From positions 6,696,001 to 6,760,000 of the forward strand of contig NZ_CP108002.1 of assembly GCF_041435055.1 (NCBI RefSeq): 64,000 nt of DNA, read 5' to 3'. Below the pieces are notes generated by a model. That model did no database searches and was not told where the DNA came from. It saw nothing but the letters and a program-made list of their open reading frames with translations. Numbering within the stretch: the stretch's first letter is position 1; each line of letters opens with the position of its first letter. Both the position numbers and the translations under genes were made by a program. Shown here piece by piece: positions 1-64,000 of the stretch. Source of the stretch: Streptomyces sp. NBC_00341. Lineage in GTDB: Bacteria > Actinomycetota > Actinomycetes > Streptomycetales > Streptomycetaceae.

Positions 1-435
1 GGCACCGACGCCGTCGGTAACCGCACCCGCGTCAAGGTCGTCAAGAACAAGGTCGCGCCGCCGTTCAAGCAGGCCGAGTTCGACATCCTCTACGGCCAGG
101 GCATCAGCCGCGAGGGCGGCCTGATCGACATGGGCGTGGACCACGGCTTCGTGCGCAAGGCCGGTGCCTGGTACACGTACGAGGGCGACCAGCTCGGCCA
201 GGGCAAGGAGAACGCCCGCAACTTCCTCAAGGACAACCCCGACCTCGCCAACGAGATCGAGAAGAAGATCCTGGAGAAGCTGGGCGTCGGCGTACGGCCC
301 GACGCGGCCTCCGCCGAGCCCGCAGCGGACGCGGCGGCCGGGACTGCCGCGGCCCCGGCCGACGGTGCGGCCAAGCCGGTGTCCGCTGCGGCCGGCAAGA
401 CCAAGCCGGCCAAGACGACGGCGGCCAAGAGCTAG
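1..435 (+). CDS. recA: RecA recombinase, C-terminal part (5' end outside window)
   Basis: The frame is open from the first base and ends with TAG at 433-435, giving the last 144 residues of RecA. The text [20 protein letters not shown] followed by REGGLIDMG is typical of the end of the RecA core and its C-terminal domain. RecA forms the ATP-dependent strand-exchange filament and stimulates LexA self-cleavage. After about residue 100 of the visible part comes an Ala/Pro/Lys-rich tail ([20 protein letters not shown]) ending in KS, a low-complexity extension usual in streptomycete RecA. recX begins 3 bp after the stop, so the two are almost certainly cotranscribed. The ATPase core and the promoter lie outside the window. 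Confidence 0.97.
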
Positions 436-438
436 ACC

Positions 439-1200
439 GTGACGCGTCGTACGGAGTGGCCGGGCTTCGCCGCCGAATCCGGCGAGGGCTCCGGCCCCGG
501 ATTCGCCGCCGCATCAACCGACGGAAGCACCTCCGGATCCGGCTCCGAGGCCGATCTCCCCTACGAACCGGCAGCGGGGGCCGGCAGGGGACGGGGTCCG
601 GGATCGAGTCCGGGGTTCGGTGAGGGGGCCGGGCGCCGTTCCCGGTCCCGTTCCAGAAGCAGCGGCTCCCCCTCCTCGTCGAGGGCCGAGAAGGGGGAGC
701 CGCGAGACCCGGTCGAGCAGGCGCGCAACATCTGTCTGCGGCTGCTCACCGGGACGCCACGCACCCGCAAACAGCTCGCGGACGCCCTGCGCAAGCGGGA
801 GATCCCGGACGAGGCGGCAGAGGAGGTCCTGTCGCGCTTCGAGGACGTCGGTCTGATCGACGATGCCGCGTTCGCCGACGCCTGGGTGGAATCCAGGCAC
901 CACGGACGAGGACTCGCCCGCCGCGCCCTCGTCCGCGAGCTACGGACCAAGGGTGTGGACGCGACGGTCATCGACGAGGCCGTCGGCCGGCTCGACCCGG
1001 ACCAGGAGGAGGCGACGGCGCGCGAACTCGTCGCGCGCAAACTCCGCTCCACGCGGGGGCTGGACCGCGACAAGCGGCTGCGCAGGCTTGCCGGCATGCT
1101 CGCCCGCAAGGGATACGGGGAGGGAATGGCTCTGCGGGTGGTGCGCAGGGCACTCGAAGAGGAGGGCGAGGACACGGAAGGGCTGGACGAACCCTTCTGA
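439..1200 (+). CDS. recX: Regulatory protein RecX with long disordered N-terminal extension
   Basis: The 253-residue product has a GTG start 3 bp after recA. RecX binds the RecA filament and modulates strand exchange, and the recA-recX order is the standard arrangement. The RecX three-helix repeats begin around residue 95 (DPVEQARNICLRLLTGTPRT, then RKQLADALRKREIPDEAAEE) and continue to the end, with the typical LRTKGVDATVIDEAV and MLARKGYGEGMALRVVRRAL segments. The first ~90 residues are Gly/Ser/Arg/Pro-rich and resemble no domain; compact RecX proteins of other bacteria lack this extension. No separate Shine-Dalgarno sequence is obvious in the 3-bp gap, so translation probably depends on coupling to recA. 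Confidence 0.95.
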   Translation: MTRRTEWPGFAAESGEGSGPGFAAASTDGSTSGSGSEADLPYEPAAGAGRGRGPGSSPGFGEGAGRRSRSRSRSSGSPSSSRAEKGEPRDPVEQARNICLRLLTGTPRTRKQLADALRKREIPDEAAEEVLSRFEDVGLIDDAAFADAWVESRHHGRGLARRALVRELRTKGVDATVIDEAVGRLDPDQEEATARELVARKLRSTRGLDRDKRLRRLAGMLARKGYGEGMALRVVRRALEEEGEDTEGLDEPF

Positions 1201-1260
1201 CCGGTGTGTCTGACGGGAACTTCCGACCGGCCGGTGTGTCTGACCGGGACTTCCGGCCGG
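1201..1260. repeat. 30-bp tandem duplication after recX
   Basis: Two adjacent 30-bp units (1201-1230 and 1231-1260) share the core CCGGTGTGTCTGAC(G/C)GGAACTTCC-like pattern with two or three substitutions. They fill the gap between recX and the convergent gene at 1293-2030. No stable hairpin-plus-T-run was seen, so this is more likely a local duplication than a classical terminator. Confidence 0.7.
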
Positions 1261-1292
1261 CTCAGCTGGTTGGTTCCGCCGGTCGGCCTGCG

Positions 1293-2030
1293 CTACTGCC
1301 CGGCGCGGGCTGCTCGGCTGATGGTCGCGTCGATCAGGGCGACAGCGTCGGCGGCGGTGCGTCCGGGGTACCGGTTCCACGGCCCGATCAGCCCGGTCCA
1401 GCCCTGGGAGCGGAGCTCGGTGATCAGCCAGGCGCCTGCCCGGTCGACGGTGGCCGCCGAACCGTAGCCGAGGCGATGTGCGGTGAGCATGGCACCGCAG
1501 ACGCAACGGGCGCCCCTCGCGTTGCGCAACCGGTACGGGGTGTTCTGCCAGCCCCACTCGGTGAGGATCTGCCGTGCGTGGGCGAGATGGGTGGAGGGCC
1601 GCACCTCGGGCTGTCCGATGCGCCGCCAGGAGTGGAGCCGGTCGGGCAGTACCGCACCGAGGCGCCCGGGGAGCGGACGCTCACGCGGAGCGGCGGCGGG
1701 CAGCGTGCGGAGGGTGTCCGCGATCAGCTGATCGACCGGCACGGACAGCAGATGACGCCAGTCGGCCGGGTCCACCTGAGAGTCCGGGAGCGACGCGTCC
1801 GGATGTGACGCGTCCGGATGTGACGAGTCCGGGAGTGACGAGTCCGGGAGTGACGAGTCCAGGTGTGACCGGTCCGGAGCAGGTTCGGCCGGGACGGGAC
1901 GTCCGGGTTCCGGGGCCGTGCGGTCCCAGCCCGTGACGATCTGCCGCCACGCGTCCGTGTCATGGAGACGAGCGGCCTTAATGTCCAGCTCGTCAGGGGT
2001 CAGGGCAGTGGTCGGAGCGGTCGTCGGCAT
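1293..2030 (-). CDS. Conserved hypothetical protein (DUF6197-like C-terminal region)
   Basis: The proposed start is the ATG at 2030 (MPTTAPTTALTPDELDIKAA), giving 245 residues; the frame stays open further upstream but that part reads like non-coding shadow. The N-terminal third is acidic and holds a Pro/Asp/Ser repeat made of DSSLP/DASHP pentapeptides. The C-terminal ~140 residues form a compact domain with HLAHARQILTEWGWQNTPYR, a CVCG pair and AADAVALIDATISRAARAG. This resembles proteins annotated as DUF6197 in actinobacteria and their phages, but that is a memory-based match and is tentative. It is convergent with recX. Function unknown. Confidence 0.6.
   Translation of the reverse strand: MPTTAPTTALTPDELDIKAARLHDTDAWRQIVTGWDRTAPEPGRPVPAEPAPDRSHLDSSLPDSSLPDSSHPDASHPDASLPDSQVDPADWRHLLSVPVDQLIADTLRTLPAAAPRERPLPGRLGAVLPDRLHSWRRIGQPEVRPSTHLAHARQILTEWGWQNTPYRLRNARGARCVCGAMLTAHRLGYGSAATVDRAGAWLITELRSQGWTGLIGPWNRYPGRTAADAVALIDATISRAARAGQ
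1780..1869. repeat. 15-bp minisatellite, six copies, inside the hypothetical gene
   Basis: Six consecutive 15-bp units have the consensus GAGTCCGGGAGTGAC on the + strand (1780-1794, 1795-1809, 1810-1824, 1825-1839, 1840-1854, 1855-1869). Each unit encodes one pentapeptide of the DSSLP/DASHP type on the minus strand. Copies 2 and 3 are identical, as are 4 and 5, which suggests slippage. The unit length is a multiple of three, so copy-number changes would keep the frame. Confidence 0.85.
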
Positions 2031-2269
2031 CGGTGCGGGCTCCCCGTCGTAGCGGCCTTGTCGTTGAGCCGAATGTCCGTCCCGTACGGGGATCGCTCCA
2101 CCGGAGCGAGGCCATACGGGTGTGTCGCGACGGATTCGGGCCGGGAAGAGCCCTCGGGCGCGCGGGCCGTGGCGAGAGGGAGGTTCTCCGGTGCGGGGGA
2201 AAGCCCCCGCACCAAGACGGCGGGACGCTCCAGTGCGCCGGCACCCACGCACAGAGGAGTGTGTGACGC
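2031..2269. other. Intergenic region upstream of two divergent genes
   Basis: This stretch separates the start of the hypothetical gene (2030, minus) from the possible small ORF at 2270. It must hold the promoters for both directions, but no convincing -35/-10 pair was found. A short stem (TCGCTCC/GGAGCGA, about 2092-2108) is the only structure seen. No ATP-binding-cassette gene is present here, although a partner ATPase would be expected next to the FtsX-type permease that follows. Confidence 0.5.
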
Positions 2270-2371
2270 ATGCCGAAGCAGCCCGGACACGGCCTGGGAA
2301 GAGGGCCCGGAGACGGTAGCGGCTCGGGCGACACCACCGCGGACAACCGAAAAGAGACGGTCGCATCATGA
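2270..2371 (+). CDS. Possible 33-residue upstream ORF coupled to the permease gene
   Basis: An ATG at 2270 is preceded by AGAGGAG about 10 bp upstream and reads MPKQPGHGLGRGPGDGSGSG, ending with a TGA at 2369-2371. The stop overlaps the ATG of the following permease gene by 3 bp (ATGA). The peptide is hydrophilic and Gly-rich and matches nothing I know. It may be a leader ORF that couples translation of the permease, or the decayed end of a lost partner gene. The good ribosome-binding site and the overlap are the only support. Confidence 0.3.
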   Translation: MPKQPGHGLGRGPGDGSGSGDTTADNRKETVAS

Positions 2372-4926
2372 TGCTGCGCTACGCCCTGGGGACGATCAGA
2401 CACCGCAAGGGGGGATTCCTCGGAGCACTGCTGGCCCTCATGTGCGCCGCCGCCCTCGTCACCGCCTGCGGCACCCTGCTGGAGACCGGCCTGCGCGGAC
2501 GCATCGCCACCGAGCGCTACGCCGCGACCCCGCTCGTCGTCTCCGCCGACCAGAACGTCCATAAGACCACCGTCAAGCACAGGAACAAGGGGAAGACCAA
2601 GACCAAGCACAAGGCGAAGCCCGTCGCCGAACGTGCCTGGCTTCCCGCAGGCGACGCCGACCGGCTCCGTGCGGTGAAGGGCGTGCGCGCGGTCGTACCC
2701 GAACTGACCTTCCTCGCCCAGCCGCTCGGCCTTCCCGAGGACGGCGGAGCCTCCGGTCCGCCGTCCTACGGCCACGCGTGGACCTCCGCCCCGCTCACCC
2801 CGTTCGCCCTCGCCGCAGGCCGCGCACCGGCCGCCGCAGACGACGTGGTGATCGACCGGGACCTCGCCCGGCGGGCGGGACTGTCCGTCGGAGACCGGAT
2901 CACCGTCCAGTCCACCCGGGCCCCTCGCACGTACCGCGTCAGCGGCGTCGCCGCCCCGAAGAGCGGCGACCGGCTCCGGGAGCAGACCTCGCTGTTCTTC
3001 TCCAACGCGGAGGCCGAGCGCCTCGCAGCTCGCCCCGGCCAGGTCACCGCGTTCGGCGTGCTGCCCACAGCCGGTACGGACCTCGGCAGCCTCGAACAGC
3101 AGGTCGCGCAGGCCCTCAAGGGAACGACCGCCCAGGTCGCCACGGGTGACGACCGAGGAGCGGTCGAGTTCCTGGACGCGGCGGGTGCCCGGGTCAAGCT
3201 CGTCTCCATGGGAGCGGCCATGGGCGGCACCTCGCTGCTGGTCGCCGTACTCGTCGTCGTCGGCACCTTCGCGCTCTCCATCCAGCAGCGCCACCGCGAA
3301 CTGGCCCTGCTGCGCACCATCGCCGCCACCTCACGGCAGATCCGCCGCCTGCTCGGCCGCGAGGCGCTGGTGGTCGGTGCCGTCGCCGGGGTGCTGGGCG
3401 CGCTGGCGGGGCTGCCGCTCGCCGGTTGGCTGCACAGTCGGTTCATCGACACCGGGGCTGTCCCGGCGACCCTGGAGCGGACGGCGGGCATCTTCCCGGC
3501 CTGCGTCGCCCTGGCCGTCACCCTCATCGGCGCCTGGGCCGCCGCCCGGATCTCCGGCCGCCGCATCGCCGGGCTCCGCCCGGCCGAGGCCATGGCCGAA
3601 GCCGCGGTCGAGCGCGCCCGTCCCGCACGCCTGCGGACCGCCGCCGGTCTCGTCCTGCTCGTCGGCGGCGGCGTGCTGGTCGCCGTACTGAGCATCCTGC
3701 GCACCGAGGCCGCCTCGACCCCCGTCACCTTCCTCGCCGTGGTGATGCTGGCCACGTCGGTGTCGCTCCTGGGCCCCCACCTCGTACGGGCGGCCTCCGC
3801 TCTGCTGGGCCTGGTGATCCGGCCGGCCGGGCCCATCGGGAAGCTGGCCAACTCGAACGTCCGGGGGAACTCCACCCGGATGGCCTCCGTCGTCACCCCG
3901 CTCACCCTGCTCATCGGCATGACCTGCACGGTGCTCTTCATCCAGCCGACCCTCGGGAACGCCGCCCTGGCCCAGGCCCGGGAGGGCACCCGCGCGACCT
4001 GGGTCCTGGGTGCGCAGGGCCCCGGCGTCCCGGCCGCCGCCGTCGACGCGGTCCGCGCGACGCCCGGTGTCACCGCAGCCACGGAGGTCGTCCGGACCAC
4101 GGTCCGGGTCGGGCTCGACAAGTACCCGGCCCAGGGGGTCACCCCGGCCGGCCTCGCCCGCACCTGGGACCCCGAGGTGACGAGCGGCTCGCTCGCCGCG
4201 TTCGCCGCGGACTCACGTACCGCCGCGATCAGTGAGCTCGCCGCCGACCAGCTCGGCCTCCACCCCGGCAGCAAGCTGGAGCTGCACCTCGGCGACGGAA
4301 CGCCCGCCACCCTCACGGTCGCCGCCGTCTACCACCGGGGCCTGGGCTTCGGGGATCTGACGCTGCCCCACGACCTGGTCGCCCGTCACATGGACAACCC
4401 CCTGGCCGCCACCGTCCTGGTCTCCGGAGACGCCTCCCGCAGCGAACTGACCGCCTCTGTAAAGAAGTTTCCCGGCATCACGGTCCTGGCACCGACCGCC
4501 GCCGACCGGCTCAAGGCGGAACAGCAGCAGAACAACGCAGAGGTCAACCTCCTGGCCATGGGCCTCGTCCTGGCCTTCACCGCGATCGCCGTGGTCAACA
4601 CGCTCGCCATGTCGGTGTCCGAGCGCCTGAAGGAGTTCGCGCTGCTCCGGCTGGCCGGGGCGACGCGCCGCCAGGTGCTGCGGATGCTCCGTATCGAGAC
4701 CCTGTCGGTCCTGCTGATCGCCGGTGTTCTCGGCTCCGGAATCGCGCTCGCCGTACTGACCGCGTTCAGCATCGGGTTGACGGGCGGTGCGGCGCCCGCC
4801 GTTCTGCCGCTGGTGTACGCGACCGTGGTGGGCGCCGCGGCACTGCTGGCCCTGACCGCCACGGCACTGCCGGGCCGGATGGCGCTGAAGGCCCGCCCGG
4901 TGGAGGCGGTCACGGCGGGTCAGTGA
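2368..4926 (+). CDS. ABC transporter permease of the FtsX/MacB type
   Basis: The 852-residue integral membrane protein has the architecture of two fused FtsX units. There is an N-terminal transmembrane segment (GFLGALLALMCAAALVTACG), a large extracytoplasmic domain, then three membrane helices around residues 285-400 (TSLLVAVLVVVGTFALSIQQ). The second half repeats the pattern with helices near 445-530 and at the C-terminus. The two RHRELALLRTIAATSRQIRR-like and LKEFALLRLAGATRRQVLRM segments are the conserved coupling motifs that contact the ATPase. A charged KNKGKTKTKHKAK stretch lies at about 74-87. Such permeases normally pair with an adjacent LolD-like ATPase, which is absent here. Substrate unknown; lipoprotein, peptide or drug export are options. 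An AAAGAGACGG sequence upstream could serve as ribosome-binding site. Confidence 0.88.
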   Translation: MMLRYALGTIRHRKGGFLGALLALMCAAALVTACGTLLETGLRGRIATERYAATPLVVSADQNVHKTTVKHRNKGKTKTKHKAKPVAERAWLPAGDADRLRAVKGVRAVVPELTFLAQPLGLPEDGGASGPPSYGHAWTSAPLTPFALAAGRAPAAADDVVIDRDLARRAGLSVGDRITVQSTRAPRTYRVSGVAAPKSGDRLREQTSLFFSNAEAERLAARPGQVTAFGVLPTAGTDLGSLEQQVAQALKGTTAQVATGDDRGAVEFLDAAGARVKLVSMGAAMGGTSLLVAVLVVVGTFALSIQQRHRELALLRTIAATSRQIRRLLGREALVVGAVAGVLGALAGLPLAGWLHSRFIDTGAVPATLERTAGIFPACVALAVTLIGAWAAARISGRRIAGLRPAEAMAEAAVERARPARLRTAAGLVLLVGGGVLVAVLSILRTEAASTPVTFLAVVMLATSVSLLGPHLVRAASALLGLVIRPAGPIGKLANSNVRGNSTRMASVVTPLTLLIGMTCTVLFIQPTLGNAALAQAREGTRATWVLGAQGPGVPAAAVDAVRATPGVTAATEVVRTTVRVGLDKYPAQGVTPAGLARTWDPEVTSGSLAAFAADSRTAAISELAADQLGLHPGSKLELHLGDGTPATLTVAAVYHRGLGFGDLTLPHDLVARHMDNPLAATVLVSGDASRSELTASVKKFPGITVLAPTAADRLKAEQQQNNAEVNLLAMGLVLAFTAIAVVNTLAMSVSERLKEFALLRLAGATRRQVLRMLRIETLSVLLIAGVLGSGIALAVLTAFSIGLTGGAAPAVLPLVYATVVGAAALLALTATALPGRMALKARPVEAVTAGQ

Positions 4927-4928
4927 AC

Positions 4929-5063
4929 GGGGCCCCGCTGCCCCGGAGCCCCCAGCTCCCCGGGGCCCCGCTGCCCCGGATCCCCCAGCTCCCCGGAGCC
5001 CCGACCGCCCCGGAGCCCCGACCGCCCCGGGGCCCCACCGATCCCGGGGGCCCCGCCCGGGGC
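4929..5063. repeat. GC-only 16-17-bp tandem repeat array
   Basis: About eight imperfect units of 16-17 bp, consensus GGAGCCCCGACCGCCCC and variants such as GGGCCCCGCTGCCCCG, fill nearly the whole gap between the permease stop and the convergent rhodanese gene. The units are locally self-complementary (GGGGCCCC), so transcripts from either side would fold strongly; the array may serve as a bidirectional termination zone. No single canonical hairpin dominates. Confidence 0.8.
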
Positions 5064-5069
5064 TCCCGG

Positions 5070-5492
5070 TCACACGTCGACCGGGAGCCCCGCCGCGCGC
5101 CAGGCCTGGAAGCCGCCCACCAGATCGGTTGCCCGGTACAGCCCGAGCCGGTGCAGCGACTCGACGGCGAGGCTCGACGCGTAGCCCTCGTTGCAGATCA
5201 CCACGATCCGAAGACCGTGGCTCACCGCCTCCGCCGCGCGGTGGCTGCCCTGCGGGTCCAGCCGCCACTCCAGCTCGTTGCGTTCGACGACCAGCGCTCC
5301 CGGGATCAGCCCGTCCCGCGCGCGAAGCTCCGCGTAGCGGATGTCGACGAGCAGGGCCCCGTCGGCGGCCGCAGCGCCGGCCTCCTCGGGGCCGAGCCGC
5401 TCGAATCCGGACCTGACCCGCTCCAGCAGCTCGTCTATCCCGATCTGTCGGGCGCTCTCCGGCCCCGTACCTTCGTGCGGTGCGTCGCTCAC
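5070..5492 (-). CDS. Rhodanese-like sulfurtransferase domain protein
   Basis: The 140-residue single rhodanese domain starts with GTG at 5492 and overlaps the cysteine dioxygenase stop by 4 bp (GTGA). Visible elements are DELLERVRSGFERLGPEEAG, the LLVDIRYAELRARDGLIPGA segment typical of rhodanese CH2A-like strands, the active-site loop ICNEGYASS with the expected catalytic cysteine, and a C-terminal LVGGFQAWRAAGLPV. Rhodaneses transfer sulfane sulfur via a cysteine persulfide. Its coupling to cysteine dioxygenase suggests a shared role in cysteine or sulfide catabolism. A longer upstream reading frame exists but overlaps the dioxygenase gene and lacks family similarity. Confidence 0.9.
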   Translation of the reverse strand: MSDAPHEGTGPESARQIGIDELLERVRSGFERLGPEEAGAAAADGALLVDIRYAELRARDGLIPGALVVERNELEWRLDPQGSHRAAEAVSHGLRIVVICNEGYASSLAVESLHRLGLYRATDLVGGFQAWRAAGLPVDV

Positions 5493-6130
5493 TGCCAGTC
5501 CTCCGGGCTTTCGGTCTGTTCGAGGCGGAGTACCGCGTCGGTGCGGCTGTAGCGCCGGATCTGCGGGAGCGGGGGGTAGTACGCGTGGACGGAGACGGCG
5601 TGTTCGTCGGCGGACTCGTTCAGCACCTCGTGCACATGGTGCCTGCCGAAGGCCCTGCCCTGACCCGGCGTCAACTCCCTCGACCGGTCGATGCCCTCGG
5701 TCAGTTCGAGGGTCTTCCACCCGTCGGTGGGCAGCCGTGCCGCGAGCGAGTGCTCCTTGAGCGTGCCGCTCGCGGTGAGGAAGGCGCCGATCGAGTCGGC
5801 GTGGTCGTGCCAGCCGGTGCCGGTGCCGGGCGGCCAGCCGATCAGCCAGGCCTCACTGCCGCCGGGCCCGTCGAGCCGGATCCAGGTGCGGCCCTCGGGG
5901 TCGAGCGGGAGCGAGGCGATGAGGCCGGCGTCCGCGGCGGTCCGGCGCACGAAGTCGAGCAGCTCCGCAGCAGTCGGACTCGGATTCGGACTCGGACTCG
6001 GACCGGTCGGACCGGACGTGGGCGCGGGTACGGAACCGGGGGAGGGAGAGGCAGCCGCGGGGAACGAGGGAGCGGGCGCAGGGGAAGCGGGCGCAGGGGA
6101 AGCGGGCACAGGGGAAACAGAGGCAGACAC
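5489..6130 (-). CDS. Cysteine dioxygenase family protein
   Basis: The 213-residue cupin protein is predicted to oxidise cysteine to cysteine sulfinate with Fe(II) and O2. The cupin metal motif is seen as WHDHADSIGAF (two His) with the distal HHVHEVLNES; YYPPLPQIRRY near the end also fits the type-I cysteine dioxygenase family. The first ~55 residues are a Pro/Ala/Ser low-complexity tail (SPVPASPAPASPAPAPS) absent from characterised enzymes, so the start could lie further downstream. It is the first gene of a two-gene operon with the rhodanese. A Cys-rich leader peptide lies 74 bp upstream on the same strand, suggesting cysteine-responsive control. Confidence 0.88.
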   Translation of the reverse strand: MSASVSPVPASPAPASPAPAPSFPAAASPSPGSVPAPTSGPTGPSPSPNPSPTAAELLDFVRRTAADAGLIASLPLDPEGRTWIRLDGPGGSEAWLIGWPPGTGTGWHDHADSIGAFLTASGTLKEHSLAARLPTDGWKTLELTEGIDRSRELTPGQGRAFGRHHVHEVLNESADEHAVSVHAYYPPLPQIRRYSRTDAVLRLEQTESPEDWQ

Positions 6131-6204
6131 AGAGGACCGTCCTGAGAGTTCGCGTGGATGCCCTGCCGTACGTCATGGCGCACGGCGGAGCAGGAGAGAG
6201 CGAT

Positions 6205-6291
6205 TCAGCAGGACGGGCGACACACGCAGCCCGCATAGCGGAGCAGGTCCATATGGACCCTCCGCCACAGGCGCACATCGGTGTCGGTCAT
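6205..6291 (-). CDS. Cys-rich leader peptide (putative attenuator) of the cysteine dioxygenase operon
   Basis: The 28-codon ORF MTDTDVRLWRRVHMDLLRYA is followed by GCVCRPSC and a TGA stop. A second in-frame ATG at codon 14 gives the 15-residue MDLLRYAGCVCRPSC. Small peptides with a (V/M)RLWRRVHMDL start and a cysteine-rich end are annotated in many streptomycetes as putative leader peptides. In mycobacteria, short poly-cysteine ORFs are reported to act as cysteine-responsive attenuators. Here three Cys codons sit at the very end, and the next gene on the strand is cysteine dioxygenase, 74 bp away. The inference is that ribosome stalling at the Cys codons senses Cys-tRNA supply. No clear antiterminator pair was resolved. 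Confidence 0.72.
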   Translation of the reverse strand: MTDTDVRLWRRVHMDLLRYAGCVCRPSC

Positions 6292-6323
6292 ATTCCGGAG
6301 TAGACCATGTGCGCCTGCGGGGG

Positions 6324-7943
6324 TCAATTGATGTCTGCGGTGCGGTCGGAGCGTTCGGAGGTACGCGCCGCACCTCCGCGCGCCGCTTCCGCTGCCGCGT
6401 GGAGCTCGGCGGGCCGTACCCCGCTGAACGACTCCACCAGGTGACCGTCCGGCCTGACCAGCAGAACGGTGTGCGCGGACGCCCCCGGATAGCTCTCCGC
6501 CACCAGCAGTTCGCCCTTCACCGGCAGGGCGTCCACCGCCTCGACGAGCCGGGGCATCACTCCGGCCCCCATCCAGTGCCGCCGGTCCCATACTCCAGTG
6601 CCGGGGGCCACCAGGACCACCAGCAGCCGCCCCCGCCCCAGCCGTTCCCGGAGCTGTACGCCGGTGCCGTCCGGTGCCGTCACCCGTACATCGGTGACCG
6701 GCGCACCGGGGGGCGTACCCACTGAGGTGTGCGCCTCGGCGCGCGGGGGCGCAAGGGGGGACAGCGAGTAGGAAGGGGGCGCACCCAGGGGGCCGCATCC
6801 CAGATGCCCGTCGGTGAGCAGCGAATCGTGCCCCCGTGCGCTCCCCGGGACCAGGGTCCGCAGCCCGCCGCCGCCCCGCAGTATCGGCAGCGACTGGTCG
6901 GCTGCGCGCAGCCGCGCGGCGACGGCGGCCCGGCGCTCGGCCTGGTAGCTGTCGAGGAGCACGTCGGAGGCGCCGTGGTGCCAGGCCAGCGCCAGTTTCC
7001 AGGCCAGGTTCTCGGCGTCCCGCAGTCCCTCGTCCAGCCCCTGGGTGCCGAGCGCGCCCAGCAGATGGGCGGCGTCTCCGGCGAGGAACGCCCGCTTCAC
7101 CCGCCAGCGCAGGGCGAGCCGGTGGTGGAGCGTGTAGACGCCGGTGTCCAGCAGTTCGTACGGGGGTGTCTCGCCGCACCAGCCCGCCAGGGAGTCCCGG
7201 ACCCGGGCTACCAGGACGTCGGGCGTGACGAGCTCGCCACGCGGCGGCAGCAGCCAGTCCAGCCGCCAGACGTCGTCCGGCAGCGGACGTGCGGTCACCT
7301 CGGCACCACCGGAGCGCCACGGCGGCAGCCGGTGAAGTACGGCCTCGCCCGGCCAGGGCAGCTCGGTGCGCAGGGCGGCGACGGCATGCCGTTCCACCGC
7401 CGTACGCCCGGGGAACCGGATGTCCAGGAGCTTGCGCACGGTGGACCGGGCCCCGTCGCAGCCGACGAGATAACTCCCGCGCCACCAGGTCGACCCTGGC
7501 TCCCTGGTGTGCACGGTGACCCCGGCCGGGTCCTGCTCCAGGGTGTCGACGCGGCTGTGCCGTGCAGTCCGTACGAGGTCCTGCGCGGCCACCGCGTCCC
7601 GCAGTCCGCGCACCAGTGCGTGCTGCGGGACGTGGACGGGGGCGGCCGGTGAGTCCCCGGACTGCGCGCCTTCGCCTTCGCCGAGGGACAGTTCGCGTAC
7701 CAGCTGCTTGCGCCGCAGGGACCGCCAGCCGGACCAGCGAAGACCCTCGTCCTGGAGGGTCTTGCAGCCGAGCCGCTCCAGCAGGGCCGCGGTGTCCTCG
7801 CGGAGCACCACCGTGCGGGCCGGCCGTGTCTCCTCCTTGCCGGGATCCTCGTCGAGGAGCACGGAAGGCACCCCCTGGGCCGCGAGGGCGAGCGACAGCA
7901 CCAGGCCGATCGGCCCGGCACCGACGATGATCACCGGGTCCAC
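6324..7943 (-). CDS. FAD-dependent aromatic monooxygenase (PheA/TfdB or PHBH family)
   Basis: The chosen GTG start at 7943 reads VDPVIIVGAGPIGLVLSLAL, which places the GAGPIG dinucleotide-binding motif directly at the N-terminus; the product is 539 residues. The second FAD motif is LVGCDGARSTVRKLL (about residue 160) and the third is AFLAGDAAHLLGALGTQGLD (about 290), followed by DAENLAWKLALAWHHGA. The C-terminal ~130 residues resemble the thioredoxin-like domain of phenol-hydroxylase-type enzymes. Such proteins hydroxylate phenolic or polyketide substrates using NAD(P)H. No polyketide genes are nearby, so the substrate is unknown. Its 5' side faces the left repeat of the island. The leader peptide ORF starts 33 bp after its stop on the same strand. 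Confidence 0.9.
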   Translation of the reverse strand: MDPVIIVGAGPIGLVLSLALAAQGVPSVLLDEDPGKEETRPARTVVLREDTAALLERLGCKTLQDEGLRWSGWRSLRRKQLVRELSLGEGEGAQSGDSPAAPVHVPQHALVRGLRDAVAAQDLVRTARHSRVDTLEQDPAGVTVHTREPGSTWWRGSYLVGCDGARSTVRKLLDIRFPGRTAVERHAVAALRTELPWPGEAVLHRLPPWRSGGAEVTARPLPDDVWRLDWLLPPRGELVTPDVLVARVRDSLAGWCGETPPYELLDTGVYTLHHRLALRWRVKRAFLAGDAAHLLGALGTQGLDEGLRDAENLAWKLALAWHHGASDVLLDSYQAERRAAVAARLRAADQSLPILRGGGGLRTLVPGSARGHDSLLTDGHLGCGPLGAPPSYSLSPLAPPRAEAHTSVGTPPGAPVTDVRVTAPDGTGVQLRERLGRGRLLVVLVAPGTGVWDRRHWMGAGVMPRLVEAVDALPVKGELLVAESYPGASAHTVLLVRPDGHLVESFSGVRPAELHAAAEAARGGAARTSERSDRTADIN

Positions 7944-8124
7944 GGCGCGGCCCCCGGAGCGTGTGCGGTCGGACGCGTGGAGGCGCACGGGCGGAGCGGA
8001 CGGGCCGCGACGGCCCGCGAGGTCGGGGACGGCGGCGACGGAGATGCGGCGGCGTAGGGGGCTCGGTGCGCGATCACAGAACGTATGCAACCTACTGCCG
8101 GTGCTTGCGTCAAGTGACACCGGA

Positions 8125-8340
8125 ACGCGGCGAGGGGCGGTGGCGTATGCGCCACCGCCCCTCGGGGACTTCTGTTGATCAGCCGTCAGACGGCGCGTCC
8201 GTCATCGATGTTGAGCGACGGCGCACCGACCGTCTCGGGCGCGCCCCCGGGGCCGGTGCCCAGGACGGCACCCGTGCTCTTCTTGGCACGCCGGAGCCGC
8301 CGCTCCAGCCAGCTCGCGAACGAGGTGAGGCTGAAGTTCA
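8125..8340 (-). pseudogene. Truncated gluD 3' fragment with its terminator (left repeat)
   Basis: On the minus strand this fragment encodes NFSLTSFASWLERRLRRAKK, then STGAVLGTGPGGAPETVGAP, and ends SLNIDDGRAV and stop. It is near-identical to the end of the intact GluD except for the last ten residues, which read VVIMDSSAS there. The fragment has no start and no upstream gluD sequence. The terminator hairpin is identical in both copies. The different tail argues that the two copies come from different gluD alleles rather than a very recent duplication within this genome. Confidence 0.85.
8131..8164. terminator. Terminator hairpin, left copy
   Basis: A perfect 15-bp stem (CGAGGGGCGGTGGCG, loop TATG, complementary arm) is followed by GGGACTTCTGTT on the + strand. 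It is identical to the hairpin after gluD at 16126-16159. Here it no longer terminates a gluABCD transcript but could end transcription from the island toward the monooxygenase gene. Confidence 0.85.
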
Positions 8341-8690
8341 CCGAGGCCCCGGACGTAGAGGGGCTGGTAGACCGTCTCGTGGGTCACATGCATCTCCGGC
8401 CGGTCGGCGATGTGGATACGGCTGCTTCGCCCAGACAGCGCGCAGGGGCGGAAGGCGCTGCCACCACGAGCGGGCGGCACCACCGCGTTGATCGGTGGTG
8501 CCGCCTTGTTCCTGCCCGTCACGCCCCGGCCGTCACGCCACCGCTTGCCGGTCCGGACGTTGATGCCGATGACCTGCGCGGCCTCGGAGCGACGCATTCC
8601 TTGATCCACAAGCCGGAAGTATGCCTCCCGCTCATGGACCAGTTTCCTGGGTCCCTGCGACCTCCGGTCACCCCGGATCTCGAAGACGCG
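8341..8690 (-). pseudogene. IS30-family transposase remnant
   Basis: Read on the minus strand, the segment gives LVHEREAYFRLVDQGMRRSE, AAQVIGINVRTGKRWRDGR, then NKAAPP, RIHIADRPEMHVTHETVYQ and PLYVRG. These are recognisable pieces of IS30-type transposases (N-terminal helix-turn-helix, then the MHVTHETIYQALYV region). The part normally lying between the RIHIADR-like and the RPEMHVTHE-like motifs is missing, so there is an internal deletion. No start codon, catalytic DDE core or terminal inverted repeats were found. The 3' end fuses directly to the gluD fragment at 8340/8341. A hairpin-forming palindrome (GCGGCACCACC...GGTGGTGCCGC) lies near 8475-8505. Confidence 0.75.
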
Positions 8691-8713
8691 TCGTAACGAA
8701 CGAAGAGCGCTGA

Positions 8714-10087
8714 TCAGTCGCCGGACTTCACGGGCTCCAGTTTGATGCTGAAGTGTCGGAGGATCGGGGACTGGCCCGTAACCCGGTAGCCACGGACGGA
8801 TTCAGGATTCTTCGCGATATCCGCCAGGGTGGCGGCAACGTGGTCGTAGTGGCTGCGGGTGTAGACCCGTCGGGGGAGAGCCAGCCGTACAAGTTCGTAG
8901 GGCGCCGTCTTGACAGGGTTGCCGTGCTCGTCCTCTTCACCGAGGTACAGAGACCCCAGCTCCGCCGAGCGGATGCCTCCGCGCAGGTACAGCTCGCATA
9001 CGAGTGCGGTGCCGGGGTACTGGTGCGGGGGGATGTGCGGCAGGAGGCGTCCGGCGTTGAGGTAGAGGGCGTGCAGACCGGCGGGTTCCACGATGTCGAC
9101 GCCGGCCTCGCGGATGCGTGCGGCGAGATAGGCGGCTATGTCGGTACGCTCGGCGAGGTAGGCGGGCTCGGTCACTTCGAGGAGGCCGCGCGCCATCATC
9201 TCGAGGTCGCGTCCGGACAGACCGCCGTAGGTGGTGAATCCCTCGGTGGCGATGAGCAGACCCCCGCACCGCTCGGCGAGTTCGGGGTCCTTCAGGCCGA
9301 TGAAGCCGCCGATGTGGACGATCCCGTCCTTCTTCGCGCTCATGACGCAGCCGTCGGCGAGCCGGAAGGCTTCCTCGGCGACCTGGCGCGGGGTGCGGTC
9401 GGCGTAGCCGGGTTCGCGCTGGGTCACCAGCCAGGCGTTCTCCGCGAACCGGGCCGCGTCGAGGATCATCGGCACGTTGTGACGGCGGCACAGTTCGGCG
9501 GTGCGGTGCAGGTTGTCCATGCTGACCGGCTGGCCCCCGCCACCGTTGTTGGTGATGGTCATCAGCACGGCCGCAACGGGCGACTGGTCCGCGTTCTCCA
9601 GGGCCTGTTCGAGGGCGATCAGGTCGATGTTGCCCTTGAACGGAAAGTCGCTGTCGAGGTCCTTCGCCTCGGCGCAGGGCAGGTCGTACGCCGTGCAGCC
9701 AGTCAGTTCGACGTTGGCGCGGGTGGTGTCGAAGTGCGTGTTGGACAGCACACTCGTGCCGGGCCGCAGCAGCGAGGAGAAGAGGATGCGCTCGGCCGCG
9801 CGGCCTTGGTGGGCCGGCAGGATGTGGGGGTAGCCGGTGAGTTCGGAGACGACCTCGTGCCACCGGTAGAAGGAGCGGCTGCCGGCGTAGGACTCGTCGC
9901 CCTGCATTCCTGCGGCGAGCTGGTCCGCGGAGATGGCCCCGGTCCCGGAGTCGCTCAACAGGTCGATGGTGACTTCGTCGGCCCGCAGCTCGAAGGGGTT
10001 GTAGGCGACCCGCTTCAGCGCGGCTTCGCGCTCCTCCCTGGTGGTGAAAGCAAGAGGTTCTACGACCTTGATGCGGTAGGGCTCCAC
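8714..10087 (-). CDS. Tryptophanase / beta-eliminating lyase
   Basis: The 457-residue PLP enzyme belongs to the TnaA/tyrosine phenol-lyase family, which cleaves tryptophan (or tyrosine) to indole (or phenol), pyruvate and ammonia. Landmarks are SGTGAISADQLAAGMQGDES, the PAHQGRAAERILFSSL cofactor phosphate region, NNGGGGQPVSM, the ILDAARFAENAW segment with the PLP-binding Asp (about 210) and Arg (about 213), and MSAKKDGIVHIGGFI with the PLP lysine (about 253). Length is close to the usual ~460-470. The GTG start has a good GAAGGAA upstream. Its first 28 bp overlap the end of the prenyltransferase gene, implying translational coupling. Together the pair suggests supply and prenylation of indole. 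Tyrosine phenol-lyase activity cannot be excluded from sequence alone. Confidence 0.9.
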   Translation of the reverse strand: MEPYRIKVVEPLAFTTREEREAALKRVAYNPFELRADEVTIDLLSDSGTGAISADQLAAGMQGDESYAGSRSFYRWHEVVSELTGYPHILPAHQGRAAERILFSSLLRPGTSVLSNTHFDTTRANVELTGCTAYDLPCAEAKDLDSDFPFKGNIDLIALEQALENADQSPVAAVLMTITNNGGGGQPVSMDNLHRTAELCRRHNVPMILDAARFAENAWLVTQREPGYADRTPRQVAEEAFRLADGCVMSAKKDGIVHIGGFIGLKDPELAERCGGLLIATEGFTTYGGLSGRDLEMMARGLLEVTEPAYLAERTDIAAYLAARIREAGVDIVEPAGLHALYLNAGRLLPHIPPHQYPGTALVCELYLRGGIRSAELGSLYLGEEDEHGNPVKTAPYELVRLALPRRVYTRSHYDHVAATLADIAKNPESVRGYRVTGQSPILRHFSIKLEPVKSGD

Positions 10088-11316
10088 GTGAATTCCTTCT
10101 GTGCGGTGTGCGGGCTGACATGACCGACGGCCTGGTGCCCGATGTCCAGGACGCTCTGGGTGCTTTGCGCAGGCATCCAGGTGCCCCGCGGGTACTGCTC
10201 CTGCGGCGGCCGGACGCGGTAGGCCTCGGAACTCAGGTAGGCGGTGAGCCGGGGCGGCCGGTTGCGTTCGTACACCAGGGCCAGGTAGGCGATCAGCCCC
10301 ACGCCGTCGTCGAGGGTTCGCTCTGTGAGCGCCGCCAGACTCCGGTTCAGGACGGTGGGGTCCATACCGGCCCGGGTCAGCAGGTCTGTGGCGCGGGCGA
10401 GGGCCTCCTCGTCGTCGCGCACGTAGTCGCGACCGGGAATGTGGAGCGTGAAGCCGCTCGGGTTGCTGTCGCCTTCGGTGAATGAGTGGCAGGTGAGCAC
10501 CGGCCGCCGCACCAGTCGCAGGGTGTCGTCTCCGCCGTGCTGGGACGGCGCGAGGGAGCCCGCGGCCGCGTGGAAGAAGTAGCGGATGTCGGCCGCCGTG
10601 GCTCCGGAGGTACGGCTGAGCGCGCAGGCGTCATCGGCTGACATGTGCGGGTGTCTCACGTAGACCTTGACGCGGGGGGACGTCCAGGCGCCCAGGTCCA
10701 GAGCGAGGAACGGATAGCCGGTCCCCGGGGGCAGTTGCTCGAAGGCCTGGTCGTAGCCGAGCCGTCGCAGCGCCTCGTGCACGGTGCGGGCGGCGTTCTC
10801 CGGGCCGGAGGCGGAGGGGTTCAGGTAGACCTTGACCCCTGGGACCCCTCCGGCGCGCAGATCGAGCGCGTACCACAGGGCCAGGGGGCCCTGGGCCGCA
10901 GCGGGGAAGAACAGGTCGGCGACGGCGTCGAGTTGGTCGGTGGCGAAGCCCCAGCGGGCGCCCATTTCGCGGATGACCGCAAGCCCGGCGCGGCCGCTGT
11001 CGACCATGTCGCTGTGGGCCCACCCGGGCTCCACGAGCACTCGCAGGGCCGGGGCGGTGTCCGGAGCGCTGGCGAGGGAGAACTCGACGGGGGAGTGGTC
11101 GTCGGAGAGGAAGGTGGGCGACGCCGGTGGCAGGGACAGCGGCCGGTGGGCGGCGCCTGCGAGGGAGTCGACCAGAACCTGTCCGTACAGCTCGGTGTCC
11201 GCCTCGCTCAGGCCCACCGTGGCGGCCAGGCCCCGCAGTTGACCGAGTACGTGGTCGCCGAGCGTCGTCTCACCGGGGCTGGTTGCCGGTATGCCGGGGC
11301 CCCGGCGGGAGGTCAT
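10060..11316 (-). CDS. Aromatic (indole/tryptophan) prenyltransferase, DMATS family
   Basis: The ATG at 11316 gives 418 residues (MTSRRGPGIPATSPGETTLG), close to the ~370-420 usual for bacterial DMATS enzymes. Conserved diphosphate-binding and tyrosine-shield elements of the ABBA barrel are visible: GVKVYLNP (K162-x-Y164), SPRVKVYVR (R215-x-K217-x-Y219) and PPRLTAYLSS (R356...Y360). LRVLVEPG near residue 92 fits the first basic strand. These enzymes transfer a dimethylallyl group to an indole carbon without a DDxxD motif. Known streptomycete clusters pair such an enzyme with a tryptophanase and a flavin monooxygenase to make prenylated indole aldehydes or isatins; here the oxygenase is replaced by a nearby P450. 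The start overlaps the stop of a small ORF by ATGA. Regiochemistry and substrate are not predictable here. Confidence 0.88.
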   Translation of the reverse strand: MTSRRGPGIPATSPGETTLGDHVLGQLRGLAATVGLSEADTELYGQVLVDSLAGAAHRPLSLPPASPTFLSDDHSPVEFSLASAPDTAPALRVLVEPGWAHSDMVDSGRAGLAVIREMGARWGFATDQLDAVADLFFPAAAQGPLALWYALDLRAGGVPGVKVYLNPSASGPENAARTVHEALRRLGYDQAFEQLPPGTGYPFLALDLGAWTSPRVKVYVRHPHMSADDACALSRTSGATAADIRYFFHAAAGSLAPSQHGGDDTLRLVRRPVLTCHSFTEGDSNPSGFTLHIPGRDYVRDDEEALARATDLLTRAGMDPTVLNRSLAALTERTLDDGVGLIAYLALVYERNRPPRLTAYLSSEAYRVRPPQEQYPRGTWMPAQSTQSVLDIGHQAVGHVSPHTAQKEFTWSPTASRS

Positions 11317-11552
11317 CGTGTGCCTCGCACGTCGTGGCGCGTAACGCGTCCGGACGGTGCGGGAGTACGGGGACGTGCTCCGCCGACAAGGGAGGAGACG
11401 AGGGCCAATCCGCTGCCGGGAGCAGCGGGTATTCGGTCCTGCGGCTGGTCGGGTCCGCCGTCCCCGCACAGTTTCCGCCTGTTGGGGGTGGTGCGCTGTG
11501 AGCCCGGTCGGGCGCTCGCGGACGGGGGCGCGGAGATGCTTGCGAGGTCCAC
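11313..11552 (-). CDS. Possible small ORF (79 residues) coupled to the prenyltransferase
   Basis: A GTG at 11552 is preceded by a strong AAGGAGAGG five bases or so upstream and reads VDLASISAPPSASARPGSQR. The frame ends with TGA at 11313-11315 inside the prenyltransferase ATG (ATGA overlap). The first 40 codons have the high G/C third-position bias of real Streptomyces genes; the second half does not. The product is Pro/Arg/Ser-rich without a domain I recognise. It could be a genuine small protein, a leader peptide, or a chance frame with a good ribosome-binding site. A TTGACG element (11629-11634, minus strand) about 75 bp upstream may belong to its promoter, but no good -10 was seen. Confidence 0.38.
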   Translation of the reverse strand: MDLASISAPPSASARPGSQRTTPNRRKLCGDGGPDQPQDRIPAAPGSGLALVSSLVGGARPRTPAPSGRVTRHDVRGTR

Positions 11553-11668
11553 TGCCTCTCCTTCATCTTGTGTCACTCTAGACACTCCGCGCCGTCCTAC
11601 CCAGGAAGTTGATCTTTCATGCAGACTACGTCAACTGCCTGTGTCACATGCGTCACAGGGGGTGTGGG

Positions 11669-13015
11669 CTACTGGCTCGTCAGCCACTTCATGAAGCTGC
11701 TCCAGCGCCCCGCTTTGCCGGTGGGCTGCGGCGCCGCGGACGCGGGTGCGGCCGCGACCGGGGGTGCCTGGTAGCGGGGCACGGACGTCGGCTCCGGTGC
11801 GGCCGCGGCGCGCGGGGTGACTGAGCTGAACCGGACGGGCAGGGAGGCCAGGGCCCGGTTGAAGGGGCCGGGCCGCCAGGCGAGGCTGTCCGCGGGGACG
11901 GCGAGTTCAACGTCGGGCAGGGCGTTGAACAGCGTCTCCAGGCCCGTCAGGGCGATCAGCCTGGCCGGCTCCTTCGACGGGCAGGCGTGCGGGCCCGCGC
12001 TCCAGGCGAGGTGGCCGCGGGTGTCGGCACCGCGGTCCGCGAGCGCCGTGTTGGCCGCGCCGAAGGACACCAGCACCAGGTCACCGGCGCGCACCTTGTC
12101 GCCGGCCACTTCCGTGTCGACCACCGGGTAATGGGGCGCGTAGTTGGACATCGGCGCATTGCGCCACAGAGTGTCGTCCACAGCCTTGTCGAACTGCCCC
12201 AGGCGTGCGAACTCCTCGTTGGTCAGCATCGTGTAGAAGGCGTTGCCGATCAGGTTGCCCTCCGGCTCGCCGCCCGCACCGAGGAGCAGCACCAGCGTGT
12301 GCGCCAGTTCCTCGTCGTCCAGCTGCGCCGGATGCTGCATCAGGTAGGACGTGATGTCCTCCCCGGGCCGGGCGCGCTTGAGCGCCACCAGCTCGCTGAC
12401 CGCTCCGAGCAGGACCTGGCTGGCCGCCTCGGCGTTGACTCCGTCGAACATGCCGGAGATGCCGAACAGCACCCGGTCACCGATCTCTGCCGGGCAGCCG
12501 AACAGCTCGTTGAACACGTACAGCGGGAGCTGCTGGGCGTAGTCGCGGAGCAGGTCGGCGCTGCCGCGGGAGCTGAACTGGTTGATCAGGAACTGGGCTG
12601 CCTGGCCGACTATCCGGCTCAGCCGCTTGTTGCTGACGCGGGCGAAGGAGTCGGTGATGGCCTGCCGCAGCCGCACATGCTCGGCGCCGTCGGTGAACAT
12701 CGCGTTCGGCCGGTAGCCCAGCAGCGGCAGGACCGGGCTGTCGGGGCGGATGCGGCCCTCAGCCAGTGCACGCCAGCGGCGTGAGTCCTTGCGAAAGGTC
12801 GTCGAATCCTGCAGCAGTTCCAGAGCCGCGTTGTAATCGGTCACCAGCGTCGCCTCCACGCCAGGGGCGATGGTGACCGGAGCGGTGGGGCCGAGCTCGC
12901 GCATGTAGCGGTAGTACGCGTGCGGATTGGCAGCGAACTCCGCGCTGTCCAGGGGTATGCGCTGCCCGCTGCCGTGTGCGGGGCAGCCGGGCGGAGGTAC
13001 AGAGGGGGTTGTCAT
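11669..13015 (-). CDS. Conservon cytochrome P450, CYP157-like, without ExxR motif
   Basis: The 448-residue P450 starts at the ATG 13015, overlapping the cvnD stop by 4 bp, and is the fifth gene of the conservon (CvnE/RarE position). The heme-ligand loop is AWSAGPHACPSKEPARL with Cys345. The K-helix sequence is AVDDTLWRNAP where AVEELLR-type sequence is expected, so ExxR becomes DTLW. The I-helix reads LGAGGEPEGN, so the conserved acid/alcohol Thr is replaced. Loss of ExxR is known for the CYP157 family of Streptomyces, which is encoded in conservons. The C-terminal ~50 residues are an Ala/Pro linker ending in GRWSSFMKWLTSQ, a possible amphipathic membrane anchor. Whether it is a normal monooxygenase is uncertain. 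The usual partner, a CYP154, is absent. Confidence 0.87.
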   Translation of the reverse strand: MTTPSVPPPGCPAHGSGQRIPLDSAEFAANPHAYYRYMRELGPTAPVTIAPGVEATLVTDYNAALELLQDSTTFRKDSRRWRALAEGRIRPDSPVLPLLGYRPNAMFTDGAEHVRLRQAITDSFARVSNKRLSRIVGQAAQFLINQFSSRGSADLLRDYAQQLPLYVFNELFGCPAEIGDRVLFGISGMFDGVNAEAASQVLLGAVSELVALKRARPGEDITSYLMQHPAQLDDEELAHTLVLLLGAGGEPEGNLIGNAFYTMLTNEEFARLGQFDKAVDDTLWRNAPMSNYAPHYPVVDTEVAGDKVRAGDLVLVSFGAANTALADRGADTRGHLAWSAGPHACPSKEPARLIALTGLETLFNALPDVELAVPADSLAWRPGPFNRALASLPVRFSSVTPRAAAAPEPTSVPRYQAPPVAAAPASAAPQPTGKAGRWSSFMKWLTSQ

Positions 13016-13617
13016 GCGTGCTCCAGGTCGGCGCGCTCGTGCAGATAGCGGACCAAGGTGATCAGGGCGTCGACGGACGACTTCTCGTCGCGTGCGTCGA
13101 TGGTGACGATGGGGGTGTCGGGCAGCAGGTCGAGTGCCTCCCGGACTTCCTCCGGGGTGTGGACCGTACTGCCGTCGAAGTGATTGATGGCCACGGCGAA
13201 ATCGAGGCCGTAGCTCTCGACCAGATCCATGACGTCGAAGGAGTCGGCCAGGCGCTCGGGGTCCACGAGGACCAAGGCGCCCAGCGCTCCGCGGGCCGTG
13301 TCGTCCCACAGGCTCACGAAGCGCTGCTGTCCGGGGGAGCCGAACAGATACAGAACGATGCGCTCGCTCAGCGTCAGCCGGCCGAAGTCCAGGGCGACGG
13401 TGGTGGTCGTCTTTCCCTGAACCCCTTTGAGGTCGTCGACGCGCTCGGAGAGCGTCGTCATCCGCTCCTCGGTGGACAACGGCGTGATCTCGGAGAGTGA
13501 GCCGATCAGGGTGGTCTTGCCGACGGCGAAATGCCCGACGACCAGGATTTTCACTGCAGTCTGCTGTGCGCCGCTGGGCACGTAGGCATCCTCAGACAGA
13601 GAGAGCCTTGAGGCCAT
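13012..13617 (-). CDS. cvnD: Conservon GTP-binding protein CvnD
   Basis: The 201-residue small GTPase belongs to the MglA/Ras-like conservon family. The P-loop is VVGHFAVGKTTLIGSLSE, the switch region includes GKTTTTVALDFGRL (G2/G3 area) and LFGSPGQQRF, and the base-recognition motif is NHFD in place of NKxD, which is typical of CvnD. The ATG at 13617 overlaps cvnC by 26 bp and its stop overlaps the P450 start by 4 bp. In S. coelicolor, Cvn proteins form membrane-associated complexes compared with eukaryotic G-protein modules. CvnD is the nucleotide-switch component. Confidence 0.93.
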   Translation of the reverse strand: MASRLSLSEDAYVPSGAQQTAVKILVVGHFAVGKTTLIGSLSEITPLSTEERMTTLSERVDDLKGVQGKTTTTVALDFGRLTLSERIVLYLFGSPGQQRFVSLWDDTARGALGALVLVDPERLADSFDVMDLVESYGLDFAVAINHFDGSTVHTPEEVREALDLLPDTPIVTIDARDEKSSVDALITLVRYLHERADLEHA

Positions 13618-13987
13618 CGAGCACCTCCTTGAGCAAGGCCTTGTTGGTGGGACGGGCCGAGGGCACCGGCGCCCGGGTCACGAGATAGCCCCCCTGGGAG
13701 AGGGAATTGAGCAGCACCTTGACCACCCCGAGCGGCAGCTGGGAGTGCGCGGCGATCTCAGCGACCGAGAGGTAGCCACTGGAGCACATCTCCAGGATCT
13801 GCTGCTCCTCGGGCGAGAGCCGCTGGGGGCGCTGCTGCTCGTCGGTGGCCGTCGTAACGAGAGTGATGAGGGCGAACTCGCCCTCATCGGGCAGGTCACG
13901 GCCACGGGTGATGACGTAGGGCCGGACCAGTTCTCCGGCCTCGGACACGAACTCGGGCTCGGGCTCGGGACGGCCGGGTTCGGTCAT
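13592..13987 (-). CDS. cvnC: Conservon protein CvnC (DUF742)
   Basis: The 131-residue DUF742 protein carries the hallmark segments ELVRPYVITRGRDLPDEGEF and SPEEQQILEMCSSGYLSVAE, then IAAHSQLPLGVVKVLLNSL (a winged-helix-like core). The N-terminus is acidic and Pro-rich. It overlaps cvnB by 4 bp (ATGA) and cvnD by 26 bp. Such proteins sit between the roadblock protein and the GTPase in conservons and may link the two. Its biochemical role is not established. Confidence 0.93.
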   Translation of the reverse strand: MTEPGRPEPEPEFVSEAGELVRPYVITRGRDLPDEGEFALITLVTTATDEQQRPQRLSPEEQQILEMCSSGYLSVAEIAAHSQLPLGVVKVLLNSLSQGGYLVTRAPVPSARPTNKALLKEVLDGLKALSV

Positions 13988-14382
13988 GAGGTGACCGTGT
14001 CGCCGCGAAGGCCGGTCGACATCGCCTTGCCGAGCCGGCTGACCAGCTGCTGCATCCGGTACGTGATGTCCTGCATGTCGACCTCGGCCGACGCGGCCAC
14101 GGCAAGGTAGCTGCCGCCGCCCGCAGCGTTCAGGAACACCCAGCCCCCGTCGAACTCGATGAGGGTCTGGCGCCAGTTCGCTCCGTGCTCACCGCAGAAG
14201 AAGCTGACGGCCCGGCTGAGTGACTGCAGGCCGGAGACGGCGGCGGCCACCTTGTCGGCATCGCCTCTGTCTATCTCCGTAGTACGGGACATCTGGAGGC
14301 CGTCGGCAGAAATCAGGACCGCGTGGAGAGCATGCGGAATCTGCAGCGCGTCCTCAAGCATCCAGGACAGGTCGTCGCTCAC
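13984..14382 (-). CDS. cvnB: Conservon roadblock/LC7 protein CvnB
   Basis: The 132-residue roadblock/LC7 domain protein begins with GTG at 14382 (VSDDLSWMLEDALQIPHALH) and overlaps the end of cvnA by 4 bp. AVLISADGLQMSRTTEIDRG and AVAASAEVDMQDITYRMQQL are typical roadblock strands and helices. By analogy with MglB, it probably acts on the GTPase CvnD, as GAP or scaffold. This is inferred from family, not shown. Confidence 0.93.
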   Translation of the reverse strand: MSDDLSWMLEDALQIPHALHAVLISADGLQMSRTTEIDRGDADKVAAAVSGLQSLSRAVSFFCGEHGANWRQTLIEFDGGWVFLNAAGGGSYLAVAASAEVDMQDITYRMQQLVSRLGKAMSTGLRGDTVTS

Positions 14383-15578
14383 GGGGCATCGAATCCTTCG
14401 TGTGAATCGGCAGCGTTGTCATCTTCGGCGGCCGGTACCCCCGCACCTCGGCCGCTGAGAGTGCCACGCTGAAACGCGCCCATGGCCGCCACCCGTGCCT
14501 CTGCCGACCGGGCCGGCGGCGCTTCATCAGACCTGCGGTCGCCGTTCGGCACGAGCGCCATGCCGCGCTTGTTCCGTCGCCGGGGCAGCCCGCCCTCTGC
14601 CGCCGCAGGAGCCGGACCGCGGCTCGCGGCAGCGGCATTGACCTCTTGCGTGGAAGTGGGCGTCTTGGGCTCTGGCATCTCGGTCAACAACTCCTTCGGC
14701 ACCATCACCACAGCGCGGACGCCGCCGTAGGGAGAGGTGCTGTCGATGGCGACCGTGAACCCGAACCGCGCACACAGGGCACCGATCACCGCGAAACCGA
14801 ACGCGGGAGGGTTGCCGAGCTCCGAAACGCTCACCACGGACCCGCTGGACAGCAGAGCGGTGGCGTTCGTCCGTTCTTCCTCGCTCATGCCGACACCGGC
14901 GTCGTCGATCACGATGCAGATGCCCCGGGGCACCGTCCGCACCTCGACCTCGACCATGGTGGACGGCTCGGAATAGCTGGTCGCGTTGTCGAGCAGCTCG
15001 GCCACCGTCAGCGCGATCGGTTCGACGGCACGGCTGGTCACCGCGAAATCGACCCGTGAGGCGATTTCGATGCGCTGGTAGTGCCGGATACGGCCCTGCG
15101 CTCCGCGGATCACGTCATAGACCGATGCGGCCTCCCGCTGCCGGCCGAGCCACCCGCCGCACAGCACCGCAATGGACTGCGCACGCCGGTTGAATTGCGA
15201 GTTCATGTGGTCGATATCCAGCATGTCCCGCAACACGGCCGAGTCGCCGTACTTCTTCTGCAGCCCGGAGATGGCCCGCTGCTGCTCCGCGGCGAGGCCC
15301 TGAAGGGTCCGCATGGCCGACTTCAGTACGGTGTTTGTGGCCTCCTCCCCCTCTTCCTTGGCCCGGCGGACCACCTCGTCGTAGCCGCTGCGCAGCTCGA
15401 TGACGGTGGACTCGAAGTCGGCGGCCCTGCCCTGCGATGCGGTCAGCTCACCTTGAACGCCCTGCTTCTGACGACGTAGCGCCTTGATCTTTTTTCGCTG
15501 GCGAGTGATTACCGTGGCGGCGACAGCGACGCCGACGGCAAGCGCCCAGACTGTCGGATCCTGCCAAAAATTCGTCAT
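14379..15578 (-). CDS. cvnA: Conservon histidine-kinase-like membrane protein CvnA
   Basis: The ATG at 15578 yields 399 residues (MTNFWQDPTVWALAVGVAVA). One membrane helix lies near residues 9-23, followed by a basic stretch and a coiled coil (about 27-90). The central region IDHMNSQFNRRAQSIAVLCG is the dimerisation-like segment lacking a standard phospho-acceptor His box. The GHKL ATPase domain (about 180-300) has ELLDNATSYS (N-box), DDAGVGMS (G1) and GFAVIGALCARFG (G2-like). The Pro/Ala-rich C-terminal 90 residues are low-complexity. CvnA is the putative sensor/nucleotide-binding component upstream of CvnBCD. A longer N-terminus is open but lacks a ribosome-binding site; GAGAG lies just before the chosen ATG. 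Confidence 0.92.
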   Translation of the reverse strand: MTNFWQDPTVWALAVGVAVAATVITRQRKKIKALRRQKQGVQGELTASQGRAADFESTVIELRSGYDEVVRRAKEEGEEATNTVLKSAMRTLQGLAAEQQRAISGLQKKYGDSAVLRDMLDIDHMNSQFNRRAQSIAVLCGGWLGRQREAASVYDVIRGAQGRIRHYQRIEIASRVDFAVTSRAVEPIALTVAELLDNATSYSEPSTMVEVEVRTVPRGICIVIDDAGVGMSEEERTNATALLSSGSVVSVSELGNPPAFGFAVIGALCARFGFTVAIDSTSPYGGVRAVVMVPKELLTEMPEPKTPTSTQEVNAAAASRGPAPAAAEGGLPRRRNKRGMALVPNGDRRSDEAPPARSAEARVAAMGAFQRGTLSGRGAGVPAAEDDNAADSHEGFDAP

Positions 15579-16119
15579 GTGACTCTCTATTGAGCGGCTG
15601 GAGTCCAGCTCTCGAAATCTGTCCAAGCGGACCCTCGGCTGTGGGCAGACGTCACCGCCCGGAGAGCCCCCCTGGCTGTATCCATGCCAAGGCGAAAGCT
15701 CACGTGGCATGTGCACGCGAGCGTATCACCAGACGATCATGAGATTCTGTCAAGTCCGCCACGTCGGTGCCCCGTTAGCGAGAAACGCATGTTCATGTCA
15801 GTGAGGAAGCTGTGTCTGCGAGGTGGAGGCCCACAGTGGCGGAGCGCGTACCGTGCCGCTCAGCCGTGTGGCACCTGGGTTCTTGCAGCTCTGCGGCGCA
15901 TCTCGCCTTGTAGCGGGCTGACGAGGTGATACAGGGCAGGGCGAGTGTCATCCGACCAACAAGCTTGCCCAGGAAGCCAGATGGCCGATTCGAGAGCGGG
16001 CTACGGGCGGCGGCACGAGCTACGACTCAGGACATGTGACCGCAGCCTCACGGTTTGAGTTTTTTGCCGCCGGCAGCCTGTCCAGAACGCGGCGACGGCG
16101 GCCCGGCCCGGCACCGACG
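15579..16119. other. Intergenic region upstream of cvnA, right part of the island
   Basis: About 540 bp contain no gene I can support. The part 15717-16060 is visibly less GC-rich than its surroundings. It should contain the cvnA promoter, but no convincing -35/-10 pair was found. Just before the right repeat there is a second copy of the short sequence ACGCGGCGA (16086-16094, again at 16120-16128), which could have promoted a small deletion or recombination at the island edge. No integrase, att-like tRNA end or IS sequence was recognised. Confidence 0.5.
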
Positions 16120-16125
16120 ACGCGG

Positions 16126-16159
16126 CGAGGGGCGGTGGCGTATGCGCCACCGCCCCTCG
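16126..16159. terminator. Terminator of the gluABCD operon (right copy)
   Basis: A perfect 15-bp stem with a TATG loop lies 21 bp beyond the gluD stop. Its sequence is identical to the hairpin at 8131-8164 left of the island. As a symmetrical GC-rich hairpin it may work in both directions. Confidence 0.9.
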
Positions 16160-16180
16160 GGGACTTCTGTTGCTCAGCCG

Positions 16181-17089
16181 TCAGGAGGCGGACGAGTCCA
16201 TGATGACCACCGGCGCACCGACCGTCTCGGGCGCGCCCCCGGGGCCGGTGCCCACGACGGCGCCCGTGCTCTTCTTGGCACGCCGGAGCCGCCGCTCCAG
16301 CCAGCTCGCGAACGAGGTGAGGCTGAAGTTCAGCGCGATGTAGATCACGGCGATGATGGTGAAGCACGCGATGGTGTTGGCGCCGTAGTTCGCTGCCATC
16401 GGCCGGACCGACGCCAGCAGCTCGGGGAAGCTGAGCACCGCGCCACCGAGGGCGGTGTCCTTCACGATCACCACGATCTGACTGACGATCGCCGGGAGCA
16501 TGGCGGTGACCGCCTGCGGCAGCAGTACGAAGACCATGGTCTGGCCCTTGCGCATGCCGATCGCCTTGGCCGCGTCCGTCTGCCCGGAGGGGAGCGTCAG
16601 GATGCCGGCCCGCACGATCTCGGCGAGCACCGATGCGTTGTAGAGCACCAGGCCCGTGATTACCGCGTACAGCAGCCGGGTCTCCGGGTCGAGCTCGGTG
16701 TACTCGGAGTACGCCTGGTTCGCGATGACCATCAGGATCAGAACCGGGATGGCGCGGAAGAACTCCACGACCACAGCGGAAGGCGCTCGCATCCACCGGT
16801 GCTCCGAGAGCCGGCCGATCCCGAACAGCGCACCCAGCGGCAGCGCGATGATCAGGGCGAAGAACGCCGCCTTGATCGTGTTCTGGAAGCCCGGCCAGAT
16901 GAACGTCTCCCACGGCTGGGAGCTGGTGAAGAAGGGCTTCCACTTGATCCAGTCGAGCTGGTGCTTCGACGCGAGACCGTCGTACACCCACCACACCACG
17001 GCCGCGGCGACGAGCACGAACAGGACGGTGTAGAGGATGTTCCGCCGCTTGGCGCGTGGCCCCTGGGCGTCATAGAGGACGGAACTCAT
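16181..17089 (-). CDS. gluD: Glutamate ABC transporter permease GluD
   Basis: The 302-residue HisM/GlnP-type permease has about five membrane segments (VLFVLVAAAVVWWVYDGL near the N-terminus, FFALIIALPLGALFGIG, LLYAVITGLVLYNASVLAEI and others). The EAA loop is seen as LAEIVRAGILTLPSGQTDAA and AIGMRKGQTMVFVLLPQAV. It overlaps gluC by 4 bp (ATGA). The C-terminal tail after RRAKKST is soluble and variable; this tail is the part that differs from the truncated copy at 8125-8340. With GluC it forms the membrane channel for glutamate uptake driven by GluA. Confidence 0.94.
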   Translation of the reverse strand: MSSVLYDAQGPRAKRRNILYTVLFVLVAAAVVWWVYDGLASKHQLDWIKWKPFFTSSQPWETFIWPGFQNTIKAAFFALIIALPLGALFGIGRLSEHRWMRAPSAVVVEFFRAIPVLILMVIANQAYSEYTELDPETRLLYAVITGLVLYNASVLAEIVRAGILTLPSGQTDAAKAIGMRKGQTMVFVLLPQAVTAMLPAIVSQIVVIVKDTALGGAVLSFPELLASVRPMAANYGANTIACFTIIAVIYIALNFSLTSFASWLERRLRRAKKSTGAVVGTGPGGAPETVGAPVVIMDSSAS

Positions 17090-17751
17090 CGCTTCACCGC
17101 CACCTTCTTGCTCACCCAGCCGAGGATGAGGCCGGTCGGGAGGGTCAGAACGATGAATCCGAAGGCGAAGACGGCAGAGATGAGGATCAGCTGCGCCTCG
17201 TTCTCGATCATGCCCTTCATCAAGTACGAAGCTTCCATGACTCCGATCGCGGAAGCGACCGTGGTGTTCTTCGTCAGAGCGATGAGGACGTTGGACAGCG
17301 GATTGACCACCGACCGGAACGCCTGCGGAAGGATGATCAGCCGCAGAACCTGGGTGAAGCTCAGGCCGAGGGCACGTGCCGCCTCGGCCTGACCGACCGG
17401 CACCGTGTTGATCCCGGACCGCAGCGCCTCGCACACGAAGGCGGCGGTGTAGGCGCTCAGGGCAAGTACCGCGAGACGGAAGTTTACGTCCGTGATCTCG
17501 GACGCGCCGAGGCTGATGTTGAGCGTCGAGTACAGCCCCAGAGAGGAGAACACAATGATCACGGTCAGTGGAATGTTCCGGACCACGTTCACATAGCCGG
17601 TCGCGAAACCGCGCATCAGGGGGACCGGGCTGACCTTCATGCCGGCCAGCAGCGTTCCCCATATGAGGGAGCCGAGGGCGGAGTAGACGGTGAGTTGCAC
17701 CGTCACCCAGAAGGCCCCCAGCAGGTCGTAACCATCAAGAAAGTCGAACAC
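17086..17751 (-). CDS. gluC: Glutamate ABC transporter permease GluC
   Basis: The 221-residue inner-membrane permease belongs to the polar amino acid uptake family. AFWVTVQLTVYSALGSLIWG is the first membrane segment, and the EAA-type loop is seen in CEALRSGINTVPVGQAEAAR with ALGLSFTQVLRLIILPQAF. It overlaps gluD by 4 bp and follows gluB after a 75-bp gap that contains a strong hairpin, which may set a lower level of permease than of binding protein. Confidence 0.94.
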   Translation of the reverse strand: MFDFLDGYDLLGAFWVTVQLTVYSALGSLIWGTLLAGMKVSPVPLMRGFATGYVNVVRNIPLTVIIVFSSLGLYSTLNISLGASEITDVNFRLAVLALSAYTAAFVCEALRSGINTVPVGQAEAARALGLSFTQVLRLIILPQAFRSVVNPLSNVLIALTKNTTVASAIGVMEASYLMKGMIENEAQLILISAVFAFGFIVLTLPTGLILGWVSKKVAVKR

Positions 17752-17783
17752 GATCTCCCGCGCTTCCGCGTGTAGGAGGGCAC

Positions 17784-17811
17784 GGCGCGCCGCCGTCAGT
17801 GGCGGCGCGCC
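17784..17811. terminator. Hairpin between gluB and gluC (partial terminator or mRNA processing stem)
   Basis: A perfect 11-bp GC-only stem (GGCGCGCCGCC, 6-nt loop GTCAGT, complementary arm) lies between the binding-protein and permease genes. No T-run follows on the minus strand. In binding-protein operons such stems often protect the upstream message and reduce read-through; that role is inferred here. Confidence 0.75.
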
Positions 17812-17825
17812 CGGTCAGCCCTGCT

Positions 17826-18668
17826 TCACTTGACGACGTTGCCGATCTTGGGGGCGGGCTCGTTCTTGTAGTTCGCCGGGCCGAAGTTGGCCTTCACGGC
17901 CTTCTCCCACGAACCGTCCGAGACCATCTTGGTCAGCGCGTCGTTGATCTTCTTCTTGAGGTCGGCGTCGCCCTTCTTCAGGCCGATGCCGTAGTTCTCG
18001 TTGGTCATCTTGAGGCCGGCCAGCTTGAACTTGCCCTTGTTGGCGTCCTGCGAGGCGTAGCCGGCCAGGATGCTGTCGTCCGTGGTCAGCGCGTCAACGG
18101 CCTTGTTCTCCAAGCCGGTCAGGCACTCCGAGTAGCCGCCGTACTCCTGGAGCTGCGCCTTCGGGGCCAGGGTGTCGTGGATGTTCTGCGCCGAGGTCGA
18201 GCCGGTGACCGAGCAGAGCTTCTTGTTGTTCAGGTCCTTCGCCGACTTGATCGAGGTGTCGTCCGCGCGGACCAGGATGTCCTGGTGGGCGAGGAGGTAC
18301 GGACCCGCGAAGTCGACCTTCTTCAGCCGCTCGTCGTTGATCGAGTAGGAGGCGGCGATGAACTTCACGTCACCGCGGTCGATCGACGTCTCGCGGTCGG
18401 CGCTCTTGGTCTCCTTGAACTCGATGTTCTTGGCGTCGTAGCCGAGTTCCTTGGCGACGTACGTGGCGACATCGACGTCGAAGCCGGTGAACTTGCCGTC
18501 CGGCGTCTTCAGGCCGATACCCGGCTGGTCGATCTTGATGCCGATGGTGATCTTCTTGCCGCCGCCCGAGCCGGACGAATCGTCCTTGTCGTCGGAGCCA
18601 CAGGCGGTGGCGGTCAGAGCGAGGGCGAGCACGGCGGCCGAGGCGGCAGTGACCTTACGAAGCTGCAT
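17826..18668 (-). CDS. gluB: Glutamate-binding lipoprotein GluB
   Basis: The 280-residue periplasmic-type binding protein (SBP_bac_3) has a lipoprotein signal: MQLRKVTAASAAVLALALTA followed by TACG, with the lipid-modified Cys at residue 23. A Ser/Gly-rich linker follows, then the ligand-binding core (IGIKIDQPGIGLKTPDGKFT, GFDVDVATYVAKELGY). The LCSVTGSTSAQNI loop is in the region that binds the amino-acid alpha-carboxylate in this family. It captures extracellular glutamate and delivers it to GluCD. A small 6-bp stem (18707-18724) lies between gluA and gluB. Confidence 0.94.
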   Translation of the reverse strand: MQLRKVTAASAAVLALALTATACGSDDKDDSSGSGGGKKITIGIKIDQPGIGLKTPDGKFTGFDVDVATYVAKELGYDAKNIEFKETKSADRETSIDRGDVKFIAASYSINDERLKKVDFAGPYLLAHQDILVRADDTSIKSAKDLNNKKLCSVTGSTSAQNIHDTLAPKAQLQEYGGYSECLTGLENKAVDALTTDDSILAGYASQDANKGKFKLAGLKMTNENYGIGLKKGDADLKKKINDALTKMVSDGSWEKAVKANFGPANYKNEPAPKIGNVVK

Positions 18669-18737
18669 GTTGAAATTCCCTAGAGTTGACGCGATGTGAG
18701 TGATCAGCCGGTCCGGAAACCGGCGCTGAAGGCTCCA

Positions 18738-19526
18738 TCAGTGGTGAAGGATCTTCGACAGGAAGTCCTTGGCCCGGTCACTGCGCGGGTTGCTGAAGAA
18801 CTGGTCGGGCACGGCCTCTTCGACGATCTTCCCGTCCGCCATGAAGATGACCCGGTTCGCCGCGGAGCGGGCGAAACCCATCTCATGGGTGACGACGACC
18901 ATGGTCATGCCCTCGCGGGCGAGCTGCTGCATGACCTCCAGCACCTCGTTGATCATCTCCGGGTCGAGCGCGGAGGTCGGCTCGTCGAACAGCATGACCT
19001 TGGGGTCCATCGCCAACGCCCGTGCGATCGCCACGCGTTGCTGCTGACCGCCGGAGAGCTGCGACGGGTACTTGTCGGCCTGGGTCCCCACGCCCACCCG
19101 GTCGAGCAGCGAACGCGCCTTGTCCTCGGCCGCCTTCTTCTCCGTCTTGCGGACCTTGAGCTGGCCCAGCATCACGTTCTCGAGCACCGTCTTGTGGGCG
19201 AAGAGATTGAACGACTGGAAGACCATGCCGACATCGGCACGCAGCCGCGCCAGCTCCTTGCCCTCCTCGGGCAGGGGCTTCCCGTCGATCGAGATCGCGC
19301 CCGAGTCGATCGTCTCCAAGCGGTTGATCGTGCGGCACAGCGTGGACTTCCCGGACCCCGAAGGCCCGATGACGACCACGACCTCGCCACTGGCGATCGT
19401 CAGGTCGATGTCCTGGAGCACATGCAGCGCGCCGAAGTGCTTGTTGACGTTGCTCAGCACGACCAGGTCGCCGCCGGCCGCGGGTGCAGCGTCCTCGGCG
19501 CCCTTGGTCACTGAAACTCCGCTCAT
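18738..19526 (-). CDS. gluA: Glutamate ABC transporter ATPase GluA
   Basis: The 262-residue ABC ATPase of the GlnQ type carries [20 protein letters not shown] (Walker A), [11 protein letters not shown] (Q-loop), [16 protein letters not shown] (signature), [12 protein letters not shown] (Walker B) and [10 protein letters not shown] (H-loop). The N-terminal ~20 residues are a non-conserved extension. It is the first gene of gluABCD, with GAGGAGGACGGAG just upstream as ribosome-binding site. Confidence 0.95.
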
Positions 19527-19875
19527 CGGCTTTTTGCTCCGTCCTCCTCGGTTGGCAAGGACCTTAGTGACGCAGTGCGACCAGCGTCATTACATCTGAG
19601 CGGAAATTGAGCATAACGATCCGGCCGCAACCGGACACTCCGCGTGAACGGGACGTCACGCGGGCCGTCCCGGCGTACCGGGTGCATAACGGAAACATGG
19701 ATGCAACCGGAAGGCACTTGACTGGCCCACCGGTCATCGGAGTGGATGCCCTGGTACACCCTGACGTGAAACGCCTCGATACGGGGAAGTGACCAGGGGT
19801 CTACGCGACCGCACCGACGCCACATCTGCCGGCACCACGAGATTTACCGGCACCGCGACTCCGGAGAGGGGGCCC
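19527..19875. other. Divergent regulatory region between gluA and the response-regulator gene
   Basis: About 350 bp without a supported gene. On the minus strand a TATGCT (19610-19615 on the + coordinate) about 85 bp upstream of gluA is a possible -10, but its -35 is poor. Toward the response regulator only the ribosome-binding site GGAGAGGGGG is clear. Gene order here fits the known streptomycete arrangement with a two-component system divergent from gluABCD; the sequence itself does not show whether that system controls glutamate uptake. Confidence 0.4.
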
Positions 19876-20568
19876 ATGAGGCTGCTGCTCGTCGAGGACG
19901 ACAACCACGTCGCCGCCGCCCTGTCCGCCATCCTCGGCCGGCACGGCTTCAAGGTGGTGCACGCCCGCAGCGGCGAGGAGGCCCTCCAGGCCCTCCTCCC
20001 CACGGACGCGGAGCCCTTCGGAGTCGTACTCCTGGATCTCGGGCTGCCCGACCAGGACGGCTACGAGGTGTGCGGGAAGATCCGCAAGCGCAGTGCCGTA
20101 CCGGTGATCATGGTGACCGCGCGGGCCGACGTCCGCTCGCGCATCCACGGGCTGAACCTCGGCGCGGACGACTACGTGACCAAGCCGTACGACACCGGCG
20201 AGCTCCTCGCCCGTATCCACGCCGTCAGCCGGCGCAAGCCCGCCGCGGAGGACACCGGGCCCACGCCCGTCGCCGCGCTGCGGCTGGGCCATGTGCACAT
20301 CGAGCTGCCCACCCGCCGGGTCAGCGTCGACGGCAGCGAAGTCCAGCTCACCCGCAAGGAGTTCGACCTGCTCGCGCTCCTCGCGCAGCGGCCCGGCGTG
20401 GTGTTCCGCCGGGAGCAGATCATCAGCGAGGTCTGGCGTACGAGCTGGGAGGGGACGGGGCGCACGCTTGAGGTGCACGTCGCCTCCCTGCGCGCCAAGC
20501 TGCGGCTGCCCGCCCTGATCGAGACCGTGCGCGGGGTCGGCTACCGCCTCGTCGCCCCGTCCGCGTAG
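19876..20568 (+). CDS. OmpR-family response regulator
   Basis: The 230-residue regulator starts at ATG 19876 behind GGAGAGGGGG. The receiver domain (1-120) has the acidic pair EDD at 7-9, the phospho-acceptor Asp54 in VVLLDLGLPDQDGYEV and the conserved Lys103 in YVTKPYDTGELLARI. The C-terminal winged helix (about 135-228) has LTRKEFDLLALLAQRPGVVF, TLEVHVASLRAKL and VRGVGYRLV. It is followed 15 bp later by the histidine kinase, its presumed partner. Confidence 0.95.
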   Translation: MRLLLVEDDNHVAAALSAILGRHGFKVVHARSGEEALQALLPTDAEPFGVVLLDLGLPDQDGYEVCGKIRKRSAVPVIMVTARADVRSRIHGLNLGADDYVTKPYDTGELLARIHAVSRRKPAAEDTGPTPVAALRLGHVHIELPTRRVSVDGSEVQLTRKEFDLLALLAQRPGVVFRREQIISEVWRTSWEGTGRTLEVHVASLRAKLRLPALIETVRGVGYRLVAPSA

Positions 20569-20583
20569 AGGCGTACGTCTCCG

Positions 20584-21978
20584 GTGCGTACCAGGCTGCT
20601 TCCGCTGCTCATCGTTCTCATGGCGAGTGTCCTGCTCGCGCTCGGTTTCCCGCTGGCCGTCAGTGTGGCCGCCGCCCAGCAGCAGGGCGTCGTGATCGAC
20701 CGGATCGACGACACGGCCCGTTTCGCCGCACTCGCCCAGTTCATCACCGAGCGCACCAACGGCTACGACGAGCGGCAGCGCACGCTCCAGACCGAACTGG
20801 AGACGTACGACGCGGTGTACGGCATCCGGGCGGGTGTCTTCTACCGCGACGACTCCGCGATGGCGAAGGCCCCGGGCGACTGGCGGCTGCCGGTCGAGGG
20901 GGAGGGCCGGGAGGCGTTCAACGAGGCGCTGCTCGGCCGGCGCAGCCACGATCCGCCGCAGGTCTGGCCCTGGCAGGACGGCCGGGTGGTCGTCGCCTCG
21001 CCCGTCGTGCGCGACGGCGACGTGGTCGCCGTCGTCGTCACCGACTCACCCACCGCGCAGATGCGTTCCGACACGCTGCGCGGCTGGCTGGTGATCGCGG
21101 CGGGCGAGGTGGTCGCGATGCTGGTGGCCGTCGGTGCGGCGATCCGGCTCACCGGCTGGGTCCTGCTCCCGGTGCGGACCCTGGACGTCGCCGCCCACGA
21201 CATCGCCAGCGGCCGGATGCGGTCCCGGGTGGCGGCGTCCGGCGGACCGCCGGAACTCAGGCGGCTGGCCCGTTCGTTCAACGAGATGGCCGACAACGTC
21301 GAGGACGTGCTGGAACAGCAGCGCGCCTTCGTCGCGGACGCCTCGCACCAGTTGCGCAATCCGCTGGCCGCGCTGCTGCTCCGGATCGAGCTGCTCGCCC
21401 TCGAACTCCCGGAGGGCAACGAGGAGATCGCCTCGGTGCGCACGGAGGGAAAGCGCCTCGGCCAGGTCCTCGACGATCTGCTCGACCTGGCCCTGGCCGA
21501 ACACGCAGAGGCCGATCTCCAGCTCACCGACATCGGCGCCCTCACGGCCGAACGCGTGCTCTCCTGGCGTCCGGTGGCCGAGGAGAAGGGGGTCAGGCTC
21601 CGGACGGACGGCACCCCCGCCGCCACCGCCTGGGCGGACCCCATAGCCCTGTCCAGCGCACTCGACGCCATCATCGACAACGCCCTCAAGTTCACCCCCG
21701 CCCAGGAGGAGGTCCGGGTCACGGTCGCCTCCGCCGGCGCATGCGTCACGGTGGCCGTCGCGGACCGCGGACCCGGCCTCACCGAGCAGGAGCTGGAGCG
21801 CGTCGGAGACCGCTTCTGGCGCAGCTCGCAGCACCAGAACATACGGGGTTCCGGCCTGGGCCTCTCCATCTCGAAGGCCCTCCTCGCCGCGAGCCGAGGC
21901 ACCATCGCCTACGAACGCCACGAACCGCACGGGCTCCGGGTGACGGTCTCTGTGCCCCGCAACGGGCCGCACGGCTGA
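20584..21978 (+). CDS. Membrane sensor histidine kinase
   Basis: The 464-residue kinase starts with GTG 15 bp after the response-regulator gene. Membrane helices lie at about 5-32 (LLPLLIVLMASVLLALGFPL) and 163-188, with a ~130-residue extracellular sensor domain between them. A HAMP segment follows (LPVRTLDVAAHDIASGRM). The phospho-acceptor His is in DASHQLRNPLAALLLR, and the ATPase domain shows DNALKFTP (N-box), DRGPGLTEQE (G1) and GSGLGLSISKALL (G2). The downstream gene, facing it, encodes a TAXI-type solute receptor that might be part of the sensing mechanism or its target. Confidence 0.95.
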   Translation: MRTRLLPLLIVLMASVLLALGFPLAVSVAAAQQQGVVIDRIDDTARFAALAQFITERTNGYDERQRTLQTELETYDAVYGIRAGVFYRDDSAMAKAPGDWRLPVEGEGREAFNEALLGRRSHDPPQVWPWQDGRVVVASPVVRDGDVVAVVVTDSPTAQMRSDTLRGWLVIAAGEVVAMLVAVGAAIRLTGWVLLPVRTLDVAAHDIASGRMRSRVAASGGPPELRRLARSFNEMADNVEDVLEQQRAFVADASHQLRNPLAALLLRIELLALELPEGNEEIASVRTEGKRLGQVLDDLLDLALAEHAEADLQLTDIGALTAERVLSWRPVAEEKGVRLRTDGTPAATAWADPIALSSALDAIIDNALKFTPAQEEVRVTVASAGACVTVAVADRGPGLTEQELERVGDRFWRSSQHQNIRGSGLGLSISKALLAASRGTIAYERHEPHGLRVTVSVPRNGPHG

Positions 21979-22041
21979 GCGGGCTGCGCGGGCTGAGCGG
22001 AGCCCGCTGCGCGGACCGCACGGCGGCCCGGTCCGGCGGAC

Positions 22042-23043
22042 TCAGGGCTTGACCGAGCGGTAGTAGCGCTTGGCCCCTTCGTGCAGCGGCAACGGATCGG
22101 TGTAGATCGCGGTCCGCAGATCCACCAGCTGCGCGGCGTGCACCTCACGCCCGATGCGGTCCCGGCTGTCGATCACGGTCCGGGTGAAGGCCTCGGTCAT
22201 CGCCGGATCCGTACGGTCGGTGGTCACCAGCACGTTGGCGACCGCCACGGTCGGCACGGCCTGGCCCTGCTGCGCGTTGCGGTAGGCGTCCGCGGGCATC
22301 ACGGCCGAGCGGTAGTAGCGGGTGGAGCCGCCCGCCGCCTGCAGCTGCTTGATCAGCGTGTCCTCCAGCGGGACCAGCCGGATCGCGAACCGGTCGGAGA
22401 GGTCCGCCACCGCGGTGGTCGGCAGCCCCCCGGACCAGAAGAACGCGTCGAGTTTGCCGTCCTCCAGGAGCTTGGGCACGGTGTCGATGCCGGCCGGTAT
22501 CGCCGTCATGTCGTCGACCGGGTCCAGGCCGGCGGCCGTGATCAACCGGTCCGCGACCAGCCGTACCCCGGAGCCCGGCTGGCCGACCGCGACCTTCTTG
22601 CCGCGCAGGTCGGAGACCTTGCGGATCTCCGAGTTCCGGTCCACGACCAGCTGGATGTAGTCGTCGTAGAGCCGGACACAGCCGCGCAGCCGCTCGGCGC
22701 CCGGCTTGCCGTCCCGCAGATAGGTGGCCACGGCGTCGGTGGTCGCGATGGTGAAATCGGCCTTGCCCGTCGCCACCCGGGCGAGGTTCTGCTGAGATCC
22801 CTCGCTGGTCTGCAGTTCTATCGACACATCGGGCAGATCCTTGGCCAGCGCGCCCCTCAGCCGCTCGCCGTAGCGCTGGTAGACACCACTGCGGACGCCG
22901 GTGCTGAACGACAGGTTCCCGGTCGGTGCGGAATCCCCGAGCGGGAGCAGCCACCACATGATGAGCCCGAGCACGACGACGAGGGCGGCGCCCGCCCGCA
23001 GGGAACGACGCCGGCCGATTCGGGACAGAGCCGCCGGGACCAT
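22042..23043 (-). CDS. TAXI-family TRAP-type solute-binding protein, membrane-anchored
   Basis: The ATG at 23043 gives 333 residues with an N-terminal membrane anchor ([20 protein letters not shown]) and no lipobox. The ligand-binding domain shows the TAXI features [37 protein letters not shown] and [24 protein letters not shown] proteins feed TRAP transporters for glutamate-like or dicarboxylate ligands, but no DctQM-type permease gene is in the window, so this is an orphan receptor. It is convergent with the two-component genes, a pairing I associate with streptomycetes. It may deliver ligand information to the kinase; that is inference. Confidence 0.87.
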
Positions 23044-23165
23044 GGCGGCGATCCTGCCAGGTGGTTCCCGGCCATGGCCAGGGGTGCCGGTGGATCCGCC
23101 ACCCGGCACAGGGCCGGGGGAACGGTCCGGGAGCCGCCCGCGACGGGAGGTGTCCGGGCAGCGCC

Positions 23166-23171
23166 TACCCT
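23166..23171 (+). promoter_or_regulatory. -10 box placing a leaderless miaB transcript
   Basis: TACCCT lies exactly 12 to 7 bp before the A of the miaB ATG (23178). This spacing puts the transcription start on the start codon. There is no Shine-Dalgarno sequence, which agrees with a leaderless message. Confidence 0.6.
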
Positions 23172-23177
23172 TGTCGC

Positions 23178-24698
23178 ATGAGCAGCGGCAACCGGAGCGA
23201 AGCAGTGGACGTCAGAAAAAGCTACGAGGTGCGCACCTACGGGTGCCAGATGAACGTCCACGACTCCGAGCGGCTGTCGGGTCTGCTGGAGGACGCCGGC
23301 TACGTACGGGCGCCCGAGGGCTCCGACGGGGACGCCGATGTCGTCGTCTTCAACACCTGCGCGGTGCGGGAGAACGCCGACAACAAGCTGTACGGCAACC
23401 TCGGCCGGCTCGCCCCGATGAAGACGAAGCGCCCCGGGATGCAGATCGCGGTCGGCGGCTGCCTCGCCCAGAAGGACCGCGACACCATCGTCCGGCGGGC
23501 GCCCTGGGTCGACGTCGTCTTCGGTACGCACAACATCGGCAAACTGCCCGTGCTGCTGGAGCGCGCCCGCATCCAGGAGGAGGCGCAGATCGAGATCGCC
23601 GAGTCCCTGGAGGCGTTCCCCTCGACGCTCCCCACCCGCCGCGAGTCCGCGTACGCGGCCTGGGTCTCCATCTCCGTCGGCTGCAACAACACCTGCACCT
23701 TCTGCATCGTCCCGGCGCTGCGCGGCAAGGAGAAGGACCGCCGCACCGGCGACATCCTGGCCGAGATCGAGGCCCTGGTCGCGGAGGGCGTCTCCGAGAT
23801 CACCCTGCTCGGCCAGAACGTCAACGCCTACGGCTCCGACATCGGCGACCGGGAGGCCTTCTCCAAGCTGCTGCGCGCCTGCGGACGGATCGAGGGCCTG
23901 GAGCGGGTCCGCTTCACCTCGCCGCACCCGCGCGACTTCACCGACGACGTGATCGCGGCCATGGCCGAGACGCCGAACGTGATGCCGCAGCTGCACATGC
24001 CGATGCAGTCGGGCTCCGACACGATCCTGAAGGCGATGCGGCGTTCCTACCGGCAGGAACGCTTCCTCGGCATCATCGAGAAGGTGCGGGCCGCGATGCC
24101 CGACGCCGCGATCTCCACCGACATCATCGTCGGCTTCCCCGGGGAGACCGAGGAGGACTTCGAGCAGACGATGCACGCGGTCCGCGAGGCGCGCTTCGCC
24201 AACGCCTTCACCTTCCAGTACTCCAAGCGGCCCGGAACCCCGGCCGCCGACATGGACGGGCAGATCCCCAAGGAGGTCGTCCAGGAGCGGTACATGCGCC
24301 TGTCCGTCCTCCAGGAGGAGATCTCCTGGTCGGAGAACAAGAAGCAGGTCGGCCGCACGCTGGACGTCATGGTCGCGGAGGGCGAGGGCCGCAAGGACGG
24401 CGCGACCCACCGGCTCTCCGGCCGCGCCCCCGACAACCGCCTCGTGCACTTCACCAAGCCGGACCAGGACGTACGGCCCGGCGACGTGGTGAGCGTCGAG
24501 ATCAGCTACGCGGCCCCGCACCACCTGCTCGCAGAGGGCGCACCCCTCGCGGTACGGCGGACCCGCTCCGGGGACGCCTGGGAGAAGCGCAACGCCGCCC
24601 CGGCCGCCGCGCCGGCCGGTGTGATGCTGGGCCTGCCCGGTATCGGCGCCCCGGCCCCGCTGCCCGCCGCCTCGGCCCCGGGCTGCGGCTGCGACTGA
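23178..24698 (+). CDS. miaB: tRNA-2-methylthio-N6-dimethylallyladenosine synthase MiaB
   Basis: The 506-residue radical-SAM methylthiotransferase thiomethylates i6A37 in tRNAs. The N-terminal UPF0004 domain holds three cluster Cys ([33 protein letters not shown]); the radical-SAM motif is CNNTCTFC (CxxxCxxC) near residue 172-179; the TRAM domain is in the last ~100 residues ([14 protein letters not shown]...VSVEIS). The C-terminus ends GCGCD after an Ala/Pro stretch, a Cys-rich tail with no known role. MiaA, which makes its i6A substrate, is encoded 1.5 kb downstream. Confidence 0.96.
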
Positions 24699-24712
24699 AC
24701 GGACAGCGGGTC

Positions 24713-24805
24713 GAGCGGCACGTGGTCGCGCAGCCGGTACGCCGAGCGGCACGTGATCGCGCAGCCAGTTCGCCGAGCGGCACGTGGTCGCGCAGCCAGT
24801 ACGCT
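24713..24805. repeat. Three 31-bp tandem repeats forming the promoter region of the LigB-like gene
   Basis: Units 24713-24743, 24744-24774 and 24775-24805 share GAGCGGCACGTG(G/A)TCGCGCAG plus a TACGC-type end, with one to three differences. Each contains the palindrome CACGTG. The third unit ends in TACGCT, which sits 13 bp upstream of the ATG at 24813 and looks like a -10 box. The spacing of CACGTG elements is therefore one per 31 bp (about three helical turns), as in arrayed operator sites. Confidence 0.85.
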
Positions 24806-24812
24806 GCCCACC

Positions 24813-25526
24813 ATGCTTGTCGCCGCCGCTGTGTGCCCCTGTCCGCCCCTGCTGGTCCCCGACGTCGCCGCCGGGGCCGCGCCCGAGCTCGACGCCGCGA
24901 GGACCGCGTGCACCGACGCGCTGGGCGTGCTGGCCGCCTCCCGGCCCGATCTGCTGATCGTGATCGGCCCGGCGGACATCGCGGGCCGCGGGACCCATCC
25001 CGAGGGCGCCACCGGCTCCTTCGAGGAGTTCGGCGTCGATCTCGCGGTACGGCTCGGGCGGGACCTGGGCGCGGTGGCCGGCCGGCCGCTCCCGGCCTCG
25101 CTCGCCGTCGGCGCCTGGCTGCTGGCCCGTACCGGGTGGGCGGACGCGCCGGTCGAGGGGCTGGGCGTGGGGGAGCCGCTGGAGACCGCCCGCTGCACGG
25201 AGACCGGCCGGGCGCTGGCCGGCCGGGCGGACCGGGTGGCCCTGCTGGTGATGGGCGACGGCAGCGCCTGCCGCACCCTCAAGGCCCCGGGCTACCTGGA
25301 CGAGCGCGCCGCCGCCTTCGACGCGGCGGCCTCGCGCGCGCTGGGCGCGGCGGACACCGGCGCGCTGACCGAGCTGGACGAGGCGCTCGCGTACGAGCTG
25401 AAGGCCGCGGGCCGCGCGCCCTGGCAGGTGCTCGCGGGGGCCGCGCAGGGCGCCGGTCTGGACGGCCGCCTGCTGTACGACGACGCGCCCTACGGCGTGG
25501 GCTACCTGGTCGCCGCCTGGTCCTGA
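24813..25526 (+). CDS. Class III extradiol dioxygenase (LigB)-like protein
   Basis: The 237-residue protein has the LigB-superfamily layout: an N-terminal MLVAAAVCPCPPLLVPDVAA, the LLIVIGPADIAG strand where the metal-binding region lies in true enzymes, a central VALLVMGDGSACRTLKAPGY and a C-terminal DDAPYGVGYLVAAWS. It matches proteins annotated in streptomycetes as class III extradiol dioxygenase B-like. The usual metal-ligand His pairs are not evident (CPCPPLL replaces HPPLL-like sequence), so ring-cleavage activity is doubtful. A near-leaderless promoter is built from the third 31-bp repeat. It lies between miaB and an orphan antitoxin gene. Confidence 0.65.
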   Translation: MLVAAAVCPCPPLLVPDVAAGAAPELDAARTACTDALGVLAASRPDLLIVIGPADIAGRGTHPEGATGSFEEFGVDLAVRLGRDLGAVAGRPLPASLAVGAWLLARTGWADAPVEGLGVGEPLETARCTETGRALAGRADRVALLVMGDGSACRTLKAPGYLDERAAAFDAAASRALGAADTGALTELDEALAYELKAAGRAPWQVLAGAAQGAGLDGRLLYDDAPYGVGYLVAAWS

Positions 25527-25561
25527 TCCCGCGGCGGCTCCGGCCGCACGGAATCCTCAGG

Positions 25562-25692
25562 GAACCCCGTAACGAACCCCGTACCGAACCCCGTACCGAA
25601 GACCGGCCGGTCCGCCGGGTCACGCAACGGCACACAGAACACAGCACACGGCACACGGCACACGGCACACGGCACACGGCACACGGCACACG
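25562..25692. repeat. Two microrepeat tracts (12-bp x3 and 7-bp x7)
   Basis: Three copies of GAACCCCGTA(A/C)C occupy 25562-25597. Seven perfect copies of GCACACG occupy 25644-25692. Both lie between the LigB-like gene and the antitoxin gene, immediately before a strong hairpin. Perfect heptamer arrays of this kind change copy number by slippage; no coding frame is affected. Confidence 0.9.
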
Positions 25693-25724
25693 ACGGCCGC
25701 GGAGCGCATAGCTCCGCGGCCGTC
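25692..25724. terminator. Bidirectional hairpin terminator
   Basis: A perfect 14-bp stem (GACGGCCGCGGAGC, loop GCATA, complementary arm) separates the convergent LigB-like and antitoxin genes. Its first base overlaps the last heptamer repeat. Confidence 0.88.
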
Positions 25725-25745
25725 ACGGTGTCCTGCCGGACGGGG

Positions 25746-25982
25746 TCAGGAAGCGGGCGGGGTGGTGCCCCCGTCCTTGTTGGACAGCTTCTCCACCGCG
25801 TCCTTGGCCTTCTGGGTGCCGGACACGATCTTGTCGCTGTACTTGCCCTTGGTCTTCTCGTCCACCGTCCGCGCGGCCTTGTCGAGCCCCTGGTCGATCT
25901 TGCCCCCGTGCTGCTGCGCGAGGTCGCTGACCTTGTCCTTGGCCGGGCTCAGCTTCGCCTTCAAATTGTCCATGAAGCCCAT
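25746..25982 (-). CDS. Rv0909-type putative antitoxin
   Basis: The 78-residue, lysine-rich, helical protein begins MGFMDNLKAKLSPAKDKVSD, followed by LAQQHGGKIDQGLDKAARTV. This MGxMDxLK...DKVxD...HGxKIDxGLDKA pattern is typical of proteins annotated as Rv0909-family antitoxins in actinobacteria. No toxin gene is adjacent. Since such proteins occur widely without toxins, a stress or nucleoid-related role is also possible. The upstream 230 bp contain an AT-rich patch (26100-26140) unlike the rest of the region. Confidence 0.72.
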   Translation of the reverse strand: MGFMDNLKAKLSPAKDKVSDLAQQHGGKIDQGLDKAARTVDEKTKGKYSDKIVSGTQKAKDAVEKLSNKDGGTTPPAS

Positions 25983-26216
25983 CGGACACCTTCTCTGCTG
26001 GGGGAGTGCGTGCGTGCGCGCCTTCTCCGGACCGGGTACCCGCCGTGCTGCCGCGCAGTCACCGCCGCGATACCTGCTGTCGTGGCGGGTGGAAACCCGA
26101 ACCATAAGAAAACGCCCATATGTACTCGACATTTTACTTGACGGGGTGTCCGGACGCGCCGCGGCCCCCGGCCGCCCCGTCGGCCATTCGGAGAGGGCCC
26201 CCGGGTTTGCGAGACT

Positions 26217-27161
26217 GTGCCGGTGAGAAGTCCTGCTCCCGCACCGCGGGTCATCGCCGTCGTCGGTCCCACCGCAGCCGGAAAGTCCGACCTGGGGGTG
26301 TTCCTCGCCCAGCAGCTCGGGGGCGAAGTGGTCAACGCCGACTCCATGCAGCTCTACCGGGGGATGGATATCGGCACCGCGAAGTTGACCCTGGCGGAAC
26401 GCGCCTCCGTCCCGCACCTGCTGCTGGACATCTGGGACGTGACCGAGGCCGCCAGCGTCGCCGAGTACCAGCGCCTCGCCCGCGCCGAGATCGACCGGCT
26501 GCTCGCCGAGGGCCGCACCCCGGTCCTGGTGGGCGGCTCCGGGCTCTACGTGAAGGGCGCGATCGACGCCCTGGAGTTCCCCGGCACGGACCCCGGCATC
26601 CGGGCCGCGCTGGAGGCGGAGCTGGCGGAACGGGGCTCCGGCGCCCTGCACGACCGGCTCGTCGCGGCGGACCCGGAGGCGGGCCGCGCCATCCTGCCGA
26701 GCAACGGGCGGCGCATCGTCCGGGCCCTCGAAGTCATCGAGATCACCGGCAAGCCCTTCACGGCCAACCTCCCCGGTAACGATGCGGTCTACGACACCGT
26801 CCAGATCGGCGTCGACGTGGCCCGGCCCGAACTCGACGAGCGGATCGCCCTGCGGGTCGACCGGATGTGGGACGCGGGACTCGTCAACGAGGTGCGCGCA
26901 CTGGAGGAGCGGGGGCTGCGGGACGGGCGCACCGCCTCCAGGGCACTCGGCTACCAGCAGGTGCTCGCCGCGCTGGCCGGGGAATGCACGCAGGACGAGG
27001 CGCGCGGCGAGACCGTGCGCGCCACCAAACGGTTCGCGCGCCGCCAGAACTCCTGGTTCCGCCGCGACCCGCGCGTCCACTGGCTGAGCGGCGCCGCCGA
27101 GCACCGCGGAGAACTCCCGCGCCAGGCGCTGGCGTTGATCGAACGAGCGGTCACAGCCTGA
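26217..27161 (+). CDS. miaA: tRNA dimethylallyltransferase MiaA
   Basis: The 314-residue enzyme transfers a dimethylallyl group to A37 of tRNAs reading UNN codons. The P-loop is VVGPTAAGKSDLGVFLAQQL; NADSMQLYRGMDIGTAKL is the conserved substrate-binding segment; LVGGSGLYVKGAIDAL and RRIVRALEVIEITGKPF follow; ATKRFARRQNSWFRRDPR near the C-terminus is typical. The GTG start is close to a weak -10-like GAGACT without Shine-Dalgarno, so the message may be leaderless. It supplies the substrate for MiaB encoded upstream. Confidence 0.96.
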   Translation: MPVRSPAPAPRVIAVVGPTAAGKSDLGVFLAQQLGGEVVNADSMQLYRGMDIGTAKLTLAERASVPHLLLDIWDVTEAASVAEYQRLARAEIDRLLAEGRTPVLVGGSGLYVKGAIDALEFPGTDPGIRAALEAELAERGSGALHDRLVAADPEAGRAILPSNGRRIVRALEVIEITGKPFTANLPGNDAVYDTVQIGVDVARPELDERIALRVDRMWDAGLVNEVRALEERGLRDGRTASRALGYQQVLAALAGECTQDEARGETVRATKRFARRQNSWFRRDPRVHWLSGAAEHRGELPRQALALIERAVTA

Positions 27162-27268
27162 TCACGTGATGGCATCGGGAAGCCCTGCCCGTCAGTTCGG
27201 CGAGCCGCGGCGTGCCATCATCGAGCATCGATCGACCAGTGGAGTCCGAGTTGGGAGGGCGCGTGGCG

Positions 27269-27709
27269 ATGGAGGCCGGCCCTCGCGACACAGGACAAGA
27301 CGCACCGGACACGCAGCACGAGGCAGGAAGCTTGAGCCCCTACGGGCCCGATGAGCTCGACCTGACCCCCGAGGTCGAGGTCGAGCTCCGCCCCACCCGC
27401 AGGCTGCGTATCTGGCAGCTCGCGCCGATCGTCACGCTCGCGGCGATGGGATCGCTGATGTTCGCCTTCCCGCTCGCCTTCGAGTTCGGTGACGGCGGCG
27501 CGGTCGTCGCCATGCTGGGACTGCTGATCAGCTGCTGCGCCGCGGGCTGGGGCATGATGGCCGCCCGTCGCGTCGGACACACCTGGCCCGGTCTGCCGTC
27601 CCGGGGCTCGGGGGAGCGCCCCGACTGGCGGGTGATCGTGCTGTACGTCGCGGTGTGCGCGGCGCTGGTCGCGCTGGCCGTGTGGCGCGTGGCCCGGCTG
27701 CGTTCCTGA
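27269..27709 (+). CDS. Small membrane protein of unknown function
   Basis: The ATG at 27269 has GGGAGGGC nine bases upstream and gives 146 residues. The N-terminal ~50 residues are hydrophilic and acidic (LDLTPEVEVELRPTRRLRIW). Three hydrophobic segments follow: LAPIVTLAAMGSLMFAFPLA, AVVAMLGLLISCCAAGWGMM and VIVLYVAVCAALVALAVWRV. An in-frame GTG six bases upstream is an alternative start. It lies between miaA and dapF; function unknown. Confidence 0.75.
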   Translation: MEAGPRDTGQDAPDTQHEAGSLSPYGPDELDLTPEVEVELRPTRRLRIWQLAPIVTLAAMGSLMFAFPLAFEFGDGGAVVAMLGLLISCCAAGWGMMAARRVGHTWPGLPSRGSGERPDWRVIVLYVAVCAALVALAVWRVARLRS

Positions 27710-27804
27710 CAACCGGCCGGGCCCGTCCTGCCCGCCCCCGCGGACCGGTGACAGTTGCCGGTGGGGCCGAGCGGGCGGTCCCCGGCGCTGTCGGCGCCAC
27801 CTCG

Positions 27805-27810
27805 TACAGT
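27805..27810 (+). promoter_or_regulatory. -10 box placing a leaderless dapF transcript
   Basis: TACAGT lies exactly 12 to 7 bp before the GTG start of dapF (27817), and no ribosome-binding site is seen, as expected for a leaderless message. Confidence 0.6.
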
Positions 27811-27816
27811 TGTCCC

Positions 27817-28689
27817 GTGACCACTTCGCAGATCGACTTCCTCAAGGGCCACGGCACCGAGAACGACTTCGTGATCCTTCCGGACCCGGACAACGCCCTC
27901 GACCTGACCGCCTCCGTCGTGGCCGGGCTCTGCGACCGCCGGGCCGGTATCGGCGGCGACGGGCTGCTGCACGTCGTACGGTCCGCCGCCCACCCCGAGG
28001 CGCGGGCCATGGCGGACGAGGCCGAGTGGTTCATGGACTACCGCAACGGGGACGGCTCGATCGCCGAGATGTGCGGCAACGGCGTACGGGTCTTCGCCCG
28101 CTACCTCCAGCGCTCCGGCTCGGTCGAGGCGGGCGATCTCGCGGTCGCCACCCGCGGCGGGGTGAAGAACGTGCACCTCGCCAAGAACGGCGACATCACC
28201 GTCTCCATGGGCCGCGCGCGGCTGCCCGCCGACGGAGTCACGGTCACCGTCGCAGGCCGCAGCTGGGCCGCCCGCAACGTGAACATGGGCAACCCGCACG
28301 CGGTCGCCTTCGTCGAGGATCTGGCGCACGCCGGCGATCTGTTCTCCGAGCCGTCCTTCGGCCCGGCCGCGGTCTACCCCGACGGGGTCAACATCGAGTT
28401 CGTCGTGGACCGGGGCCCCCGCCATGTCGCCATGCGCGTCCACGAGCGCGGCTCGGGCGAGACCCGGTCCTGTGGCACCGGCGCCTGCGCCGTGGCCGTC
28501 GCCGCGGCCCGCCGTGACGCGGCCGACCCCGCGCTGACCGGCACGCCGGTCACGTACACCGTCGACCTCCCCGGCGGCACCCTGGTGATCACCGAGCACC
28601 CGGACGGCGGGATCGAGATGACCGGACCGGCCGTGATCGTCGCGCAGGGCAAGATCGATCCGGCCTGGCTCGAAACGCTGAACGGATAG
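27817..28689 (+). CDS. dapF: Diaminopimelate epimerase
   Basis: The 290-residue cofactor-independent epimerase converts LL- to meso-diaminopimelate for peptidoglycan and lysine. The two active-site cysteines are in EMCGNGVRVFARYL and SCGTGACAVAVAA, and KGHGTENDFVILPDPDN is the conserved N-terminus. RNVNMGNPHAVAFVEDL and VNIEFVVD are further family landmarks. Streptomyces cell walls use LL-DAP, with the meso form needed for lysine synthesis. Confidence 0.96.
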   Translation: MTTSQIDFLKGHGTENDFVILPDPDNALDLTASVVAGLCDRRAGIGGDGLLHVVRSAAHPEARAMADEAEWFMDYRNGDGSIAEMCGNGVRVFARYLQRSGSVEAGDLAVATRGGVKNVHLAKNGDITVSMGRARLPADGVTVTVAGRSWAARNVNMGNPHAVAFVEDLAHAGDLFSEPSFGPAAVYPDGVNIEFVVDRGPRHVAMRVHERGSGETRSCGTGACAVAVAAARRDAADPALTGTPVTYTVDLPGGTLVITEHPDGGIEMTGPAVIVAQGKIDPAWLETLNG

Positions 28690-28829
28690 CGCTTCGCTCG
28701 AATGGGTGATCCGTTTCACGCTGGGCGAGAGCCGGACTCCGCCACGTGGTGGGGTCGGTAGCATCAAGCACCGGCCCGGAGGCGCGACCGCACCTTTCCA
28801 CCGCCGGTCGACGTCGCCGGAGGTGCCCC

Positions 28830-30944
28830 ATGAGCGCAGAGGCCACCAACCCAGGTGCTCCCATCCGCAGGCGGGGCCGTCCCCGGATCGACCTCCGCAG
28901 ACTGGGCCGTGTCGCCCTGCTCGGCCCGGTCTCCCGGGACCGGCTGCCGGACGCCATCGGTCATGTGGCGGAGGCGCACCGGGCCCACCATCCCGACGCC
29001 GACCTCACCGTGCTGCGCCGGGCGTACGTCCTGGCGGAGACCTCGCACCGCGGGCAGATGCGCAAGAGCGGCGAGCCGTACATCACCCACCCGCTGGCGG
29101 TCACCCTGATCCTCGCGGAACTCGGCGCCGAGACCACGACGCTGACGGCGTCCCTGCTCCATGACACGGTCGAGGACACCGAGGTGACCCTCGACCAGGT
29201 GGGGGAGCAGTTCGGTGACGAGGTCCGTTATCTGGTCGACGGCGTCACCAAACTGGAGAAGGTCGACTACGGCGCGGCGGCCGAGCCCGAGACCTTCCGA
29301 AAGATGCTGGTGGCCACCGGGGACGACGTCCGGGTGATGTCGATCAAGCTCGCCGACCGGCTGCACAACATGCGCACGCTCGGCGTGATGCGCCCCGAGA
29401 AACAGGCCCGGATCGCCAAGGTCACCCGCGACGTGCTGATCCCGCTCGCGGAACGGCTCGGCGTGCAGGCGCTCAAGACCGAGCTGGAGGACCTCGTCTT
29501 CGCGATCCTCCACCCCGAGGAGTACGCACGCACCCACGCCGTGATCTCGGCCGCCACCGGCGGGGCGGACCCGCTGACCGCCATCGCGGAGAACGTCGCC
29601 TCGGTACTGCGGGAGGCCGGTATCCCCGCCGAAGTCCTCGTCAGGCCGCGCCACTTCGTCTCCGTGCACCGGGTCAGCGTCAAACGCGGTGAGCTGCGCG
29701 GCACCGACTTCGGACGGCTGCTGGTGCTCGTCGGGGAGGATGCCGACTGCTATGCCGTCCTCGGCGAGCTGCACACGTGCTTCACCCCGGTGATCTCCGA
29801 GTTCAAGGACTTCATCGCGGCCCCCAAGTTCAACCTGTACCAGTCGCTGCACACCGCCGTGGTGGGCCCGGAGGGCGAGGTCGCGGAAGTCCTCATCCGT
29901 ACCCACCGGATGCACAAGGTGGCCGAGGCGGGTGTCATCGCCCTCGGCAATCCGTACGCCGCTGACAGCGGCGCGCAGAGCGCGGAGCCGGCCGACGGAG
30001 AACGGGCCGACCCGACCCGCCCCGGCTGGCTGTCCCGGCTCCTCGAGTGGCAGCAGTCCGCCACCGACCCCGACACCTTCTGGACCACGCTCCGCGCCGA
30101 CCTCGCCCAGGACCGCGAGATCACCGTCTTCCGCACCGACGGCGGCACGCTCGGCCTGCCCGCGGGCGCCAGCTGCGTGGACGCCGCCTACGCGCAGTAC
30201 GGGGACGCCGCGCACAGCTGCATCGGCGCCCGGGTGAACGGCAGGCTGGCCACGCTCGGCACCGCGCTGGTCGACGGCGACACCGTGCAGCTGCTCCTGG
30301 CGGAGGACGCCGCCTCCGGCCCTTCGCCCGGCTGGCTGGACCATGCCAGAACACCCACCGCCCGGATCGCGATCACCGGCTGGCTCGACGCCCATCCGCA
30401 GGACGCGGACACCGTGCCCGGCAACGCGGCCTCGGACCCCAGGCCCGGACCGCAGCCCGCGCCGCCGGAGACCGAGGGCACCGGCGGCCGCGCCGCGAGG
30501 GCCCTGGTCGACCGGCCGGACGCCACCGTACGGTTGGCCGGCTGCTGCACCCCCGTACCGCCCGACGACGTCACCGGTTTCACCGTGCGCGGCGGCGCCG
30601 TGGCCGTCCACCGGCTGGCCTGTCCGGCGGCGGCCCGCATGGAGGCCGTCGGCCGGGTACCGGTGGCGGTGAGCTGGGGCGACGCCTCCGAATGCCGGGT
30701 GACGCTGGTCGCGGAGTCCTTCGGACGGCCCCGGCTGCTGGCCGACCTCACCGAGGCGATCGCCGGGGCGGACGCGGCGATCGTCTCCGCCACCGTCGAA
30801 CCGCCCAGCGAACAACGGGTGCGGCATACCTACACCCTGGAACTCCCCGACGCCGCCGCGCTGCCCTCGCTGATGCGCGCGATGCGCGACGTACCGGGGG
30901 TGTACGACGTAAGCCGCGCCCAGCACCCGGCCGCCGTTCTCTGA
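28830..30944 (+). CDS. RelA/SpoT homologue (RshA-like (p)ppGpp synthetase/hydrolase)
   Basis: The ATG at 28830, behind GGAGGTG, gives 704 residues. The HD hydrolase domain is clear (HRGQMRKSGEPYITHPLAV; SLLHDTVEDTEVT with HD at about 111-112). A synthetase-like domain follows (DCYAVLGELHTCF, FKDFIAAPKFNLYQSLHTAV, AEVLIRTHRMHKVAEAGVIA); here EVQIRT reads EVLIRT and the usual R-x-K-x-x-Y-S-I-x-x-K region reads VRPRHFVSVHRV. TGS (ITVFRTDGGTLGLPAGAS) and ACT (RPRLLADLTEAIAGADAAIV) domains follow. It matches the second RSH protein of S. coelicolor in gene context. Hydrolase activity looks intact; synthetase strength is uncertain. Confidence 0.88.
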   Translation: MSAEATNPGAPIRRRGRPRIDLRRLGRVALLGPVSRDRLPDAIGHVAEAHRAHHPDADLTVLRRAYVLAETSHRGQMRKSGEPYITHPLAVTLILAELGAETTTLTASLLHDTVEDTEVTLDQVGEQFGDEVRYLVDGVTKLEKVDYGAAAEPETFRKMLVATGDDVRVMSIKLADRLHNMRTLGVMRPEKQARIAKVTRDVLIPLAERLGVQALKTELEDLVFAILHPEEYARTHAVISAATGGADPLTAIAENVASVLREAGIPAEVLVRPRHFVSVHRVSVKRGELRGTDFGRLLVLVGEDADCYAVLGELHTCFTPVISEFKDFIAAPKFNLYQSLHTAVVGPEGEVAEVLIRTHRMHKVAEAGVIALGNPYAADSGAQSAEPADGERADPTRPGWLSRLLEWQQSATDPDTFWTTLRADLAQDREITVFRTDGGTLGLPAGASCVDAAYAQYGDAAHSCIGARVNGRLATLGTALVDGDTVQLLLAEDAASGPSPGWLDHARTPTARIAITGWLDAHPQDADTVPGNAASDPRPGPQPAPPETEGTGGRAARALVDRPDATVRLAGCCTPVPPDDVTGFTVRGGAVAVHRLACPAAARMEAVGRVPVAVSWGDASECRVTLVAESFGRPRLLADLTEAIAGADAAIVSATVEPPSEQRVRHTYTLELPDAAALPSLMRAMRDVPGVYDVSRAQHPAAVL

Positions 30945-31063
30945 CCGGGAGGGACTTTCGAGAACCGCCCCGGTACCGGCAACATCCGCCACCGCGGATC
31001 TCGTTCGGGTGGCGTGGCGCGCGCCGTCCCGCGGCGGGCGGGCAGCGCTGGTAGCCGTAGTCC

Positions 31064-32527
31064 ATGCCGTTCCTCTCCCGCCGCCTGCGGGCCGCTCTGC
31101 TGGCCACCGCATCCGCCACTCTCGTCGCCGCCACCCTGCCCGCACCGGTGCCGCTCGGCATCGGTGACCCGCTCTTCCCACACCTCGGCAACCCCGGATA
31201 CGACGTACTCGCCTACGACATCGGCCTCGACTACCCGGGCAGCAACAGCGAGCCGCTCGAAGCCGTCACCACGATCGACGCGCGCACGACCGGGCCGCTG
31301 GACCGGATCAACCTCGACTTCACCCGGGGCACCGTGCACTCCGTCTCCGTCAACGGCCTGCGCGCCGACTTCGCCGTCGAGGACGAGGACCTGATCGTCG
31401 AACCGCCCGGCCGCCTCCCGGCCGGTGTGCCGGTGCGGATCACCGTCCGGCACACCAGCGATCCCCGGGGCGAGCGGAACAACGGCGGCTGGGTGCGGAC
31501 GGCCGACGGGCTCGCCATGGCCAACCAGGCCGACGCCGGGCACCGGGTCTTCCCCAGCAACGACCACCCCTCCGACAAGGCCTACTTCACCTTCAGGATC
31601 ACCGCCCCCGACGACCGGACGGTGGTGGCCAACGGGGTGCGCACCGGACGCACCCGGCACGGCGACCGCACCACCTGGACCTACCGCACCGAACACCCGA
31701 TGGCCACCGAACTCGCCCAGGTCAGCATCGGGAAGTCCGCCGTCGTGCTGCGGACCGGACCGCACCGGCTGCCGGTCCGCGACGTCGTGCCGGCCGCCGA
31801 CCGGAAGCGGCTCGAACCGTGGCTGAGGAAGACCCCGGGCCAGCTGGAATGGATGGAGAAGCAGGTCGGGCGCTACCCCTTCGAGAACTACGGCGTGCTG
31901 ATCGTGGACACGGACACCGGCTTCGAGCTGGAGACCCAGACGCTGTCGCTCTTCGAACGCCGGCTGTTCACAGAGCCCGGCTTCCCCGAGTGGTACGTGG
32001 ACTCGGTCATGGTCCATGAGATGGCCCACCAGTGGTTCGGTGACAGCGTCTCGCCGCGGTCCTGGTCCGATCTCTGGCTCAACGAGGGACACGCCACCTG
32101 GTACGAGGCGCGCTATGCGGAGGAGCACGGCGGCAGGACGCTCGAACGCCGGATGCGCGACGCCTACACCTACTCGGACAGCTGGCGCGCCGACGGCGGC
32201 CCGCCCGCGCGCCCGGACGCACCGGCCCCGGGCAAGAAGATCAGCCTGTTCCGGCCGGTGGTCTACGACGGCAGCGCGCTGGTCCTGTACGCGCTCCGCC
32301 AGGAGATCGGCCACAGCGCCTTCGACCGGCTGGAGCGGCTCTGGGTCCGCAAGCACCGCGACGCGAACGCCGCCACGGCGGACTTCATCCGGCTGGCGTC
32401 CCAGGTCGCCGGACGCGACCTGAGCACGTTCTTCGACGGCTGGCTGTACGGGAAGACCACGCCGCCGATGCCCGGCCATCCGGACTGGCACGGCGCCGCA
32501 CCGGCGGACGGCGGGAAACCCGCGTGA
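31064..32527 (+). CDS. Secreted M1-family zinc metallopeptidase
   Basis: The 487-residue protein has an N-terminal export signal (RRLRAALLATASATLVAATL). The catalytic motif is HEMAHQWFGD with the third zinc ligand in LWLNEGHATWYE (HExxH-x18-E). The upstream beta domain resembles the M1 N-terminal region (GYDVLAYDIGLDY...). The exopeptidase GxMEN motif is replaced by FELETQTLS, so it may not act as a typical aminopeptidase. The C-terminal large helical domain of full-length M1 enzymes is absent; this short form is common in streptomycetes. Confidence 0.92.
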   Translation: MPFLSRRLRAALLATASATLVAATLPAPVPLGIGDPLFPHLGNPGYDVLAYDIGLDYPGSNSEPLEAVTTIDARTTGPLDRINLDFTRGTVHSVSVNGLRADFAVEDEDLIVEPPGRLPAGVPVRITVRHTSDPRGERNNGGWVRTADGLAMANQADAGHRVFPSNDHPSDKAYFTFRITAPDDRTVVANGVRTGRTRHGDRTTWTYRTEHPMATELAQVSIGKSAVVLRTGPHRLPVRDVVPAADRKRLEPWLRKTPGQLEWMEKQVGRYPFENYGVLIVDTDTGFELETQTLSLFERRLFTEPGFPEWYVDSVMVHEMAHQWFGDSVSPRSWSDLWLNEGHATWYEARYAEEHGGRTLERRMRDAYTYSDSWRADGGPPARPDAPAPGKKISLFRPVVYDGSALVLYALRQEIGHSAFDRLERLWVRKHRDANAATADFIRLASQVAGRDLSTFFDGWLYGKTTPPMPGHPDWHGAAPADGGKPA

Positions 32528-32660
32528 CGGGCCGGGTGCTCCGTGCGACTATCGACGGGTCGCCACGGCGGCCGGACCGGAGCGCTCCCCGTACGGGAAT
32601 CATCCGGGTAGGTGACGCGTTGTGACTGTTGCAGACCACTCATATCGACGTAAGGATCCA

Positions 32661-34181
32661 ATGACCTCCTCTTCTTCCCTTCCCCAGGACGCGCAGGACG
32701 CGCAGAGCGCCACGGAGAACGCCACCGAGAGCCTCAACGAGCCCCTTCGGGCCGACGCCCTGATGGAAGAGGACGTCGCCTGGAGCCACGAGATCGACGG
32801 AGAGCGCGACGGCGAACAGCTCGACCGCTCCGAGCGCGCCGCACTGCGACGCGTGGCGGGACTCTCCACCGAGCTCGAGGACGTCACCGAGGTCGAATAC
32901 CGGCAGCTGCGCCTGGAGCGCGTGGTGCTGGTGGGCGTCTGGACCTCGGGCACCGTGCACGACGCGGAGATTTCGCTCGCCGAGCTGGCGGCCCTCGCGG
33001 AGACGGCCGGAGCCCAGGTGCTCGACGCCGTCTTCCAGCGCCGTGACAAGCCCGACGCCGCCACCTACATCGGTTCGGGCAAGGCCCTGGAGCTGCGTGA
33101 CATCGTCCTCGAATCCGGGGCCGACACCGTCGTCTGCGACGGTGAGCTCAGCCCCGGGCAGCTGATCCACCTGGAGGATGTTGTCAAGGTCAAGGTGGTC
33201 GACCGGACCGCCCTGATCCTCGACATCTTCGCCCAGCACGCCAAGTCCCGTGAGGGCAAGGCGCAGGTCTCACTGGCACAGATGCAGTACATGCTGCCGC
33301 GACTGCGCGGCTGGGGTCAGTCACTGTCCCGTCAGATGGGCGGCGGCGGTTCCAGCGGCGGTGGCGGTATGGCCACCCGTGGTCCCGGTGAGACCAAGAT
33401 CGAGACGGACCGGCGCCGGATCCGCGAGAAGATGGCGAAGATGCGCCGGGAGATCGCGGAGATGAAGACCGGCCGCGAGATCAAGCGCCAGGAGCGCAAG
33501 CGCAACAAGGTGCCTTCGGTCGCGATCGCGGGATACACGAACGCCGGCAAGTCCTCCCTCCTCAACCGGCTGACCGGTGCGGGCGTACTGGTGGAGAACT
33601 CGCTGTTCGCCACCCTCGACCCGACCGTGCGCCGGGCCGAGACACCGAGCGGCCGGATCTACACCCTGGCCGACACCGTCGGGTTCGTACGGCATCTGCC
33701 GCACCACCTCGTCGAGGCGTTCCGCTCCACCATGGAGGAGGTCGGTGAATCCGACCTGATCCTGCATGTGGTGGACGGCTCGCACCCGGTGCCGGAGGAG
33801 CAACTGGCCGCCGTTCGCGAGGTGATCCGTGAGGTGGGCGCGGTGGACGTGCCCGAGATCGTGGTGATCAACAAGGCGGACGCCGCGGATCCGCTGGTGC
33901 TCCAGCGGCTGCTGCGCATCGAGAAGCACGCCATCGCGGTATCGGCCCGGACCGGCGCCGGTATGGACGAGCTGCTCGCGCTCATCGACGCCGAACTGCC
34001 GCGGCCCTCGGTCGAGATCGAGGCGCTCGTGCCGTACACCCAGGGCGGGCTGGTCTCCCGGGTGCACGCCGAGGGCGAGGTGATCTCCGAGGAGCACCTG
34101 GCGGAGGGCACCCTGCTCAAGGCGCTGGTGCACGAGGAACTCGCTGCGGAGCTCTCCACGTTCGTGGCCGTGGCGCACTGA
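32661..34181 (+). CDS. hflX: GTPase HflX
   Basis: The ATG at 32661 (AAGGATCC upstream) gives 506 residues; an in-frame GTG at 32622 would add 13. The N-terminal HflX domain has RLERVVLVGVWTSGT and DAATYIGSGKALELRD. The Gly-rich hinge MGGGGSSGGGGMATRGPGE precedes a basic coiled coil (IREKMAKMRREIAEMKTGRE). The GTPase core has VAIAGYTNAGKSSLLNRLTG (G1), LFATLDPT (G2), ADTVGFVRHLPHHLVEAF (G3), NKAD (G4) and SARTGAG (G5). HflX splits stalled or heat-damaged ribosomes. Confidence 0.96.
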   Translation: MTSSSSLPQDAQDAQSATENATESLNEPLRADALMEEDVAWSHEIDGERDGEQLDRSERAALRRVAGLSTELEDVTEVEYRQLRLERVVLVGVWTSGTVHDAEISLAELAALAETAGAQVLDAVFQRRDKPDAATYIGSGKALELRDIVLESGADTVVCDGELSPGQLIHLEDVVKVKVVDRTALILDIFAQHAKSREGKAQVSLAQMQYMLPRLRGWGQSLSRQMGGGGSSGGGGMATRGPGETKIETDRRRIREKMAKMRREIAEMKTGREIKRQERKRNKVPSVAIAGYTNAGKSSLLNRLTGAGVLVENSLFATLDPTVRRAETPSGRIYTLADTVGFVRHLPHHLVEAFRSTMEEVGESDLILHVVDGSHPVPEEQLAAVREVIREVGAVDVPEIVVINKADAADPLVLQRLLRIEKHAIAVSARTGAGMDELLALIDAELPRPSVEIEALVPYTQGGLVSRVHAEGEVISEEHLAEGTLLKALVHEELAAELSTFVAVAH

Positions 34182-34228
34182 CCGCGCGACGGCACTGACA
34201 GCGACGGCTCTGACCGCCGCGCAGTATC

Positions 34229-34281
34229 GCAACAGGCCGACGGCCCGCCCCCGTAAAGGGAGCGGGCCCTCGGCCTGTTGC
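34229..34281. terminator. Strong hairpin terminator between hflX and the protease gene
   Basis: The outer 12-bp stem GCAACAGGCCGA/TCGGCCTGTTGC (34229-34240 with 34270-34281) continues inward with a GC stem that has one mismatch. The loop contains CCCCGTAAAGGGA. It separates convergent genes and can act in both directions. Confidence 0.9.
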
Positions 34282-34339
34282 CGTGTGCGGTCGCCGGACT
34301 TTCGCCTTGTGCGGGTTGCCCGGCTTTCGCCGTGTGCCG

Positions 34340-35506
34340 TCACTGACCGCCGAACTTGTCGCTCATCATCGTGAAGATCTGCTCGGCGCCCTGGCCCAGG
34401 TGTGGTCCGGCCAGCCAGCCCGAGGTCACCGGGCCGATGGAGGTGTTGGAGACCAGTGCCAGCTTGCCGTCGTCGCCCTCGCTGAACCAGCCGCCGCCGG
34501 AGGAACCGCCGGTCATGGTGCAGCCGATGCGGTACATCGTGGGCGTGGCGGGGCTGATGGAGAGCCGGCCGGGGCGGTCGACGCACTTGTGCATGATCAG
34601 GCCGTCGTACGGCGGGGCGGCCGGGTAGCCCCAGGCGCCCATCGCGCTGATCTGCTTGGCCTCGGGGGCGTCGAAGTTGACCGCGAGGGCGTTGCCCACG
34701 GTCTCCTCCAGGGACTTGGTGCCCTTCTCCGGCTTCACATGCAGCACCGCGTAGTCGTACGGCGCGCCCTCGCCACCGGTGGGTCCGCCGTCGGCCAGCC
34801 ACTCGCCCGAGGTGGTGGCCCAGTCGGCCCAGTAGGCGCCGTACGGGGCGATCTCCTGCGGCTGCGCGTTCTGCAGCGCGGCGGCGTCCTTGCCCTGGTC
34901 GTTGTATGCGGGGACGAAGACGATGTTGCGGTACCAGCCGCCCTTGGAACCGGCGTGGACGCAGTGGCCGGCGGTCCACACCAGGTTGGACCTGCCCGGG
35001 TTCTTGGGGTCTTTCACGACCGTGCCCGAGCAGACCATGTGGCCCTCGGGGGAGTCGAAGAACACCTTGCCGACCGGGGCCGCGTAGTCGTGGTACGGCG
35101 TCTTCTCGCGCTCGGCCGTGACCGGCTTCGGCTCGGGGTCGCTGACGCCCTGGTCGCCGGAGAGGTCGCCGGCGGACATGGTCTTGGCCGGGTCCTTGGC
35201 GGACTTCATCCGATCGGGCTTCCACAGCCCGTCGATGACCGGGTTCACGAAGTCCTTGGCCTCACGCAGCCATTTGTCCTTGTCCCAGTTCTTCCACTCG
35301 CCGTTCTTCCACTTCTCCGGGTCGACACCGTGCTTCTTCAGCGTGTCGGCCAGACCGGCGGACAGGCCGCCGTCGCCGGCACTGGCGGACTCGGTGGCGG
35401 CGGGCTTGTCGGCCGCCTGGTCCTCGCTCGGACCGCAGGCCGTGGCGGTCAGCGCCAGTGCGGCGACGAGACCGGTGGCCGCGAGCAGCGGACGTATGGG
35501 TCGCAT
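34340..35506 (-). CDS. Trypsin-like serine protease lipoprotein (copy 1)
   Basis: The 388-residue product has a lipoprotein signal with lipobox LTATAC (Cys24) and a Ser/Ala/Asp-rich linker. The chymotrypsin-fold domain shows VWTAGHCVHAG (His181), APYDYAVLHV (Asp251) and MTGGSSGGGWF (Ser336). The linker region KWKNGEWKNWDKDKWLREAK is unusual for this fold and conserved in the paralogue. It lies in tandem with a closely similar gene at 35884-37110. Probably a cell-envelope-anchored glutamyl-endopeptidase-like protease; substrate unknown. Confidence 0.9.
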   Translation of the reverse strand: MRPIRPLLAATGLVAALALTATACGPSEDQAADKPAATESASAGDGGLSAGLADTLKKHGVDPEKWKNGEWKNWDKDKWLREAKDFVNPVIDGLWKPDRMKSAKDPAKTMSAGDLSGDQGVSDPEPKPVTAEREKTPYHDYAAPVGKVFFDSPEGHMVCSGTVVKDPKNPGRSNLVWTAGHCVHAGSKGGWYRNIVFVPAYNDQGKDAAALQNAQPQEIAPYGAYWADWATTSGEWLADGGPTGGEGAPYDYAVLHVKPEKGTKSLEETVGNALAVNFDAPEAKQISAMGAWGYPAAPPYDGLIMHKCVDRPGRLSISPATPTMYRIGCTMTGGSSGGGWFSEGDDGKLALVSNTSIGPVTSGWLAGPHLGQGAEQIFTMMSDKFGGQ

Positions 35507-35883
35507 GGAAGAGATTCCCCCTGAAATCTAAGAAATGGCATGAGCGCGCAATATGGCATGAGCGTGTCATGCGAGACGCCGGCCGGACCGGCTGTCGGAG
35601 ACGATGCGGGCCACCCTATGACGGCCCGAACCGAGGTTCTGCCACCGCCCGGCGCCCGGCGCCCGGATGACGACGAGGCGCCACGGGGCGGAGCGGGGCA
35701 GGGTGTGGCTGGGTGCTGGGTGCTGGGTGCTGGGTGCTGGGTGCTGGGTGCCGGATGCCGGGGCCGCGCGGACCGGTGGTCTCCGGCCTTGGCGGACGGT
35801 GTTTCCCGCCGGGCCGGAGACCACTGACCGGCCGTCACCCGCGCCTGTGCGGGTGACGGCCCGTCCCTACTGTCCCGGGTACT
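35507..35883. other. Gap between the two protease genes
   Basis: About 380 bp without a supported gene. It contains the heptamer array at 35709-35750 and a promoter region for the downstream protease copy near 35520-35580, where the DNA is less GC-rich; no clear -35/-10 was resolved. Confidence 0.5.
35709..35750. repeat. Perfect 7-bp repeat, six copies
   Basis: Six consecutive CTGGGTG units fill 35709-35750, followed by a degenerate unit. The array lies between the two tandem protease genes and may have arisen by slippage. Confidence 0.93.
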
Positions 35884-37110
35884 TCACTGTCCCGCGTACT
35901 TCTTGCTGACCGAGTCGTAGACGCCCTTGGCTTCCTTGCCGAGACGCGGCCCCGCCAGCCAGCCGGCCGTCACCGGGCCGATGGAGGTGTTCGAGACCAG
36001 TGCGGGCTTGCCGTCCTGGCCCGCCGCGACCCAGCCGCCGCCGGAGGAACCGCCGGTCATGGAGCAGCCGATGCGGTACATCGTCGGGTCGTCCTTGGTC
36101 AGCGAGAGCCGGCCCGGCTTGTCCTTGCACTGGAACAGCTCCTGGCCGTCGTACGGCGGAGCGGCCGGGTAGCCGGTAGCCGTCATATCGGCGATCTTCG
36201 GTACGGCCGGGGCGTTGAAGTCGACCGGCAGCGCCGAACCGACCGTCTCCTCGAGGGACTTTCCGTCCGAGCCCTTCTCCGGCGTCACGTGCAGCACCGC
36301 GAAGTCGTACGGAGCGCCCAGCCCGCCGACCGAGGCTCCCTGGTCGATCCACTGCTCGGAGGTCTGCGCCCACGCGCCCCACCACACGCCGTACGGGGCG
36401 ACCTTCTCCTTGGGCGGGTTGTTCTGGAGTTCAGCGGTGGACAGACCGCTGTCGTTGTACGACGGCACGAAGGCGATGTTGCGGTACCAGCCGCCCTTCT
36501 TGCCCGCGTGGACGCAGTGGCCCGCGGTCCACACCATGTTGGACTTGCCGGGGTGCGCAGGGTCCTTCACCACGGTCGCCGAACAGACCATGGAGCCCTC
36601 GGGGGAGTCGAAGAACAGCTTCCCGGACTCGGCGGCGTTGGCGTGGAGCGGCGTCTTCACGCCCACGGCCCGGACCGGCGCCGGGGTCGGGTCGGTCACC
36701 CCCTCGTCACCCGAGATGTCGTTGTCGACGGGCTTCTCGGGCGTCTTGTCGGCGTCCCGCATCCGGTCCGGGTCCCAGAGCCCCGCGATGATCGGATTGA
36801 TGAAGTCCTTGGCCTCACGCAGCCACTTGTCCCTGTCCCAGTTCTTCCAGTCGCCGTTCTTCCACTGGCTGAGGTCGATCCCGTGCTCCTTGAGCCGGTC
36901 CTTCAGATCGTCCGGAACGGTGATCTTGTTGTCCGACGTCTGGCCTGCGGAGCTGGCGCTCGGCTCGGCATTCGCACTGTCGTCGTCCGGCCCGCAGGCG
37001 GTCGCGGTGAGAGCGAGGACGGCGGCGACCGCCGCGGTGGCGAACACGGGAGAGGGGCGACGGGCGCTCCCCCCGCGGCGTGCGGTGGCTGCTGGTCGAA
37101 TGAGTCGCAT
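35884..37110 (-). CDS. Trypsin-like serine protease lipoprotein (copy 2)
   Basis: The 408-residue paralogue of the gene at 34340-35506 shares almost every landmark: lipobox LTATAC (Cys39), WKNGDWKNWDRDKWLREAKD, VWTAGHCVHAGKKGGWYRNI, APYDFAVLHV, MTGGSSGGGW and a C-terminal SIGPVTAGWLAGPRLG. The N-terminal signal is longer and more basic (ATARRGGSARRPS). The tandem arrangement points to a gene duplication. An isolated promoter was not identified in the 370 bp upstream. Confidence 0.9.
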   Translation of the reverse strand: MRLIRPAATARRGGSARRPSPVFATAAVAAVLALTATACGPDDDSANAEPSASSAGQTSDNKITVPDDLKDRLKEHGIDLSQWKNGDWKNWDRDKWLREAKDFINPIIAGLWDPDRMRDADKTPEKPVDNDISGDEGVTDPTPAPVRAVGVKTPLHANAAESGKLFFDSPEGSMVCSATVVKDPAHPGKSNMVWTAGHCVHAGKKGGWYRNIAFVPSYNDSGLSTAELQNNPPKEKVAPYGVWWGAWAQTSEQWIDQGASVGGLGAPYDFAVLHVTPEKGSDGKSLEETVGSALPVDFNAPAVPKIADMTATGYPAAPPYDGQELFQCKDKPGRLSLTKDDPTMYRIGCSMTGGSSGGGWVAAGQDGKPALVSNTSIGPVTAGWLAGPRLGKEAKGVYDSVSKKYAGQ

Positions 37111-37481
37111 CTGGTGATCCCCCTGGGACTTCGTAACTCAACGCTTCTGTACTGCACTTCTGTACGGCGCACCGCACTTCCTCACAGCACCCCGGCCCCG
37201 TCCCGGACGGTGATCCGGGACTGCTCCGGTGGTGCCGCGGTCCCCGGGGAACTGTCCCCGGGGCTCGGTGCGGCCCCCCACTATGCCGGTGCCGGAGTTG
37301 ACGGTGTACGGCAGGGGCCTGGTTCCGCCCCGTAAGGATCTTCGGATTTACCCGTGATCCTCCGCGTCCGGCGTCGTTGGTACGTACGGGGGACACAGGG
37401 ACAGAGTTCACCCCCGCAGCCCGTCCCTGCGCAATCGTGCTGACGTGCAACGCAACTGTTACAGCGGGAGGATCAAGAGCC
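37111..37481. other. Divergent region between protease copy 2 and the siderophore operon
   Basis: About 370 bp without a supported gene. It must hold the promoter of the siderophore genes. I looked for the 19-bp DmdR/IdeR-type iron box (TTAGGTTAGGCTCACCTAA-like) and found none. The ribosome-binding site GGGAGGA (37465-37471) precedes the GTG at 37482. Confidence 0.5.
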
Positions 37482-38861
37482 GTGGCCGTGACCGAACCAG
37501 CTCCGGCGGCACCGCCCGCGACGTACGAGGGAATCCTGCGGCGCCAGGCGATGCGCGAGTCGGCCGCTCGCACCTACGCCCGGTCGCTGCCGATCGTCCC
37601 GGTACGCGCCCGTGGACTGACCATTGAGGGCGCTGACGGCCGGCGCTATCTCGACTGCCTTTCCGGCGCGGGGACTTTGGCCCTCGGTCACAACCACCCG
37701 GTCGTACTGGAAGCGATCAAAAAGGTCCTCGACTCGGGTGCGCCCCTGCACGTCCTCGACCTGGCCACCCCGGTCAAGGACGCCTTCACCACAGAGCTGT
37801 TCGCTACGCTGCCGCGTGAGTTCGCGGACAACGCGCGGATCCAGTTCTGCGGACCGGCCGGAACGGACGCCGTCGAGGCGGCGTTCAAACTCGTCCGCGC
37901 CGCCACCGGGCGGAGCGGGCTGCTCGCCTTCACCGGCGCCTATCACGGTATGACGGCCGGCGCCCTCGCGGCATCCGGGGGCGCCGAGGACGTACGGGTG
38001 ACCCGCCTCCCGTTCCCGCAGGAATACCGCTGCCCCTTCGGAGTCGGCGGCGAACGCGGCGCGTCGATTGCCGCGCGGTGGACCGAGACCCTGCTGGACG
38101 ACCCCAAGAGCGGAACACCCGCGCCCGGCGGAATGATTCTGGAGCCGGTGCAGGGCGAGGGCGGAGTCAACCCCGCCCCGGACAGCTGGCTGCGGCGAAT
38201 GCGGGACATCACCGCGTCCCGGTCCATCCCGCTGATCGCTGACGAGGTCCAGACCGGCGTCGGCCGTACCGGTACCTTCTGGGCCGTCGAGCACAGCGGG
38301 GTCATTCCCGATGTGATGGTGCTCTCCAAGGCCATCGGCGGCTCCCTTCCGCTCGCTGTCATCGTCTACCGCTCAGAACTGGACACCTGGCAGCCCGGTG
38401 CACACGCCGGCACCTTCCGCGGCAACCAGCTCGCCATGGCGGCGGGCACCGCCACCCTCGCCTACGTCCGGGAGAACCGGCTGGCCGAGCGCGCCGGGAC
38501 CCTCGGCGCCCGGATGCTGGCGAGCCTGCGGGCGCTCGCCGTGGACCACCCGTGCATCGGTGACGTCCGCGGCCGGGGCCTGATGATCGGCGTGGAGCTC
38601 GTCGACCCGGAGGCGGCTCCGGTGGACGGAGGGGGCGCGGCCCCGCCCGACCCCGCCCTCGCCGTCGCCGTGCAGCAGGAGTGCCTGCGCCGAGGTCTCA
38701 TCGTCGAACTCGGCGGCCGTCATTCCACGGTCGTACGTCTGCTCCCTCCCCTCACGCTCACCGACGAACAGGCAACCGCGGTCCTCGACCGCCTCGCCGA
38801 TGCCATGGCAGCCGCGGAGCACTCACCGCACCGACGGACCGCGACCGGGTCGATCCGCTGA
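37482..38861 (+). CDS. Diaminobutyrate--2-oxoglutarate aminotransferase-like enzyme (siderophore cluster)
   Basis: The GTG at 37482 gives a 459-residue class III PLP aminotransferase. Motifs are YLDCLSGAGTLALGHNHPVV, the TGAYHGMTAGALAASG cofactor loop, IADEVQTGVGRTGTFWA and VLSKAIGGSLPLAVIVY with the PLP lysine. It resembles the diaminobutyrate transaminases that provide 2,4-diaminobutyrate (precursor of 1,3-diaminopropane) for schizokinen-type siderophores, or EctB. It leads a four-gene unit with two IucA/IucC synthetases. A matching decarboxylase gene is not present nearby. Confidence 0.85.
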   Translation: MAVTEPAPAAPPATYEGILRRQAMRESAARTYARSLPIVPVRARGLTIEGADGRRYLDCLSGAGTLALGHNHPVVLEAIKKVLDSGAPLHVLDLATPVKDAFTTELFATLPREFADNARIQFCGPAGTDAVEAAFKLVRAATGRSGLLAFTGAYHGMTAGALAASGGAEDVRVTRLPFPQEYRCPFGVGGERGASIAARWTETLLDDPKSGTPAPGGMILEPVQGEGGVNPAPDSWLRRMRDITASRSIPLIADEVQTGVGRTGTFWAVEHSGVIPDVMVLSKAIGGSLPLAVIVYRSELDTWQPGAHAGTFRGNQLAMAAGTATLAYVRENRLAERAGTLGARMLASLRALAVDHPCIGDVRGRGLMIGVELVDPEAAPVDGGGAAPPDPALAVAVQQECLRRGLIVELGGRHSTVVRLLPPLTLTDEQATAVLDRLADAMAAAEHSPHRRTATGSIR

Positions 38862-38890
38862 CTCCGGCCACCATCACAGGAAAGACCGCC

Positions 38891-40783
38891 GTGAACCCCA
38901 CCCCCGCGCCCGAGGCCGACGGCCCTCCCTCCACCCACCACCGAGGAGAGGCCGGAACATCCGGTCACCTCGCCGTCGAGCCGCCGACCGTGCCGCGCCA
39001 GAAAGAGATGCCGCACGGTCACTGGCACGCCGCCAGGACGACACCCGCCTTCCCGGCACCGGCCGCCGACCCCCTGGACCACCCGGACCCGCTCCGGGCC
39101 GCGGACGCCGCCGGCATCGAGAACCTGCTGCGCTGCTGGGTCCGCGAATGCGACCTGCCCCGCCCGGAGGGGGAGACCCTGCGCATCCCGCTGCCCGCGA
39201 GTGGCACCGCCCTCCTCGTCCCCGTCCGCCACTGGTCCGCCACGGGCTGGCACCGCTTCGGCGTACCCGTCCTGGCACAGGCACCCGACGGAGCGCCCAC
39301 CGCGGACGCCGTCACCGTCGCCGCACTCCTCGGCCGCGAGGCCGACCACAACGAGGGCGCGGACATGGTGGGCAGGGTCGCCGACTCGGTGCGGCGAACC
39401 GCCGTGTTCATCGACGGACAACGCCGCCGTCCGACCGCACCCGCCGAGGCCGACCTCTTCCTCAGCGCCGAGCAGTCCCTGCTCCTCGGACATCCGCTCC
39501 ACCCGTCTCCCAAGAGCCGCGAAGGCCTCTCCGACTCCGAATCCCGCCTCTACTCACCCGAGTTGCACGGCTCCTTCCCCCTCCACTGGATGGCTGTCGA
39601 CCGGTCCGTACTGGCAGCCGACTCCGCATGGACCGACCAGGGCCGTCCGGTGCCGGCGACCGAACTCGTGGCCCGGCACGCCCAGGGCCTGCCGTTCCCC
39701 GAACACACCGCACCGATCCCACTCCACCCCTGGCAGGCCCGGGAACTGGCGAACCGTCCCGAGGTCGCCGCCCTCCTCGACGCCGGACTCGTGCACGACC
39801 TGGGCCCGTACGGCGCCCGCTGGCATCCCACCTCTTCGGTGCGCACCGTCCACCGGCCCGGCGTCGACACCATGCTGAAGCTCTCCCTCGGCCTGCGTAT
39901 CACCAACTCCCGCCGTGAGAACCTCCGTAAGGAACTCCACCGGGGGGTGGAGGTCCACCGTCTGCTGCGCAGCGGGCTCGCCACGCAGCTGCACCTGGCC
40001 CATCCAGGCTTCGACATCGTCCGGGACCCCGCATGGCTCGCGGTCGACACCCCGGACGGCGAGCCCGTACACGGCTTCGACGTCATGCTGCGCCACAACC
40101 CCTTCGACCGGCACGACGACGCGGTCTGCATCGCCGGGCTCACCGCGCCGCGCCCCTGGCCGGAGCGGGCAGGCATGCACTCACGCCTCGCTGACATCGT
40201 CCGCCGACTGGCCGCTGCCACCGGACGGACCACGACCGCCGTCGCCGCCGAGTGGTTCCTGCGCTACCTCGACCGGGTTGTCCGGCCTGTGCTCTGGCTC
40301 GACGGGCACGCAGGGGTCGCACTCGAAGCGCACCAGCAGAACACCCTGGTGCTGCTCGACGCCGAAGGCTGGCCGGTCGGTGGCCGCTACCGCGACAATC
40401 AGGGCTACTACTTCCGTGAGTCACACCGCGCGGCACTTGAGCGCAGGCTTCCCGGCATCGGATCGGTCAGCGACACCTTCGTCTCCGACCCCGTCACCGA
40501 CGAACGCTTCGCGTACTACCTCGGTATCAACAACGTGTTCGGACTGATCGGAGCGTTCGGTGCCCAGCAGCTCGCTGACGAACAGATGCTCCTCGCCGCC
40601 TTCCGCCGGTTCCTCGGAGCGGCGAGCGCGCTGGGCTCCCCGCTCCCCGCACACCTGCTGGAAACCCCGCGCCTGCGCTGCAAGGCCAACATGCTGACCC
40701 GGCTGCACGGCCTCGATGAACTCGTGGGTCCCGTCGACACCCAGTCCGTCTACGTCACCATCACCAACCCCCTCTGCGGCTGA
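38891..40783 (+). CDS. NRPS-independent siderophore synthetase (IucA/IucC family), first
   Basis: The GTG at 38891, behind AGGAAAG, gives 630 residues. Family motifs are LLLGHPLHPSPKSREGLSD, IPLHPWQARELANR, SSVRTVHRPGVDTMLKLSLG, EAHQQNTLVLLDAEGWPVGG and YRDNQGYYF; the FhuF-like C-terminal domain carries RLRCKANMLTRLHGLDEL. These enzymes condense a carboxylate (citrate or similar) with an amine through an adenylate. It is separated by 29 bp from the aminotransferase and is probably cotranscribed with it. An ~85-residue disordered N-terminal segment precedes the domain. Confidence 0.9.
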   Translation: MNPTPAPEADGPPSTHHRGEAGTSGHLAVEPPTVPRQKEMPHGHWHAARTTPAFPAPAADPLDHPDPLRAADAAGIENLLRCWVRECDLPRPEGETLRIPLPASGTALLVPVRHWSATGWHRFGVPVLAQAPDGAPTADAVTVAALLGREADHNEGADMVGRVADSVRRTAVFIDGQRRRPTAPAEADLFLSAEQSLLLGHPLHPSPKSREGLSDSESRLYSPELHGSFPLHWMAVDRSVLAADSAWTDQGRPVPATELVARHAQGLPFPEHTAPIPLHPWQARELANRPEVAALLDAGLVHDLGPYGARWHPTSSVRTVHRPGVDTMLKLSLGLRITNSRRENLRKELHRGVEVHRLLRSGLATQLHLAHPGFDIVRDPAWLAVDTPDGEPVHGFDVMLRHNPFDRHDDAVCIAGLTAPRPWPERAGMHSRLADIVRRLAAATGRTTTAVAAEWFLRYLDRVVRPVLWLDGHAGVALEAHQQNTLVLLDAEGWPVGGRYRDNQGYYFRESHRAALERRLPGIGSVSDTFVSDPVTDERFAYYLGINNVFGLIGAFGAQQLADEQMLLAAFRRFLGAASALGSPLPAHLLETPRLRCKANMLTRLHGLDELVGPVDTQSVYVTITNPLCG

Positions 40784-40848
40784 AGGAATCCCGCTGGGTG
40801 CCCGAAGGAACCTCGTCGTCCGAATTGCTGAGAGAGGAGAGCACCACC

Positions 40849-41646
40849 GTGCCTCCCACCGACGCGCACGCCGACCCCGTAACCGGCCCCGCCCCCAGGG
40901 CCGGAACGGGCGCCGAGGACACACTGGATCCACCGGGCACCCAGGAACTCCTCGCGGTCCCGGCCGAGGAGATACCCGGCGCACCCAGCACGCCCAGTAC
41001 GCCCAGTAGGCCCAGCCCGTCCGATGTATTCGGCGCACCCGGTGCGCCTGTCACCGAGAACGCCGCGGGTATCTCCGAGCTGCTCGACCGGCCGGCCGCG
41101 TGGCAGCCCGCCGCCACGCCGGCCGGAGTGTTCCAGCTCGTCCCCGTACGGCTGGGGCGCGACCTCGCGGTGATCAGCCGCTGGATGAACGACCCCGCCG
41201 TCGCGGCCTTCTGGGAACTCGCCGGGGCCGAAACCGTCACAGCGGAACATCTGAGGTCCCAACTCGACGGCGACGGACGCAGCCTCCCCTGTCTGGGAGT
41301 GCTGTCAGGCACTCCCATGAGCTATTGGGAGATCTACCGCGCCGACCTGGACCCGTTGGCCCGCCACTACTCCGCCCGCTCGCATGACACCGGAATCCAC
41401 CTCCTCATCGGTGAGATCAACAACCGCGGCCGTGGAGTCGGAGCCATGCTGCTCCGGGCCGCCTCCGACCTCGTACTCGACAACCGTCCCCTGTGTACCC
41501 GGGTCCTCGCCGAACCCGACCTTCGTAACACCCCTTCCGTCGCCGCCTTCCTCAGCGCCGGATTCCGCTTCTCCGCGGAGGTCGAACTCCCGGACAAGCG
41601 GGCCGCGCTGATGATCCGCGACCGTGTCCACCGTGCCCAGCTGTGA
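40849..41646 (+). CDS. GNAT acyltransferase of siderophore type (IucB/RhbD-like)
   Basis: The GTG at 40849 follows AGAGGAGAG and gives 265 residues; an upstream GTG at 40798 is a weaker alternative. The first ~75 residues are a Pro-rich linker (APSTPSTPSRPSPSD). The Acetyltransf_8-like core shows VISRWMNDPAVAAFWE, MSYWEIYRADLDPLARHY and DTGIHLLIGEINNRGRGVGA. These enzymes acylate N-hydroxylysine or N-hydroxydiamine in hydroxamate siderophores. The N-hydroxylase that would supply such a substrate is not encoded in the window. Confidence 0.88.
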   Translation: MPPTDAHADPVTGPAPRAGTGAEDTLDPPGTQELLAVPAEEIPGAPSTPSTPSRPSPSDVFGAPGAPVTENAAGISELLDRPAAWQPAATPAGVFQLVPVRLGRDLAVISRWMNDPAVAAFWELAGAETVTAEHLRSQLDGDGRSLPCLGVLSGTPMSYWEIYRADLDPLARHYSARSHDTGIHLLIGEINNRGRGVGAMLLRAASDLVLDNRPLCTRVLAEPDLRNTPSVAAFLSAGFRFSAEVELPDKRAALMIRDRVHRAQL

Positions 41647-41706
41647 ACCAACCGCTGCCTTATCTACACCGCTCGAAGCCCATCGGTTCCATCCCGAGGA
41701 GTCCCC

Positions 41707-43671
41707 GTGCCCCAATATCCTGTGAGCCATGATTCAGCGGAGTCGCCCGCGTTGCTCAGCACTCCAGAACTGAACCGGGCGGTGTGGGACCGAGCCGCCG
41801 CCCGGATGCTTGCCAAGATGCTCGGCGAATTCGCCTACGAGGAAGTCATCCAGCCGGTCACGCGATCCGCCGGGAGCGATACGTACACCCTTGTGCTCGA
41901 CGACGGCGGAAGCCTGATCTTCAGCGCCGGCCGCGGGGTCTACGGCAGCTGGCGGGTGGCCCCCGACTCGATCCGCGAGGCGACCACGGCCGAGACCGAG
42001 GCGCACGCCCTCGCCGCCCGGGAAGCGAGCGCCCGGGAAACGAGCGCTCCGGCAGCGACCGACCCGGGCGCGAGCGTCACCACGGATGTCCACGCGGCAT
42101 CCGACGCGTCCCCAGCGTACGAAACGCCCGCGGGCGTCCCCTTCCGCGACCCGCTGCTCTTCCTCGCCCGCGCCCGCCGCCTGCTCGGGATCGACGGCGC
42201 CACCCTCGGCCACCTGGTGCGCGAGCTCACCACCACACTCACCGCCGACGCCCGCCTCGACCACAGCGCGCTCACGGTCTCCGAACTGGCCGGCCTCGAC
42301 TACGCGGAACTCGAAGGACACCAGACCGGCCACCCCTGGATCGTCGCCAACAAAGGGCGCCTCGGGTTCTCCGCCACCGACGCGTCCCTCTTCACTCCCG
42401 AGGCCCGCAGGCCGGTCCGGCTGCCGTGGATCGCGGTCTCCTCCCGGATCGCCGCCTACCGGGGCGTGAGCTCGCTCGCCACCGCCGATCAGCTCTACGC
42501 CACGGAGCTCGATCCGGCGGTCCGCGAGTCCTTCGCCGAGGCCCTGCGCGCCCGGGGCCTGCACCCCGACGACTACTACTGGCTGCCCGTGCACCCCTGG
42601 CAGTGGGACGAATGGATCGTTCCGCTGTTCGCTCCGGCCATCGCCGCGGACGACATCGTCCCCCTGCACGCCGACCCCGATCTGCGGCTGCCGCAGCAGT
42701 CCATCCGTACCTTCGCCAACCTGGAACGGCCCGACCGGCACACCGTCAAGCTGCCCTTGTCGATCCTCAACACGCTGGTCTGGCGCGGACTGCCGACGGA
42801 ACGCACCCTCGCCGCCCCCGCCGTGACAGGCTGGGTCCAGGGGCTGCGCGACAATGATCCCTTCCTGCGCGACACCTGCGGCGTCATCCTGCTGGGAGAG
42901 GTGGCATCGGTCGCTGTCGAGCACCCGCTGTACGACCACCTCCCGGAGACGCCGTACCAGTTCAAGGAGATCCTCGGCGCGATCTGGCGTGAACCCCTCC
43001 TCCCTCGCCTGGCGCCCGGCGAGCGCGCCCGCACCCTCGCCTCCCTGCTGCTCACCGACCCGCAGGGGCGCGCATTCACCGCCGAGCTGGTCGCCCGCTC
43101 GGGGCTGACCCCCACCGCGTGGCTGAGCCGCCTCTTCGCCGCCCTGCTCCCACCGCTGCTGCACTTCCTCTACCGCTACGGCACCGTCTTCTCGCCGCAC
43201 GGCGAGAACGCCATCGTCGTCTTCGACGGTCAGGACGTCCCCGTCCGCCTGGCGATCAAGGACTTCGTCGACGACGTGAACATCAGCGCCCGGCCGCTCC
43301 CGGAGCACGACAGCATGCCGGACGACGTACGCCGCGTGCTGCTCACCGAGGAGCCGGGCTTCCTCACCCAGTTCATCCACTCCGGTCTCTTCACCGGAGT
43401 CTTCCGCTTCCTCTCCCCGCTCTGCGAGGAGCAGCTGGGCGTACCGGAGGCCGAGTTCTGGTCACTCGTCCGGGCGGAGATCCTGCGCCACCACGCCCGC
43501 TTCCCCGAGCTCAAGGACAGGTTCGAGATGTTCGACATGCTGACGCCGCGCATCGAACGCCTCTGCCTGAACCGCAACCGCCTGCATCTGGACGGCTACC
43601 GGGACCGGCCCGAGCGACCGCACGCGGCAGTCCACGGCACCGTGGCCAACCCGCTCCATCCCTCCGCGTGA
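41707..43671 (+). CDS. NRPS-independent siderophore synthetase (IucA/IucC family), second
   Basis: The 654-residue product starts at GTG 41707 behind GAGGAG. Landmarks are EGHQTGHPWIVANKGRLGFS, LPVHPWQWDEWIVPLF, SIRTFANLERPDRHTVKLPL, SPHGENAIVVFDGQDVPVRL and AIKDFVDDVNISARPLPEHD. An ~80-residue Ala-rich stretch (ALAAREASARETSAPAATD) interrupts the N-terminal domain between the GSDTYTLVLDDG strands and the HP-x-K region; its necessity is unclear. Two synthetases in one cluster fit double condensation on a citrate-like core. Confidence 0.9.
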   Translation: MPQYPVSHDSAESPALLSTPELNRAVWDRAAARMLAKMLGEFAYEEVIQPVTRSAGSDTYTLVLDDGGSLIFSAGRGVYGSWRVAPDSIREATTAETEAHALAAREASARETSAPAATDPGASVTTDVHAASDASPAYETPAGVPFRDPLLFLARARRLLGIDGATLGHLVRELTTTLTADARLDHSALTVSELAGLDYAELEGHQTGHPWIVANKGRLGFSATDASLFTPEARRPVRLPWIAVSSRIAAYRGVSSLATADQLYATELDPAVRESFAEALRARGLHPDDYYWLPVHPWQWDEWIVPLFAPAIAADDIVPLHADPDLRLPQQSIRTFANLERPDRHTVKLPLSILNTLVWRGLPTERTLAAPAVTGWVQGLRDNDPFLRDTCGVILLGEVASVAVEHPLYDHLPETPYQFKEILGAIWREPLLPRLAPGERARTLASLLLTDPQGRAFTAELVARSGLTPTAWLSRLFAALLPPLLHFLYRYGTVFSPHGENAIVVFDGQDVPVRLAIKDFVDDVNISARPLPEHDSMPDDVRRVLLTEEPGFLTQFIHSGLFTGVFRFLSPLCEEQLGVPEAEFWSLVRAEILRHHARFPELKDRFEMFDMLTPRIERLCLNRNRLHLDGYRDRPERPHAAVHGTVANPLHPSA

Positions 43672-43721
43672 GGCCGGGAGTGACCGCCGTTGTCAGTGGA
43701 GCCCCGTAGGCTGGTCGGGCT

Positions 43722-45692
43722 ATGACGAAGCCACCTCTCCCCGAGCTCCTGCACGCCGCCGTGACCGCCGTCGGCGGTACGGAGCGACCTGGTCAGGCCG
43801 CCATGGCCGACGCCGTCGCCGAGGCCGTAGACAACCAATCCCACCTGCTCGTCCAGGCCGGTACCGGCACCGGTAAATCGCTGGGCTACCTGGTGCCGGC
43901 CCTCGCGCACGGCGAGCGTGTCGTGGTGGCCACGGCGACCCTGGCCCTCCAGCGCCAGCTGGTGGAGCGGGACCTGCCGCGTACGGTCGACGCCCTGCAT
44001 CCGCTGCTGCGCCGCCGCCCCCAGTTCGCGATGCTCAAGGGCCGGTCGAACTACCTCTGCCTGCACCGCCTCCACGAAGGAGTGCCGCAGGATGAGGAGG
44101 AGGGCCTCTTCGACCAGTTCGAGGCCGCGGCCCCGTCGAGCAAGCTCGGTCAGGACCTCCTGCGGATGCGGGACTGGTCGGACGAGACGGAGACCGGTGA
44201 CCGCGACGATCTGACGCCGGGGGTCTCCGACCGGGCCTGGGCGCAGATCTCCGTCTCCTCGCGCGAGTGCCTGGGCGCCACCAAGTGCGCGTACGGGGCG
44301 GAGTGCTTCGCTGAGCAGGCCCGTGAGCGGGCGAAGCTCGCCGATGTGGTGGTCACCAACCACGCGCTCCTCGCCATCGACGCCATCGAAGGCGCTCCGG
44401 TGCTTCCGCAGCACGAGGTGCTGATCGTCGACGAGGCCCACGAGCTGGTCTCCAGGGTCACCGGCGTGGCCACCGGCGAGCTCACCCCCGGCCAGGTCGG
44501 CCGCGCGGTCCGGCGCGCCGCGAAGCTGGTCAACGAGAAGGCCGCGGACGCGCTGCAGAGCGCGTCGGAGGGTTTCGAGCGGGTGATGGAGCTGGCACTT
44601 CCCGGCCGCCTGGAAGAGGTGCCGGAGGATCTCGGCTACGCGCTGATGGCCCTGCGTGACGCCGCGCGTACGGTGATCTCCGCCCTGGGCACCACCCGGG
44701 ACAAGTCCGTCCAGGACGAGGACGCCGTGCGCAAGCAGGCACTGGCCTCGGTGGAGTCCATCCACGGCGTCGCAGAGCGGATCACACAGGGCTCCGAGTA
44801 CGACGTCGTCTGGTACGAACGCCATGACCGCTTCGGCGCCTCCGTACGGGTCGCCCCGCTCTCCGTCTCCGGACTGCTGCGCGAGAAGCTCTTCACGGAC
44901 CGCTCCGTCGTGCTCACCTCGGCCACGCTGAAGCTCGGCGGCGACTTCAACGGGGTCGGCGCGTCACTCGGGCTCGCCCCCGAAGGCACCGCGGGTGAGG
45001 ACATCCCGCAGTGGAAGGGGCTCGACGTCGGCTCGCCCTTCGACTACCCGAAGCAGGGGATCCTTTACGTCGCCCGGCATCTGGCGACGCCCGGCCGGGA
45101 GGGTTCCCGCACCGACATGCTGGACGAGCTGGCCGATCTGGTGGAGGCCGCCGGCGGCCGCACCCTTGGGCTGTTCTCCTCCATGCGGGCCGCCCAGGCG
45201 GCCGCCGAGGAGCTGAGGGGCCGGCTGGACAGGCCGATCCTGCTCCAGGGCGAGGAGACGCTGGGGGAGCTGATCAAGAACTTCGCGGCTTCCCCGGAGA
45301 CCTGCCTCTTCGGCACGCTCTCGCTCTGGCAGGGGGTGGACGTCCCCGGCGCGAGCTGTCAGCTGGTGGTCATGGACCGGATTCCGTTCCCCCGCCCCGA
45401 CGACCCGCTGATGAGCGCGCGCCAGAAGGCGGTCGAGGAAGCGGGCGGCAACGGCTTCATGGCGGTCGCGGCGACCCACGCCGCGCTGCTGATGGCCCAG
45501 GGCGCCGGCCGCCTCGTCCGTGCCACGGGTGACAAGGGCGTCGTCGCGGTGCTTGATCCGCGTCTCGCCAATGCCCGGTACGGGAGCTATCTGCGCGCCT
45601 CGCTCCCTGACTTCTGGTACACGACCGACCGCAATCAGACGCGTCGCTCGCTGGCGGCGATCGACGCCGCCGCGAAAGCCGAGGGCAAGTAG
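43722..45692 (+). CDS. DinG/YoaA-like ATP-dependent DNA helicase
   Basis: The 656-residue superfamily-2 Fe-S helicase has Walker A LLVQAGTGTGKSLGYLVPAL and the Walker B box EVLIVDEAHELVSRVTG (DEAH). Four cysteines suitable for a 4Fe-4S cluster are visible (YLCLHRL, ECLGATKCAYGAECF). C-terminal motifs are CLFGTLSLWQGVDVPGASCQ and AQGAGRLVRATGDKGVVAVL. A -10-like TAGGCT lies 10 bp before the ATG. It ends 99 bp before lexA, convergently, across a 24-bp hairpin. No LexA box was seen upstream. Confidence 0.93.
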   Translation: MTKPPLPELLHAAVTAVGGTERPGQAAMADAVAEAVDNQSHLLVQAGTGTGKSLGYLVPALAHGERVVVATATLALQRQLVERDLPRTVDALHPLLRRRPQFAMLKGRSNYLCLHRLHEGVPQDEEEGLFDQFEAAAPSSKLGQDLLRMRDWSDETETGDRDDLTPGVSDRAWAQISVSSRECLGATKCAYGAECFAEQARERAKLADVVVTNHALLAIDAIEGAPVLPQHEVLIVDEAHELVSRVTGVATGELTPGQVGRAVRRAAKLVNEKAADALQSASEGFERVMELALPGRLEEVPEDLGYALMALRDAARTVISALGTTRDKSVQDEDAVRKQALASVESIHGVAERITQGSEYDVVWYERHDRFGASVRVAPLSVSGLLREKLFTDRSVVLTSATLKLGGDFNGVGASLGLAPEGTAGEDIPQWKGLDVGSPFDYPKQGILYVARHLATPGREGSRTDMLDELADLVEAAGGRTLGLFSSMRAAQAAAEELRGRLDRPILLQGEETLGELIKNFAASPETCLFGTLSLWQGVDVPGASCQLVVMDRIPFPRPDDPLMSARQKAVEEAGGNGFMAVAATHAALLMAQGAGRLVRATGDKGVVAVLDPRLANARYGSYLRASLPDFWYTTDRNQTRRSLAAIDAAAKAEGK

Positions 45693-45727
45693 GCCCGTGC
45701 GGGGCCTCGGTCTACGGGGTCCCGGTC

Positions 45728-45780
45728 GCATGGATGGGGCCCGGAAACCGGCACTACCGGTTTCCGGGCCCCATCCATGC
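45728..45780. terminator. 24-bp perfect hairpin shared by dinG-like helicase and lexA
   Basis: The arms 45728-45751 and 45757-45780 are perfectly complementary with a 5-nt loop (CACTA). It separates two convergent genes and probably terminates both. Confidence 0.92.
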
Positions 45781-45790
45781 GATGGCGACG

Positions 45791-46585
45791 TCACACCCGC
45801 CGCAGCACCGCCACGACCTTGCCGAGGATGGTCGCCTCGTCGCCGGGAATCGGCTGGTACGCGGAGTTGTGGGGGAGCAGCCAGACATGACCGTCCTCCC
45901 GCTTGAAGCGCTTGACCGTGGCCTCGCCCTCCAGCATCGCCGCCACGATGTCGCCGTTCTCCGCCACGGGCTGGCGCCGGACCGTGACCCAGTCCCCGTC
46001 GCAGATCGCCGCTTCGATCATCGAGTCACCGACGACCTTGAGGACGAAAAGCTCGCCGTCACCGACCAGCTGGCGGGGAAGTGGAAAGACGTCCTCGACG
46101 GACTCCTCGGCGAGGATCGGACCACCGGCCGCGATCCGGCCGACCAACGGAACGTACGAAGCCGCGGGCTTCCCGGTGGTGTCCGTGGGCTGCGTGCTGG
46201 GCTGGTCCGAACCGCGAACCTCGTACGCCCGGGGTCGGTGGGGGTCACGGCGCAGGAACCCCTTGCGTTCCAGAGCCATGAGCTGATGCGCGACGGAGGA
46301 CGTACTGGAAAGGCCCACCGCCTGACCGATCTCCCGCATCGACGGGGGGTATCCCCGCCGCTGCACGGAGTCCCGGATGACCTCGATCACTCGCCGCTGC
46401 CGGTCCGTGAGCCCTGAGCTGTCCGCCCGGATTCCAGGAGGTCGCCCGGGAAGCGAGCGCGCTGGGCGCGCGGGCTCGGGCCCCTCCGTGTTCGTGGCTG
46501 AGTCATTCATGGCATGCACCGGCTCACGTCGGCTCTGGGAGCGGTCCTGGGCAGTGATGATGGCACTGTCTGCGGTGGTGGTCAC
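45791..46585 (-). CDS. lexA: SOS repressor LexA
   Basis: The GTG at 46585, behind GAGAGGGG, gives 264 residues with a ~45-residue N-terminal extension; an ATG 25 codons in is an alternative start. The winged-helix DNA-binding domain has [40 protein letters not shown] and [17 protein letters not shown]. The self-cleavage site is the Ala-Gly in GRIAAGGPI. The Ser/Lys dyad is in [17 protein letters not shown] and EATVKRFKR. It represses SOS genes until RecA filaments trigger cleavage. Its own promoter contains a LexA box. Confidence 0.96.
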
Positions 46586-46647
46586 GTCGGCCCCTCTCGA
46601 ATGGTCTCCCTAGCTGCACAACGGTAGTAGCTTTCGAAAGGTTGCGC

Positions 46648-46662
46648 CAAACACACGTTCGA
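46648..46662 (-). promoter_or_regulatory. LexA box in the lexA promoter
   Basis: The minus strand reads TCGAACGTGTGTTTG, close to the Gram-positive SOS consensus CGAACRNRYGTTYG. It overlaps the -35 element TTGGCG (46645-46650), which is 18 bp from the -10 element TACCGT (46621-46626). This predicts direct autorepression. The box is also about 300 bp upstream of nrdR on the other side. Confidence 0.85.
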
Positions 46663-46961
46663 GTGAAAAACAAATAAAAGCCTGTTGGGCGTTCATTGCT
46701 AGGTGTATGAGCGAAGCCGCGAGGGACGCCGCCTGCCGTCGGGTCGAACGGCAATTCGGATCATTACGGTAGCCTCAGCGGCCGCGGAGGCGTCGCGCGG
46801 GGTCGCCGTCCGAGGTCGCCGCCCGCCCTTCCGCGCCCCCCGGGAGCCGCCGCCCCGCAATCGGTGCGGCCACATCCTTCCCGTACTCTCTTGCTCGGTC
46901 GTACGCTGCCTTCCGGCCGCCCGTGATGCGCGACACGCGCTAGGGCCAAATGCGCGGCCAA

Positions 46962-46977
46962 ACCCAAGATCTAGTGG
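46962..46977 (+). promoter_or_regulatory. Candidate NrdR box upstream of nrdR
   Basis: ACCCAAGATCTAGTGG matches the 16-bp NrdR consensus (acaCwAtATaTwGtgt) at about 12 of 16 positions, including the central C-A-AT-T-G core letters. NrdR boxes usually come in pairs about three turns apart. A partner near 46933 is only weakly similar. The rest of the 530-bp lexA-nrdR region shows no gene. Confidence 0.5.
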
Positions 46978-47118
46978 TTGGATTGCCTCGATCGCCCAGA
47001 GGTTGTGGTCCCCGTCTTTCGGGGGTGCGGTCATCGCCTATGCTTGAGACTGCTTCGAAGGCCCCTCGCGGGGCCTGATGAGGCCATTCAGTCGTGCTGT
47101 GAAGGAGGGTTGGGAGCC

Positions 47119-47631
47119 ATGCACTGCCCCTTCTGCAGGCACCCCGACAGCCGGGTCGTCGACAGTCGCACCACCGACGACGGGACCTCGATCCGCCGGC
47201 GCCGTCAGTGCCCCGACTGCTCCCGCCGTTTCACGACGGTGGAGACCTGTTCGCTCATGGTGGTGAAGCGCAGCGGCGTGACCGAGCCTTTCAGCCGCAC
47301 CAAGGTCATCTCCGGCGTGCGCAAGGCGTGCCAGGGGCGGCCGGTCACCGAGGACGCCCTCGCCAAGCTCGGCCAGCGGGTCGAGGAGGCGGTGCGTGCG
47401 ACCGGCAGCGCCGAGCTGACCACTCACGACGTGGGCCTGGCCATTCTCGGCCCCTTGCAGGAACTCGACCTGGTCGCGTACCTGCGGTTCGCATCCGTGT
47501 ACCGGGCGTTCAACAGCCTCGAAGACTTCGAGGCCGCCATCGTGGAACTCCGCGAACAGCGGCCTCCCGTAGAAGGATGCGGGGCCGGCGAGACCCTTGA
47601 GGTCCCCGTTCCCGCCGTCGCCGCCGACTGA
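47119..47631 (+). CDS. nrdR: Ribonucleotide reductase repressor NrdR
   Basis: The ATG at 47119 (GGAGGGTTGGGAGCC upstream) gives 170 residues. The zinc ribbon is [19 protein letters not shown] with [15 protein letters not shown] (four Cys), followed by an ATP-cone domain ([20 protein letters not shown]...[14 protein letters not shown]). NrdR senses dATP/ATP and represses ribonucleotide reductase operons. It lies 159 bp upstream of nrdJ in the same orientation, the known nrdRJ arrangement of Streptomyces. Confidence 0.97.
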
Positions 47632-47790
47632 GCGGCGCAGGCCGACCGCCGCCGGTCCCCGGACCGGCGGCCGGGTGGCACACAGACCTGCTCCGGATGC
47701 CCCACGCGGCGTCCGAAGTACCAGACACACACTGTGCCCGGGGAAGTTCTCGGCACTTCAGGGCGTTTTTGCCCACATATGGGAGGCGGC

Positions 47791-50697
47791 ATGACAGAGA
47801 CGGCGAGCGGCCCGGCGCGAGGTTCCCGCAACAAGGGAGCCAAGTCGACTGCGACTAAGCAGGGCCTGCGTATCGAGCGCATCCACACCACCCCCGGCGT
47901 GCATCCGTACGACGAGGTGGCATGGGCGCGCCGTGACGTCGTCATGACCAACTGGCGCGACGGCTCGATCAACTTCGAGCAGCGTGGCGTCGAGTTCCCC
48001 GACTTCTGGTCGGTGAACGCGGTCAACATCGTCACCAGCAAGTACTTCCGCGGGGCCGTAGGCACCCCGCAGCGCGAGACCGGTCTGCGACAGCTCATCG
48101 ACCGGATCGTGAAGACCTACCGGAAGGCCGGAGAGGACTTCGACTACTTCACCTCTCCGGCGGACGCGGAGATCTTCGAGCACGAGTTGGCTTACGCCCT
48201 CCTGCACCAGATCTTCAGCTTCAACTCGCCGGTCTGGTTCAACGTGGGCACGCCCCAGCCGCAGCAGGTCTCCGCCTGCTTCATCCTGGCCGTCGACGAC
48301 TCCATGGAGTCGATCCTCGACTGGTACAAGGAAGAGGGGATGATCTTCAAGGGAGGCTCGGGCGCGGGCCTGAACCTCTCCCGCATCCGCTCCTCCAAGG
48401 AGCTCCTGTCCTCCGGCGGCAACGCCTCCGGCCCGGTCTCCTTCATGCGCGGCGCCGACGCGTCCGCCGGAACGATCAAGTCCGGTGGCGCCACCCGCCG
48501 CGCGGCCAAGATGGTCATCCTCGACGTCGACCACCCCGACATCGAGAACTTCATCGAGACCAAGGTGAAGGAGGAGGAGAAGATCCGCGCCCTGCGTGAC
48601 GCGGGCTTCGACATGGACCTGGGCGGCGACGACATCACGTCCGTCCAGTACCAGAACGCCAACAACTCGGTCCGGGTGAACGACGAGTTCATGAAGGCCG
48701 TGGAGTCCGGCGGGAAGTTCGGGCTTCGCGCCCGGATGACCGGTGACGTCATCGAAGAGGTCGAGGCCAAGTCCCTCTTCCGCAAGATGGCAGAGGCCGC
48801 CTGGGCCTGCGCCGACCCGGGCATCCAGTACGACGACACGATCAACCAGTGGCACACCTGCCCCGAGTCCGGCCGGATCAACGGCTCGAACCCGTGCAGC
48901 GAGTACATGCACCTGGACAACACCTCGTGCAACCTCGCCTCGCTGAACCTGATGAAGTTCCTCAAGGACGACGGCAAGGGCAACCAGTCCTTCGAGTCCG
49001 AGCGCTTCGCCAAGGTCGTCGAGCTGGTCATCACCGCGATGGACATCTCCATCTGCTTCGCGGACTTCCCGACCCAGAAGATCGGCGAGAACACCCGCGC
49101 GTTCCGTCAGCTCGGCATCGGCTACGCCAACCTCGGCGCCCTGCTGATGGCGACCGGCCACGCGTACGACAGCGACGGCGGTCGCGCGCTCGCGGGCGCC
49201 ATCACCTCGCTGATGACCGGCACCTCCTACCGTCGCTCCGCGGAGCTGGCGGCGGTCGTCGGCCCGTACGACGGCTACGCCCGTAACGCCGAGCCGCACC
49301 AGCGCGTCATGAAGCAGCACTCCGACGCCAACGCGGTGGCCGTGCACGCCGACGACCTGGACAACCCGATCTGGGCCGCCGCCACGGAGGCCTGGCAGGA
49401 CGTCATCCGGCTCGGCGCGAAGAACGGTTTCCGTAACGCGCAGGCCTCGGTCATCGCGCCCACCGGCACCATCGGTCTCGCGATGTCCTGCGACACCACC
49501 GGCCTGGAGCCCGACCTCGCCCTGGTCAAGTTCAAGAAGCTGGTCGGCGGCGGCTCGATGCAGATCGTCAACGGCACCGTTCCGCAGGCGCTGCGCCGCA
49601 TGGGGTACCAGGAGGAGCAGATCGAGGCGGTCGTCGCCCACATCGCCGAGAACGGCAACGTGATCGACGCGCCCGGCCTGAAGCCCGAGCACTACGAGGT
49701 CTTCGACTGCGCGATGGGCGAGCGTTCCATCTCGGCGATGGGCCACGTGCGCATGATGGCGGCCATCCAGCCGTGGATCTCCGGCGCGCTCTCCAAGACG
49801 GTGAACCTGCCGGAGACGGCCACCGTCGAGGACGTCGAGGAGGTCTACTTCGAGGCGTGGAAGCTGGGCGTGAAGGCGCTCGCGATCTACCGCGACAACT
49901 GCAAGGTCGGCCAGCCCCTCTCCACCAAGAAGTGGGAGGAGAAGAAGGACGAGGTCACGGCCAAGGCCGAGGACACCATCCGTACCGCGGTCGAGAAGGT
50001 CGTCGAGTACCGCCCGGTCCGCAAGCGTCTGCCCAAGGGCCGGCCCGGCATCACCACCTCGTTCACGGTGGGCGGCGCCGAGGGCTACATGACCGCCAAC
50101 TCCTACCCGGACGACGGTCTCGGTGAGGTCTTCCTGAAGATGTCCAAGCAGGGCTCGACCCTCGCGGGCATGATGGACGCCTTCTCCATCGCCGTCTCGG
50201 TCGGCCTGCAGTACGGCGTCCCGCTGGAGACGTACGTCTCGAAGTTCACCAACATGCGCTTCGAGCCGGCCGGTATGACGGACGACCCGGACGTGCGGAT
50301 GGCGCAGTCGATCGTCGACTACATCTTCCGTCGCCTGGCGCTCGACTTCCTGCCGTTCGAGACCCGCTCGGCACTCGGCATCCACTCGGCCGACGAGCGT
50401 CAGCGCCACCTCGACACCGGTTCGTACGAGGCGTCGATGGACGAGGACGAGCTGGACGTGGAGAGCCTGGCCCAGTCCGCCCCCGTGCGGCCGGCGGAAC
50501 CGCTGAAGGCGGTCGCCCCCGTGCGTGAGGCCGAGAAGCCGGACACGAGGACCGCGCACACCTCGGCGGAGCTCGTCGAGATGCAGCTGGGCATCAGCGC
50601 CGACGCCCCGCTCTGCTTCTCCTGCGGTACGAAGATGCAGCGCGCCGGATCCTGCTACATCTGCGAGGGCTGCGGCTCGACCAGCGGCTGCAGCTGA
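47791..50697 (+). CDS. nrdJ: Class II adenosylcobalamin-dependent ribonucleoside-diphosphate reductase NrdJ
   Basis: The ATG at 47791, behind GGGAGGCGGC, gives 968 residues. The barrel core has SACFILAVDDSMESILDWYK, GGSGAGLNLSRIRSS and NPCSEYMHLDNTSCNLASLN (catalytic cysteine region). The C-terminus ends in Cys-rich CFSCGTKMQRAGSCYICEGC, then GSTSGCS, which relays electrons and binds metal. It makes deoxynucleotides regardless of oxygen using coenzyme B12. Region 47632-47790 is short and carries no B12-riboswitch signature that I could recognise. Confidence 0.97.
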   Translation: MTETASGPARGSRNKGAKSTATKQGLRIERIHTTPGVHPYDEVAWARRDVVMTNWRDGSINFEQRGVEFPDFWSVNAVNIVTSKYFRGAVGTPQRETGLRQLIDRIVKTYRKAGEDFDYFTSPADAEIFEHELAYALLHQIFSFNSPVWFNVGTPQPQQVSACFILAVDDSMESILDWYKEEGMIFKGGSGAGLNLSRIRSSKELLSSGGNASGPVSFMRGADASAGTIKSGGATRRAAKMVILDVDHPDIENFIETKVKEEEKIRALRDAGFDMDLGGDDITSVQYQNANNSVRVNDEFMKAVESGGKFGLRARMTGDVIEEVEAKSLFRKMAEAAWACADPGIQYDDTINQWHTCPESGRINGSNPCSEYMHLDNTSCNLASLNLMKFLKDDGKGNQSFESERFAKVVELVITAMDISICFADFPTQKIGENTRAFRQLGIGYANLGALLMATGHAYDSDGGRALAGAITSLMTGTSYRRSAELAAVVGPYDGYARNAEPHQRVMKQHSDANAVAVHADDLDNPIWAAATEAWQDVIRLGAKNGFRNAQASVIAPTGTIGLAMSCDTTGLEPDLALVKFKKLVGGGSMQIVNGTVPQALRRMGYQEEQIEAVVAHIAENGNVIDAPGLKPEHYEVFDCAMGERSISAMGHVRMMAAIQPWISGALSKTVNLPETATVEDVEEVYFEAWKLGVKALAIYRDNCKVGQPLSTKKWEEKKDEVTAKAEDTIRTAVEKVVEYRPVRKRLPKGRPGITTSFTVGGAEGYMTANSYPDDGLGEVFLKMSKQGSTLAGMMDAFSIAVSVGLQYGVPLETYVSKFTNMRFEPAGMTDDPDVRMAQSIVDYIFRRLALDFLPFETRSALGIHSADERQRHLDTGSYEASMDEDELDVESLAQSAPVRPAEPLKAVAPVREAEKPDTRTAHTSAELVEMQLGISADAPLCFSCGTKMQRAGSCYICEGCGSTSGCS

Positions 50698-50747
50698 TCC
50701 CGGCCGCCTGAGGCGCGACGGCTGAGCCGCGCTCGGCGGCAGGCCAT

Positions 50748-50783
50748 GGGGCGGGAAGATCTCCTCGGAGACCTTCCCGCCCC
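50748..50783. terminator. Terminator after nrdJ
   Basis: A 17-bp stem with one mismatch (50748-50764 with 50767-50783, 2-nt loop) lies between nrdJ and the convergent terD-like gene. Confidence 0.88.
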
Positions 50784-50800
50784 GTCCCGTATCCGGAGCG

Positions 50801-51337
50801 TCACACTCCGGTCGGGCGGTTCCCCATCGTCGCGGCGAACGAGTCGGCGTCGCCGTCGAAGCCCCGTACCGTGTCGTGGAACTGCCAGGCACCCGTGGTG
50901 TCCCGGACGAACTCGGCGACGACCGCCGCCGTCGCGCCGCCGACCGACGAGAAGTCGTTCTCGGCCAGTGTGTCGTAGCCCTCGCGGACCTGTACGGCGG
51001 TGTTCTCCACGGCGGCGAAGGTCTTGTGGCCGTCGCGCTGCTGTATGGCCACACCGACGATGACCCGGGTGTACGACTCCGACAGCCGGTCCAGCTCCAG
51101 CGTCATCACCTCGTCGTACCCCAGCCCCTGACCGGTCCGGCTGTCCCGGTCGAGCGTGATCGTGCCGTCGGGCGCGCGGCTGTCGAAGTGGACGAGGTAG
51201 GCGGGGCTGCCGTACGGCTCCTCGGTCGAGTAGGTCGCCGCGATGATGTCGAGGTCATTGGGGGGATCGCCGTGAGGGCTGGGGTCCCATTTGACCCTCA
51301 CCTCGACCTTCTCGATGTCCTTGTTGGGCGTGCTCAT
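50801..51337 (-). CDS. TerD-family protein
   Basis: The 178-residue TerD/stress-protein homologue has VEVRVKWDPSPHGDPPNDLD, IIAATYS and DSRTGQGLGYDEVMTLELDR, with the acidic calcium-binding loops of the family partly preserved. TerD proteins bind Ca2+ and are linked to tellurite and membrane-stress responses. This gene is solitary, without other ter genes nearby. Confidence 0.85.
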   Translation of the reverse strand: MSTPNKDIEKVEVRVKWDPSPHGDPPNDLDIIAATYSTEEPYGSPAYLVHFDSRAPDGTITLDRDSRTGQGLGYDEVMTLELDRLSESYTRVIVGVAIQQRDGHKTFAAVENTAVQVREGYDTLAENDFSSVGGATAAVVAEFVRDTTGAWQFHDTVRGFDGDADSFAATMGNRPTGV

Positions 51338-51564
51338 CGGACTTCCCTCCTTCGCCCTTGGGGCCGTCGCCCCGGCTCTGTCACCAGATCATCTCCGTAA
51401 CTGTCGGTGAAACCAACCGGCTTGGCCATGGGCGGCGGAATCGGGCCACTGCCCGGACCGGGCGCCCGGGTACGGAATCCGCCGCGGCGGTCCGTGCCGG
51501 ACCGTCGCGCGGCCGGTTCCGGCGCACTCCGCGAGAGCGTGACCCACGCCACGTCCGACACCCG

Positions 51565-51570
51565 TACGAT
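51565..51570 (+). promoter_or_regulatory. -10 box of a leaderless transcript (DUF4937-like gene)
   Basis: TACGAT lies exactly 12 to 7 bp upstream of the GTG at 51577, with no ribosome-binding site between. Confidence 0.6.
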
Positions 51571-51576
51571 GGGGCC

Positions 51577-52182
51577 GTGCTGGTCAAGTGGATTCGCTGC
51601 AATGTGGTCGACCGTCGCGGTTTCGAGCGGGGGCAGCGCAAATGGGCGGGGCTGCTGGGGGAGCCGGGGTTCAGGGGACAGGGTGGTGGCTGGAGCCGTG
51701 GCCGGCCGGAGGTGGCGCACGTCTTCGCGTTCTGGGAGAACCGGGTCTTCTACGACTCGTTCATGGCACGCGGGCACGACGCTCTGGCCGCCGCGCAGTC
51801 GGGTACCTGCAATGACATACAGGTCAAGCTGTTCGACTACCGCTTCGACGTGAAGACCGGCTTCGAACCGGGGTTCACCGACGCGGACGTGCTCAGGGTC
51901 GCGCACAGCAGGGTCCACGAGGACCGGGTCGAGCACTTCGCGCTGATGCAGCAGCGGGTATGGAATCCGGCGATGGCCGGATCGCCCGGGATGCTGCGAG
52001 GAGTCTTCGGGGAGGCACCGGGCCATGAGTTCCTGGTCCTCTCCATGTGGCAGTCGAGCGCGGAACGCGGCAAATACCGGGCGGGGAGTGTCGAACGGCT
52101 CGCGCAGCGGGCGCAGACCGAGGACGACGTGGCGGCGCTCTCCGGCGACGTCGTGCAGCTCGAACCGTCGTGGACGGTGTGA
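51577..52182 (+). CDS. YdbC/DUF4937-like protein of unknown function
   Basis: The 201-residue protein begins VLVKWIRCNVVDRRGFERGQ and contains two similar alpha-beta halves (FAFWENRVFYDSFMARGHD; FLVLSMWQSSAERGKYRAGS) typical of dimeric ferredoxin-like folds. It resembles DUF4937/YdbC proteins of streptomycetes. The GTG coincides with the predicted transcription start (leaderless). Function unknown; a monooxygenase-like fold is possible but unproven. Confidence 0.78.
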   Translation: MLVKWIRCNVVDRRGFERGQRKWAGLLGEPGFRGQGGGWSRGRPEVAHVFAFWENRVFYDSFMARGHDALAAAQSGTCNDIQVKLFDYRFDVKTGFEPGFTDADVLRVAHSRVHEDRVEHFALMQQRVWNPAMAGSPGMLRGVFGEAPGHEFLVLSMWQSSAERGKYRAGSVERLAQRAQTEDDVAALSGDVVQLEPSWTV

Positions 52183-52291
52183 GCGGACCGGGCATCCGAG
52201 CCACACCGGTTCCGTGCTGTGGCCGTGATCCGGCCAATCGCTCGACGCGGCGACCGGGGGGCAGCGCTCACGACCTCGCACACCAGGTCGT

Positions 52292-52297
52292 TAGGGT
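52292..52297 (+). promoter_or_regulatory. -10 box of a leaderless transcript (histidine phosphatase gene)
   Basis: TAGGGT lies exactly 12 to 7 bp upstream of the ATG at 52304. No Shine-Dalgarno sequence is present. Confidence 0.62.
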
Positions 52298-52303
52298 CGG
52301 TAC

Positions 52304-52963
52304 ATGGCAAGACCGCAACGCATTGTCCTCGTCCGCCACGGCGAGTCCGAGGGCAATGCCGACGACACGGTGTACGAACGTGAGCCCGATCATGCGCTGA
52401 GGCTCACCTCGACAGGGCTGCGGCAGGCCCGCGAGACCGGGGTGCGGCTGCGCGAGCTCTTCGACGGCGAGCAGGTCAGCGTGTACGTCTCGCCCTACCG
52501 CCGCACGCACGAGACGTTCAGGTCCTTCGGCCTCGATCTCGAACGCGTACGGGTGCGGGAGGAGCCCCGGCTGCGCGAGCAGGACTGGGGGAACTGGCAG
52601 GAACGGGACGACGTCAGGCTGCAGAAGGCGTACCGGGACGCCTATGGGCACTTCTTCTACCGCTTCGCGCAGGGCGAGTCGGGGGCGGATGTGTACGACC
52701 GGGTGGGAGCCTTCCTGGAGAGCCTGCACCGGAGCTTCGAGGCCCCGGACCACCCGCCGAACGTCCTGCTGGTCACGCACGGTCTGACCATGCGGCTGTT
52801 CTGTATGCGCTGGTTCCACTGGTCCGTGGCCGAATTCGAATCCCTCTCGAATCCGGGCAACGGCGAGTCCCGGACACTGGTGCTCGGCAAGGACGGGCGC
52901 TACACACTTGACCGGCCGTTCGAGCGCTGGCGCACCCCTGAGCCGTACGGCATCACCGGATAG
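52304..52963 (+). CDS. Histidine phosphatase (phosphoglycerate-mutase-like) family protein
   Basis: The 219-residue enzyme has the catalytic RHG motif in IVLVRHGESEGNADDTVYER, a second Arg in SPYRRTHETF, the Glu in LREQDWGNWQ and the distal His in VLLVTHGLTMRLFCM. The family acts on phosphorylated metabolites or peptides; the substrate is unknown. It is followed by the ADP-ribosylglycohydrolase gene with 10 bp between stop and start. Confidence 0.88.
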   Translation: MARPQRIVLVRHGESEGNADDTVYEREPDHALRLTSTGLRQARETGVRLRELFDGEQVSVYVSPYRRTHETFRSFGLDLERVRVREEPRLREQDWGNWQERDDVRLQKAYRDAYGHFFYRFAQGESGADVYDRVGAFLESLHRSFEAPDHPPNVLLVTHGLTMRLFCMRWFHWSVAEFESLSNPGNGESRTLVLGKDGRYTLDRPFERWRTPEPYGITG

Positions 52964-52973
52964 AGTGGAACCG

Positions 52974-53870
52974 ATGACCGAATCGGCTTCCGACCAGCGC
53001 TTCGAACGCGCCCTTGCCAGCCTGCGCGGCCTCTCCGTGGGAGACGCCCTGGGCTCACAGTTCTTTGTGCCCGCCAACTATCCGCTCCTGAAGGACCGCC
53101 TCCTGCCCCCGGGGCCCTGGCAGTGGACCGACGACACGGAAATGGCCTGTTCGGTCCTGTCCGTACTCCGCGACCACGGCCGTATCGATCAGGACGCGCT
53201 CGCCCGTTCCTTCGCGGTGCACCACGATTTCGACCGAGGCTACGGCCCCGCCGTGAACCGCCTGCTCAGACTGGTCCGGGAGGGCGGGGACTGGCGGGAG
53301 CTCGCCTCCGCGCTCTTCAAGGGCCAGGGTTCCTGGGGCAACGGTTCGTCGATGCGCATCGCCCCGCTCGGTGCCTGGTACGCGAACGACCCCGAGCAGG
53401 CCACGCACCAGGCCGAGATCTCCTCGTACCCGACCCACCAGCACCGGGAAGCGGTCGTGGGCGCGATGGCCGTGGCAGCTGCCGCCTCGCTCGCCGCGTC
53501 GCCCAGCGGCCCGCCGAAGCCGGCCGACCTCCTCGACGGCGTCATCGCGCTCGTACCGCGCAGCGCGGTCGGTGCGGGACTGCGCAGGGCCCGCGACATG
53601 CTCGACTACCGCGACGCCGGAACGGTCGCCGCGGTGCTCGGCAACGGCCGTCGCACCAGTGCGCACGACACCGTCCCCTTCGCCCTCTGGTCCGCGGCCC
53701 GCAGCCTCGGCGACTTCGAGCAGGCCTTCTGGGTGACCGCCCAGGCGGGCGGAGACGTCGACACGACCTGCGCGATCGTCGGCGGGGTGGTCGCGGCCGG
53801 CGCGGCCGGAGCGCCACCGGCGGACTGGACCGCGAAGACGGAGCGGCTGCCCGACTGGATGGCGCGGTAA
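52974..53870 (+). CDS. ADP-ribosylglycohydrolase family protein
   Basis: The ATG at 52974 gives 298 residues. The metal-binding motifs are WQWTDDTEMACSVLSVLRDH (TDDT) and TAQAGGDVDTTCAIVGGVVA (GGDVDT), both diagnostic of the DraG/ARH family that removes ADP-ribose from proteins or nucleic acids. GSWGNGSSMRIAPLGAWYAN is another family segment. A -10-like TAGAGT overlaps the stop codon of the preceding gene and lies 13 bp from the ATG, so the gene probably has its own near-leaderless promoter. Confidence 0.92.
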   Translation: MTESASDQRFERALASLRGLSVGDALGSQFFVPANYPLLKDRLLPPGPWQWTDDTEMACSVLSVLRDHGRIDQDALARSFAVHHDFDRGYGPAVNRLLRLVREGGDWRELASALFKGQGSWGNGSSMRIAPLGAWYANDPEQATHQAEISSYPTHQHREAVVGAMAVAAAASLAASPSGPPKPADLLDGVIALVPRSAVGAGLRRARDMLDYRDAGTVAAVLGNGRRTSAHDTVPFALWSAARSLGDFEQAFWVTAQAGGDVDTTCAIVGGVVAAGAAGAPPADWTAKTERLPDWMAR

Positions 53871-54126
53871 CAGAGGGACTGCCGGGCTGGACGCGGTAAC
53901 GGATCCGGCCGCCGGGCCGGACGGCGCGGCAGAAGCGGCGCGCCGTACCGACTGTCACGGTACTGCCACAGCGCTTCCCTGCACGGTCGACGACGGTAAC
54001 GGGGGGTTACTCTTTCGGCCACGCCGCCCTCGGTGATCATTACGACGGGTGCGCACCGAATGAGACGCCGGGGGGCCGCGCGCTGCCCAGGGCTCGCGTG
54101 GGCGGACCTCGGTGGGGAGGGGTCCC

Positions 54127-55980
54127 ATGTCCGATCACAGAGCAGAACCACCCCGGTCCGAGCGCGCGCCGGGGTCGCCGGAGCCGGCGGATCAGCCCGG
54201 ACCGGCCGAGGCGCGAACGCCCGAGCCGGTGCCGGCCGGGGTGCAGATGTCCAAGCCCGTACCGGAGCCCGTCGTGCCGGACCGCGCGGGCTCCGAGCCC
54301 GCGCGGTCCGGCACGACGGGCTCCGCCGTCCCTGACGAGCGCGCCGCCGTGCCGGAGCCGCCGAAGGTGCCGGCCTACGCGAGACAGCCGCACCCGCGGC
54401 AGCCCCCCTCGCCCTGGGCGCATACCGGCAGGCAGACGCCCTCGGAACTCACCCGGATCCGCCCCGCCGCACCAGGGCCCGTCCCCGCGGCCACTCTCTG
54501 GTCCGTCCTGGCCACCGCGCTGCTCAGCGCCCTGCTGCTCGGTGACGGGATCGGTCTGAACCTGCTCGTCGTGGCGGTACCCGCGGCGTTCGCGGCGTAC
54601 TTCGCCGCACGGGCGGCCGGCCGTCGGCTGCGCCCGTGGACCGCGGTCTGGGCCGTCGGCGGCCTCGCACTCCTCGCCGTACCGGCACTCCGCGACGCGG
54701 GCTGGCCGGTCTTCCTCGCCGTCGTGTCCGCCGTGGCGGTGGGTTCGCTCGCGCTGCACGGCAGCCGGGGCTGGCTCGGGATCTTCCTCGGTTCGCTGGG
54801 GCTGCTCACCTCCGTCGCCGGATCGCTGGGCTGGGGCGTCCACGGGGTACGCGACCGGATGGCCGACTCCCGCGGGCGCTGGCGCGTCGCGTTCCGTTCC
54901 ACGGCCGCGGCGGTCGTGCTGCTCATCGTGTTCGGGGCGCTCTTCTCGAGCGCCGATGCCGCGTTCGCCGACGTACTGGGCAGCCTGATCCCCGATGTGT
55001 CGGTGGGCGAGGGTCCGTGGCGGCTGTTCCTCGCCGCACTGGGGCTCGTGGGCGCGCTCGCGGCCGCGTACACCGCCGCCGCACCGGTGCGCTGGGACGC
55101 GCTGACCGTGCCTTCCGGCCCGGCACGCGGGCGGTTGGAGTGGGCGCTCCCGCTGATCGTCCTGAACCTGCTCTTCGCCGGCTTCCTCGCCATCCAGCTC
55201 ACGGTGCTGCTCGGCGGCTACGACAAGGTGATGGCCGAGACCCATCTCAGCTACGCCCAGTACGCCCGCGAGGGCTTCTGGCAACTGCTCTGGGCCACCG
55301 TCCTCACCCTGCTGGTCATCGCCCTCGCGCTCCGCTGGGCGCCGCGCGGCGGACCACGCGACCGTACGCTCGTGCGGTCCGTGCTCGGCACGCTGTGCCT
55401 GCTCACCCTCGTCGTCGTCGCCTCCGCGCTGCGGCGCATGGATCTGTACGTCGACGCCTATGGTCTGACCCGGCTGCGCATCTCCGTGGCCGCGGTCGAG
55501 CTCTGGCTGGGCGTGGTCCTCCTGCTGATCATGGCGGCCGGGGTGTTCGGCGCGAAGATGCTTCCGCGCGCCGTCGCCGCGAGTGCGGCCGTCGGCGTAC
55601 TGGCCTTCGGACTGGTCTCACCGGACGGACTGATCGCCGAACAGAACGTCCAGCGGTACGGCGACCACCACTCGATCGACATCCAGTACCTCCGCGGCCT
55701 CTCCGCCGATGCCGTGCCCGCCCTGGACAGGTTGCCGGAGCCGCTGCGCTCGTGCGCCCTCGAAGAGATCCAGCGGACACTGCGAAGCTCGGACTCGCCC
55801 TGGTACGCGACGAGTTGGGGTGAGGCGCGGGCCCGGGACATTCTCGGTGACTGGGATCCCGGTGCGCGGGTGCGCAATTGCCAGGGTCTGGGGTCGGGCG
55901 ACATGGGGAACGAACGAGGCGGTGACGGGGCCGACGGGAACGGTGGGGGTGACTCGTACGATCCGTACGACCCTTACTGA
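54127..55980 (+). CDS. DUF4173/DUF4153 polytopic membrane protein
   Basis: The ATG at 54127 follows GGGGAGGGGTCCC and gives 617 residues. A ~115-residue Pro/Ala/Glu-rich cytoplasmic-like head precedes about ten membrane helices between residues 125 and 505 (for example LWSVLATALLSALLLGDGIG and FLAVVSAVAVGSLALHGSRG). The segment YARRGFWQLL-like (YAREGFWQLLWATVLTLLVI) is typical of DUF4173. The C-terminal ~110 residues are soluble and end in an Asp/Tyr/Pro tail. Function unknown. The head-encoding DNA contains a perfect 24-bp inverted repeat. Confidence 0.85.
   Translation: MSDHRAEPPRSERAPGSPEPADQPGPAEARTPEPVPAGVQMSKPVPEPVVPDRAGSEPARSGTTGSAVPDERAAVPEPPKVPAYARQPHPRQPPSPWAHTGRQTPSELTRIRPAAPGPVPAATLWSVLATALLSALLLGDGIGLNLLVVAVPAAFAAYFAARAAGRRLRPWTAVWAVGGLALLAVPALRDAGWPVFLAVVSAVAVGSLALHGSRGWLGIFLGSLGLLTSVAGSLGWGVHGVRDRMADSRGRWRVAFRSTAAAVVLLIVFGALFSSADAAFADVLGSLIPDVSVGEGPWRLFLAALGLVGALAAAYTAAAPVRWDALTVPSGPARGRLEWALPLIVLNLLFAGFLAIQLTVLLGGYDKVMAETHLSYAQYAREGFWQLLWATVLTLLVIALALRWAPRGGPRDRTLVRSVLGTLCLLTLVVVASALRRMDLYVDAYGLTRLRISVAAVELWLGVVLLLIMAAGVFGAKMLPRAVAASAAVGVLAFGLVSPDGLIAEQNVQRYGDHHSIDIQYLRGLSADAVPALDRLPEPLRSCALEEIQRTLRSSDSPWYATSWGEARARDILGDWDPGARVRNCQGLGSGDMGNERGGDGADGNGGGDSYDPYDPY
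54268..54320. repeat. Perfect 24-bp inverted repeat inside the DUF4173 coding sequence
   Basis: The arms 54268-54291 and 54297-54320 are exactly complementary with a 5-nt loop (TCCGA). They encode PVVPDRAGSEPARSGTTGS in the disordered head of the membrane protein. The hairpin is as strong as the best intergenic terminators in the window but lies about 140-195 bp after the start codon. Confidence 0.95.
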
Positions 55981-56023
55981 TCCCCTGCTGATCACCGGCC
56001 GATCCCCTACTGATCACCGAGGT

Positions 56024-56063
56024 CCGGCCTGTCTGAACAGTCCGGCCTGTTCAGACAGGCCGG
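56024..56063. terminator. Terminator between DUF4173 and MFS genes
   Basis: A perfect 17-bp stem (CCGGCCTGTCTGAACAG, 6-nt loop, complementary arm) lies in the gap between the two convergent genes. A third partial copy of CCGGACAGGCC follows directly. Confidence 0.92.
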
Positions 56064-56092
56064 ACAGGCCGTGTCCGTACGGACAGTGTGCG

Positions 56093-57646
56093 TTACACGG
56101 CCGCTCCCCCCGCCGACGCCTTGCCGCTCAGCGCGTCCAGATCGCTCTTGCGTACCCTGATCACCAGAGCCGCTGTGAGCAGGGCGAGGGCCGCCATGGC
56201 CACCGCCGCGATGAACGCGGTGGAGATGCCCTGGGCAAGCACCTGGTGCCCCCAGCTCCCCGGCAGCTCGTGGGTTCGGGCGAACTCCGCCTTCTGTTCG
56301 GGCGAAGCCTTCGCGAGGAACTGCGGAACCTGCTTCTCCGCCTCGTTGCGGCTCGCCGTGCCGAAGACGGTGACCAGGATCGAGAGCCCCAGCGAACCAC
56401 CCACCTGCTGACTCGCGTTGAGTAGACTGGACGCCGCCCCCGCCTCGTGCTGGGCGACGCCGGAGACCGCGGTGAGGGTGAGCGTCACGAAGTTCAGCCC
56501 CATGCCGACGCCGAAGAACATCATCGGTCCCAGTACCCCGGACAGGTAGCCGCTGTCGGAGGATATGAACGTGAGCCAGCCGAGACCCACACCGGTGAGC
56601 GCCGAGCCTGTGACCATGAAGGGCTTCGGTCCGAGGACCGGGAGCAGCCGCTGCGAGATTCCGGCCCCGGCGGCGATCGCGACGGCCACGGGCAGGAACG
56701 CCAACCCCGATTCGATCGGTGTGTAGGCCAGCACGTTCTGCACGAACAGCACGATGAAGAAGAACATGCCGAGCATGGCCGCGGACAAGCTGAGCATGAT
56801 GACGTACGTTCCGGAGCGGTTGCGGTCGGCGAACATCCGCAGCGGGGTGATCGGCTCCCTGGCGCGCATCTCGATGAGTACGAACGAGGCGAGCAGCACG
56901 ACCGCGGCGCCGAACGAACTCAGCGTGAGGGAGTCGCTCCAGCCCTCCTCCGACGCCCGGATGAATCCGTACACGAGCGAGGCCATGCCAAGGGTCGAGG
57001 TCAGCGCTCCGGATATGTCGAAGCGGCCCGGATGCCTCTGCGACTCGTTGATGTACAGCGGAGCGAGTACGGCGATCAGTACGCCGATCGGCACGTTGAC
57101 GAAGAAGACCCAGCGCCAGTCCAGCCATTCGGTGAGCATTCCGCCCGCCAACAGGCCGACCGCGCCGCCACCCGCCGACACGGCGGCGAAGACGCCGAAG
57201 GCGCGGTTGCGCTCCGGACCCTCCGGGAAGGTTGTGGTGATGAGGGCGAGCGAGGTCGGTGAGGCGATCGCGCCGCCGATGCCCTGGAGCGCGCGGGCCG
57301 CCAGCAACTGCCAGGGCTCCTGGGCGAATCCGCCGAGCAGCGAGGCCAGGGTGAAGATCAGGATTCCGGCCATGAAGACCCGGCGGCGGCCGAGGATGTC
57401 CCCTGCCCGGCCGCCGAGCAGCAGCAGCCCGCCGAAGGTGAGCGTGTAGGCGCTGAGGACCCAGGAGAGATCGGTGGTCGAGAAGCTCAGGGCGTTCTGG
57501 ATGTGCGGGAGTGCGATGTTGACGATCGTGGCGTCGAGCACAACCATCAACTGGCAGGCGGCGATGACGGTCAGGGCGATACCCGGGCGGCCTTGCCGGC
57601 GTGCCGGGCTCGGTGCGTCCCGTGCTTCTAACTGAGAGGTTGTCAC
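56093..57646 (-). CDS. MFS drug-efflux transporter, DHA2 (14-TMS) type
   Basis: The 517-residue transporter has the 14-helix DHA2 layout: ALTVIAACQLMVVLDATIVN (motif D1-like), GRAGDILGRRRVFMAG (motif A), RALQGIGGAIASPTSLALIT (motif B) and FAAVSAGGGAVGLLAGG (motif C, antiporter signature). Such proteins export drugs by proton antiport. The start is GTG behind GGGGGATCC. It is divergent from a TetR regulator, and two palindromic operators flank its promoter. Predicted -35 TTGCGT (57723-57728, minus strand) and -10 TACCGT (57699-57704) are 18 bp apart. Confidence 0.93.
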   Translation of the reverse strand: MTTSQLEARDAPSPARRQGRPGIALTVIAACQLMVVLDATIVNIALPHIQNALSFSTTDLSWVLSAYTLTFGGLLLLGGRAGDILGRRRVFMAGILIFTLASLLGGFAQEPWQLLAARALQGIGGAIASPTSLALITTTFPEGPERNRAFGVFAAVSAGGGAVGLLAGGMLTEWLDWRWVFFVNVPIGVLIAVLAPLYINESQRHPGRFDISGALTSTLGMASLVYGFIRASEEGWSDSLTLSSFGAAVVLLASFVLIEMRAREPITPLRMFADRNRSGTYVIMLSLSAAMLGMFFFIVLFVQNVLAYTPIESGLAFLPVAVAIAAGAGISQRLLPVLGPKPFMVTGSALTGVGLGWLTFISSDSGYLSGVLGPMMFFGVGMGLNFVTLTLTAVSGVAQHEAGAASSLLNASQQVGGSLGLSILVTVFGTASRNEAEKQVPQFLAKASPEQKAEFARTHELPGSWGHQVLAQGISTAFIAAVAMAALALLTAALVIRVRKSDLDALSGKASAGGAAV

Positions 57647-57669
57647 TATGGATCCCCCGCAAGTGAATT

Positions 57670-57689
57670 AGTGAACGGACCCGTTCACT
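57670..57689. promoter_or_regulatory. TetR operator O1 (20-bp palindrome)
   Basis: AGTGAACGG-AC-CCGTTCACT is a perfect 9-bp inverted repeat with a 2-bp centre. It lies just downstream of the predicted MFS transcription start. Its half-site AGTGAACG is shared with O2. Confidence 0.88.
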
Positions 57690-57716
57690 GTTCCGGTAAC
57701 GGTAGTCAATCCCCCT

Positions 57717-57738
57717 CAGTGAACGCAAGCGTTCACTG
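57717..57738. promoter_or_regulatory. TetR operator O2 (22-bp palindrome)
   Basis: CAGTGAACGC-AA-GCGTTCACTG is a perfect 10-bp inverted repeat with a 2-bp centre. It covers the predicted -35 of the MFS promoter. The centres of O1 and O2 are 48 bp apart. Confidence 0.88.
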
Positions 57739-57880
57739 AGTCCGCTGCCTCCCGGTCATGTCCGGTACCGCTGTTCGGCTCGGGACTGCTCGGTCCCCGC
57801 CGGCCCCACGTGCCGCCCTGTTCGCCGCGCCTGTCCGGCCGGCGGGGGTGCGGCGAACCCGTTTCGATGGAGAGAAACTC

Positions 57881-58507
57881 ATGGATACTTCGCGATCGGC
57901 AGCCGCCGCCCGGCCGCCGGTGGTGTCACTTCGCCGCCGGGGCTCCGTACTGGAGAGCGCGATCCTCGAAGCCGTGCTGGAGCGGCTGAGCACGGTCGGC
58001 TGGAACGGGCTCACGATGGAGGGCGTCGCCGCGGGTGCCCAGACGGGGAAGGCGGCGATCTACCGTCGATGGCCCTCCAAAGAGGATCTGGTCGCCGACG
58101 CGTTGCGTCGCGCACTGCCGCCGATGGGGGGCGCCCCCGACTCCGGCAACATCCGTGACGACCTCTATCAGCTGTGCCGCACGCTGCGGGACGGCATGCT
58201 CTCCAAGTCCGGCATCGCCCTGCGGTCGGTCCTTCACGAATGTGACGCGAGCACGGCCGAACGGTTCCAGTCGGTGATCCTCCACAGCGTGATCGCGCCG
58301 TCGACCGACCTCATCAAGGAAGTGGTGAGCCGTGGCGTCGACCGCGGAGAGGTTCGCCCCGACGCGCTGTGCGGGCTGGCCTTCGACGTTATCCCCGCGA
58401 TGATGATGTATCGCAGCAAGGTGTGCGGCAGCGAATGGAGTGACGGCGACATCGCTGAGCTGATCGATCAGGTCGCGATGCCGTTCTTCCGCTCCGGAGC
58501 CCGCTGA
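57881..58507 (+). CDS. TetR-family transcriptional regulator
   Basis: The ATG at 57881, behind GGAGAG, gives 208 residues. The N-terminal helix-turn-helix is ILEAVLERLSTVGWNGLTME, GVAAGAQTGKAAIYRRWPSK and EDLVADALRRAL, typical of TetR proteins. The C-terminal ligand domain is not similar to a known class by eye. Divergence from the MFS gene and the twin palindromes suggest it represses the transporter and itself until a ligand binds. Confidence 0.93.
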   Translation: MDTSRSAAAARPPVVSLRRRGSVLESAILEAVLERLSTVGWNGLTMEGVAAGAQTGKAAIYRRWPSKEDLVADALRRALPPMGGAPDSGNIRDDLYQLCRTLRDGMLSKSGIALRSVLHECDASTAERFQSVILHSVIAPSTDLIKEVVSRGVDRGEVRPDALCGLAFDVIPAMMMYRSKVCGSEWSDGDIAELIDQVAMPFFRSGAR

Positions 58508-58648
58508 CGGCCCTCGCCGGACGCGGTTCCCGGCCTCTGCCGGCGAGGGTGCCGTGACCGGTCCGGCGGCGCGGCGCCGGACGGCGGCGGGCCGGCATGC
58601 GCCCCGGGGTGTTCCCGGTCGCCGCATCGGCGTACGCTTGCTGGCGCC

Positions 58649-59359
58649 ATGCCGTATGAACCACCCACGCACACCGTCGAGCGCTCACTGCGCGCCACCA
58701 CCGGTGCCAGGACCGTCGCCGGTGTCGACGAGGTCGGGCGCGGAGCGTGGGCGGGTCCGGTCACCGTGTGTGCCGCCGTCACCGGTCTCCGCAGACCGCC
58801 CGCCGGGCTCACCGACTCCAAGCTGATCAGCCCCAAGCGCCGCGCGGAGCTCGCGCCGCTGCTGGAGCGATGGGTGACCGCGTTCGGACTCGGTGACGCC
58901 TCACCGCAGGAGATCGACGAACTCGGGATGACCGCCGCCCTGCGCCTCGCGGCCGTCCGCGCCCTGGAGGCGCTGCCGGTACGCCCGGACGCGGTGATCC
59001 TCGACGGCAAGCACGACTACCTGGGCTCGCCCTGGCAGGTCCGTACCGTCATCAAGGGCGACCAGTCCTGTGTGGCGGTTGCGGCGGCCTCGGTGATCGC
59101 GAAGGTTCGCAGGGACACGGCGATGGCCGAACTCGGCGCGGAATCCGGTGAGTACGAGGACTTCGCGTTCGGTGCCAATGCCGGTTATCCGTCCCCCGTG
59201 CACAGGGCCGCACTGGAGGAGCGGGGCCCAACGGCCCACCACCGCCTCTCGTGGTCCTACCTCGACGCGCTGCCCAGGTGGCAGCACCTCAAGAAGGTCC
59301 GCTTCTCCGCCGAGGCGGCCGCACTGGAAAGCGGGGGCCAGCTCGGCTTCGACTTCTGA
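58649..59359 (+). CDS. rnhB: Ribonuclease HII
   Basis: The 236-residue enzyme removes ribonucleotides from DNA. Catalytic acidic residues are in [20 protein letters not shown] (DEVGRG) and [12 protein letters not shown], with the fourth in the [21 protein letters not shown] region (typically YGxxxHKGY). Here [11 protein letters not shown] replaces the usual GYPTxxH. A TACGCT -10-like sequence lies 10 bp before the ATG. Confidence 0.95.
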
Positions 59360-59419
59360 TCGCACACACGTACCCACCCGCTGATGTCTTCGGTGTCAGC
59401 GTTTGATAGACAACCACCC

Positions 59420-60040
59420 ATGCCTCTCATCCCCGAGGAGCCTCAGATTCACGAGAGCGCCCAGGGTCCCCGCGCCACTCCGGCCACCGGCCGCACCGCG
59501 TCGACCCCTCGTCCCGTACCCGGCCCGCGTACAGCGGCCATGCCGCGCCCCGGTCGTCCGGGTCCCGGCCCCGCGCGGCCAGCGCCCCCGGCGCAGCGCC
59601 CGCACCCTGCCCCCGTCCGACCCCAGGCCGCCGCGCCGGAGAACCGTTCCGCGCCGCAGCTCCAGTTGATCCCTGCCCCCGCCGACGGCGCGCTCGCCGC
59701 CGCCGACGAGGCGGTGGACCTGCTGCTCGACTCCGGTCGCGCTCCGGGCGACATCCTGGTGCTCACCACGGATGAGCAACACCCGTGGGCAACACACGAG
59801 CTGTCCTTCGGCGAGGCCGCCTACTGGGCCCAGCACGAAGCCGGCGACGACGTGTTCTTCGCCGGAGCCGCAGCCGTGGACCGGGTGAAGCCCCGGCCGG
59901 TGGTGATCGTCGCGGTGAACGGTGCCGTCGATGACGCCGCCACCCGTGCGCTGGCCACCGCGCGGCGGAACGCCGGAGCCCTGCTGATCGTCTGCGGTGA
60001 CCCGCAGCAGGTCAATGCCGTGCTCGGCGCGGGCGTCTGA
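59420..60040 (+). CDS. Hypothetical protein with disordered head and UvrD-C-like tail
   Basis: The chosen ATG 59420 gives 206 residues (MPLIPEEPQIHESAQGPRAT); an ATG at 59384 is an alternative. Residues 15-85 are Pro/Ala/Arg-rich. The remaining ~115 residues form one domain (DEAVDLLLDSGRAPGDILVL, TTDEQHPWATHELSFGEAAY, VIVAVNGAVDDAATRALATA). The end (ARRNAGALLIVCGDPQQVNA) recalls the last motif of UvrD-type helicases, but no ATPase domain is present. It lies 60 bp after rnhB. Function unknown. Confidence 0.6.
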   Translation: MPLIPEEPQIHESAQGPRATPATGRTASTPRPVPGPRTAAMPRPGRPGPGPARPAPPAQRPHPAPVRPQAAAPENRSAPQLQLIPAPADGALAAADEAVDLLLDSGRAPGDILVLTTDEQHPWATHELSFGEAAYWAQHEAGDDVFFAGAAAVDRVKPRPVVIVAVNGAVDDAATRALATARRNAGALLIVCGDPQQVNAVLGAGV

Positions 60041-60131
60041 CCCGCGGCACGAACGGCCGGGGGTGGCTACTGAGCTCAGCCCCGGCCTGTGGTGAGCCCG
60101 TCCTACGGGGCCTGGTCCGCGGCGCCCCACC

Positions 60132-60179
60132 TGTTGGTGACCCGGCCTGTTTGTGATCCGGCCCGTTGGTGACCCGGCC
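60132..60179. repeat. 16-bp tandem repeat, three copies
   Basis: Three units of the type TGTTGGTGACCCGGCC fill 60132-60179, with the middle unit reading TTTGTGATCCGGCC. The last unit merges into the following hairpin. Confidence 0.8.
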
Positions 60180-60199
60180 GCCCTCAGGGCGGCCGGGTC
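60171..60199. terminator. Hairpin terminator between convergent genes
   Basis: A perfect 13-bp stem (GACCCGGCCGCCC, loop TCA, complementary arm) lies between the hypothetical gene ending at 60040 and the convergent gene ending at 60212. Confidence 0.9.
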
Positions 60200-60211
60200 C
60201 CACGGCCGGGG

Positions 60212-60844
60212 TCAGCGGGCCACGCTGCGGTGCAGTGCCTGGGCCGCACCGCCGCCGGTGCGCGACGGGGTGGCCGGATCCTGATCCAGCGCGGTGTCCG
60301 CCAGAGCAGCCGGACGAGAGGTGGAGCTGGGGCGACGACCACCCCTGCCCTCGCCCAGCACCTGCCAGCCGCCGGTGGTCAGCGTGATGTACGCGCCGCA
60401 CCTCAGGCCGTGCAGGGTGCAGGCGTCCCGCAGCCCCCACATCCACGCCCCGTCCTCCTCCGTCCAGCGCTCGTCCCCCTCGCGGCAGTAGAGAAGCACT
60501 GCGGTACGGACGGGAGTACGGCGGCGGAGATCGTGCGGGATGACCCGGCGCAGATGCGCCAGCAGTGAGTTACGGAATTCCCAGCCGTCCGCCGTCACCG
60601 AGCGGCGGGCGAACGAGGCACTGGCCGTCAGGCGTTCCTCGTGATCGAGCACGGCTACGACGGCGGTCGCCGGAGTCGGCCGGTGCCTGGCGTGCAGGCC
60701 GCTGACGACCTCGCGCGGGCTGCGCAGCAGCGGTATGCCCGCCGCGGCCCACTCGGCCGGTTCGAGTATCCGGGCAAGGCGGTTGGCGGAGTCGGCGGCT
60801 GCCGACATGGAAGTGGCTGCGGACGGAGCGAATCCGAAGGTCAC
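60212..60844 (-). CDS. Conserved actinobacterial hypothetical protein
   Basis: The GTG at 60844, behind GGGAGGACC, gives 210 residues. The core reads HRPTPATAVVAVLDHEERLT, ASASFARRSVTADGWEFRNS, TAVLLYCREGDERWTEEDGA and WMWGLRDACTLHGLRCGAYI. This alpha-beta domain resembles the RadC/JAB-like tail seen in some streptomycete proteins but lacks a clear metal motif. It is downstream of recQ in the same orientation, about 220 bp away. Function unknown. Confidence 0.65.
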   Translation of the reverse strand: MTFGFAPSAATSMSAAADSANRLARILEPAEWAAAGIPLLRSPREVVSGLHARHRPTPATAVVAVLDHEERLTASASFARRSVTADGWEFRNSLLAHLRRVIPHDLRRRTPVRTAVLLYCREGDERWTEEDGAWMWGLRDACTLHGLRCGAYITLTTGGWQVLGEGRGGRRPSSTSRPAALADTALDQDPATPSRTGGGAAQALHRSVAR

Positions 60845-61061
60845 GGTCCTCCCTTCGCATACGCGCCCACGATGCGGGCAGGGTCGGGTGAGGGCGCGCC
60901 GTGGCACAGCCCTTCCGGGCTGCGAAAGAACTGTGCGGGGGGCGAGTCCAATTCTCCCTGGCGGATCGGCAGGCGGCAACGAGCAATTGGCGCAGCTGAC
61001 GCTGATCAGCTGGAATGACACGGATATCCCTGCCCAATCGGGCCCCGGCTGACGCCACCTG

Positions 61062-63233
61062 TCACGCCTGAACAGCGAGGACCAGCGGAAACACCGCGTC
61101 AGCGCCGGCCCGTCGCAACAACCGGGCCGTCACGGCGAGCGTCCATCCGGTGTCCGAGAGATCGTCCACGAGCAGCACGGGGCCGTGTGCCTGCGCCAGG
61201 GCCTCGGCCAGCTCGGTTCCCACGACGAGCGTCTCGTGCAGTGCCCGGACACGATGCGCGCTGTTGGTCTGCGAGATCCGGATTCCGTCGGCCTCCGGGG
61301 CATGGCCGACGCTGCCGAGGAAGGGCATCCGCCCGACCTCCGCGATACGGCTGCCGAGCGACTGGACGAGCTGCGGCCTGCTGTGCGAGGCGATGGTGAC
61401 CACACCGACCGGCCGGGGCACGGCGTCCACCGCGCCGGATGCCCAGCCGCCGGGCCCCTTGGCCCAGTCGGCCAGCACGGTGACCACCGCGTCGACCACA
61501 TCGTCAGGCACCGGTGCGTCCGGTGTCTGCGGCGCCAGCATGGGGCGCAGCCTGTTGCCCCAGCCGATGTCGGACAGTCGCCCCAGCGCGCGTCCGGTGC
61601 CGGACAGCTCCCCCGCTGGGATACGGCCCTTGAGATCGACGCCCACCGCGGCGAGACCGGTCGGCCACATCTTGCGCGGCTCCACCTCCACACCCGGCCT
61701 TCGGAGCTCACCCTGGGCGGTGTCCAGCGCGGCCGAGGAGACGCCCTGGTCGAAGCGTGCGCCGGCGCAGTTGTCACAGCGCCCGCAGGCGGTCGCCTCC
61801 TCGTCGTCGAGCTGGCGGCGCAGGAACTCCATCCGGCAGCCGTCCGTCGTCGCGTAGTCGCGCATCGCCTGCTGCTCGGCGGCCCGTTGACGGGCGACCC
61901 AGGCATAGCGTTCCGTGTCGTAGATCCAGGGCTCTCCCGTGGCGACCCAGCCGCCCTTGACCCGGTGGACGGCCCCGTCGACGTCGAGGACCTTGAGCAT
62001 GGTCTCCAGCCGCGTGCGCCGCAGGTCGACCAGGGGTTCCAGGGCGGGCAGCGAGAGCGGGCGGCCTGCCTGGGCGAGTACGTCGATCGTGCGCCGGACC
62101 TGCTCCTCCGGCGGGAAGGCGACCGAGGCGAAGTACTGCCAGATCGCCTCGTCCTCCTTGCCGGGAAGCAGCAGCACCTCCGCGTGCTCGACACCGCGGC
62201 CCGCACGGCCCACCTGCTGGTAATAGGCGATGGGGGAGGAGGGCGAGCCCAGGTGCACGACGAATCCGAGGTCGGGCTTGTCGAATCCCATGCCCAGCGC
62301 GGAGGTTGCCACCAGCGCCTTGACGCGGTTGGCCAGCAGATCGTCCTCCGCCTGCTGACGGTCGGCGTTCTCGGTACGGCCGGTGTAGGAGGCGACGGTG
62401 TGCCCGCACTGACGGAGATAGGCGGTGATCTCCTCTGCCGCGGCGACCGTCAGGGTGTAGATGATCCCGGATCCGGGCAGCTCTTTGAGGTGATCGCCGA
62501 GCCAGGCCAGCCGGTGGGCGGCGTTGGGAAGCTGCAGCACGCTGAGGCTGAGGCTCTCGCGGTCCAGCGGACCGCGCAGCACGAGGGCGTCCGTACCCGC
62601 TCCGGTGCCCAGCTGCTCCGCGACGTCCGCTGTCACGCGGGCGTTGGCGGTGGCGGTGGTCGCGAGCACCGGTACGCCCGAGGGCAGATCGGCGAGCATG
62701 GTCCGAAGGCGCCGATAGTCGGGGCGGAAGTCATGGCCCCAGTCGGAGATGCAGTGCGCCTCGTCGACCACGAGCAGCCCGGTCGCGGCGGCGAGCCGCG
62801 GCAGGACCTGGTCCCGGAAGTCCGGATTGTTGAGCCGCTCCGGGCTGACCAGCAGCACGTCCACCTCTCCGGCGGCCACTTCGGCCTGGACGGTGTCCCA
62901 CTCCTCGGTGTTGGACGAATTGATCGTGCGGGCGCTGATACCGGCTCGGGCCGCGGCCGCGACCTGGTTGCGCATCAGCGCCAGCAGGGGCGAGACGATG
63001 ACGGTCGGACCGCTGCCCTGCGCCCGCAGGAGCGAGGTGGCGACGAAATACACGGCTGACTTGCCCCAGCCGGTCCGCTGGACGACCAGCGCTCTGCGCT
63101 TGTCGGCGACCAGCGCCTCGATGGCTCGCCACTGATCCTCGCGCAGCCGGGCGGTGCCGGAGGCGTCCCCGACGAGTCGGGCCAGTACGGAGTCGGCCGA
63201 AGCCCTGAGCTCTGCGCGGTCTGCGTTGGTCAT
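61062..63233 (-). CDS. RecQ-family DNA helicase fused to a phosphoribosyltransferase-like domain
   Basis: The ATG at 63233 gives 723 residues. Helicase motifs are [20 protein letters not shown] (motif 0), [20 protein letters not shown] (I), [20 protein letters not shown] (II, DEAH), [20 protein letters not shown] (V) and [16 protein letters not shown] (VI); GRCDNC marks the zinc region. The last ~120 residues form a type I phosphoribosyltransferase-like domain ending [20 protein letters not shown] (PRPP-binding motif) and [20 protein letters not shown]. The HRDC domain of classical RecQ is not seen. The C-terminal domain may sense a nucleotide metabolite. It is divergent from the DUF4192 gene. 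Confidence 0.92.
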
Positions 63234-63283
63234 GCCCCCATGCAACCCGATGGGTACGACAAACCGCGAACGACCGCGCTGAC

Positions 63284-63306
63284 CCTGTGGATAACTTATC
63301 CACAGG
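63284..63306. promoter_or_regulatory. Palindrome of two consensus DnaA boxes between recQ and DUF4192 genes
   Basis: The sequence TGTGGATAA (63286-63294), one C, then TTATCCACA (63296-63304) is two perfect consensus DnaA boxes in inverted orientation, extended by CC/GG on each side. It lies 50 bp upstream of the recQ start and 38 bp upstream of the DUF4192 start, where it could regulate both genes. Streptomyces oriC boxes are usually TTGTCCACA, so these boxes resemble the strongest consensus. Confidence 0.8.
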
Positions 63307-63344
63307 GGGTCGCGGATTCTTGTCCGGCACGAGACCGTCATCCC

Positions 63345-64000
63345 ATGAACAAGCACCACGAATCCACCGGTCCCTCCGACGAGCAGCAGATCACCCTGCG
63401 AGGCCCGGCCGAACTGGCCGATGCCCTCCCGTATCTCATGGGATTCCATCCGAACGACAGCGTGGTCATGGTCGCCCTGCACGGTGGCCGGGGCCGCTTC
63501 GGCGGGCGGCTCAGGCTCGGCATTCCGCAGTCCGCGCAGGAGTGGCCGTCGGTTGCCGAGCAGCTCGCTGAATGCCTGATCAAGGGGAGCGAGCGGCGTG
63601 GCGACCGGCCCGACGCGATCGTCGTCTTCCTCTGCCAGGATCCGGCGGACGGAGAGACCGGCAACCAGATCATGGAGCGGCTTCGGCCCTTCGCCCAACG
63701 GCTGCGCACCGCCTGTGGAGCACTGGACGTGCCGGTGCTCGAAGCGCTCTGCATCTCCGCCGACCGCTACTGGTCCTATTGCTGCCCCGATGCCCGGTGC
63801 TGCCCGGCCGACGGCACCCCGCTGGCCGTGCCCGGCACCTCGGTCATGGCGGCGGCAGCTACCTACGCGGGCGTTCAGGTACGGGGATCGCTGCGCGAGA
63901 TGGAGGCGAGGCTCACGCCCCTCGCGGCTACCGCGAGCAGCGGGCAGCAGCAGGCGCTCGACCGGGCGGGGTCCGCGCTGCTGCCTAAGCTCCTGGACGA
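63345..64000 (+). CDS. DUF4192 family protein (3' end outside window)
   Basis: The ATG at 63345 starts [20 protein letters not shown] followed by [20 protein letters not shown], and the frame is open to the window edge (218 residues seen). The [20 protein letters not shown] segment with RDRWSYCC-like [20 protein letters not shown] is typical of actinobacterial DUF4192 proteins. Function unknown. It is divergent from recQ across the DnaA-box palindrome. Confidence 0.85.

Follow-up and report, generated by a model that had tools for sequence, protein, structure and literature searches.

The DNA analysed here (the window, 64,000 nucleotides in its whole length) carries a conservon, a degenerate P450 gene, a DMATS-family prenyltransferase gene and a tryptophanase gene, and this arrangement is probably a Type A cassette in which a leader ORF, transcribed from its own promoter, would couple and perhaps attenuate the expression of DMATS and tnaA, with the conservon and the P450 serving as a regulatory module. 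The gene order and the conservation of a promoter-like site, a ribosome-binding site, a frame relation and a hairpin in the gap ahead of DMATS were established by the comparisons given below.

Gene content and organization of the locus

Seven consecutive genes, namely cvnABCD, the degenerate P450 gene, the DMATS gene and tnaA, were found on the minus strand in the ORF listing of the window (Table 1). Their order and coordinates had been given correctly in a preliminary description of this DNA, and the possible small ORF that it had mentioned was located as the leader ORF. Profile searches with NCBIfam and Pfam gave PRK13238 at 619 bits for TnaA, and Trp_DMAT at 35.2 bits (above the cut-off of 25) and TIGR03429 at 126.8 bits (below the cut-off of 163.85) for DMATS. 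A SAKKD stretch was common to tnaA and a solved tryptophanase, and a VEFS stretch was common to DMATS and the solved relatives compared. In the window's own genome, which gave a single DMATS match, 12 CvnD matches were obtained; 11 of them were strong (50-100% identity), the CvnD of this locus included. According to the profiles, an IptA-like DMATS, a tryptophanase and a four-gene conservon, which characterize Type A, were all present at the locus, IptA itself lying outside the comparison. The surroundings of the window contained no FMO-like match; the closest one in its own genome, with 43% identity, is about 1.3 Mb distant. The literature search on the solved relatives of DMATS returned nothing on its regiochemistry.

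Table 1. Features of the conservon-DMATS-tnaA locus, with positions in the window
Feature	Position	Strand	Evidence or remark
cvnA, sensor-kinase-like ATPase	14379..15578	-	HATPase_c; 53-95% identity to relatives' matches
cvnB, roadblock/LC7	13984..14382	-	Robl_LC7, PF03259
cvnC, DUF742	13592..13987	-	PF05331
cvnD, small GTPase	13012..13617	-	ATP_bind_1
Conservon P450, cvnE-type	11669..13015	-	heme Cys kept, EXXR Arg changed to Trp; solved-P450 relatives
Promoter-like site, SigB-type, GCATGA-N14-GGGTAG	11597..11622	-	55/56 gaps; similar to consensus in PMC8346170
Ribosome-binding site of leader ORF, GAAGGAG	11558..11564	-	gap alignment
Leader ORF, 79 codons, GTG start, TGA overlapping the ATG of DMATS	11313..11552	-	frame conservation
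Hairpin within leader ORF	11410..11428	-	8-bp stem, z -2.2, T run absent
DMATS-family indole/tryptophan prenyltransferase	10060..11316	-	Trp_DMAT, TIGR03429
tnaA, tryptophanase, GTG start, 28-nt overlap with DMATS	8714..10087	-	PRK13238; SAKKD stretch

Conservation of the cassette and its division into Type A and Type B

The same order of the seven genes was found in all 12 loci of one scan, which belonged to 10 Streptomyces strains; the co-occurrence across genomes that the preliminary description had proposed to look for was thus borne out. A DMATS match at E ≤ 0.001 was obtained in 84 of the 392 genomes of the genus, and from those 84 the wider stretches used (65) comprised the stronger matches together with two near 30%, the rest near 30% being left out. 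When 21 ORFs of the window were compared against 22 Type A loci, cvnA, cvnB, cvnC, the P450 gene, DMATS and tnaA recurred in all 22 loci. cvnD was missing from this comparison because a longer overlapping frame had displaced it, and it was present in the other locus listings except that of L047. Among the window ORFs flanking the cassette, one was weakly matched (26-33%) in six of these Type A loci and another in one.

For the comparison of the gap between the P450 gene and DMATS, 56 distinct sequences were aligned after five exact repeats had been dropped, 28 of them from Type A loci (window included) and 28 from Type B loci. Each of the loci examined was clearly of one type or the other. An FMO-like gene (PF00743), located downstream and on the opposite strand, was present in every Type B locus of the gap set (28/28) and of a set fetched later (34/34), and an FMO-like gene was also found in L095 and L096. 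The stretches fetched for the 38 Type A relatives contained no such gene, either in the gap set (0/27) or in the later set (0/11), so any oxidation would need an unlinked enzyme.

A tree was built from 120 DMATS sequences and rooted with one conservon-less sequence. In it the conservon-linked sequences formed one clade with a support of 0.88, L077 included. Within this clade Type A was a grade at the base, and Type B made up a single derived clade (0.89), which also contained L063 and L187, neither of them labelled as Type B, some inner nodes being weak. With this root, a single exchange of the partner enzyme, from tryptophanase to FMO, on a constant frame of conservon and DMATS is probable.

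Promoter-like site in the 350-bp gap

The motif G[CT]AT-N16-GGGTA was found upstream of the leader ORF in 55 of the 56 gaps. With a GNNT-type -35 element, a GGGTA -10 element and a spacer of about 14 nt, it has the sequence characters of a SigB-family promoter, and similar promoters are listed in Table 2 of PMC8346170, for example GCATAA-N14-GGGTAT. GCATGAN14GGGTAG, the form in the window, occurred at two sites genome-wide, one of them in the gap, and the reversed control also gave two; because the site is no rarer than this control, weight was placed on its conservation and not on its rarity. Within 260 nt upstream of cvnA, no GNNT-N14-17-GGGTA was found in the 52 regions scanned. In three loci that lack the P450 gene or are cut by a contig end and were scored apart (L044, L095 and L096), the promoter-like site, the hairpin, the ribosome-binding site and the in-frame NTGA were all there. 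The search of Rfam gave no match at E ≤ 1 in positions 8500-16200 of the window, and three matches at gathering thresholds in seven relatives (a riboswitch in L092 and two tRNAs), none of them to the gap elements.

A SigB-type promoter in the gap may therefore drive DMATS and tnaA, which probably form a separate or additional transcription unit, and a conserved one. The preliminary description had named, as an outcome that would speak against its view, a 350-bp gap separating unrelated transcription units and products; the promoter-like site does point to a unit apart from the conservon or additional to it, although a conserved one.

Leader ORF and its frame relation to DMATS

The start codon of the leader ORF lay at a single aligned column, behind a purine-rich stretch, in all 56 gaps. 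Its stop codon overlapped the in-frame DMATS start (NTGA) in 52 gaps, and the leader was fused in frame to DMATS in the other 4, while the +1 frame, as a control, was coupled in only 1 of 56. In 39 of the 56 gaps, chance leaves the +2 frame, that of DMATS, open, and fusion alone therefore proves little. The non-fused leaders varied from 31 to 83 codons, and the frame relation was nonetheless kept; in L070 and L108 the frame of the hairpin was shifted, with the leader start and stop still in frame. This conservation of frame strongly suggests that the leader ORF is translated.

Three functions of the leader were considered and rejected. The first was a conserved peptide or RiPP precursor: its IPAxxGGY motif is the hairpin in translation, written with rare codons, and because L070 and L108 keep the ORF while the hairpin leaves that frame, a peptide is unlikely to be under selection. 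The window copy of the leader, searched alone against the protein collection, gave three short-word candidates, none at E ≤ 10. The second was a Trp-codon attenuator, for which inspection by eye showed no Trp run, the Trp codons of another frame arising from GTGGA at the start codon. The third was bldA control via TTA, which was dropped since TTA occurred in six leaders, not in excess of a rough estimate.

Hairpin within the leader ORF

A hairpin of the GATACCCGCC/GGCGGGTATC type was found within the leader in 44 of the 56 gaps and is weakened in the window. Its core, CCCGCC-N5/6-GGCGGG, was present in 44 gaps, with a spacing of 6 nt in 43 of the 44; the strict core was missing from 12 gaps, those of the window and its closest relatives among them, and the hairpin was degraded in the window's own clade (window values in Table 1). 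Folding, which was possible for 51 of the 56 gaps, gave a median of -21.8 kcal/mol and a median z of -5.1. Stems of 10-14 bp with T-rich tails were found in many gaps, and the GGCGGG arm was followed by a median of 6 T in 12 bases, part of them lying in the stem. Among the 39 leaders with an IPAxxGGY-type motif, 37 have ATA as the Ile/Val codon, and TAT as the Tyr/His codon is likewise found in 37. In the seven genes of the window, ATA was used for 5 of 71 Ile codons and TAT for 7 of 58 Tyr codons, and the codon use in the leaders is so far from this that the constraint must be on the nucleotides themselves.

The palindrome might instead be a DNA operator for a regulator, such as CvnC or an unlinked repressor, placed in a coupled ORF and acting without attenuation. 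Its nearly invariant core and its constant arm spacing are what a DNA operator would also show, the core pairs carrying little covariation information, and the pairing at the outer positions -6 to -8 was no higher than in shuffled sequences; a terminator scan also called none in the two regions scanned, the window gap and L012. Against the operator, covariation was seen at pair -5 (27 paired among 38 distinct sequences; mean after shuffling 18.3) and at the loop-closing pair (20 paired among 37; mean after shuffling 16.3); in addition, the long stems carry T-rich tails and the palindrome lies downstream of the promoter-like site, within an apparently translated frame. We consider the operator unlikely on balance and prefer a hairpin that is read through by the ribosomes translating the leader. 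The palindrome was also searched for as the mark of a genome-wide regulon; this was rejected, as 101 genomes gave 13 sites, spread over 12 genomes and with 7 at DMATS loci, against 10 for the reversed-pattern control.

Later-fetched loci and loci without a conservon

A class search (394 genomes, 11 matched at E ≤ 1e-30) and a family search (297 genomes, 58 matched at E ≤ 1e-70) were also carried out. These searches led to the later loci, of which 52 were tested, or 50 after the exact repeats L182 and L189 had been removed. The later set of 46 loci (45 conservon-linked ones and L187, which is cut by a contig end), with four genera represented (g1, g139, g143 and g150), comprised 30 loci with a coupled leader, 14 with a fused one and 2 with none. 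The fixed rule, by which any candidate start giving coupling was accepted, unlike in the analysis of the 56 gaps, had given 25 coupled and 13 fused; a second, non-blind look at the eight loci scored as having no leader gave five more coupled (L155-L158 and L171) and one more fused (L163, judged by eye with a frame break retained). In L162 and L165, which have no leader, the P450 stop codon overlaps the DMATS start. The strict hairpin was found in 32 of the 46 loci, as was the strict promoter-like site, and none of the eight fused g150 loci had the strict hairpin.

No leader was found at the 14 DMATS loci without a conservon (L066-L069, L071-L073, L075-L077, L179-L181 and L186), a count that includes L077 and leaves out L078 and L079 (28-30% identity). 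Single elements were seen in some of them: a ribosome-binding site in L066, L068, L072 and L073, an in-frame NTGA in L068, L073, L075 and L077, and, in L071 and L076, a loose match to the promoter-like site that lies within DMATS. The promoter-like site and the hairpin occurred together in none of the ten conservon-less loci of the gap-set comparison, and no such pair was found at the ten other conservons of the window's own genome. A loose promoter-like match was noted in L078, and one lying far downstream in L116, another conservon.

By its neighbourhood and shared history with DMATS, the conservon would be the obvious candidate for a controller of the pair. More specifically, the gap could be a cis-acting output site of the conservon, where the GTPase module, with a heme protein as sensor, would act either on leader translation or on the SigB-type promoter, and which would have arisen once with the conservon and stayed through the exchange to FMO. 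A translated leader containing a hairpin would then decide on prenyl-indole production, a form of leader control that would be new for the secondary metabolism of actinomycetes. This extension is a tentative one, and we would hold it doubtful at present.

The conservon and the biosynthetic pair might also be functionally independent neighbours that travel together. The separate promoter-like site ahead of the leader, with no counterpart in the 52 regions scanned upstream of cvnA, would agree with independence, as would L063, from which cvnABCD has been lost while the P450 gene and the leader are kept. Against this, conservon and DMATS are jointly conserved in about 100 loci of four genera while the window flanks are unshared (near relatives recur in the gap set and the later set, so these and the other counts are of loci and not of independent events), and L077, nested among the conservon-linked DMATS sequences, lacks both the conservon and the leader. 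Mere neighbourhood is thus improbable, and the conservon is retained here as part of the regulatory reading of the cassette.

The conservon P450

No Pfam match at E ≤ 0.001 was obtained for the P450, and the NCBIfam P450 models all scored under their cut-offs (best 87.8 bits), whereas solved P450s were matched by sequence. In 56 sequences compared, the heme Cys was retained in all 56, the Arg of EXXR was Trp in all 56, the Thr of the I-helix AGxxT was Pro in 54, and the neighbouring acid was retained in 55. With the heme Cys kept and the canonical EXXR lost, the protein is presumably CYP157-like. RarABCDE is the name for a conservon with a cvnE P450. Of the ten other conservons in the window's own genome, four are likewise followed by a P450-like gene, and the P450 most likely belongs to the signalling module. 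The preliminary description had suggested that the P450 could take the oxygenase role of the FMO and give a new prenyl-indole, and its adjacent, co-oriented position and the retained heme Cys and I-helix acid would agree with this, but the change of the EXXR Arg to Trp, the loss of the I-helix Thr, the presence of the P450 with tryptophanase and FMO types alike, its absence from L095 and L096 and the four further conservon-linked P450-like genes in a genome with one DMATS match make it very improbable, and the idea was set aside.

Proposed mechanism of expression

In the pathway proposed, DMATS would prenylate L-tryptophan, at C6 by analogy with strain SN-593, TnaA would cleave the prenylated tryptophan to a prenylindole, and unlinked enzymes may oxidise the prenylindole. 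The conservon and the degenerate P450 would stand outside this chemistry as a regulatory module. Transcription from the gap promoter, SigB-type by sequence, would give a transcript beginning with the leader ORF; ribosomes would load at the strong leader site, translate across the hairpin and then reinitiate at the DMATS start that overlaps the leader stop, and the translation of tnaA would follow from its GTG, which lies within DMATS, 28 nt before its end. As the ribosomes would reach the DMATS start through the overlapping leader stop, leader translation would gate the translation of DMATS and TnaA. Where the hairpin is strong and has a T-rich tail, leader translation may also prevent early termination. 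The leader would have been retained while the tryptophanase was swapped for the FMO. Promoter use, translational coupling, attenuation and control by the conservon are predictions.

Because the conservon here directly adjoins a small biosynthetic unit whose control region is conserved and unannotated, the action of conservons becomes testable in laboratory Streptomyces with one promoter and one leader. Such control may also bear on the apparent silence of these clusters.

Comparison with known systems

The gene set and its chemistry are already described, and the cassette is essentially published. According to the available text of Ozaki 2013 (PMC3617294), a conservon is present in all clusters retrieved with IptA homologues and an additional P450 in some; Type A is defined there by the tryptophanase and Type B by the FMO, and 6-dimethylallylindole-3-carbaldehyde of strain SN-593 is cited for Type A. 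The family of prenyl-indole chemistry named in the preliminary description was accordingly the right one, while its statement that no description of the combination was known does not stand against that source, even if the text consulted has no single sentence pairing a Type A cluster with a P450. The expression of the native Type B genes in S. lividans is given there as extremely low.

The gap elements, that is the promoter-like site, the leader ORF and the hairpin, are not described in the literature searched. The main text of PMC3617294 contains no leader, attenuation, intergenic region or small ORF, and promoter occurs in it solely for the vector. No title or abstract on a leader for these clusters was found, and an earlier mention in the SN-593 paper is possible.

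The Type A iptA cluster of Streptomyces sp. SN-593 is like the present locus in its conservon, DMATS and tryptophanase, with a P450 in some clusters, and relative to it, as it is described in PMC3617294, the leader in the gap is the feature noted here. The Type B cluster SCO7467/SCO7468 of S. coelicolor gives 5-dimethylallylindole-3-acetonitrile. The Type B loci examined resemble the window in having a conservon, usually a P450, a leader and DMATS, and differ from it in that the downstream FMO gene on the opposite strand replaces the tryptophanase. S. coelicolor conservons 9-12, which have P450 genes in the account of PMC8510531, likewise show cvnABCD followed by a P450, in contrast to which the window has adjoining biosynthetic genes and a gap leader; the action of conservons on gene expression is called poorly defined in the same account. 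TnaC is a leader ORF upstream of enterobacterial tna operons, and the window resembles it in having a leader ORF ahead of a tryptophanase operon. Unlike TnaC, the window leader has no visible Trp run, crosses a hairpin and overlaps the next gene, and leaders of its type also precede FMO-type clusters that have no tnaA.

Variation of the gap before the DMATS gene

The leader ORF, whose stop normally overlaps the start of the DMATS prenyltransferase gene, was an in-frame N-terminal extension of the DMATS in the individual loci L056, L060, L061 and L062, and the same extension was found in 14 loci fetched later, 8 of them from g150, one of the four genera represented. The strict hairpin (CCCGCC-N5/6-GGCGGG core) was absent from all 8 of these g150 fusion loci. 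The loci L162 and L165 represent a natural leader-less variant of genus g150, in which the entire leader region is absent from the gap and the DMATS start is overlapped by the P450 stop (ATGA). In the gaps of Type B clusters, with an FMO in place of the tryptophanase (e.g. L049 and L053), a second inverted repeat lies directly 3' of GGGTAG and spans the predicted transcript start; it is possibly an operator.

Additional genes and elements in relatives and in G000

A second, diverged P450 (28-29% identical) was present upstream of cvnA, at a distance of about 6 kb and on the other strand, in L054, L092, L097-L099, L101 and L103, within one group of the tryptophanase-containing Type A clusters. 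A c-di-AMP riboswitch was located close to the cluster of L092. In a single S. alfalfae assembly, the cluster occurred on three contigs (L005, L006 and L013) with identical match values, possibly by assembly duplication. G000, the genome of the window, contains an unlinked FMO that shares 43% identity with the FMO of Type B clusters and is a candidate oxidiser of the prenylindole. G000 also carried a tandem pair of conservons.

Positions of features in G000 and in the relative L092
Feature	Location	Position	Strand
Unlinked FMO	G000, C1	8011860-8013149	
Tandem conservon pair (L112)	G000, C1	6.48 Mb	
c-di-AMP riboswitch (RF00379)	L092	296-463	-
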